IMG/VR virus record: IMGVR_UViG_3300047554_000268
Location: 1 to 28,497 of that record
DNA: 28,497 nucleotides
Strand: one strand, 5' to 3'
DNA from: a virus
Positions 1 through 28,497 of this stretch are shown in pieces (positions within the stretch are counted from its first letter, which is position 1; every line of letters begins with the position of its first letter). Both the position numbers and the translations under genes were made by a program. The notes under the pieces are model-generated. The model worked only from the letters and a program-made list of their open reading frames with translations, made no database searches and had not been told where the DNA came from.

Positions 1-3
1 CTT

Positions 4-17
4 GACACGAGCGTGTC
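4..17. repeat. Short palindrome upstream of the nuclease gene
   Basis: GACACG-AG-CGTGTC is a perfect 6+2+6 inverted repeat beginning 34 bases before the first ATG of the replication block. A TTGACA hexamer (2-7) overlaps it, but I see no good -10 element at the right distance. It could be an operator or simply the end of an upstream gene cut by the window edge. Confidence 0.35.
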
Positions 18-37
18 GCAGACGGTACGGTCCAGCC

Positions 38-229
38 ATGAATCAGCCAGAATATATTTCCTTCTCCCAGTTCACGACATACCTCTCGTGCTCTGAGAAG
101 TACCGTCTCTCGCGCATCCTCCAACTGGAGGAAGATCCGGCCTGGTACTTTGCAGGCGGTACGGCAGTCCACGCGGCAGCCGACGCAATCGACCACGCAC
201 TACTCGCAGACAAGGTGGTGCCGTTCTGA
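38..229 (+). CDS. RecB/Cas4-like PD-(D/E)XK nuclease, N-terminal part
   Basis: This 63-residue product carries the N-terminal signature of RecB/AddB/Cas4-type nucleases: an S-x-S-Q-x-x-x-Y-x-x-C segment at residues 8-18 (Cys18) and a G-T-A-V-H motif I region at residues 41-45. The core catalytic motifs are missing here and continue in the next gene in another frame. The reading frame stops with TGA at 227-229, sharing an A with the ATG at 229 (TGATG), an arrangement typical of translational coupling. The ATG at 38 is chosen because the conserved motif begins soon after; an in-frame TTG at 2 is possible. In related phage proteins both halves are one polypeptide, so this is either a true gene split or a one-base frameshift, natural or a sequencing error. 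Confidence 0.75.
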   Translation: MNQPEYISFSQFTTYLSCSEKYRLSRILQLEEDPAWYFAGGTAVHAAADAIDHALLADKVVPF

Positions 230-894
230 TGACCGCACAGGCAGCAGGACTACAAGCGTTCGAAGAATCCATGGCGGAAGCCATCGTCGCCGGCAAGGGC
301 AAGACGTGGCGTGCAGGTGGACGAGCATCCAAGGCGTTCCCCAACAAGGAAGACGGCACGTGGTGGCGGTTAGAGGGACCGAAGATGGTCCACTCGTACT
401 ACCAGTGGCGACTGAAGAACCCAGCAATGGACATCTGGATCACACCAGACGGAACACCCGCCATCGAGCTCGCTATCAACGTCACCATCCCAGGTGGCAT
501 CGTACTCAAGTGCTACATTGACCGAGTATTCCAGGACACGCAGGGCAACCTGATGATCGTGGACTTGAAGACTGGCAAGGCACCGTCGTCCAGCCTCCAG
601 CTCGCAACCTATGCTCTCGCCATCAAGCAGCAGTTCGGTATCGACGTGAAGTACGGGTCGTACTGGATGGCACGCGAAGGCAAACTGGACACGGTGCATG
701 ATCTTGACTTCATGCCGAGGGACATGGTGTCCCGTTGGATTCGTGACGTACACAAGGCAATCACCTTGGGCCTGTTCGTGCCGAATATTACGATGATGTG
801 TAACTCTTGTGGTTTGAAGAAAGAGTGCTATGCTTTCGGTAGCACTACACACAAGCCTAACTTTGATAGCGACTTGGAGGAAAGTAATGAATGA
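229..894 (+). CDS. RecB/Cas4-like PD-(D/E)XK nuclease, C-terminal catalytic part
   Basis: This 221-residue product has the catalytic core of a PD-(D/E)XK exonuclease: motif II Y-I-D-R (Asp98), motif III V-D-L-K-T-G (Asp112, Lys114) and the downstream Q-x-x-x-Y motif (Gln124, Tyr128). Near the C-terminus lies C-x2-C-x5-C (Cys191, Cys194, Cys200), which in Cas4 and AddB nucleases joins one N-terminal Cys to bind a 4Fe-4S cluster. Here that Cys (Cys18) is encoded by the preceding gene. The likely role is DNA end resection or recombination beside the resolvase and helicase genes. The ATG overlaps the upstream stop as TGATG and has an AAGGTGG stretch (212-218) about ten bases upstream. Nuclease family assignment is firm. 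Whether it works as a two-chain enzyme is inference. Confidence 0.85.
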   Translation: MTAQAAGLQAFEESMAEAIVAGKGKTWRAGGRASKAFPNKEDGTWWRLEGPKMVHSYYQWRLKNPAMDIWITPDGTPAIELAINVTIPGGIVLKCYIDRVFQDTQGNLMIVDLKTGKAPSSSLQLATYALAIKQQFGIDVKYGSYWMAREGKLDTVHDLDFMPRDMVSRWIRDVHKAITLGLFVPNITMMCNSCGLKKECYAFGSTTHKPNFDSDLEESNE

Positions 895-1315
895 GCCGAA
901 GCACAAGCTCACAGTAAAGATCCAGGGTGAGCTCCGTACCATCCAGGGTGACACGTATGAAGAGTTCACTGCTGAGCGGGACAAGGCACTGGAAGGTATT
1001 CAGGCTGATGTTGAGTTCGTTAACCTGGTCCGTGCTGCTTCGAACGCAGCGACTGTACTTGCAGGCGGAGAGACTGTTGCGCAGCAGGCAACACCCGCAC
1101 CCGCAGCATGGGACGCACCCGCCGCAGCACCCGCAGCCTTCGGTGCAGCAGCAACCCAAATGTGTGACCACGGCCCGATGACTGCACGCAGTGGCGTAGG
1201 ACAGAAGGGTCCGTGGCGTGGCTGGTTCTGCCCCACCGCCAAGGGAACACCCGGCCAGTGCAAGGCAATCTTCGTGAACCGAGGAACTGCCGACTGGAAC
1301 AACTTCCCCGCATAG
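887..1315 (+). CDS. Small protein with Ala/Pro linker and C-terminal Cys/His motif
   Basis: The 142-residue product has an N-terminal polar domain (residues 1-60), a low-complexity linker rich in Ala and Pro (about 65-90), and a C-terminal region with C-D-H-G, a G-P-W-R-G-W-F-C stretch and a final Cys, which looks like a small zinc-binding or nucleic-acid-binding fold. The ATG at 887 overlaps the end of the nuclease gene by 8 bases and has GGAGG at 876-880, so this start is preferred over an upstream in-frame one. Its position directly after a recombination nuclease makes a single-stranded DNA-binding or nuclease-accessory role possible, but I do not recognise a named family. Confidence 0.8.
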   Translation: MNEPKHKLTVKIQGELRTIQGDTYEEFTAERDKALEGIQADVEFVNLVRAASNAATVLAGGETVAQQATPAPAAWDAPAAAPAAFGAAATQMCDHGPMTARSGVGQKGPWRGWFCPTAKGTPGQCKAIFVNRGTADWNNFPA

Positions 1316-1317
1316 TC

Positions 1318-1360
1318 TTGGGGCGGGGTTATTGAATGGGAAGCAGTAGCCCCGCTCCAA
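1318..1360 (+). terminator. Intercistronic GC-rich hairpin
   Basis: TTGGGGCGGGG (1318-1328) pairs with CCCCGCTCCAA (1350-1360) as an 11-bp stem with one G-U pair and a 21-base loop. It begins three bases after the stop of the preceding gene. No T-tract follows, so it may be a weak terminator, an attenuator or an RNA stability element rather than a classical rho-independent terminator. Confidence 0.45.
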
Positions 1361-1380
1361 ACCTTCCTAAAGGAGAACCA

Positions 1381-1518
1381 ATGAACGGATATGCAGTAAC
1401 GATCAGAGCGTACGGATCAGAAGACACTATCGCTGACGTTAACGCCATCATCAACTATCTTCAGCCCCTCGGGCTCACCGTAGACAATATTCAAATCATC
1501 CCAGTAAACCCGTTCTAA
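1381..1518 (+). CDS. 45-residue hypothetical protein
   Basis: The ATG at 1381 has a good AAAGGAGA ribosome-binding site just upstream. The product looks like a small alpha/beta unit: a beta-like start (Y-A-V-T-I-R-A-Y), an amphipathic helix (residues 15-28) and a final strand ending in N-P-F. I do not recognise a family. It is followed without a gap by the GTG start of the ATPase gene at 1519, so the two are probably co-translated. The hairpin in front of it may set it apart from the nuclease genes. Confidence 0.7.
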   Translation: MNGYAVTIRAYGSEDTIADVNAIINYLQPLGLTVDNIQIIPVNPF

Positions 1519-2298
1519 GTGCGTACCCTAGATAGGGCAGTCCGATCCATTGATCGTGGAGGATCGGCACTCCCAATGCCATTCAAGTCCTGGTCGGACA
1601 ACCACATCTCTATCCGCCGAGGTGAAGTCAGCATGATCGCTGGCCCACCCGGTGCCGGCAAGTCAACCGTTGCCCTAGCACTCGCAGTGAAGGCACAAGT
1701 ACCTACCCTGTACGCATCCATGGACAGCCACGAATCCACTATGGCTATTCGTTCACTGTCCATGGTGACGGGTGTACGTCAGCAGGAAGTCGAAGAGCGT
1801 ATGCTTAACGAACCTGACTGGGCTGCACGCACCCTTCGGGAAAACGTCGGACATATCAAGTGGATGTTTGATGCTTCTCCCACTCTGAATGATCTTGAAG
1901 ATGAGATCAACGTGTATCGCATGACGACAGGTTCCGACCCGCAACTCGTGGTAGTGGATAACGCTGTTGATGTGACGCACGATTCAGGTGACGAGTTCTC
2001 CTCACTCCGGTCGCTTATGCGAGAGGTGAAGTGGTGGAGTCGGGAACTAAACGCAGCTTTCCTGATCCTCCACCACACGTCAGAGTCCTACGACGGCTAC
2101 CCGTGCCCACCTAGGGCAGCGTTGCATGGCAAGATTGCACAGATCCCGTCGCTCATCATGACTCTAGCGTCACAGCCTGGTGGACTGGCAGCGGCAGCGG
2201 TGAAGAACCGTTACGGTCCCGCTGATGGTACTGGTAAGACGGCTATCTGGATGGACTACTCGCCTGCTGTAATGATGGTGAAGGACTTTGAGGGATGA
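1519..2298 (+). CDS. RecA/DnaB-superfamily ATPase, probable helicase-type
   Basis: The 259-residue protein has a Walker A G-P-P-G-A-G-K-S-T at residues 42-50, a Walker B L-V-V-V-D-N at 143-148 and an H-H-T motif near 185-187. This order and spacing match the RecA fold of AAA_25/RepA-type and DnaB-type helicases. It lacks a DnaB N-terminal domain and is much shorter than a full replicative helicase. It probably uses ATP to act on single-stranded DNA at the phage fork or in recombination, next to the primase and resolvase genes. The start is GTG immediately after the previous stop. A RecA-like recombinase or RepA-like helicase are the alternatives. Confidence 0.85.
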   Translation: MRTLDRAVRSIDRGGSALPMPFKSWSDNHISIRRGEVSMIAGPPGAGKSTVALALAVKAQVPTLYASMDSHESTMAIRSLSMVTGVRQQEVEERMLNEPDWAARTLRENVGHIKWMFDASPTLNDLEDEINVYRMTTGSDPQLVVVDNAVDVTHDSGDEFSSLRSLMREVKWWSRELNAAFLILHHTSESYDGYPCPPRAALHGKIAQIPSLIMTLASQPGGLAAAAVKNRYGPADGTGKTAIWMDYSPAVMMVKDFEG

Positions 2299-2657
2299 GC
2301 CAATACAACAAGGCCAAGGGTTCCCGCTGGGAAGCAGACCTAGAGAACTACATCAATGAGTGTGGTATCAAGGCACGCCGGCTACCCCGTGCAGGGGCCA
2401 AGGACATTGGCGATGTTGCTATTGAGATGCTAAACAACCATGTCATTGTGATCGAGGCGAAGAACACTAAGACTCACGACATGGCTCAGTATCTTCGTGA
2501 AGCCGAAGTGGAAGCTGGACACTATGACGAGAAGTACAACACTCTCGCCTATGGTGTAGTGGTTACGAAGACTAGACAGAAGCCCACTGGTGACGGTAGG
2601 GTTACGATGACGTTGGATACTTTTATTAACTTCTTGAACTGGGAGTCGCTGGCATGA
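2295..2657 (+). CDS. Hjc-like Holliday junction resolvase
   Basis: The 120-residue protein has the layout of archaeal-type Hjc resolvases of the PD-(D/E)XK fold: K-G-S-R-W-E-A-D-L (Glu13), R-L-P-R-A-G followed by a G-D motif (Asp40), and V-I-V-I-E-A-K (Glu54, Lys56). Family members cleave four-way DNA junctions. In a phage the expected job is to remove branches before packaging or to resolve recombination intermediates. The ATG overlaps the stop of the ATPase gene by 4 bases (ATGA), and its own stop overlaps the next gene. Confidence 0.85.
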   Translation: MSQYNKAKGSRWEADLENYINECGIKARRLPRAGAKDIGDVAIEMLNNHVIVIEAKNTKTHDMAQYLREAEVEAGHYDEKYNTLAYGVVVTKTRQKPTGDGRVTMTLDTFINFLNWESLA

Positions 2658-2839
2658 ACAGTACGCACTGCAATCATTGCAACGAAAGACTTAGGCATAA
2701 GGACTATCCTGGCTCCATGCGCGTAATCCTTGAAACTCACGGTGGCGATGCTGGAGAAGCCTACCTTCATGAGTTCTGTATCGTTCCCTGGTTTGATAAG
2801 GTTCGCACCACGTTTGCGGAAGAGATCGGTGTCACGTGA
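2654..2839 (+). CDS. Small Cys-knuckle hypothetical protein
   Basis: The 61-residue product begins with a C-N-H-C knuckle (Cys6, Cys9) and has a later H-E-F-C (His39, Cys42), a possible single zinc site. It overlaps both neighbours by 4 bases. I do not recognise the family. Its position between a resolvase and a primase fits a DNA-associated accessory role. Confidence 0.75.
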   Translation: MNSTHCNHCNERLRHKDYPGSMRVILETHGGDAGEAYLHEFCIVPWFDKVRTTFAEEIGVT

Positions 2840-3219
2840 CCGAGGCCCGGTTTGATATCTGGCCCGTGCTAGAGGCATACGGCTGGGATCTGCCAGGGCC
2901 ACGAGGAACATGGCAATCCATCAAATGCCACGCACACGACGACGGACACGCATCCTGCCGCATCAGCTCGGACGCAGGCCACGTCAAATGCCTAGCATGT
3001 GGATTCTCAGGCGACGCTATAGATGTAGTACGACACTATGAAGGATGTGGATACAAGGATGCTGTCACTAGATGCGAGAGTATTACTGGAGGAAGCGACA
3101 GTGGCGTATCAGGCACAGCTAAACGAGGTCGCACCGTATCTGGTGGCTCGCGGTCTGAGCAAAGAGGCCGCGCTTACACACCGCCTCGGTTACGTTCACG
3201 AACCGGTGATCGGGCATGA
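2836..3219 (+). CDS. DnaG-type primase, zinc-finger part
   Basis: The 127-residue ORF starts with GTG overlapping the previous stop. Residues 31-55 form a CHC2 zinc finger (C-H-A-H, then C-L-A-C, ligands Cys31, His34, Cys52, Cys55) followed by G-F-S-G-D-A-I-D, the classic DnaG template-recognition module. About the last 45 residues (after the C-E-S-I-T-G-G segment) are Arg/Ser/Gly-rich and lie opposite the start of the Toprim gene in another frame, so this tail may be a by-product of the overlap. In many phages this finger is fused to the catalytic domain; here the catalytic part is a separate overlapping ORF. Confidence 0.85.
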   Translation: MTEARFDIWPVLEAYGWDLPGPRGTWQSIKCHAHDDGHASCRISSDAGHVKCLACGFSGDAIDVVRHYEGCGYKDAVTRCESITGGSDSGVSGTAKRGRTVSGGSRSEQRGRAYTPPRLRSRTGDRA

Positions 3220-3676
3220 GCAGTATGCGGGACGGTTATCAATCCCCTACATCACACCCACGGGTGTCGTTGACATCAGGTTCCGTGCCATCCGTGAAGA
3301 CGACTCCCCTAAATACTTGTCACGTAGCGGTGCAGAATCCGCCCTCTACAATGTGCCTGCCTTTGAGATGGACAGTGATTACATTGCAATCTGCGAGGGT
3401 GAACTGGACACCATCATTGCCAACTCAATGGTCGGTGTACCCGCTGTTGGTCTTGCCGGCGCTAACGCCTGGAAGAACTGGTACTCCCGTGCATTCATGG
3501 ACTACCGCAAGGTGTTCGTTCTGTGTGACGGTGACCAGCCAGGGCGAGACTTGGGTAAGAAGATTGCTCAACAGATTGATGTTGCTATCGTGGTGACAAT
3601 GCCCGATGGTATGGATGTGAACGACCTGTACCTGTCCGAAGGTCCGGACGGTTTGCTGAAGAAGATGGGACTGTGA
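3101..3676 (+). CDS. DnaG-type primase, Toprim catalytic part
   Basis: The 191-residue product has the DnaG-like catalytic layout: Y-L-V-A-R-G-L-S (residues 13-20), R-L-G-Y-V (28-32), and a Toprim domain with C-E-G-E-L-D (Glu99) and C-D-G-D (Asp143, Asp145) plus G-R-D (Asp150). It would synthesise RNA primers with the zinc-finger protein encoded just upstream in a different frame. The frame is open from 3029 with an ATG at 3038. I chose GTG 3101 because GGAGGAAG at 3088-3095 lies five bases before it and no ribosome site precedes 3038. The overlap with the finger gene is therefore 119 bases. Confidence 0.85.
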   Translation: MAYQAQLNEVAPYLVARGLSKEAALTHRLGYVHEPVIGHEQYAGRLSIPYITPTGVVDIRFRAIREDDSPKYLSRSGAESALYNVPAFEMDSDYIAICEGELDTIIANSMVGVPAVGLAGANAWKNWYSRAFMDYRKVFVLCDGDQPGRDLGKKIAQQIDVAIVVTMPDGMDVNDLYLSEGPDGLLKKMGL

Positions 3677-3861
3677 TGGAAGACATTGCCATAACATTCG
3701 TAACGGTACTGCTCGCATGTGTGGCAGCTATCGCTATCTATAATTGGATTCGTGCCGAACTGGATGAGCGTGCATGGCGACGCATCCTTGAAGAAGAAGA
3801 CTCACGACTGCCCATGTATCGCCTCGTGAACGTTGAAGGTAAGGACAGTGATCGTGAGTGA
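3676..3861 (+). CDS. Small single-pass membrane protein
   Basis: The 61-residue product has one strongly hydrophobic segment at about residues 4-23 followed by a charged Arg/Glu-rich cytoplasmic-type tail. The topology suggests a membrane anchor with the tail inside. Its ATG overlaps the primase stop (TGATG). Function unknown. A role in tethering replication, in superinfection exclusion or in lysis would all be guesses. Confidence 0.7.
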   Translation: MEDIAITFVTVLLACVAAIAIYNWIRAELDERAWRRILEEEDSRLPMYRLVNVEGKDSDRE

Positions 3862-4252
3862 ACAGTCAGGACTGGACGGAACTCATACGGATGATTCAGG
3901 CGATTGGCTTGAAGGTGATAGCGGTCGATCAGACAACGGGAATCGTGACGGCTCAAGTCCCATCGCTACCAAATACTCGGCCATCTCACTGATCAACCAT
4001 GCCGCAGTGAAGAAGCACGGCATCGGCGTATCAACCGACGAGCTCGTGAACTTCACTGACAATCTGCATGATCGTATGGTGTATCGCGTCAAGGGGATTG
4101 GACACAGCCAGTATGCGGGAAAGATCCAAGCATTCGAAACGTACACTGTGGACCGCATGGTGGAGGAGACGTTGGACGAGCTTGCTGATGTTCTTGCATA
4201 CGTGAACATGCTTACTATCAAGTTCCTGTCAGCAGCGAGGAGTGTCGGATGA
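3848..4252 (+). CDS. Possible MazG-like nucleotide pyrophosphohydrolase
   Basis: The product is about 134 residues. Its C-terminal helix has an E-E-T-x-D-E-L-A-D-V-x-A-Y pattern that resembles the metal-binding helix of MazG-like all-alpha NTP pyrophosphatases. The N-terminus (about 30 residues) is acidic and Gly/Ser-rich. Two GTG starts six bases apart (3848 and 3854) each have an AAGG-type site eight bases upstream, so the exact start is uncertain. It overlaps the membrane-protein gene and the next gene. If the assignment is right it would remove abnormal or host nucleotides from the pool. The family match rests on one motif and is tentative. Confidence 0.6.
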   Translation: MIVSEQSGLDGTHTDDSGDWLEGDSGRSDNGNRDGSSPIATKYSAISLINHAAVKKHGIGVSTDELVNFTDNLHDRMVYRVKGIGHSQYAGKIQAFETYTVDRMVEETLDELADVLAYVNMLTIKFLSAARSVG

Positions 4253-4989
4253 AGCGCGTCTGGGTCATTTCAGATCTTCAAGTTCCGTACCATGATGCAC
4301 GGGCCGTTGATGCCGTCGCTCAGGCCATTGATGACTTGAAGCAGCCCGAAGATACCGTCATCACTATCGGTGACGAGCAGGACTTCCAGACCATTTCACG
4401 GTGGTCAGCCGGTACCCCACTAGAGTACGAGAAATCCATCGGTAAGGATCGTGACGCTACCGTACAGATCCTCAAAGATCTACAGGTGCAGCACGTTATC
4501 CGATCCAACCACACTGATCGCCTGTTCGCTTCGGTGATGCGCCGTATCCCTGGCCTCATGGGTCTACCCGAGTTGGAGATTGAGAACTTCTGGCGACTCG
4601 GTGACCTCGGCATCACGTACCATAAGGAAGCATTCAAGGTAGCACCAGGATGGGTGGCTCTGCATGGTGACGAAGCTGGGCTATCGCAGATCGCCGGAAC
4701 CACAGCACAAGGCCTTGCGAAGAAGGTCGGCATGTCGGTGGTGTGTGGTCACACGCATCGCCTCGGACTACAGCCCTACACGCAGGGCGTAAACGGCAAC
4801 ATCACCAACACACTGTGGGGTTTCGAAGTAGGCAACCTCATGGACATGAAGAAAGCCCTGTATGCCAAGACACACAACTGGCAGCAAGGTATCGGCATTC
4901 TGTATGTCGAAGGCAAGACGGTGATTCCCGCACCCGTACCGATCCACAACAAGTCATTCACTATTGAGGGTGTGCGCTACGCATGGTAG
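4249..4989 (+). CDS. Calcineurin-like metallophosphoesterase
   Basis: The 246-residue protein shows the ordered metal-binding motifs of the family: I-S-D-L-Q (Asp9), I-G-D-E-Q-D (Asp42), S-N-H-T-D (Asn87, His88), L-H-G-D (His139) and C-G-H-T-H (167-170). Members hydrolyse phosphodiester or phosphomonoester bonds with two metal ions. In motif I the usual D-x-H is D-x-Q, as in some phage homologues, which may weaken one metal site. The surrounding replication genes suggest a nucleic-acid or nucleotide substrate, which is inference. It overlaps both neighbours. Confidence 0.85.
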   Translation: MKRVWVISDLQVPYHDARAVDAVAQAIDDLKQPEDTVITIGDEQDFQTISRWSAGTPLEYEKSIGKDRDATVQILKDLQVQHVIRSNHTDRLFASVMRRIPGLMGLPELEIENFWRLGDLGITYHKEAFKVAPGWVALHGDEAGLSQIAGTTAQGLAKKVGMSVVCGHTHRLGLQPYTQGVNGNITNTLWGFEVGNLMDMKKALYAKTHNWQQGIGILYVEGKTVIPAPVPIHNKSFTIEGVRYAW

Positions 4990-5585
4990 TTACTGAGGAC
5001 GAACTGAAGCTGGCACGACAGGGTGCACAGTCTGCATACAGGTCAGGCCGTGGCATCATTGACGAGGAAGACCTCACGCAAGAGGCATACTTGTGGATCG
5101 TGCAGAATCCTCGGAAGGTGCAGGGTTGGCGGGAGAAGGGGAAGCATGGGCAGAACATTCTCCGTAATGCTTGCCGGCAGCGTTGTCTCACACTGATTGC
5201 TAACGAGCGTCGCAAGCGGTCACGCCTAGAGATGGGTGACCTGTTCTACTACACGCAGCAGATGATCCGTGAACTGATCCCCGACATGCTGAACGAAGAG
5301 TCATGGACCTCTAACGGTATCCAGGACAACTCAGAGTTGAAGGGTCCGTCACGTCCCTCTGAGGGCAACAACCGTATCGCCACTATCTGTGACGTGTCGC
5401 TCGCTTTCGAGTCCCTGAAGGACAGCGATAAGGCTATCCTTGAGGACTTGTACGGTGACGGTGGAGTCCAGTACGGCATCGTTGCATTGAAGCTTGGTGT
5501 GTCCGAGCGTACGGTTCGTCGCCGTGAAGAACGTGCATTGGATAAGATGGTTGAGTTCCTGGGTGGGGAACGTCCGAAGGGCTAG
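4983..5585 (+). CDS. Sigma-70-like transcription factor
   Basis: The 200-residue protein has a region-2-like N-terminal part (D-L-T-Q-E-A-Y-L-W-I at residues 30-39, then a helix N-I-L-R-N-A-C-R-Q-R) and a region-4-like helix-turn-helix at about 160-190 (G-I-V-A-L-K-L-G-V-S-E-R-T-V-R-R). The two are joined by a polar linker. This is the ECF/sigma-like layout, so it could direct host RNA polymerase to phage promoters, possibly the virion block. It is the last gene of the plus-strand replication operon, a sensible place for a factor switching to late expression. A non-sigma HTH regulator is the alternative. Confidence 0.75.
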   Translation: MVVTEDELKLARQGAQSAYRSGRGIIDEEDLTQEAYLWIVQNPRKVQGWREKGKHGQNILRNACRQRCLTLIANERRKRSRLEMGDLFYYTQQMIRELIPDMLNEESWTSNGIQDNSELKGPSRPSEGNNRIATICDVSLAFESLKDSDKAILEDLYGDGGVQYGIVALKLGVSERTVRRREERALDKMVEFLGGERPKG

Positions 5586-5977
5586 AACACTATGCGTTCT
5601 ATACCTGCTGCCGCAATGAGTTTCCTGCACCCGTGGCACGGTTCACCCGTGATGTAGATTGTTGAGCCAACGGTTTCTTTTCTACCGGCCAGGATGATTG
5701 CATTTGCTTCTGCATGGATTGATATGCAATAACCTTCACTAGTCGGGTCATCATATCCACCTGTGAGGGTTTGAATGTGGTCGTATCCTTGTAGCCCTCT
5801 CGGGCAAGCTCCTTTAAGGCATCCTTTCGCACCTGCTGGAGCACCGTTGTAACCAAATGAGATAGGTCGATGGTCTTGTCCGACGATGACGGCTCCATGT
5901 TGTCTCCTTCTGCAGTCTGCTCGGGTTGATACTGTCTTGGCTATGGCTAGGTAGTATGTGTCCCAGTCCGGTCTCAT
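5582..5977 (-). CDS. dCMP deaminase
   Basis: The 131-residue protein has the zinc-dependent cytidine/deoxycytidylate deaminase signature: H-A-E (residues 88-90) and P-C-H-G-C (Cys114, Cys117), plus R-R-Q-H-G-A-V-I near residue 24. It converts dCMP to dUMP, feeding dTMP synthesis. It is the most distal gene of the leftward train. Its stop overlaps that of the sigma-like gene on the other strand as CTAG, so there is no room for a terminator between the operons. GGAGAAGCC precedes the ATG. Confidence 0.9.
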   Translation of the reverse strand: MRPDWDTYYLAIAKTVSTRADCRRRQHGAVIVGQDHRPISFGYNGAPAGAKGCLKGACPRGLQGYDHIQTLTGGYDDPTSEGYCISIHAEANAIILAGRKETVGSTIYITGEPCHGCRKLIAAAGIERIVF

Positions 5978-6177
5978 GGCTTCTCCAGTAAGGCAAGTAG
6001 AACGTCGACCACTTCGTCAACGTATGGAGGCTCTAATGACCGAGCAAACTCAGCCCGTACTGCTGCGATGCACTTAGCAAGCATGTCCCGCTGACCACGC
6101 TCGTAATCGCTCGGTGCGTTCTTGTAGTCGGGATCTATTCCGAACAGGTTGCCGAATGTCAGCGGGTCTTGGGTCAT
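5974..6177 (-). CDS. Hypothetical protein, 67 residues
   Basis: The small, mostly helical product has Y-E-R-G-Q-R-D-M-L-A-K near its middle. It is 4-base overlapped with the deaminase gene and has a good AAGGAGAAACC site before the ATG. The Y-E-R-G motif and following helix resemble part of the next gene upstream, so the two may be distant relatives. Function unknown. Confidence 0.75.
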   Translation of the reverse strand: MTQDPLTFGNLFGIDPDYKNAPSDYERGQRDMLAKCIAAVRAEFARSLEPPYVDEVVDVLLALLEKP

Positions 6178-6557
6178 GGTTTCTCCTTGTAGAACTGTCT
6201 GAATGACGGCATAGCGGAGCGGTATCCAGCAACAATGCGTGCCGCGTCACTGCCCTTGCCGAACGCCTCCCGCATGTCGTCCTCTAGGGCGAGTAGGTCT
6301 GTGTAGGCGGCTTCCTCGCAACGTCGGAGCATGTCCTCCTCGGCTTGCTTTACTGCCGCGAATCCCGCTTTGACCCCACGCTCGTAGGCAAGGTTCTCAG
6401 CATCGTTGATAGCGGTCCTTGCATCAGATAGGAGGACGTACATGTAAGTCCCCAGTTCTGTCATGGCTTCCCCTGTAAGGCTTGTAGGGGTCTGTGTGCC
6501 GTAGACAGGCCACCCTTGATGGCTGTGGTAGAGATACCGCTCCAAGTCGTCTGTCAT
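6174..6557 (-). CDS. Hypothetical helical protein with a second internal start
   Basis: The 127-residue product is predicted mainly helical and acidic, with Y-E-R-G and long Ala/Glu-rich helices. The ATG at 6557 overlaps the stop of the previous small gene (ATGA) and is preceded by GGAGAAGCC. In the same frame an ATG at 6464 is preceded by GGGGAAGCC, so a 96-residue form may also be made. The sequence around 6464 nearly repeats the one before the deaminase start, which suggests the N-terminal 31 residues were a separate short gene now fused. Function unknown. Confidence 0.7.
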   Translation of the reverse strand: MTDDLERYLYHSHQGWPVYGTQTPTSLTGEAMTELGTYMYVLLSDARTAINDAENLAYERGVKAGFAAVKQAEEDMLRRCEEAAYTDLLALEDDMREAFGKGSDAARIVAGYRSAMPSFRQFYKEKP

Positions 6558-6688
6558 GGCTTCTCCAGCAGGGTGCGAAATTTCTTGAAGAAGGCACATC
6601 GACATAGAATTCCTTTTGCCTTCGGATTCTTCGCGCGCGGGCATAGCGGGTCGTGTGTCACACTGGTACCAGATTTTGTACCACTCAT
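6554..6688 (-). CDS. Basic 44-residue microprotein with C-x-C
   Basis: This small ORF starts at an ATG overlapping the stop of the upstream gene and ends at a TGA overlapping the ATG of the next, the same ATGA arrangement on both sides. The product begins M-S-G-T-K-S-G-T, has C-R-C near its middle and is rich in Lys/Arg. Similar short basic proteins with an S-G-T-x3-T-H-D-P-L-C start are common in actinobacterial phages as far as I recall. Function unknown, possibly nucleic-acid binding. Confidence 0.7.
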   Translation of the reverse strand: MSGTKSGTSVTHDPLCPRAKNPKAKGILCRCAFFKKFRTLLEKP

Positions 6689-6984
6689 GACGGCTCCTCC
6701 AGGATGCGAAAGTCCGTCATCCCATCAACCCCGTACGAAACAAAGCCATTCATGTCGTCAGGTGCATCCAAATCCAAATAGCCACCAGAAAGATTCCGTT
6801 GCGTATGAACGACCACTCCGCTACGGAGCTCTCCGTTGTAAACAAACTCAACCCGATCACCATTAGAAGCAATCGCAGAGGTCTGCCCCTCATCGTGGCA
6901 GTCGCACGTGCAAGTATGTGTCCCGTAGTGGACGGGACATGAGTCACAATCACCCGTGATACACCAACCGGACTTCAACGTCAT
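6685..6984 (-). CDS. Cys/His-rich N-terminal knuckle protein
   Basis: The 99-residue product has nine potential metal ligands in residues 8-30 (pattern C-x4-C-x2-C-x2-H-x3-H-x-C-x-C-x-C-H), followed by a beta-rich acidic domain with a hydrophobic core (V-E-F-V-Y, V-V-V-H-T). The ATG at 6984 has GGGGA seven bases upstream and is preferred over the ATG at 7029. One or two zinc sites are likely; the second domain resembles small beta-barrel (SH3-like) folds, which is a guess. Confidence 0.75.
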   Translation of the reverse strand: MTLKSGWCITGDCDSCPVHYGTHTCTCDCHDEGQTSAIASNGDRVEFVYNGELRSGVVVHTQRNLSGGYLDLDAPDDMNGFVSYGVDGMTDFRILEEPS

Positions 6985-7130
6985 ATAATATCCCCGCTCA
7001 CCACGAGCGAAGCCTTCCACACATTCCACTCGCTAGGCTTCAGGCCAAGCAGATAGTTCTCCAGATCCTTAGCGGCAGCTACACGACCGGCAAGGTATCC
7101 GTCGTTCCATTCGACACTGTGCTCATTCAT
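6981..7130 (-). CDS. 49-residue hypothetical protein
   Basis: The ORF is framed by ATGA-type overlaps on both sides. GAGG lies six bases before its ATG. The product has W-N-D-G-Y-L-A-G-R-V-A-A-A, a pattern seen in small phage helical proteins, and is mostly amphipathic helix. Function unknown. Confidence 0.65.
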   Translation of the reverse strand: MNEHSVEWNDGYLAGRVAAAKDLENYLLGLKPSEWNVWKASLVVSGDII

Positions 7131-7224
7131 AATGAACCTCCTTCGTGACCTTACGCTTCTTCCACTTCATGATCCAAGCCTGTCGCTTCTTACTCCACTT
7201 CCACTTACCAACCAACTGCTTCAT
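7123..7224 (-). CDS. Very basic Lys/Trp-rich 33-residue microprotein
   Basis: The ATG at 7224 has GAGAGGA upstream and overlaps the previous stop; the TGA overlaps the next gene by eight bases. The product contains about 12 Lys/Arg and four Trp in 33 residues (K-W-K-W-S-K-K-R near the start). It could bind nucleic acid or membranes. No family recognised. Confidence 0.6.
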   Translation of the reverse strand: MKQLVGKWKWSKKRQAWIMKWKKRKVTKEVHYE

Positions 7225-7397
7225 CTCGTCCTCTCAATCAAACCAACGATCTCGCTACGGTACACGCGCCTCTCATCGGCACGGACAGTAGCAATAAACT
7301 TACAGGTACACTCATCACTCTCTCTAGCGTTGTCAGTATCCCACACGCACAGCACATCATGCGGGGTATCCATGCACAGCTCGTCTTCCATAGCCAT
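7221..7397 (-). CDS. 58-residue acidic Cys-containing hypothetical protein
   Basis: The ATG at 7397 is preceded by TTGGAGGATT, a strong ribosome site. The product has Cys at 8, 17, 30 and 32 (C-T-C), an acidic first half and an Arg-rich C-terminal helix. Stop and next start overlap as ATGA. Four well-spaced Cys could form one zinc site. Function unknown. Confidence 0.65.
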   Translation of the reverse strand: MAMEDELCMDTPHDVLCVWDTDNARESDECTCKFIATVRADERRVYRSEIVGLIERTR

Positions 7398-7663
7398 CAG
7401 TAATCCTCCAATAATGTCGGGTCAGCAACAGTAAGCAACGCACCACAACAGGCACACATTGCGTCAAGCATGAACATACCAGGCAGTAGCTCCTGCGGGT
7501 CGAAGATGCAGCAGATCAGCAGCATGTCCGAACCACACGGGCACACTGTTGTCGGTACACCACGATAGTCAGCACCGGCAGGCTCACCCAGTGCAGCAAA
7601 CGGATGGTTCAAAACCCGTTGGCGTGCAACAACTTTTCGGTTCCTGCGAAACAGTCTCATCAT
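7397..7663 (-). CDS. Zinc-ribbon-like hypothetical protein
   Basis: The 88-residue product has a basic N-terminus (R-L-F-R-R-N-R-K) and two Cys clusters: C-P-C-G (41-43), C-C (51-52) and C-A-C-C-G (70-73), arranged like a zinc ribbon. The basic start may contact nucleic acid. ATG 7663 or 7660 are both possible; the former overlaps the stop of the lysozyme-like gene. Function unknown. Confidence 0.7.
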   Translation of the reverse strand: MMRLFRRNRKVVARQRVLNHPFAALGEPAGADYRGVPTTVCPCGSDMLLICCIFDPQELLPGMFMLDAMCACCGALLTVADPTLLEDY

Positions 7664-8070
7664 GGGACCAGCCTATTGCATCGAGAGCCAGCAAGATACC
7701 AATGCTGCCACTCCGACCAGCGTGTCGTGTGATGCAGGGTGAGTACGAACGCAGCATCCTGCACACGCTCAGGCCACTTGTTCATCGGAGTACGACGCAA
7801 CACTGCTGAATATTTATTCGGGGTAGGATGCCAGGTGCGAAGCCACGGAAGAATATTCCACGACATACCGACACGCATAGCGTCAGTAACCTGATACTTC
7901 CCACGATGATTGCCGGTGTGGGACACGGCAGTAGGTATCCCACGAGACTCACGGTACGACACGCACGACATGAAAGCCTTCGTCTGTGAATCAACATGCA
8001 CCATCGGGACGCTCGCACCAGAAGCTCCAGTAGCAGCCAGTAGCACGGTAGAAATCAGTCCACTAATCAC
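7660..8070 (-). CDS. Secreted lysozyme / transglycosylase-like protein
   Basis: The 136-residue protein begins with a hydrophobic signal-like segment (about residues 1-20, A-x-G-A-S-G-A-S end). It continues with C-V-S-Y-R-E-S-R-G (catalytic-type Glu41), then G-N-H-R-G-K-Y-Q (53-60) and a W-rich C-terminal part with a second Cys. This is the pattern of resuscitation-promoting-factor/transglycosylase domains that cleave peptidoglycan glycans. Start is GTG with GGAG six bases upstream. It sits among early-type genes, not beside a holin, so its role could be lysis, wall remodelling or exclusion. The family is likely; the role is open. Confidence 0.7.
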   Translation of the reverse strand: MISGLISTVLLAATGASGASVPMVHVDSQTKAFMSCVSYRESRGIPTAVSHTGNHRGKYQVTDAMRVGMSWNILPWLRTWHPTPNKYSAVLRRTPMNKWPERVQDAAFVLTLHHTTRWSEWQHWYLAGSRCNRLVP

Positions 8071-8362
8071 CTTGCACTCCTTCCACGGATGTCACGCCCA
8101 TCATGCGGAACATGTACACCCGAGGTTCAGCGACAGCAGCGGGATACTTCTTCAAGTACCTCTCCGCCACAGTCTTAGATTCAAACGGCCCGTGAGCAGT
8201 GACCGCTACACCAGGTTGGTTCAGTATAACGCACCACCATTCACGGTCGATCATCTTGTCCCACGCCAGGGACAGTACGTCCTTAGCCATGACACCCACA
8301 TCCTCATGCTCAGCCTCAAGCAACGCAACCATCGCGTCAATCTCAGCTTTACGCGCTCTCAC
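8063..8362 (-). CDS. Hypothetical 99-residue protein
   Basis: I chose GTG 8362 because GCAGGAG lies seven bases upstream; an in-frame ATG at 8404 would overlap the WhiB gene by 56 bases. The first part is a charged helix (R-A-R-K-A-E-I-D-A-M-V). The second contains W-W-C-V-I-L-N and F-E-S-K-T-V-A-E-R-Y-L-K-K, like small phage proteins that pair a beta hairpin with a helix. Function unknown. Confidence 0.65.
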   Translation of the reverse strand: MRARKAEIDAMVALLEAEHEDVGVMAKDVLSLAWDKMIDREWWCVILNQPGVAVTAHGPFESKTVAERYLKKYPAAVAEPRVYMFRMMGVTSVEGVQGD

Positions 8363-8654
8363 GTTCACGCTCCTGCGGAAAGTACCGAGCAGTGGGATCT
8401 TCAAGGATAATGTTCAGCCGCTTCCGCTCAGCGGAACGCTCAGTTGGGGACATGCCAGCCCAGAAACCACCCGACGTACCCTCATGATGCAGTGACCACT
8501 CACGACACTCAGCCAGCATGTCACACCTGGCGCACGCTGCACGCAGAATCTCAATACCCACATAGGGGCGAGACACACCCTGCGGTGAGGCACAAAACAT
8601 TTCGGGACCGATCTCCGTGCAAGGCTCGTTACCCTTGAAGTCTGGGTACTTCAC
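8349..8654 (-). CDS. WhiB-family iron-sulfur regulator
   Basis: From GTG 8654 the product is 101 residues with Cys12, Cys41, Cys44 and Cys50, the C-xn-C-x2-C-x5-C cluster of WhiB-like proteins, followed by G-G-F-W-A-G (62-67), a variant of the G-[VI]-W-G-G turn, and a basic segment (T-E-R-S-A-E-R-K-R-L). Family members bind a 4Fe-4S cluster and act on the sigma-A/core polymerase complex. Phage versions are known to alter host transcription and exclusion. The GTG start is preceded by GAGGGGA; an upstream ATG (8768) would add a sequence unlike the family. Confidence 0.9.
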   Translation of the reverse strand: MKYPDFKGNEPCTEIGPEMFCASPQGVSRPYVGIEILRAACARCDMLAECREWSLHHEGTSGGFWAGMSPTERSAERKRLNIILEDPTARYFPQERERESA

Positions 8655-8803
8655 TTGATTCCCCTCTCGGTCATCTCTAGGTCCAGGCAGGACAGGCCAC
8701 AGAAATGCAGCCCGTCGTAACGCACCCACGTGTCGGGAACCATGCCATGAAACAGTTCCTGCTTCCAATCACAATGATCACAGATAACCATTTCTTTTAT
8801 CAT
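8651..8803 (-). CDS. 50-residue treble-clef-like Cys protein
   Basis: The ORF is bounded by overlapping start/stop signals on both sides (ATGA at 8803-8800; TGA overlapping the WhiB GTG). Cys8-x2-Cys11 and Cys35-x3-Cys39 are spaced as a small zinc knuckle. The ATG at 8803 has GAGGG about eight bases upstream. Its placement directly before WhiB suggests a linked regulatory role, which is speculation. Confidence 0.65.
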   Translation of the reverse strand: MIKEMVICDHCDWKQELFHGMVPDTWVRYDGLHFCGLSCLDLEMTERGIK

Positions 8804-9003
8804 GCCTTCACCCTCTCTCTCAAAGCCTCAATAGCCTCATCATCATAGCCTAGATACTCAATGGCGGTAGCAGCATAGTCCATACTGCCAGCATCAGCAT
8901 ACGGATATGGCCTCGGCTCGAAGTTACGGAACTCGCACCACCGTAGGTACATGACACGTGCCATGAGTGCCGTGACTGCCTGTGTTTCCATGTCGTTGCT
9001 CAT
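8800..9003 (-). CDS. Hypothetical 67-residue protein
   Basis: The product is helical and Arg/Glu-rich, with W-C-E-F-R-N-F-E-P-R in the middle. The ATG overlaps the stop of the methyltransferase gene (TAATG), and the stop overlaps the next start. No family recognised. It may be a partner of the methyltransferase only in the sense of coupled translation. Confidence 0.7.
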   Translation of the reverse strand: MSNDMETQAVTALMARVMYLRWCEFRNFEPRPYPYADAGSMDYAATAIEYLGYDDEAIEALRERVKA

Positions 9004-9929
9004 TACTTGCCCATTCTTTCTAGTAGTTGTATCGCTAGGCGTGCCTGCTGCGGAACCACGCCATTACCGAGCATCTTCAGCTCCTGCGTAGGTGTCAAGT
9101 CGTGGCCTGTCACCCAACCCTCGGGCAAACCCATCATCCACTCAACCATCGCAGGGTTCAGTCGTGTCTTGCCATTGTTTACGGTAGGTGCTGGTGCTTT
9201 ACGTCCAGTCACTCGCTCCCACCTGGCTATGGCGTAACCGTACTGACCCCAATCAACTCCTGATGCAGGCTCCTGCCGTGACCGTTGCCGTTCCGATGCT
9301 TCGCCTTCTGCGTGTTCTTCCACGCTTCCCATTCGTCGGGTGTCTTGTTGTTCCCCATGTCCACCACTGTCGGTGTCGGTAGCAGTTGAGTTACGGCTAT
9401 CGTTTGTAGCCCATTCGCTGACTGAGAACGGGAACCCGAAAGGTTCGGACCCTTGTAGTCCGAGTGCTGCGGGGTAGGCAGCAATGAACACCCTTGCACG
9501 TTGGTGGGGTGCACCGGCATCTGATGCTCGGACAACACCCCATCTTGCACCATACCCCAGCTCGGCAATTTCCCCGAGAACTTCACGGAGTCCGAGAGTA
9601 ACGTGTCCTCTAACGTTCTCCAGTAGCACGAGTCGTGGTCGAAGTACGCTAATTCCCTCACGAATGTACGGCCATAGGTGTCGCTCATCATTCTCTCCCT
9701 TACGTAAACCAGCATGGCTAAACGGCTGACACGGATAACCACCCGTCATCACATCAACAGGTGCAACCGTAGTCCAGTCAATCTTCTTGATATCACCCAG
9801 GTTAGGTGCGTCATGGTGCGAACTGAGTACCTTGCATGCTGCGGGTTCGATCTCCGAGTACCATGCGAGATCACCACCAACGGCCATGTCTAGGCCACCG
9901 TATCCCGTGAATAGGGAACCTACTCTCAT
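9003..9929 (-). CDS. DNA cytosine-5 methyltransferase
   Basis: The 308-residue protein has the ordered C5-MTase motifs: motif I S-L-F-T-G-Y-G-G-L-D (5-14), motif IV G-G-Y-P-C-Q-P-F-S (catalytic Cys67), motif VI E-N-V (104-106), motif VIII Q-R-A-R-V-F (143-148) and motif X G-N-G-V-V-P-Q-Q-A near the C-terminus. It transfers a methyl group from S-adenosylmethionine to C5 of cytosine. The target-recognition region (about 160-275) is Ser/Glu/Arg-rich and short. No partner endonuclease is visible, so protection of phage DNA from host restriction is the likely role. GAAAGAGGTGAC precedes the ATG. Confidence 0.93.
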   Translation of the reverse strand: MRVGSLFTGYGGLDMAVGGDLAWYSEIEPAACKVLSSHHDAPNLGDIKKIDWTTVAPVDVMTGGYPCQPFSHAGLRKGENDERHLWPYIREGISVLRPRLVLLENVRGHVTLGLREVLGEIAELGYGARWGVVRASDAGAPHQRARVFIAAYPAALGLQGSEPFGFPFSVSEWATNDSRNSTATDTDSGGHGEQQDTRRMGSVEEHAEGEASERQRSRQEPASGVDWGQYGYAIARWERVTGRKAPAPTVNNGKTRLNPAMVEWMMGLPEGWVTGHDLTPTQELKMLGNGVVPQQARLAIQLLERMGK

Positions 9930-10402
9930 ACTGTCACCTCTTTCGCGTTAGTCCACTTGATCTCCGCTTGCTGGCAATACAACTTGTGGTCAATGCCAAC
10001 GTAGTCACGCCACATCACGCTGTCCTCACCCACCCACTCAATGAATGAACCAGGCCGAACGAACGGAGCTACGGTAGCGAGGAACAATCCCTCCTGACCG
10101 CTCTTGTTGTCATACAGGTCAAGACGTACCCAAGTATTAGTGACATTGCCACTCTCGTCGGTATCTGAGTAGTGCGCCACCTCAAAACCGAGACCGTTAG
10201 GCCCGAAGATGTCGGCCACGGACTCGCTGTTCTCCCAACCGGCAGGCATCCACGAGAACCAACGCTCCGTCATCTCGCCACCCGTATACACACCGCCACG
10301 CTTCAGGTCATCACGCTTATTCAGTTCACGCAAAGCGTTCAGCACCTCATCGGTATCGGGGATGATGAAGTCTGCGTTGCGAATCTGTACGTAGTACCCC
10401 AT
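9926..10402 (-). CDS. Conserved phage protein, 158 residues
   Basis: The product starts M-G-Y-Y-V-Q-I-R-N-A-D-F and contains G-G-V-Y-T-G-G-E-M-T, W-F-S-W-M and L-Y-D-N-K-S-G-Q-E, a pattern I recall from many actinobacterial phage proteins of unknown function. It is probably a single alpha/beta domain with no membrane or signal segment. The methyltransferase ATG overlaps its stop by 4 bases. GAGGGAGAG precedes its ATG. Confidence 0.8.
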   Translation of the reverse strand: MGYYVQIRNADFIIPDTDEVLNALRELNKRDDLKRGGVYTGGEMTERWFSWMPAGWENSESVADIFGPNGLGFEVAHYSDTDESGNVTNTWVRLDLYDNKSGQEGLFLATVAPFVRPGSFIEWVGEDSVMWRDYVGIDHKLYCQQAEIKWTNAKEVTV

Positions 10403-10406
10403 TGTC

Positions 10407-10538
10407 TTACTCTCCCTCTGTTAGTTCGTCTCTACAGTCAGCGCACATACGCAAACCGTCATGCTCTTCCAACTCGCGCCAATCTACCACAGCCCAGCAT
10501 CGTTCGCACTCGAATTCGTCAGGCTCATCTCTGTCCAT
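10407..10538 (-). CDS. 43-residue CxxC-CxxC knuckle protein
   Basis: The acidic product has C-E-R-C at 11-14 and C-A-D-C at 32-35, a zinc-ribbon-like pair. The start-associated sequence TAGAGAGAGGATAAGTGTC precedes the ATG at 10538. It shares both Cys motifs with the 34-residue gene at 12196-12300, so they are probable paralogues. Confidence 0.7.
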   Translation of the reverse strand: MDRDEPDEFECERCWAVVDWRELEEHDGLRMCADCRDELTEGE

Positions 10539-10554
10539 GACACTTATCCTCTCT

Positions 10555-10830
10555 CTAGTTAGTTACAGGACGTACCCAGAAGGAATGTCGGTCAAACGTA
10601 GCATAAATCTCAGCTCCGTTCACACGCTGACCCTCAATAATGGAAACCGTGGACAAGTATTCGTCCTCGCTATACAGTCCGTCTCCATCATAGTTGAGAG
10701 CGTTCATGTCATTCCATTCCAACAGTACGTCAAGAATGTAATTGACTGCATCGGAGTATTCGTCAAACTCTTGCGGCTCCATCTCGGGCAGATACCCCGA
10801 CATATTGTATCCCGCTACCCATGTGTTCAT
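10555..10830 (-). CDS. Acidic hypothetical protein, 91 residues
   Basis: The product begins M-N-T-W-V-A-G-Y-N-M-S-G-Y-L-P-E, has two acidic helices and ends in a beta-like W-V-R-P segment. A G-Y-L-P-E-M-E-P motif of this kind occurs in other actinobacterial phage proteins as I recall. CAGAGAGAGGTAACACA precedes the ATG. Strong negative charge could mean a DNA mimic or anti-restriction role, but nothing in the sequence proves this. Confidence 0.75.
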   Translation of the reverse strand: MNTWVAGYNMSGYLPEMEPQEFDEYSDAVNYILDVLLEWNDMNALNYDGDGLYSEDEYLSTVSIIEGQRVNGAEIYATFDRHSFWVRPVTN

Positions 10831-10855
10831 TGTGTTACCTCTCTCTGTTAGTTAG

Positions 10856-10996
10856 TTACATTCCCTCAATATACCCAGCGAAACCAATCACACCAACCAG
10901 GAAAGCAATAATCAGGCCGGCACGACCGTAACCTAGCACGTTCAGCATCCATCGCTCGCCTTTATCTGTCAAGATGACGGGGTTTCTCTTGCTCAT
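10856..10996 (-). CDS. 46-residue single-pass membrane protein
   Basis: The product has a charged N-terminal half (S-K-R-N-P-V-I-L-T-D-K-G-E-R) and a C-terminal hydrophobic segment (about residues 28-42, L-I-I-A-F-L-V-G-V-I-G-F). GGAGGAAGGTGAC precedes the ATG at 10996. A tail-anchored inner-membrane peptide is likely. Function unknown. Confidence 0.65.
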   Translation of the reverse strand: MSKRNPVILTDKGERWMLNVLGYGRAGLIIAFLVGVIGFAGYIEGM

Positions 10997-10997
10997 G

Positions 10998-11144
10998 TCA
11001 CCTTCCTCCCCACATAGCGATCAGCTCATCGGATGTAGGCAGGTAGCGCCCAGCGGGGGACGCTGCCCAGCATGTGAGGCACACATCACCAGGGAAAATC
11101 TCTAGACGGTCAGTATCGGTCCCGCATGTTGCGCAAGTAATCAT
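10998..11144 (-). CDS. 48-residue CxxC-CxxC knuckle protein
   Basis: From ATG 11144 the product begins M-I-T-C-A-T-C and has C-L-T-C at 22-25, a compact zinc-ribbon pattern, then a helix with L-P-T-S-D-E-L-I-A-M-W. GAGAGGAAGAG lies upstream. A longer in-frame start at 11189 would overlap the previous gene and lacks support. Confidence 0.7.
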   Translation of the reverse strand: MITCATCGTDTDRLEIFPGDVCLTCWAASPAGRYLPTSDELIAMWGGR

Positions 11145-11148
11145 CTCT

Positions 11149-11403
11149 CTACTCTTCCTCTCCGTAGATTGCCTCACGGATGTAGCCACGAGAGTACGTG
11201 GCAGCCTCGCTAAGTGAGGGAAACCCGCTATTCGGGTACGGATCCCAGGTTCGCACGTCCGTATTCTTCCACGTCACACCATCGTCACCAGTGACCCAGA
11301 AATTGTACGTGCTGCAACCATTCCATGTCACCACACATCCAACCTCGCTATCCCAGGCCAGAATCCATCCGTATTCCATCATGTCAAAGGTTGTCATGTC
11401 CAT
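11149..11403 (-). CDS. Acidic Trp-rich hypothetical protein, 84 residues
   Basis: The ATG at 11403 follows the start-associated sequence CTAGAGAGAGGCAAGACA. The product is Trp/Tyr-rich (five Trp) and beta-like in its first 60 residues, with an acidic C-terminus (G-E-E-E). It might be a small beta sandwich. No family recognised. Confidence 0.7.
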   Translation of the reverse strand: MDMTTFDMMEYGWILAWDSEVGCVVTWNGCSTYNFWVTGDDGVTWKNTDVRTWDPYPNSGFPSLSEAATYSRGYIREAIYGEEE

Positions 11404-11417
11404 TGTCTTGCCTCTCT

Positions 11418-11549
11418 CTAGATTCCGTAGAACTTCGTCAAGCAAGGGCCACAGTAGCAGTCCCCAGGGTTAGCGTCAAACAGGTCACCACAGTAGGCGC
11501 AACCAGTTGAGCCACCATCCAATACTAGCATGAACTCATCCTCGGTCAT
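11418..11549 (-). CDS. 43-residue Cys-knuckle protein
   Basis: The product has C-A-Y-C at 17-20 and C-Y-C-G-P-C at 31-36, a zinc-binding arrangement. Three consecutive ATG codons occur at the start; I chose the third (11549) because the AGAGG site then has normal spacing. It overlaps the stop of the next upstream gene by 14 bases. Confidence 0.65.
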   Translation of the reverse strand: MTEDEFMLVLDGGSTGCAYCGDLFDANPGDCYCGPCLTKFYGI

Positions 11550-11748
11550 CATCATCCTCTTTCACTTGCAGCCACACGCTACCCTGTCCATTTATTTGGA
11601 TAGAAGCGACACCAGAATCGGAAAAATTAGTCCACATGCGCACCTCAACACATTCATCATACGTCGTGTCAATAATTGCGTCACATAGTGCTTTCATAAT
11701 GCGGGCAGCATCCCGCTTACCCAGTAGGTAAGTCACTTCGTTCTGCAT
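11536..11748 (-). CDS. Hypothetical 70-residue protein
   Basis: From ATG 11748 the product begins M-Q-N-E-V-T-Y-L-L-G-K-R-D-A, a helix, followed by a beta-rich half and a very acidic end (E-D-D-D-D). The start follows TAGAGAGAGAGAGGATAGCC, the longest of the block's start-associated sequences. Function unknown. Confidence 0.7.
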   Translation of the reverse strand: MQNEVTYLLGKRDAARIMKALCDAIIDTTYDECVEVRMWTNFSDSGVASIQINGQGSVWLQVKEDDDDRG

Positions 11749-11765
11749 GGCTATCCTCTCTCTCT

Positions 11766-12116
11766 CTACTTGGGCCACACGATATCTATAGCGGCAAGGT
11801 TGCCAACTACGGTCACCAGGTCACTCAGGTCAATAGGTGACGGGAAGAATCTACCACCATCAAAGTCGTCAATGTTGCCCAGTTCATCCGTCCACCAGTC
11901 ACCATCGGCGGAATTCCTCGTCACACTAAAAGCCTCAGACTGCAACTCGTTGGCGTATCCGAAGAAACTACCCTCAGAGTCGGCGACCAACAGGTAGTCG
12001 GTAGTTCCCTCTAGTGGGATCGTGATGCACATGCAGCCGCCTCCCGTGTTCACGTAATCGCCACGGAAACCAGCCTCACGGAGCTTTACAATAGCATGAT
12101 TTGGTGAATAGTTCAT
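11766..12116 (-). CDS. Acidic hypothetical protein, 116 residues
   Basis: The product begins M-N-Y-S-P-N-H-A-I-V-K-L-R-E-A-G-F and has a G-G-G-C-M-C-I-T-I-P segment, then an acidic C-terminal half. It looks like a single alpha/beta domain of a type common in phage early regions. GGAGGGGA lies upstream of the ATG, which shares one base with the stop of the preceding gene. Function unknown. Confidence 0.75.
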   Translation of the reverse strand: MNYSPNHAIVKLREAGFRGDYVNTGGGCMCITIPLEGTTDYLLVADSEGSFFGYANELQSEAFSVTRNSADGDWWTDELGNIDDFDGGRFFPSPIDLSDLVTVVGNLAAIDIVWPK

Positions 12117-12193
12117 CAGTTCCCCTCCAGTTCCTCAAGTTCTTCCTCGGCGCACGCAGCGCACAGATACTCAATATTGTCACAGTTGCACAT
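12116..12193 (-). CDS. 25-residue Cys-rich microprotein
   Basis: The ORF codes for M-C-N-C-D-N-I-E-Y-L-C-A-A-C followed by an all-acidic helix tail. GAGAGGTGAG precedes the ATG. Its TGA shares one base with the next ATG. The four Cys (2, 4, 11, 14) could hold one metal ion. It is very short, so confidence is limited, but its position in a gap-free train and its ribosome site support it. Confidence 0.55.
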   Translation of the reverse strand: MCNCDNIEYLCAACAEEELEELEGN

Positions 12194-12195
12194 CG

Positions 12196-12300
12196 TTACT
12201 CACCTCTCAAACAATCGGCGCACCATAGCGGCGCGTTTAGGTCACCAGGAGTCGCATACGAAACCGACTCCACACTCTCGCAACAGCGTTCGCAAGTCAT
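12196..12300 (-). CDS. 34-residue CxxC-CxxC knuckle protein
   Basis: The product has C-E-R-C at 3-6 and C-A-D-C at 27-30, the same pair as the gene at 10407-10538, and no other recognisable feature. GTGGAGGTG precedes the ATG at 12300, which shares one base with the preceding stop codon. Likely paralogue of 10407-10538. Confidence 0.65.
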   Translation of the reverse strand: MTCERCCESVESVSYATPGDLNAPLWCADCLRGE

Positions 12301-12554
12301 CACCACACCTCCACCGTGTTAGCGTCATCAACCCACGAAAACGCCGCATCCTGAAAGTCAATTACGCTTGCCTCATCTTCCGCCCATGCGAACGTGAAAC
12401 AATCAATTTCTCGGCCCGACTCATCAAACACATTCGCCGTATGTGAACCCTCGCGCCAGCGAATCTTGAGATCCCTCTCGCCGTTAGTCACCTTGACAAC
12501 TACCAGAGACTCCGAATCGGTCTCAATACCGAACCAGTCCGAAACAGTAAACAT
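12300..12554 (-). CDS. First gene of the leftward train, acidic hypothetical
   Basis: The 84-residue product has an acidic beta-rich sequence (I-E-T-D-S-E-S-L-V-V-V-K-V-T-N-G) with several Trp. It follows the start-associated sequence CGAGAGAGAGGCAAGGC. As the promoter-proximal gene of the block it would be among the earliest products. Its acidity would fit a DNA-mimic or inhibitor, which is untested. No family recognised. Confidence 0.7.
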   Translation of the reverse strand: MFTVSDWFGIETDSESLVVVKVTNGERDLKIRWREGSHTANVFDESGREIDCFTFAWAEDEASVIDFQDAAFSWVDDANTVEVW

Positions 12555-12596
12555 GCCTTGCCTCTCTCTCGTGTTGGTAGGCTTTCCACCCCTTCA

Positions 12597-12630
12597 CCTA
12601 GGGACGCACGCTACAACGAACGCCCCTAGG
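12597..12630 (-). other. Leader hairpin before the leftward operon
   Basis: CCTAGGG (12597-12603) and CCCTAGG (12624-12630) form a 7-bp stem, continued after one mismatch by CG/CG. It lies about 43 bases upstream of the first leftward ATG, inside the presumed mRNA leader, so it may regulate or protect that transcript. Confidence 0.4.
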
Positions 12631-13149
12631 ATCAGGCTAGAAAGTCTGTCACACTCTCTCTCTTGCCATCCCGCTACGCGTTCAGGCTCCCCTCCTACCC
12701 AGTTATGGTCCTCCCCTAACTATCGCTCCCCCTTGCGGGATCCTCGCGGGTCAGTCGTTAGGTTGCGCTCATTGTCCAGGGCGGCAGCCACGCCACCCAC
12801 CAGACAGGGCATAGGTTCTATTTGGTCACTCTTGGGCAGTCTCCCCACTCTCAGGGGATCAGTCGTAGATATTCGGCGCGTCGTCTATGTGTCGTCCCCT
12901 TACGCTGGCCCCTTAGGAATGGCTAAATCCCCATGGCCCCGTTCCTCCCCACATTGCGGGAGAGGCCCCCCGCGTGGTCGTTGTGGCGTGCAAGTTAGTC
13001 CCATAGCGATATCCGCTACGCGCTGCCCAATGTGTAGTTGTCAAGTGAAGCCCAAGCGGGCGAGGGGGAGGGGCTCGCGCCCCGTCCGTCCTGCCGCACG
13101 TCAAAATCTGCCCGACAACGCGCCGAAAGTCAAGCCGATTCCCATAACG

Positions 13150-13207
13150 ATTAGATAACAGCGTTACATGTAACAATGTAACAGGCTCCCTCACGATCGT
13201 GTAACGC
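13150..13207. promoter_or_regulatory. Nested palindrome cluster, candidate operator/promoter
   Basis: GTTACATGTAAC (13163-13174) is a perfect palindrome. A third GTAAC half-site follows at 13176-13182 and CACGATCGTG at 13192-13201 is also palindromic. GCGTTACA (13161-13168) and TGTAACGC (13200-13207) enclose the group. On the minus strand a TCTAAT sequence (13155-13150) could serve as a leftward -10 element right beside the palindrome. This looks like a repressor-controlled leftward promoter. The -35 element is weak, so the promoter part is tentative. Confidence 0.4.
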
Positions 13208-13309
13208 AGGATGGTTGGACCAACTACCCCAGGACGAGGGAAAACCCGCCTACGTGGCTTACAGAGCCTTCCAGGGGCATGTCCGAATTCAGCCCCAGGC
13301 CAAGCCATT

Positions 13310-13325
13310 CCCTACCAAATTAGTA
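13310..13325. repeat. CCCTACC element, copy 1
   Basis: First of three 16-base copies fitting CCCTACCRRMWTAGTA. The repeated core and conserved length suggest a protein-binding site. Confidence 0.5.
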
Positions 13326-13341
13326 GACAATAGGTGGCCGA

Positions 13342-13357
13342 GTTACCCGTCAGTAAC
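13342..13357. promoter_or_regulatory. GTTAC-N6-GTAAC palindrome, copy 1
   Basis: GTTACCCGTCAGTAAC is a 5+6+5 inverted repeat. A second exact-spacing copy lies at 13579-13594 and a partial copy at 13564-13578. This spacing is typical of a dimeric DNA-binding protein site. Confidence 0.5.
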
Positions 13358-13390
13358 ATAATAGACAACTATTCTAGAAACCCTCAGCTC

Positions 13391-13399
13391 TGTGGACAA
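13391..13399 (-). promoter_or_regulatory. DnaA-box match
   Basis: TGTGGACAA is the reverse complement of TTGTCCACA, the preferred DnaA box of many Actinobacteria. A second perfect match is at 14235-14243 in the same non-coding region. A third at 16112-16120 lies inside the terminase gene and is probably fortuitous. Confidence 0.4.
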
Positions 13400-13402
13400 C
13401 CA

Positions 13403-13477
13403 ATAATAGGACACCCGAATAACCGAGAGCCGGCATATCGGACATCAAACAATCGGACATCAAATAGTAGGACACCC
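13403..13477. repeat. Short direct repeats (ATARTAGGACACCC and ATCGGACATCAAA)
   Basis: ATARTAGGACACCC occurs at 13403-13416 and 13464-13477. Between them ATCGGACATCAAA occurs twice in tandem with a 15-base period (13437-13449, 13452-13464). The core TAGGACACCC appears again just before the tRNA (28205-28214). These look like iteron-like or operator repeats. Confidence 0.55.
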
Positions 13478-13535
13478 AACTAAAATCCTGGCACACCGTG
13501 AATAAATATGGGCACAACACTTGATAGTCTCCTAC

Positions 13536-13549
13536 CGCATATATATGCG
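13536..13549. repeat. Perfect A/T-core palindrome
   Basis: CGCATATATATGCG is a 14-base perfect palindrome in the control region, a possible binding site or easily melted element. Confidence 0.45.
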
Positions 13550-13578
13550 CGGGTCGCCTGTATGTTACCCGAGAGTAG

Positions 13579-13594
13579 GTTACTGGCCGGTAAC
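13579..13594. promoter_or_regulatory. GTTAC-N6-GTAAC palindrome, copy 2
   Basis: GTTACTGGCCGGTAAC is almost fully palindromic, with only one non-matching base pair in the inner part. Same outer arms and spacing as 13342-13357. A partial copy (GTTACCCGAGAGTAG, 13564-13578) abuts it on the left. Confidence 0.5.
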
Positions 13595-13617
13595 TAAGGG
13601 TATCCTTACCGAGCTTT

Positions 13618-13633
13618 CCCTACCAGAATAGTA
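13618..13633. repeat. CCCTACC element, copy 2
   Basis: CCCTACCAGAATAGTA, preceded by TT as in copy 1 and followed by a similar TACA/GACA segment, so the similarity extends past the 16-base core. Confidence 0.5.
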
Positions 13634-13643
13634 TACATTGGCA

Positions 13644-13659
13644 GGGGACAAAAGTCCCC
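13644..13659. other. GGGGAC/GTCCCC tetraloop hairpin
   Basis: GGGGAC-AAAA-GTCCCC is a perfect 6-bp stem with a four-base loop between CCCTACC copies 2 and 3. No T-tract follows on either strand, so a classical terminator is unlikely. Confidence 0.45.
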
Positions 13660-13678
13660 CCTCCCCCTACCCTACTAT

Positions 13679-13694
13679 CCCTACCGACATAGTA
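13679..13694. repeat. CCCTACC element, copy 3
   Basis: CCCTACCGACATAGTA. Within it CTACC and TAGTAG also form a partial inverted repeat. Copies 2 and 3 are 61 bases apart; copy 1 is 308 bases before copy 2. Confidence 0.5.
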
Positions 13695-13886
13695 GGAAAG
13701 GCCCGCGCGACCGTCCCCAAACCCCCACCACTTGACCCAGGTGTTTGTGTTTTAGGGGTCCCTATAGTCGTAATATTAGTATTCCTGTAATGTTGCCTAC
13801 TATTCTTTGGTGTGTCCTGGATTGTCCTATTTTGGTACGGTTATAAATGTGAGGTCCGTCACTTTTGAAAGATTTAACCTAAAAAA

Positions 13887-13912
13887 GTGTCACAGTTTGA
13901 TTATTTTGACAC
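13887..13912. promoter_or_regulatory. GTGTCA-N14-TGACAC inverted repeat in A/T-rich DNA
   Basis: The two perfect 6-base arms flank an A/T-rich spacer and the right arm overlaps a TTGACA hexamer (13906-13911), with TATATAT just downstream. The arrangement suggests a regulated rightward promoter, but no -35/-10 pair at normal 16-18 base spacing is obvious. Confidence 0.4.
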
Positions 13913-13924
13913 GGATATATATGT

Positions 13925-13966
13925 GTAGGGTTCGCCCCGTTGGGGCTCACGAGGGGCGAAGCCTAC
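13925..13966. other. Large stable hairpin (14-bp stem)
   Basis: GTAGGGTTCGCCCC (13925-13938) pairs with GGGGCGAAGCCTAC (13953-13966) with a single mismatch and a 14-base loop. It lies about 300 bases before the first virion gene, directly after the A/T-rich segment. In a rightward leader RNA it would be very stable. It could be a terminator-like barrier, an RNA-processing signal or a structured leader. Confidence 0.55.
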
Positions 13967-13970
13967 GGGG

Positions 13971-14050
13971 GTCGTACTGTACGGAACTTATAGTGGAGTA
14001 CGGTACGGCACGGTTACTGTACGGAGCCTTTGGCGTAGTACGGTACGGAT
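13971..14050. repeat. 40-base imperfect tandem repeat
   Basis: Two 40-base units share TACTGTACGGA (starting 13975 and 14015) and AGTACGGTACGG (starting 13997 and 14037) at exactly the same spacing. The GTAC/GTACGG words are repeated within each unit. It follows the large hairpin. Confidence 0.6.
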
Positions 14051-14160
14051 ACAATCTTTGCTTCGCCGGGGCTACCACTGTGCCTTCTGCCAAGGCCTCT
14101 ATTTGACCCCTTCTGTGCCCTGGCTACGCCATGGCTGTCTAGGGGGACTGGACGGTTGAC

Positions 14161-14226
14161 GCCACGGCTTTGACCCTACACCGTGGCTACTGGTTCTGCC
14201 GAGGCTTTGACCCCACCTCGCGGTGG
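14161..14226. repeat. Repeated GGCTTTGACCCYAC with two hairpins
   Basis: GGCTTTGACCCYAC occurs at about 14166 and 14203, and TTTGACCCC again at 14102-14110. GCCACGG/CCGTGGC (14161-14167, 14181-14187) and CCACC/GGTGG (14213-14217, 14222-14226) form hairpins just before the first virion gene. Confidence 0.45.
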
Positions 14227-14234
14227 CGGGTACT

Positions 14235-14243
14235 TGTGGACAA
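14235..14243 (-). promoter_or_regulatory. DnaA-box match
   Basis: TGTGGACAA, identical to the match at 13391-13399, about 20 bases before the GTG start of the first virion-block gene. Confidence 0.35.
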
Positions 14244-14264
14244 CTACTTACTGATGGGAATGCC

Positions 14265-14801
14265 GTGGCTGAGAAGAAGAAGGCTTCGTACACACCTGGT
14301 ACGGGTGGTGGGCGTAGCACTGAGGCCATGCGTATGCGTGGGAAGATTGACCGCGTGAAGAGCGGCAAGGATAAGCCGAAGATGTCTGAAGCTGGTGCCG
14401 CTAACATTCCTGGTACTGTCGCTAAGGCCGCGCTCGCCGCTGCCCGTGCTCTCGGTGGCTCTGCCGGTAAGGGTGCGAAGATGGCCCCTGCTGGCCGCAC
14501 TGGTGGTGCCAAGGTTGTTCCTGGTCCCTTGACTCGTGGACAGAAGGCGCAGAACAAGTCTGCTGAGACGTACAAGACTGTGACTCCTCGTACTGAGAAG
14601 CAGCGTGCCGCCGATGCCGCCACCTCTGCCCGTATGAAGAAGCAGGCATCTAAGGCTCGGAATTCCAATCCGAAGGCTGCAGCTACTGGTGGGGCTGGGC
14701 TTGCTGTCGGGCTTGCTGCCAAGGATAAGCGACCCAAGGGTGCCCCTTCGAACAAGTCTGTTCAGGCAGCCGCTAAGAAGAAGCAGTCGAAGGGTAAGTA
14801 A
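14265..14801 (+). CDS. Basic Lys/Ala-rich histone-H1-like protein
   Basis: From GTG 14265 the product is about 178 residues, dominated by Lys, Ala, Gly and Thr with K-K-K and A-A-A-R runs, ending K-K-K-Q-S-K-G-K. It has no hydrophobic core and is probably disordered or DNA-associated, comparable in composition to bacterial H1-like proteins. It is the first gene of the packaging block, next to the terminase, so it could condense or neutralise packaged DNA. GGGA precedes the GTG; an in-frame ATG at 14223 has no ribosome site. A small-terminase role is possible but no HTH is evident. Confidence 0.75.
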   Translation: MAEKKKASYTPGTGGGRSTEAMRMRGKIDRVKSGKDKPKMSEAGAANIPGTVAKAALAAARALGGSAGKGAKMAPAGRTGGAKVVPGPLTRGQKAQNKSAETYKTVTPRTEKQRAADAATSARMKKQASKARNSNPKAAATGGAGLAVGLAAKDKRPKGAPSNKSVQAAAKKKQSKGK

Positions 14802-14803
14802 TT

Positions 14804-16684
14804 ATGGCGGCTCCTGGTCGTAAGGCTAACGAGCCGCTTGTCGAGATTAAGCAGCGGTTCCTGAAAGAGATCTCTGCCGGCTCTACGGTCAAGGATGCTC
14901 TCGCTAAGGTGGGGCGGCATCAGACGGCCTATGAGCGGTGGCGTAGGGATGACCCCGAGTTCCTGTCGGCGGTTACCCGTATCCGTAACATGCAGCAGCT
15001 TGGTGAGTCGCAGCGTGGCGAGGAGATGTCTTTCCCTGAGTTCTCTGAGAAGTATCTCGGGGCGCATGTGTTTCCGCATATGCAGAATGTGGTGGATCTG
15101 ATCGAGGGCAATGAGCCTTCTTGGAGACATCCAGCTATGACTTGGCTGCCGGGTGAACGTGACCTGGTTATGGTGAATATGCCACCCGAGCACGCCAAAA
15201 CCACTTCCATCACGATCAACTACGTGACATACCGTATTGCGATGGACCCTAATATCCGCGTGATCTTGATTTCTAAGACTGCGGAGATGGCGAAGAAGAT
15301 GCTGTACGCGATCAAGACGCGTCTGACGCATCCCCGCTATCAGGAGATGATTAACGCCTACGGACCCCCAGGTGGGTTTGATAAGGAGTCTGAGGCGTGG
15401 AATCAGAACATGATCTACATTTCGGACAATGCACGCGATTCGGGTGAAAAAGACCCGACGGTGCAGGCTCTGGGTATTCGTGGTCACGTGTACGGTGCCC
15501 GTGCCGATCTGATCATCATGGATGACTGCGTGGATATGACCAATGCCCACGAGTATGACAAGCAGATTCACTGGCTGCAGTCGGAAGTTATCTCCCGTAT
15601 TAGTGCCTCTGGCACGATGCTGGTGGTAGGTACTCGCCTGTCCAGTAAGGATCTGTATTCTGAACTTCATGACCCGTCTCGGTACCCCGATGATGAGTCT
15701 CCCTGGTCGTACCTGGCTATGCCAGCGGTTCTAGAGTTCGCAGACCGGGTTGAGGATTGGGTTACCCTCTGGCCTCGCTCTAACCAGCCTGAAGCTGGCG
15801 CTAAGGGCGAGGCTCTAGAGCCTGATGAGGATGGATGGTTCCCTAAGTGGGACGGTCCACGCCTTTCTAAGAAGCGTAAGCGTGTGTCACCGAGGGCTTG
15901 GGCTATGGTGTACATGCAGCAGCAGGTCGCTGATGACGCTATCTTCCACCCTGACGCGGTGCGTGCCGCCATTAACGGCAACCGTATGGCTGGTTTCATG
16001 CCGAAGGGCATGGTGAATTGCCGCCCTAACGGCATGGAAGGGCTAGTCGTCATGGCTGGCCTGGACCCCGCAACGTCAGGTAACACTGCTGCCGTGGTTA
16101 TTGGCCTGGATTTGTCCACAAATAAGCGGTATGTACTGGATGTGTTCAATAAGGCAGGCACAAGCCCCGAGGGCATCCGTGACCTGATCAAACTATGGAC
16201 CGACAAGTACGGTGTTATCGAATGGCGTATCGAGAAGAACGGCTTCCAGGGCTTCCTAGTCCACGATAGGGAAGTGAACGAGTTCTGTTCAAGCCGAGGC
16301 ACCATCATTCGGCCCCACTTCACGGGCTCCAACAAGCATGACTCCGATTTCGGTGTCGCCGCAATGACCACACTGTTCTCAGGCTACGAGGACGGGCATC
16401 AACTGATCGAGTTGCCGTCCACCCAGGGTCAAGAATCCATGAAGCAGTTCATTGAACAGCTCGTCACCTGGTCACCTGACGCACCCAAGGGTCAGAAGAC
16501 TGACATTGTGATGGCACTCTGGTTCGCTGAACTGGCCTGCCGAGACCGTGTAATGCTCGCCAGCAACTTCGCTAAGCATCACACGAAGAACCCTTTCCTC
16601 ACGCCGTGGGATCGAAAGGGGCAAGTAACTATCGATCTTATTGACCTTGAGGCCCGACGGGCTTGGATGACGGTCGGGGCTTAG
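14804..16684 (+). CDS. Terminase large subunit
   Basis: The 626-residue protein has the ATPase motor: Walker-A-like P-P-E-H-A-K-T-T-S (127-135), Walker B L-I-I-M-D-D (236-241) and a coupling segment L-V-V-G-T-R (273-278). It also has an RNase-H-fold nuclease with acidic residues in G-L-D-P-A-T-S-G (Asp421), I-E-K-N-G (Glu477) and K-T-D-I-V-M (Asp567). It packages and cuts DNA. Residues 1-60 hold an extra helical segment (S-T-V-K-D-A-L-A-K-V-G-R-H-Q-T-A-Y-E-R-W) that looks like an HTH of the small-terminase type, fused to the motor. No separate small terminase is visible nearby. Confidence 0.93.
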   Translation: MAAPGRKANEPLVEIKQRFLKEISAGSTVKDALAKVGRHQTAYERWRRDDPEFLSAVTRIRNMQQLGESQRGEEMSFPEFSEKYLGAHVFPHMQNVVDLIEGNEPSWRHPAMTWLPGERDLVMVNMPPEHAKTTSITINYVTYRIAMDPNIRVILISKTAEMAKKMLYAIKTRLTHPRYQEMINAYGPPGGFDKESEAWNQNMIYISDNARDSGEKDPTVQALGIRGHVYGARADLIIMDDCVDMTNAHEYDKQIHWLQSEVISRISASGTMLVVGTRLSSKDLYSELHDPSRYPDDESPWSYLAMPAVLEFADRVEDWVTLWPRSNQPEAGAKGEALEPDEDGWFPKWDGPRLSKKRKRVSPRAWAMVYMQQQVADDAIFHPDAVRAAINGNRMAGFMPKGMVNCRPNGMEGLVVMAGLDPATSGNTAAVVIGLDLSTNKRYVLDVFNKAGTSPEGIRDLIKLWTDKYGVIEWRIEKNGFQGFLVHDREVNEFCSSRGTIIRPHFTGSNKHDSDFGVAAMTTLFSGYEDGHQLIELPSTQGQESMKQFIEQLVTWSPDAPKGQKTDIVMALWFAELACRDRVMLASNFAKHHTKNPFLTPWDRKGQVTIDLIDLEARRAWMTVGA

Positions 16685-16692
16685 GAGGAATC

Positions 16693-18597
16693 TTGACGGA
16701 CTACAACAGTTACAACAAGGACAGTGTAGTAATGTACGGCATCAACGATGCCCCAAGCGGTCCCCGTGACCTGCGTAGCATTCGCGCACTGTACGACCGT
16801 CTCACGTCACGATTCGCTGAGCGTGACCAGCGTATGCAGAACGTTCTCGCCGTACGCCAAGGCCGTATGCGTGACGTGTACCCTGAACTGTTCCCCGAGG
16901 GTCCGTTTGATCGTGGCATTGTCGCGAACATGGTGGACGTGGCGGCACGCGACCTTGCCGAAGTACTCGCACCCCTGCCCACATTCAACTGCTCCGCCTC
17001 ATCCATGACTTCGGATCGGGCACGAGAGTTCGCTGACGTACGTACCAAGATTGTCAACGGCTACATTGACGTGTCTGACCTGCAGAAGCAGATGTACACG
17101 GCGGCAGACCGCTACTTCACGTACGGTTTCGTCCCCGCAATGGTCGAGATCGACATGAACAAGATGACACCGCGCATCAAGTTCTTCGACTCCGTAGGAT
17201 CATACCCCGTCTTTGACCGTTGGGGTAACGTCGAGGCGGCATACTTCACGTTCTTCAAGACCCGTGACGAAATCCTCGCCATGTACCCCGAAGCCAAGGG
17301 CGCACTTGACCGACCTGGTGCCGGCAGCGACCGTGTAGAGGTAGTTCGCTACCACGACAAGCACGTAGACGTACTGTACCTGGCGCAGGACGAGAACGGG
17401 CTCGTACTTGAGGCGGCGAAGAATCCTATCGGTCAGTGCATGGTCGTGTGGACTCAGCGCCCTGGCGTTGACGACGACTCGCACGGACAGTTCGATGACG
17501 TTCTCGCCGTGCAGGTCGCTAAGGCACGCTTCGCACTACTGTCCCTTGAGGCTGCACAGAAGGCAGTCCAGGCACCTATTGTTCTTCCGCCTGATGCTCA
17601 AGAGCTTGCTCTCGGTTCGGACGCTATCATCCGCACCGCTAACGGTGAGCGTGTCCGTCGTGTCCCGATTGAGGTGCCGCAGGCGGCATTCGCCCAGCAA
17701 GGTGTACTGGATCAGGAACTTCGCCAGGGTTCACGCTACCCGAACGCCCGTAGCGGCGAGGTAGATGGCTCCACTGTTACGGGTCGTGGCGTTCAGGCTC
17801 TCATGTCTGGCTTCGATACGCAGATCCGAACCGGGCAGTCCATGTTTGCTCGGTCACTGCGTGATCTGGTGATGATGTGCTTTGAGGTTGACGAGAAGCT
17901 GTTCGGTGACATGCAGAAGGTTATGCGTGGCAACGCCGACGGTACCCCGTACGAGATCAAGTACCGCCCCAGTAAGGACATCAAGGGTGACCATACGGTC
18001 GATGTCCAGTACGGCCTCATGGCTGGACTTGACCCCAACCGTGCTCTCGTGTTTGGTCTCCAGGCACGAGGTGATCGTCTCATTTCACGAGACTTCCTGC
18101 GTAGGCAGATGCCATTTGCGTTGAACGCGACCGAAGAGGAACAGCGTGTTGACATCGAGGAGATGCGGGACGCGTTGAAGCAGGCCGTTGCAGGCTATGC
18201 TCAGGCAATTCCGGTACTAGCCCAGAACGGGCAAGATCCGGGTGACATTCTATCACGCCTCTCTGCCATTATTATCGGTCGGCAACGTGGTAAGGCCATT
18301 GAAGAAGTAGTGGCCCAGGCATTTGAGCCGCAGGAGATTCCCACGCCACCGGGTGCGGGTGAAGCCATGGCAGCAGGCCCAGGAGAAATGGGCGCTCCAG
18401 GTGAAGTACCCCCCGGTGGTGGCGGGGCTGGCCTTGAAGGTATCGGTGAAGGTACTGGTCTTCTTCGTGGTGTTGCCCCTGGTCAGGCTGGTATGGCTCC
18501 TGGTGGTCGTCCTGATCTTCAGATGCTTATGGCGTCTCTGGGTGCTGGTGGGGAACCGAATCTTACTGCTGGCGTTTCACGCCGTCTGCCAATCTAG
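16693..18597 (+). CDS. Portal protein
   Basis: The product is about 634 residues. It begins at TTG 16693 with AGGAGGA (16683-16689) upstream; the upstream in-frame ATG (16663) lies inside the terminase gene. The mix of an R-x-L-Y-D-R-L-T-S-R-F start, an aromatic-rich core (Y-F-T-Y-G-F-V-P, F-F-D-S-V-G-S-Y-P-V-F-D) and a helical C-terminal half fits portal (head-tail connector) proteins. Its place directly after the terminase supports this. The last 80 residues are Gly/Pro-rich, low-complexity and probably flexible. The fold cannot be proven by eye, but order and length fit well. Confidence 0.85.
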   Translation: MTDYNSYNKDSVVMYGINDAPSGPRDLRSIRALYDRLTSRFAERDQRMQNVLAVRQGRMRDVYPELFPEGPFDRGIVANMVDVAARDLAEVLAPLPTFNCSASSMTSDRAREFADVRTKIVNGYIDVSDLQKQMYTAADRYFTYGFVPAMVEIDMNKMTPRIKFFDSVGSYPVFDRWGNVEAAYFTFFKTRDEILAMYPEAKGALDRPGAGSDRVEVVRYHDKHVDVLYLAQDENGLVLEAAKNPIGQCMVVWTQRPGVDDDSHGQFDDVLAVQVAKARFALLSLEAAQKAVQAPIVLPPDAQELALGSDAIIRTANGERVRRVPIEVPQAAFAQQGVLDQELRQGSRYPNARSGEVDGSTVTGRGVQALMSGFDTQIRTGQSMFARSLRDLVMMCFEVDEKLFGDMQKVMRGNADGTPYEIKYRPSKDIKGDHTVDVQYGLMAGLDPNRALVFGLQARGDRLISRDFLRRQMPFALNATEEEQRVDIEEMRDALKQAVAGYAQAIPVLAQNGQDPGDILSRLSAIIIGRQRGKAIEEVVAQAFEPQEIPTPPGAGEAMAAGPGEMGAPGEVPPGGGGAGLEGIGEGTGLLRGVAPGQAGMAPGGRPDLQMLMASLGAGGEPNLTAGVSRRLPI

Positions 18598-18605
18598 GGA
18601 GTGTA

Positions 18606-18797
18606 ATGCCTGCTAAGAAGAAGTCTAAGGTTGAGAAGGTCATGCACGAGTTTAAGACTGGAACGCTACATAGTGGCAAGAAGGGTCCGGTCGTGAAGAA
18701 CAAGAAGCAGGCTATCGCTATCGCACTGTCGGAGGCTGGTAAGTCCAAGCCTGCCGTGAAGAAGACCGCTAAGAAGACCATGAAGAAGGGTAAGTAA
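18606..18797 (+). CDS. DUF6496-like basic protein
   Basis: The 63-residue product has K-V-M-H-E-F-K-T-G-T-L-H-S-G followed by V-V-K-N-K-K-Q-A-I-A-I-A-L-S-E-A-G, the signature I know from the DUF6496 family, then a Lys/Ala-rich tail (K-K-T-A-K-K-T-M-K-K-G-K). The family is found in bacteria and phages and its function is unknown. The basic tail suggests DNA binding. AGGGA precedes the ATG. Confidence 0.8.
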   Translation: MPAKKKSKVEKVMHEFKTGTLHSGKKGPVVKNKKQAIAIALSEAGKSKPAVKKTAKKTMKKGK

Positions 18798-18799
18798 CT

Positions 18800-19048
18800 A
18801 TGGCTATGCCGGCAAAGAAGCCTAAGCCTACTGCTAAGAAGGTGGTTGCTAAAAAGGCTACCGCTAAGAAGACCGCTGCTAAGCCTAAGCCGAAGGGCAA
18901 GACCGAGGATCAGCTTTGGGGTCCGGCTAAGAAGGTTCCCATGACTGCCGCTGAGAAGCGTGCCGCGAACGTGAAGAAGATGAAGGCGGGCAAGTATGTT
19001 GAGCCTGCAGATATGCCTGGTTTTGCGTTCGGCAAGAAGACTAACTAA
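18800..19048 (+). CDS. Lys/Ala-rich H1-like protein
   Basis: The 82-residue product has a repetitive A-K-K-x-x-A-K-K first half closely like histone H1 tails, then a less basic half with L-W-G-P-A-K-K-V-P-M-T and A-D-M-P-G-F-A-F. It starts two bases after the preceding gene's stop, behind the same AAGGGTAAGTAA context seen before the terminase gene. Candidate DNA-condensing or internal virion protein. Confidence 0.75.
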   Translation: MAMPAKKPKPTAKKVVAKKATAKKTAAKPKPKGKTEDQLWGPAKKVPMTAAEKRAANVKKMKAGKYVEPADMPGFAFGKKTN

Positions 19049-19057
19049 GGATTAACT

Positions 19058-19195
19058 ATGTGTATGCAGTGTGGATGTGGCAAGAAGATGGGCCAGGGTC
19101 GCGGTATTCCGCAGGCTGCTTCCGTTCCCACGTACGATCCGATGGCTAAGCCGTGGACCTCGCATGAGGAAATGGAAGACTCCAAGGAGAAGTAG
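19058..19195 (+). CDS. 45-residue C-x2-C-x-C microprotein
   Basis: The ORF starts at ATG 19058 and ends at a TAG overlapping the GTG of the next gene. The product begins M-C-M-Q-C-G-C-G-K-K, then a polar stretch rich in Pro, Met and Glu. Short proteins with an M-C-M-x-C-G-C-G start are common beside phage portal genes in actinobacterial phages as I recall. Function unknown. Confidence 0.7.
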   Translation: MCMQCGCGKKMGQGRGIPQAASVPTYDPMAKPWTSHEEMEDSKEK

Positions 19196-19458
19196 TGCCT
19201 AATCAAGATCCACGCCTCAAGCGTGCAGGTGTTGAAGGCTACAACAAGCCGAAGCGCACACCAAACCATCCAACTAAGTCACATGTTGTTGTGGCTAAGG
19301 AGGGTGACAAGGTGAAGACTATTCGTTTCGGGCAGCAGGGTGTTACGGGTGACCGTCAACCAACTAAGCGGCAAGCCTCATTCAAGGCTCGTCATGCTGC
19401 AAATATTGCTAAAGGAAAAATGTCAGCAGCCTATTGGGCTAACAAAGTTAAGTGGTAA
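19195..19458 (+). CDS. Conserved phage protein (R-F-G-Q-Q-G-V family)
   Basis: The 87-residue basic product has V-K-T-I-R-F-G-Q-Q-G-V-T-G (39-51) and ends F-K-A-R-H-A-A-N-I-A-K-G then M-S-A-A-Y-W-A-N-K-V-K-W. I associate this ending with a widespread small phage family (DUF6321-like), found near portal/structural genes. Probably a virion-associated protein. GTG start overlaps the previous TAG. Confidence 0.8.
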   Translation: MPNQDPRLKRAGVEGYNKPKRTPNHPTKSHVVVAKEGDKVKTIRFGQQGVTGDRQPTKRQASFKARHAANIAKGKMSAAYWANKVKW

Positions 19459-19469
19459 AGGAGAAACAC

Positions 19470-19619
19470 ATGGCACAGCCTGGTCGCGGAAGCCACGGAG
19501 CAGCCCCTACGGCAGCACCCATTTCCGAGAAGAAGGTCCAGTCGAACGGTGGCGGCAAGCAGGGTGAGACCCACTTCGGTCACATCACGCCTGGTGTCAA
19601 GGGTTCGAAGAACAAGTAG
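19470..19619 (+). CDS. 49-residue Gly/Lys-rich hypothetical protein
   Basis: AAAGGAGAA lies just before the ATG at 19470. The product is low in hydrophobic residues, with an N-terminal Gly/Ala stretch and a C-terminal G-E-T-H-F-G-H-I-T-P-G-V-K-G. It is probably disordered. Its G-R-G-S-H-G start echoes the G-H-G-G-S-R start of the protein at 19914. Confidence 0.7.
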   Translation: MAQPGRGSHGAAPTAAPISEKKVQSNGGGKQGETHFGHITPGVKGSKNK

Positions 19620-19633
19620 TTAGAGGGAGCATC

Positions 19634-19921
19634 ATGCGCGGATTGTCGAACGACATTCACTGTCACATTTCATATGGCGATATCCGTGTAGCGATGGTCG
19701 CGGAGGGCTGTTCATGGTCGCCTGACGTTGCTCGCGATATCACCAACCGTACTGCCGAAGTGTGGCATAACGCACTCTTGGAGTTGTATCGGTTCGGTAT
19801 GTTGGAGCAGCCCTCCGAAGAGGAATACGAAGACGATGATGAGAGTGACGAGTACGGTGTCACTTTTGATGAGAAGATTCTACACGAGCGTATCGTGAGA
19901 TTGGAAGGCGAAGATGGCTAA
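19634..19921 (+). CDS. Acidic hypothetical protein, 95 residues
   Basis: The first 60 residues look like a compact alpha/beta unit with C, H and W residues (C-H-I-S-Y-G-D-I-R-V-A, W-H-N-A-L-L-E-L). The C-terminal third is an acidic run (E-E-E-Y-E-D-D-D-E-S-D-E). GAGGGAG precedes the ATG and the end overlaps the next gene by 8 bases. Function unknown. Confidence 0.7.
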   Translation: MRGLSNDIHCHISYGDIRVAMVAEGCSWSPDVARDITNRTAEVWHNALLELYRFGMLEQPSEEEYEDDDESDEYGVTFDEKILHERIVRLEGEDG

Positions 19922-20369
19922 CGGTCATGGCGGAAGCCGCACCCCGAATAGCCCTGCAGCAGTTTCCGGTCCTGGCGCTCTTTCTCGCCGCACGGACGGT
20001 GGGCCGCAGCAGCAGACCACGCCGATGACTGGTATGGGTTATGGCGAGAATGCTGACTATAATCAGATGCAGAGTGCGGCACCGCTTGCCGCTTCACGTT
20101 CCGCTAAGTCGCCGGCTGTAAAGCAGCGCGAGGCGAAGACTACTGGCAAGCAGGCTGGATCTTCAGCAACCCCGTTGTTTGCGGAAACCCAGCGTCCCGA
20201 AGAGCCCGTAACTGCTGGTTCCGATGTTGGCCCAGGCCCAGGTTACCAGCGTATGCCCGGTATTCGTCCGACTAATAGCCTTGCAGAGACTTTGGAGAAG
20301 CTTTTGCCGTACGATGACAACGGAGATATTACGGAGTTCTATCGTCTCGCTGTTAGCCGAGGGTGGTAA
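19914..20369 (+). CDS. Low-complexity likely virion protein, 151 residues
   Basis: The product is Gly/Pro/Ala/Gln/Ser-rich for about 115 residues (N-G-H-G-G-S-R-T-P-N-S-P), with a folded-looking C-terminal part (S-L-A-E-T-L-E-K-L-L-P-Y-D-D-N-G-D-I). Similar Gly-rich proteins stand just before large structural genes in other phages. It ends directly at the TTG of the giant gene, so the two are coupled. Role unknown. Confidence 0.7.
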   Translation: MANGHGGSRTPNSPAAVSGPGALSRRTDGGPQQQTTPMTGMGYGENADYNQMQSAAPLAASRSAKSPAVKQREAKTTGKQAGSSATPLFAETQRPEEPVTAGSDVGPGPGYQRMPGIRPTNSLAETLEKLLPYDDNGDITEFYRLAVSRGW

Positions 20370-23300
20370 TTGGCTATCGAAAAGTTCAGTGATGGAACGC
20401 CGGCACCCGCAAAGAAGTTTCAGGACGGTACCCCGGCTCCAGCAGTGACAGAGCGAGAGAACCAGATTCTCGCGATGACTCCGGAACAGGAGATAGCCGC
20501 TAATCCTACGGCTACTCAGACTGGTCCGTATTTGGCAGAGAAGGCACGCTTGTCTGCCCAGCAGTCTTACGACAAGGTTGTTTCTGGTTACCGACCACCA
20601 AAGGCTACTGGTCGTCCTGCTGTTATGACGGCCGCAGCGAAGCAGCGTCTTGAGAAGGAAAACGCCAACGTTGCTTCATGGAATAAGCGTCTTGCTATTC
20701 CAATCCAGAGTTACCCGAGCCTCGCTAAGGCTATGGCAGACGCTCCCGATCTTACTGAGGCTGACGTTCGTCGTGTAGTTAATCTTGCTGCAGCATGGAC
20801 TACTGCTCAGGCTATTGAGTCACAGGAAATTGATCAGGGCAAAATCAACATTCTCATGTCCCTGAATCCCGTTCAGCGCGGTGTTGTAATTGATATCCTA
20901 TCTTCCCGTGCTAGTGTGCAGCAGGACTCTATCGAGCGTGCGCGTCGTGATCAGCGTCTCGCTGAAGAAGAGCGTGCAACGTGGGGTCCGGCTAAGCAAC
21001 TTGCTGCTGGTTTTGATCAGGGTCTTGCTGATCTTGGCACTGGTTTCATGAAAACAGTTGACACGATCTTTGAGGGAACCCTGCAGACTGCGGCAAGCGG
21101 AGCAAGTACTTTCTTTAAGAACAAGCGCGAAAGCGGTCAGTTCCTTCCGTTCCAGCCAAGTCTCACTGGTGACATAAATCTAGTTACCGACCTATTTACT
21201 CAGTGGGATGAAGCCGAACTTGGACAGTACGATGATGCTGTTATTGAGCAGGCACGCCAGAAGTATGGTAATGCCCCAGTTGATTTGATTCTTGAAATCA
21301 AGCAGGCGCAGATTGAAGGCGACCCCGATCCCCTGATGACTGTCAGCTCAAGGTATGTCAACGATCCGACTCGGGCAGAATACATTTCCCTTCTGACTCA
21401 GCGAGTGATTGATGATCCCGAGCGTGAGCAACAGCAGAAGGATATGCTTGCTCTCGTTAACCGTATTGACAGTGCATCAAGCAGTGACTTCGGTGGCATT
21501 GTAACAACTAACAACTGGTTTGATGGTCAGCCTCTTGACATAGATAACCCGTGGCGTTCAAACACGGCAAGAGTTGGCTTGGCTAAGGCGCTTAACGTGA
21601 CCGCAGCAGTCGTACTTGATCCGACAATTGCGTTGTCTAAGGGTGTTCGAATCGCTAAGGGCGTTCGTTACGGTCTTGATAAGATTGCCTCAACCGCTGG
21701 TGCGGAAAGCGTTCAGACTGCCCTGACTATGCCAGAGGTCTATGGGTACATCAATAATCTTACTGATGATGTCGCCAAGTACATTTCAATGCGATCCGCT
21801 GGTCAAGATACAGCAAAGTTTGGTAAGGCGATTGACAACCGATACCGTGCATACTTTGATCCTTCGGTGATTTCTGATCTCGTTAAGGCTAACGTTACTA
21901 CTCCTGAAGCTTTCATTCAGTACGTTCAGGACACCAATCGTATGGCTCAGATTGCTCGTGGTCAGATTGCCGGCATGGAAGAAGTTGGCATTCTCACCAA
22001 GAGTCAGGCCTCTAAGCAGATTGCTGAGGTTGAAGGCCAGACTGTTTTTGGTCGCATGTATGGTCAGCAGGGCGCTCGTCGTTCAAAGCCACTGCTCCCC
22101 GGTAGTAACATCATTCCCACGTACAACATAACCAGAAGCATCTCTAACGCTATTCAGAAGATCGGTCCTACGAAGAATCGCGAAAAAGAAGTTCGTAAGC
22201 TGTTTGGTGACGCTAACGATCCGAACAAGTCTTTCGGAATGATGCTCAATGAGGGTGCCGAAGAACTTGGAAAGTCGGCAAGGCTCAGGGTTAAGGGCGG
22301 TACCGTTTCTGGAAACGTTGCCGCTGCATGGGATAAGACTTCTCGACTTCTTTCCACTACTCCTGGCGTAGAAAAAATCTACACTAAGGATGCTAGAGAC
22401 ACTGCCGTCTTCTACAAGTTTGCCCGTATGCACCTACCCAAGCGTCAGGCGCAGTTGCTTGCCGACGAGTGGCGTAACGGAACTCAGGCTGAGCGTGTTC
22501 TTATGTGGATTGGTACCGTTCGTACTGCCACTTACGCTCGCGGCTTTGAAGATATTAGTAACATGGTTCTTCGTCTTCCCGATGGGACTAAGACTACGGT
22601 TGACGAGTACGTAAAGACTCTAAACGTTGGCACTAGAACTGACGTTATGTTCTCCCCTCGATCTGTTGAGGTTTTTGATGGAGAGTCTTTTGTTCCTTTT
22701 GATCGTTTTGCGGTTGACTACCAGGATGTCACTGGTTTACCGCTGAACGTGGGCAATGTTGGCAACGATATCGTTCGCACCTCGCCGTCTGATTTCAACG
22801 GTATTGAGCATCCTTTGCATCTTTGGCAGACTAGCGACTACCTAGCCGTGCCGAACATGAATGAACTGCAGCGTATCACTAAGCGTAACCGCTTGATTAA
22901 CCATATTCGCAATTCTAGCGACGGTGGCGGTCAGGCTACGGAGCTCGTCAACTGGTGGTCGCTGCTTAACCTTGCTGGCCCTCGTTACGCTACCCGTAAC
23001 GCCTTTGAGGACATCGGTCTGTACGCATTGACCGGCGGATACCTCATGGATTTCGTTAAGGGCGCTGCTGCGGCTAAGGGTATTCGCGAAGCTCGTGGAC
23101 TCAAGCCAGGTATCTTGGCCCGTACCCGCCGTAAGATCGGTGGAGAGGCAAAGCCTGGAGACGAAGACTACAGCATTTGGGAAAACGTTTTCAAGCCTCA
23201 GTTGAATAGGCAAGAAGTTGCAGAGGCCAAGGCTGCTGCAGCAGAGGGCGATCTCGTTAAACTTCGCCAACTTGCATTAAAAGCAACCGTGCGCCTTGAG

Positions 23301-25835
23301 GCTGGTCGTCTACTTAGTCCTGACGAGGAACGTTACCTTGTTGACTTCATTTCAAGCAATGCTTCATTTGCTAAGCTTGACGAGGTATCACAGACTACTT
23401 ACTACGCCGCCTCTGGTGTTCAGCCTGGTGTTGACGTTTCGGTTATTCCGGTTGGCGGAATGACTGTTGGTGAGGGTGTAGTTGTTTACCCGCGTGGTGA
23501 ATACACTAACATTCTCATGAGTGCTGACGCTGGTCAGCGCCTTGATGCTGCAAGGTTTATTTACTGGCATCGCAATATTCGTAACACGATTCTTGCCGAT
23601 GGTACTCTTGGTAAAATTGCAGTGGCAAACCTTGACAATCCAGAAGAGGCCACTCGTCTTATCGCTCAGGAACTTGCTAAGCCTAGTTCGCTAGAGTACA
23701 AGCAGAGGCTCGCAGCATTCTACGATGTCCGTGTGAATGTTAGCGACGACGAGTTTGCGCGTCGCTATATTCAGGATGTGTACAATACTTTCAGCCGTGC
23801 CGATGGATCACTCAATACGAATCTTTGGCGAAAGTTTATTTCGGAAAGTTCCGACGGGAATCGTATTGTTCGATTCACAAAGATGGTTGACGGCAAAAAG
23901 CAACCAGTAGTTACTGTTGATGATCTTCGCAAAATGAATGGCGAAGACATGCCGAAGTATGTTCTCGGACGCGAGACTAGCCGTGAGGCCATTGCCGTCA
24001 ACATGGGAGTTGACGATAAGATTTGGTCAGTACTGGGTAACATGGTTGCTCGTATTTCCAAAGAACCAATCTTCATGGCAAACTACTTCCGTGCCCGTAA
24101 GCAACTTGCTGGATACGAAGCACGCCTTATTGAAGAAATCGGACCAGACCTGGCGAGAGATACCGTTACCCGTCACGCCGTTGATCGGGCAACGACAATC
24201 AGCTTCTCTTACACGGACAACCCAGCCAACCAAACTATCCTCGCTTGGCGTTTACGTAACTGGGCTCGATACTACCGTGCCACGGAAGACTTCTACCGTC
24301 GTGTGTACCGCATGGGTAAGTTTGAGCCTATCGGTTTCTACAAGGCCGCGTTGACGTTGAACGCACTTGAGGACCAGGGATTCGTGTATAACGATGACTA
24401 CGGGGATAAGTACTTTATTTACCCCGGTGACGGTCTAGTGAATACCGCTATTCATCGGGTCGCTTCGTTCTTTGGCAACAATGACTCAATGATGTTTGGG
24501 ACAACGCCGCTTATATTCGGTGGCAAGGTTAAGATGCTTGCCCCGTCGCTTGATCCCAAGGCAGCGATTCCGACCCTGAGTGGACCCATCTCTTCCATCT
24601 CTTTCAAGCTTCTCGCTAGTGTTGTTCCGGCGTTGCAGCCGATGGAGAAGTACGTGTTGGGTGAATACTCTATCGGTAAGACTATTGCCGAGACTAGCCT
24701 GTCTTCTTCCGTTATCCGCTTCCTTGCTATAATGGACCGCAACGAGCGTGATTCTATTTTTGCTAGTTCATACATGAGCGCAATTAAGATTCTCACTGCT
24801 GCTGGTAAAATGCCAGAACTAAGCGAAGGAAATCGCGATAAGGCGCAGCAGGATATTTCTCGCCTAACTACTACCGTAATTATGACTCGATTTGCTGCAG
24901 GCTTTATTTACCAAGCATCTCCACAGATTATGGAGAATGACGTAACTTGGTTTGCTCGGCAGTACGGTACGCCTAGCATGAGCAGTGATTACATTGGTCG
25001 TGTTAAGAAGTTCCGCGAGGCAGGAGAGACCGACCCGTATGGCATGGCCCTTCAGGAGGGTGTCAGCCTCTTTGGTCCCAGTTATGCTGCTTTCTCGGAA
25101 AGCGAGTCGGAGCGCGGGGAAGGACTGAAGTCACTTCCCGAGCTTAACTACACTGAGGAAACGCTTAAGTTTATTCAAGATAATGAAAACCTGATTAGCA
25201 AGTATCCGGCTTCTTCGCAATTCCTTGCCCCGCAGGCAGACGGTGAGCTAAGTATTCCTGCTATTAAATACTATGCCGATCAGAATATCCGTGTCCCACG
25301 TAGTTACATTACGTATGCCGAGGATATCGCTTATGCTGAGGGTAAGTTCTACTACTACCAGATTATGCGCGACTACAGGGCAGCAGTTGATGCGGCAGAA
25401 AACGCCGGCGAAGTTGGTAAGGCTGAGTCTGCTAAAAAGGTAGCCATGACTAATCTCTACAAGGATTATCCTGGGTTGCAGGAAAAGATCAAGGACTCAA
25501 TGGATATTTCAGATTGGGAAAATCAAGCCCTTAATCGAGATAATCCTGAAAGTGTCCGTCGCATGGTTGAGGATTACTATGCTGGAAAGTTTGGTCCTAT
25601 CCCTAACTCGGTTAAGTACATTGCCGAGTCGCTTTCTACGTACGATTATTTTACCACTGAGATGAATAAAATTAGTGGATCGTCTGCTCCTGAAAAAACC
25701 GCAAAGAACACCTACAAGGGTGCTTTGCTTAAGTCTCTTCAGGATATTGCGAAGGATGATGTGAATGCTGAGATGTTTATTCGCAGAGTTCTTTATCCGA
25801 TTCTTGATGCCGACAGAGAAGGAAACGTTGAATAA
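20370..25835 (+). CDS. Giant 1821-residue probable virion/internal protein
   Basis: This is the largest gene in the window. It starts with TTG directly after the previous TAA, with GAGGG upstream. The N-terminus repeats a short unit (K-F-S-D-G-T-P-A-P-A then K-F-Q-D-G-T-P-A-P-A). The rest is a long mixed alpha-helical sequence with few Cys. A W-W-S-L-L-N-L-A-G-P-R-Y segment near residue 870 and an aromatic-rich N-W-A-R-Y-Y-R-A-T-E-D-F-Y-R-R-V-Y stretch near 1300 stand out. I see no protease, lysozyme or tape-measure repeat. Position between portal and the next virion genes suggests an ejected internal protein or large head/tail component. The function is inferred from size and place only. Confidence 0.8.
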   Translation: MAIEKFSDGTPAPAKKFQDGTPAPAVTERENQILAMTPEQEIAANPTATQTGPYLAEKARLSAQQSYDKVVSGYRPPKATGRPAVMTAAAKQRLEKENANVASWNKRLAIPIQSYPSLAKAMADAPDLTEADVRRVVNLAAAWTTAQAIESQEIDQGKINILMSLNPVQRGVVIDILSSRASVQQDSIERARRDQRLAEEERATWGPAKQLAAGFDQGLADLGTGFMKTVDTIFEGTLQTAASGASTFFKNKRESGQFLPFQPSLTGDINLVTDLFTQWDEAELGQYDDAVIEQARQKYGNAPVDLILEIKQAQIEGDPDPLMTVSSRYVNDPTRAEYISLLTQRVIDDPEREQQQKDMLALVNRIDSASSSDFGGIVTTNNWFDGQPLDIDNPWRSNTARVGLAKALNVTAAVVLDPTIALSKGVRIAKGVRYGLDKIASTAGAESVQTALTMPEVYGYINNLTDDVAKYISMRSAGQDTAKFGKAIDNRYRAYFDPSVISDLVKANVTTPEAFIQYVQDTNRMAQIARGQIAGMEEVGILTKSQASKQIAEVEGQTVFGRMYGQQGARRSKPLLPGSNIIPTYNITRSISNAIQKIGPTKNREKEVRKLFGDANDPNKSFGMMLNEGAEELGKSARLRVKGGTVSGNVAAAWDKTSRLLSTTPGVEKIYTKDARDTAVFYKFARMHLPKRQAQLLADEWRNGTQAERVLMWIGTVRTATYARGFEDISNMVLRLPDGTKTTVDEYVKTLNVGTRTDVMFSPRSVEVFDGESFVPFDRFAVDYQDVTGLPLNVGNVGNDIVRTSPSDFNGIEHPLHLWQTSDYLAVPNMNELQRITKRNRLINHIRNSSDGGGQATELVNWWSLLNLAGPRYATRNAFEDIGLYALTGGYLMDFVKGAAAAKGIREARGLKPGILARTRRKIGGEAKPGDEDYSIWENVFKPQLNRQEVAEAKAAAAEGDLVKLRQLALKATVRLEAGRLLSPDEERYLVDFISSNASFAKLDEVSQTTYYAASGVQPGVDVSVIPVGGMTVGEGVVVYPRGEYTNILMSADAGQRLDAARFIYWHRNIRNTILADGTLGKIAVANLDNPEEATRLIAQELAKPSSLEYKQRLAAFYDVRVNVSDDEFARRYIQDVYNTFSRADGSLNTNLWRKFISESSDGNRIVRFTKMVDGKKQPVVTVDDLRKMNGEDMPKYVLGRETSREAIAVNMGVDDKIWSVLGNMVARISKEPIFMANYFRARKQLAGYEARLIEEIGPDLARDTVTRHAVDRATTISFSYTDNPANQTILAWRLRNWARYYRATEDFYRRVYRMGKFEPIGFYKAALTLNALEDQGFVYNDDYGDKYFIYPGDGLVNTAIHRVASFFGNNDSMMFGTTPLIFGGKVKMLAPSLDPKAAIPTLSGPISSISFKLLASVVPALQPMEKYVLGEYSIGKTIAETSLSSSVIRFLAIMDRNERDSIFASSYMSAIKILTAAGKMPELSEGNRDKAQQDISRLTTTVIMTRFAAGFIYQASPQIMENDVTWFARQYGTPSMSSDYIGRVKKFREAGETDPYGMALQEGVSLFGPSYAAFSESESERGEGLKSLPELNYTEETLKFIQDNENLISKYPASSQFLAPQADGELSIPAIKYYADQNIRVPRSYITYAEDIAYAEGKFYYYQIMRDYRAAVDAAENAGEVGKAESAKKVAMTNLYKDYPGLQEKIKDSMDISDWENQALNRDNPESVRRMVEDYYAGKFGPIPNSVKYIAESLSTYDYFTTEMNKISGSSAPEKTAKNTYKGALLKSLQDIAKDDVNAEMFIRRVLYPILDADREGNVE

Positions 25836-27139
25836 TGGCTGACCCGACTCCATCGGCTTCGCCGACACCTTTTCCGAGTCCCCGTGTTACTGGAGGTTAT
25901 TACACTGATGCCCAAAATGAGGTCAATGGTACTACCAGTGAAAATACCTTCAGTGGCACTGGGCTAGAATCATTAAAGGTTAAACCAGAAAATCAGGGGA
26001 TGGCTTACATTCCCAAGCCTGGTGTGGATGTTCCCTTCCCTGGCATTCTACCCACTCCAGGTCGCGCTGGTCGCCCTGCTCGCCCTAGTGACCCAGTGTA
26101 CAATCAGTGGGTTAGTAAGGCAGATGCAAGCAACCTGTTTACTGATCTTCCCGATTGGCAGCAGGAGATGTTCACCAACATGGCTACGGCCAAAGGTGGT
26201 AACAGTACTCCTGAAAGTATCTACAAGAAGTATGTGGCCGTTTCCGCAAACCGCTCTAAGGGTGAGACTGGTCAAAGATTTACTCCTGGGGAACTGGCAT
26301 ATTCTGACATAGCTTCGGGTAAGGCACCGTACACTAGTGCTGGTGCTGACACTGGGCCTGGAACTACTACTGGTGCTCGCGCTTATAGTGGTCCGGTTTC
26401 TACTGTAACTCAACTCGGTGACGAAGACATTCGTCGAATGGCTAACGAAGAGGCGATGAGCCTTATTGGTCGCGATGTTACTGATGCTGAGTTTAAGAAG
26501 ATTATGACTGCGGTTCGCCGTGCCGAGGCACGCAACCCTTCGGTCACTGGCGGTAAGGGTGCTTCTCGTACTTCAGTTCAGGGTCTTTCTGCTGAGGCTC
26601 GTGCTGAGATTATTCGTGAGAAGACTGCTGGGTTTATCGCTAAGGATGTTGCTCTTGCTGAAGAGGCAACGATCTATGGTGAAGCCAGTAAGACGATGAA
26701 TGATCTGCGTTCTTGGGCACAGGCTAATGGTGTAACTCTTACCGATAACAGTATTCGCCAGTACGCACAGCAGGTTATCAAGGGTGATCGTACCACTGAT
26801 GACATCAAGGCTGATCTTCGACGAACCTATGTTGCTGGCTCTTACCCGGCTTGGGCTGATCGCATTAATGCTGGTGAGGATATTGCGGATATTGCTGAGC
26901 CGTATCGTCGCACGATGGCGAATCTGCTTGAGGTTCAGGATCAGGACATTACGTTAACTGACAATACCTTGCGTTCGGCTTTGCAGGGTGTTGGTCCTGA
27001 TGGCAAGCCTGCGATTGTTCCGATCTACGAGTTTGAGAAGAAGGTTCGTAAGGATCCTCGCTGGCAGTACACGAACAATGCTCAGGCTGACTACTCTCGT
27101 GCTGCTTACGACATTCTGAATATGTTTGGATTGAGGTAA
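25835..27139 (+). CDS. Probable virion protein, 434 residues
   Basis: The product has a Pro/Ser/Thr-rich N-terminus and a mostly helical remainder with an Ala/Glu-rich middle. The ending D-P-R-W-Q-Y-T-N-N-A-Q-A-D-Y is a pattern I recall from C-termini of large virion-associated proteins in several phage groups. Its ATG overlaps the stop of the giant gene (TAATG), so it is probably made with it. Candidate partner of the giant protein. Confidence 0.75.
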   Translation: MADPTPSASPTPFPSPRVTGGYYTDAQNEVNGTTSENTFSGTGLESLKVKPENQGMAYIPKPGVDVPFPGILPTPGRAGRPARPSDPVYNQWVSKADASNLFTDLPDWQQEMFTNMATAKGGNSTPESIYKKYVAVSANRSKGETGQRFTPGELAYSDIASGKAPYTSAGADTGPGTTTGARAYSGPVSTVTQLGDEDIRRMANEEAMSLIGRDVTDAEFKKIMTAVRRAEARNPSVTGGKGASRTSVQGLSAEARAEIIREKTAGFIAKDVALAEEATIYGEASKTMNDLRSWAQANGVTLTDNSIRQYAQQVIKGDRTTDDIKADLRRTYVAGSYPAWADRINAGEDIADIAEPYRRTMANLLEVQDQDITLTDNTLRSALQGVGPDGKPAIVPIYEFEKKVRKDPRWQYTNNAQADYSRAAYDILNMFGLR

Positions 27140-27144
27140 CCTAA

Positions 27145-28203
27145 GTGGCAGTTAAGAAGAAGACTGGGCCAGCTACCGGTTTGCTTGACGCAATGGCTTT
27201 TGCTCAGCAACAGGCTGCTGCGTCGCAGAAGGCTGCTGCCGATGCGGCTGCTACACAAAACGCAATAGCATACTGGAATAAAAAAGACGAAGCCATTGCT
27301 GCCGGCATTACTGGTGGGACAAACGCACCAGCACAAGCCGCACCAGTAATGTACGATCGTGCTCCCGCACGTGAAGCATTGATGGCACTTTTCCGCCAGT
27401 ACGGCATGGAGGATCTTGCTAGTTCTGTTGACTCGTTCATTGTTGACAATGGAGCAAACGATACTTACACACTGGCTGAGCGTGTTCGATCTTCGGATCA
27501 GTACAAGAATCGTTTCAAGGGTCTGCTTGCTCTTCGTAACAAGGGCATAACTGACGTTGCAGATGAGGGACAGTATCTGCGTCTTGAGGCTGACTATCGT
27601 CAGAAGTTTCGCGAGTCTGGACTTCAGTCTTTTCTTGGAACTGCTGGTACGCAGACGGAACGTGATGCTATCGCTGACTTAGTTGGCAAGTACTCGTTGT
27701 CCGTGAATGAGGTTGGTGATCGTATTGCTGACGCTCAGCGCGTGATTGCCGATACTCCGCAGGAGGTTCGAGATTCGCTGCAGCGTTACTACAATGTTGA
27801 TCCCAATACTCTCGTGTCTTACGTTCTTGATCCAGTGCGTAACGCTCAGCAGGTTAACCGTCTAGCGAATGCCGCCATTGTTGGTGGTTATGGTACTCGT
27901 GCTGGTCTTGATATTAGCCTTGAAGCCGCTGGCGGATTCTCTGATCTGTTCAATAACCAGGATCTTAATTTGGATGCGTTGCAGACTGATCTTTCCGCCG
28001 CTCGCACAATCCGTGACGAAACTAAGCGTCTCGCTGAGATTGAAGGCAAGGATCTTACGGACACTGAGGCGTTCCAGGCACAGTTGAAGACCAGTGCCGA
28101 AGCGGAGCAGAAGGTCAAGAAGCTACAGTCCAGTGAGCGTGGACGTTTTGGTGGATCTTCTGGATTCGCGAAGGGGGCGCTGTCGCGTCCTAACGTGTTC
28201 TAA
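27145..28203 (+). CDS. Probable virion protein, 352 residues
   Basis: It begins at GTG 27145 with GAGG nine bases before. The first 60 residues are Ala/Gln-rich and helical. The middle has V-R-S-S-D-Q-Y-K-N-R-F-K-G and Q-Y-L-R-L-E-A-D-Y-R-Q-K-F, which resembles a conserved segment of phage structural proteins near scaffold/capsid genes as I recall. The tail is charged and ends G-A-L-S-R-P-N-V-F. Six bases separate it from the 434-residue gene. Probably part of the same virion sub-assembly. Not firmly identified. Confidence 0.75.
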   Translation: MAVKKKTGPATGLLDAMAFAQQQAAASQKAAADAAATQNAIAYWNKKDEAIAAGITGGTNAPAQAAPVMYDRAPAREALMALFRQYGMEDLASSVDSFIVDNGANDTYTLAERVRSSDQYKNRFKGLLALRNKGITDVADEGQYLRLEADYRQKFRESGLQSFLGTAGTQTERDAIADLVGKYSLSVNEVGDRIADAQRVIADTPQEVRDSLQRYYNVDPNTLVSYVLDPVRNAQQVNRLANAAIVGGYGTRAGLDISLEAAGGFSDLFNNQDLNLDALQTDLSAARTIRDETKRLAEIEGKDLTDTEAFQAQLKTSAEAEQKVKKLQSSERGRFGGSSGFAKGALSRPNVF

Positions 28204-28212
28204 CTAGGACAC

Positions 28213-28291
28213 CCGTAGCAAGCCCCAAGGTGGGGCAGCAGGCTGTAAACCTGTCGCTTAGGCACGCAAGGTTCGATTCCTTGGCTACGGA
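28213..28291 (+). tRNA. tRNA-Tyr (anticodon GTA)
   Basis: A full cloverleaf is visible: acceptor CCGTAGC (28213-28219) with GCTACGG (28284-28290), D stem GCCC/GGGC, anticodon stem GCAGG/CCTGT with loop CTGTAAA (anticodon GTA at 28245-28247), a 12-base variable arm (class II, as expected for bacterial tRNA-Tyr), and T arm CAAGG-TTCGATT-CCTTG. The discriminator is A and no CCA is encoded. It lies ten bases after the stop of the 352-residue gene, inside the virion block. Confidence 0.95.
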
Positions 28292-28294
28292 CTC

Positions 28295-28319
28295 TCGTCA
28301 GACCGACCGGCCCTGACGA
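28295..28319 (+). terminator. Hairpin after the tRNA
   Basis: TCGTCAG (28295-28301) and CTGACGA (28313-28319) form a perfect 7-bp stem with an 11-base loop, four bases after the tRNA. There is no T-run, so it may be a processing/stability element rather than a true terminator. A further inverted repeat CATTCAT/ATGAATG (28344-28350, 28385-28391) lies in the leader of the next gene. Confidence 0.45.
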
Positions 28320-28402
28320 TGCGAAGACCGGTAGCAACAGCCACATTCATCTCCCCTGGTGGGTGTGTGGGTTGCGTCACACTAATGAATGGGAGTAATA
28401 AA

Positions 28403-28497
28403 ATGACCGACAACTACGACTGGGAAGATGACGACGACGATTTCGAGTCAACGTCTAAGGGAAGCACCGATGTTCTGAAGGAACTTCGTAAGGCTAA
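28403..28497 (+). CDS. Start of acidic protein, possible scaffold (truncated by window)
   Basis: ATG 28403 is preceded by GGGAG. The visible 31 residues begin M-T-D-N-Y-D-W-E-D-D-D-D-D-F and turn basic at the edge. A strongly acidic start and position after portal and virion genes fit a scaffolding protein, which would be followed by the major capsid gene outside the window. Only the N-terminus is seen, so this is a guess. Confidence 0.6.
   Translation, partial: MTDNYDWEDDDDDFESTSKGSTDVLKELRKA

Follow-up and report, generated by a model that had tools for sequence, protein, structure and literature searches.

The opening end of the window, by which we mean the whole stretch of DNA analyzed here (an IMG/VR virus record of 28,497 bases), carries a pair of ORFs that together resemble a single Cas4-like nuclease, and the question raised by this locus is whether the enzyme is made as 2 proteins, with its active site and the ligands of a predicted Fe-S cluster divided between them, or whether an ordinary gene has been broken. 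The first-pass annotation had assigned Cys18 and motif I to a 63-residue ORF (ORF1) and the catalytic residues plus a C-x2-C-x5-C triad to a 221-residue ORF (ORF2), and our analysis found the coordinates to be right and all the residues present (Table 1).

Table 1. Features of the ORF1/ORF2 locus, in positions of the window.
Feature	Positions	Strand	Description
Possible promoter, TTGACA-N17/18-TACGGT	2..30	+	Ends about 7 nt before the ORF1 ATG; pattern placement
ORF1, 63 aa	38..229	+	Nuclease N-terminal part: helical cap, first cluster Cys, motif I; ATG at 38, TGA at 227-229
Cys18 codon, first predicted Fe-S ligand	89..91	+	Invariant in split and fused rows
GGTAVH, motif I with His45 (GGxAxH45)	155..172	+	His invariant in all rows
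SD-like AAGGTGGTG	212..220	+	Within the end of ORF1, ahead of ORF2; by anti-SD energy; core identical in L002, L003 and L004
TGATG stop/start overlap	227..231	+	ORF1/ORF2 junction
ORF2, 221 aa	229..894	+	Catalytic core and C-terminal Cys triad; ATG at 229, stop ends at 894; start is the first ATG/GTG/TTG in frame after the stop before 97
Asp98, motif II	520..522	+	Invariant
Asp112-Leu-Lys114, motif III, D-x-K	562..570	+	Asp and Lys invariant
Gln124...Tyr128, QhxxY motif (Q124xxxY128)	598..612	+	Gln and Tyr invariant
Cys191-x2-Cys194-x5-Cys200, predicted Fe-S ligands	799..828	+	Invariant; spacing as in Cas4 SSO0001 (PMC4176176)
L5 gp49-like, DnaB/RecA-like helicase, Hjc-like nuclease	887..2657	+	Replication/recombination genes downstream of ORF2

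Profile searches placed the 2 ORFs on complementary stretches of the same domain. Pfam PDDEXK_1 matched ORF1 over profile positions 2-50 (E 3.8e-6) and ORF2 over positions 83-246 (E 2.9e-10), both above the Pfam gathering score, and additional matches were obtained with phrog_69 for ORF1 (E 6e-9) and with the phrog_1870 exonuclease (E 5e-46) and Cas_Cas4 (E 3e-7) for ORF2. Taken as a pair, the ORFs possess the domain profile and the RecB motifs (His, Asp, D/E-x-K and QhxxY) of the pfam12705 Cas4-like exonucleases, with H45 on ORF1 and D98, D112-x-K114 and Q124/Y128 on ORF2, as well as the 4 conserved cysteines, 1 plus C-x2-C-x5-C, of the iron-staple arrangement found in the Cas4/AddB type. A PD-(D/E)XK Cas4-like exonuclease is a single polypeptide, whereas here we find 2 conserved ORFs and therefore a variant in split form rather than a typical protein of the pfam12705 type. 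A CRISPR-associated Cas4 acting in adaptation would be expected beside cas1/cas2; the window genes scanned with Pfam belong to phage replication, DNA metabolism, terminase and methylase functions, and no cas gene was seen among them.

The same pair recurs well beyond this record. The nearest relatives (L002-L004), with an ORF2 94% identical to that of the window, have an identical TGATG junction, and L006, with an ORF2 59% identical, is split as well, with an ATGA junction. We gathered a set of 196 loci from viral contigs, using ORF2 itself and alignments of ORF2 and of ORF1 as queries, together with a few named phage loci. Among the matches listed, and as counts of loci fetched (the best 80 from each of the ORF2-alignment, ORF1-alignment and fused-relative scans) rather than population frequencies, 178 of the 196 are split, 13 are fused and 5 lie on contigs that start inside the nuclease gene. 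The fourth search, which started from fused relatives, yielded 33 fused and 47 split loci among its best 80 and brought in a second large split group (L233-L277). At least 143 distinct ORF1/ORF2 pairs were found on viral contigs, many of them from other samples, and in every pair the cut falls in the loop that follows the helix of motif I; genome contigs scanned with ORF2 gave no match. The cultured actinophage homologues that we fetched are all fused, and for one of them, the RecB-like Orf49 of Rhodococcus phage RGL3 (JN116826; L196), the annotated protein seems short: its start at 1327 is probably too late, as the frame (1201-2016) is open upstream of this position and takes in the N-terminal Cys and motif I. 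Close relatives with a single uninterrupted gene, which the first-pass annotation had named as the observation that would speak against 2 polypeptides, were looked for by comparison, and the closest proved to be split and the fused ones more distant. The two-protein state is well supported, and it reaches far beyond the window.

The residues that would build the active site and the cluster are retained on both sides of the cut. Cys18, His45, D98, D112, K114, Q124, Y128, C191, C194 and C200 are invariant, among the matches listed, in 143 of 143 split pairs and 11 of 11 fused sequences, and the same 10 residues are invariant in all 115 rows (75 split and 40 fused) of a wider set of listed matches. 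The search patterns of the alignment scans included the region of the His and no Cys, and the invariance of the cysteines is therefore not built in. Comparison of the window with its 94% relatives gave dN/dS values of 0.014-0.03 for ORF1 and 0.10-0.12 for ORF2, and inside clusters the pN/pS of ORF1 was 0.03-0.21, mostly below that of ORF2; in clusters other than that of the window it was 0.09-0.21 for ORF1 and 0.07-0.24 for ORF2. Purifying selection acts on both ORFs.

To place the cut in a three-dimensional context, we used AlphaFold2 models of single chains only, one of L157, a naturally fused relative (pLDDT 92, pTM 0.88), and one of ORF2 alone (pLDDT 87). The position of the cut on the L157 model is loop 59-64, which joins the helix of motif I (42-58) to the helix 65-77, and the ORF2 model begins with the helix equivalent to the latter. 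The distance from motif I to RxxGR is 33-78 residues in split loci (median 43) and 35-50 in fused ones (median 40) among the matches listed, and therefore little was lost at the split. The L157 model covers the structures of the AdnA nuclease domain, ACE1, Dna2, EXO5 and Cas4, with the best TM scores at about 0.5-0.6. The enzyme labeled "Cas4/AddB-like" in the first-pass annotation is better described as a phage Cas4-like exonuclease of the pfam12705 type with these as its nearest structures. The ORF2-alone model retrieved the same families with TM scores of 0.3-0.49 and mostly an rmsd of about 10 A, in a comparison where the 2 models used different alignments; these poorer matches would fit an N-terminal part that completes the fold, to which they lend weak support.

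ORF2 alone is nevertheless predicted to fold with fair confidence and carries motifs II, III and QhxxY, and it may thus have a function of its own. The halves might accordingly act separately and share no cluster, ORF2 as a minimal nuclease and ORF1 as a small helper, for example in DNA binding or regulation, and the fact that Cas4 Cys mutants can remain active (PMC4176176) would agree with this. We consider such a division of labor improbable, because ORF1 retains precisely the motif-I His and the Cys and aligns with the first part of the nuclease profile, and because among the matches listed no locus with upstream sequence has lost it: ORF1 is missing in just 3 of the best 80 ORF2-alignment loci, whose contigs start inside the nuclease gene. 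The Cys triad of ORF2 is also invariant, though by itself it would be one cluster ligand short.

The TGATG overlap and the possible ribosome site before ORF2 that the first-pass annotation had claimed were both confirmed, the SD-like AAGGTGGTG being located 8 nt upstream of the ORF2 ATG with an anti-SD duplex of -10.6 kcal/mol. Such sites are enriched ahead of ORF2, with 29% of loci among the matches listed at or below -7 kcal/mol compared to 3% of background positions. The commonest junctions among the matches listed are, in nt, -4 (39), -8 (29), -1 (23) and -11 (19), followed by others, and the frame of ORF2 relative to ORF1 varies among lineages with the junction length; a "+23" class is an artefact of the preference for ATG, as a GTG giving the -4 overlap exists there. 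Ahead of ORF1, a promoter-like placement 6-7 nt before the ATG is also present in L006, L041, L042, L048, L053 and L061, and a formal promoter scan did not call the 2-30 element of the window and returned nothing significant. The -10-like hexamer at this distance is possibly a weak sign of a leaderless or near-leaderless ORF1 mRNA in the clade of the window.

Short overlaps preceded by an SD-like site would also suit programmed ribosomal frameshifting, which would produce a single full-length chain, alone or beside ORF1, and the lineages with -8 or -11 overlaps would need only a +1 shift. The TGATG of the window, however, would need a -1 shift and lacks an obvious slippery heptamer, and the shift required varies by lineage. 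Moreover, about 10 lineages have one or two whole genes between ORF1 and ORF2, often coupled by short overlaps: L008 has ORFs of 107 and 218 aa, single inserts are found in L011 (114 aa), L041 (72 aa) and L102 (60 aa), further ones in L134 (62 aa), L139 (35 aa) and L188 (64 aa), and in the L233 group two conserved genes (about 70 and 65 aa) lie there. With whole genes in this position, a single recoding event could not join the halves. These inserts and the differing frame relations led us to reject a conserved programmed frameshift as the general explanation, and a full-length recoded chain is highly improbable as the product of this locus; in certain lineages, frameshifting could still give small amounts of a fused chain. 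An assembly or sequencing frameshift, the alternative raised in the first-pass annotation, or a dying pseudogene confined to one contig can be ruled out with hardly any doubt, because, although a single-base change could yield 2 overlapping ORFs, TGATG is repeated in the independent 94% relatives and replaced by a differently built ATGA in the 59% relative, the same split is found in many independent contigs with more than 140 distinct pairs, intact genes are inserted between the halves, and ORF1 has the low dN/dS given above.

We also considered a homing endonuclease as the general cause of the split and rejected it, as the tested inserts between the halves showed no clear match, save a marginal "endonuclease" one (E 0.06; the 107-aa ORF of L008), and inserts are lacking in most split loci. 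In a tree built from 55 representatives, the split/fused label changes at least 5 times, with 4 of the changes forced by well-supported branches, in a count that is limited by long branches and low deep support. A single origin was rejected, since one split clade has a log-likelihood 111 lower (AU p 3.6e-12). The fused outgroups point to splits that arose repeatedly at this one loop, and re-fusion has possibly occurred in places, for example in L140/L230, which are nested in a split group.

Several other genes in these contigs deserve a record. In much of the L233-L277 group, one insert (about 70 aa) is a zinc-ribbon-like protein with the pattern CPCG...CxxC and the other (about 65 aa) bears "KRAKVISRDAF", a pair possibly linked functionally to the nuclease halves, and a CxxC...CRRC zinc-ribbon-like ORF of 35-36 aa lies exactly between the halves in L139 (2502-2608) and L143 (2085-2194). 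In L008, ORF1 is preceded by a small ORF, and immediately upstream of that lies an HNH endonuclease gene (2086-2535; phrog_826, E 3e-38). In the window itself, a C-5 cytosine methyltransferase gene (9003-9929, minus strand; E 1.4e-39) stands amid a minus-strand block of small genes, and the primase looks split too: its CHC2 zinc ribbon and its TOPRIM part are on ORFs in different frames (2836-3219 and 3038-3676) with an overlap of about 180 nt, as in L002-L005; this arrangement could represent 2 proteins or a programmed frameshift.

Taken together, ORF1 and ORF2 are very probably co-translated halves of one Cas4/AdnA-type PD-(D/E)XK exonuclease, whose active site and cluster would be completed across the interface. 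The pairing of the N- and C-terminal parts is based on co-conservation and co-location; the physical assembly, the inter-chain cluster, the nuclease activity and the biological role are our inferences. The start of ORF2 inside the end of ORF1 would permit stop/start coupling and re-initiation, aided by an SD site of its own, so that the halves would be made together and fold into one catalytic unit. ORF1 would supply the N-terminal helices, the motif-I His45 and the cluster ligand Cys18, and ORF2 would supply Asp98, Asp112-x-Lys114, Gln124/Tyr128 and the Cys191/194/200 triad. The interface would then complete the metal site and, most probably, a [4Fe-4S] or [2Fe-2S] cluster, which would act as a staple between the chains. 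The enzyme would probably resect DNA ends during recombination or replication of the phage DNA. Some Cas4 proteins remain active nucleases after mutation of a Cys (PMC4176176), so the cluster need not be essential.

More tentatively, the cluster may be truly inter-chain and hold the halves together, assembly may hang on cluster loading (iron or redox), and the repeated splits may have served to make a dangerous exonuclease switchable; we regard this extension as conceivable but rather doubtful. If the cluster does hold the halves, removal of iron or of one Cys should part them, which would be a direct test of the "iron staple". If the co-translated assembly of both halves is right, this would be a Cas4/AddB-type nuclease that is widely split in nature, with 2 chains completing both the catalytic metal site and the Fe-S cluster. 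The loci also show that a single loop of one enzyme has been broken, and has taken up genes, repeatedly in phages. The N-terminal partner is likely to be overlooked by automated annotation because of its size of only about 63 aa, so these phages appear to have a truncated nuclease.

Among known systems, the closest are the pfam12705 exonucleases (phrog_1870, phrog_69) of Mycobacterium, Cutibacterium, Rhodococcus and Thermobifida phages, which have the same motifs and 4 Cys and similar neighbors (a DnaB-like helicase and an HJ resolvase). In these cultured phages, a gene order similar to that of the window adjoins fused exonucleases, those examined being one chain of about 270-300 aa, whereas the enzyme of the window is 2 chains cut after motif I. 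Cas4 phylogenomics has described pfam12705 Cas4-like proteins in mycobacteriophages and propionibacteriophages, and a text search of that paper found no mention of their splitting (PMC5704561). Cas4 (SSO0001, Pcal_0546) and the iron-staple domains of AddB/AdnA, whose nuclease domains are the best structural matches of the fused relative, share the RecB-like core, the N-terminal Cys and C-x2-C-x5-C (Cys32 and Cys188/191/197 in SSO0001; PMC4176176). In these proteins, however, the 4 ligands are on one polypeptide, and their CRISPR or helicase partners are absent here. A split Cas4-like nuclease, or a recurrent split dividing the ligands of an iron-staple cluster, was not found in the literature searched, which is weak evidence. 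We know of no inter-chain Fe-S cluster in the Cas4/AddB group; the nitrogenase Fe protein and photosystem I FX, which are not nucleases, have Fe-S clusters ligated by Cys of 2 polypeptides, as is likewise predicted for ORF1/ORF2.

T4-like phages offer known examples of genes in pieces, and such genes may remain functional: NrdA of Aeh1 is split by mobE, the T4 topoisomerase gene 60 by mobA and the DNA polymerase of phage 25 into 43A/43B, and NrdA and the phage 25 polymerase were reported to be active once reassembled (PMC2988022). ORF1/ORF2 resemble them in being an enzyme gene cut into what appear to be 2 separately translated parts, with fused homologues elsewhere, inserts between the parts and an SD site for the second. 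Unlike the T4-like cases, which are tied to one insertion each, the split described here recurs at one loop across many phages, mostly without an insert, and it divides a predicted Fe-S cluster and a metal site between the 2 chains.
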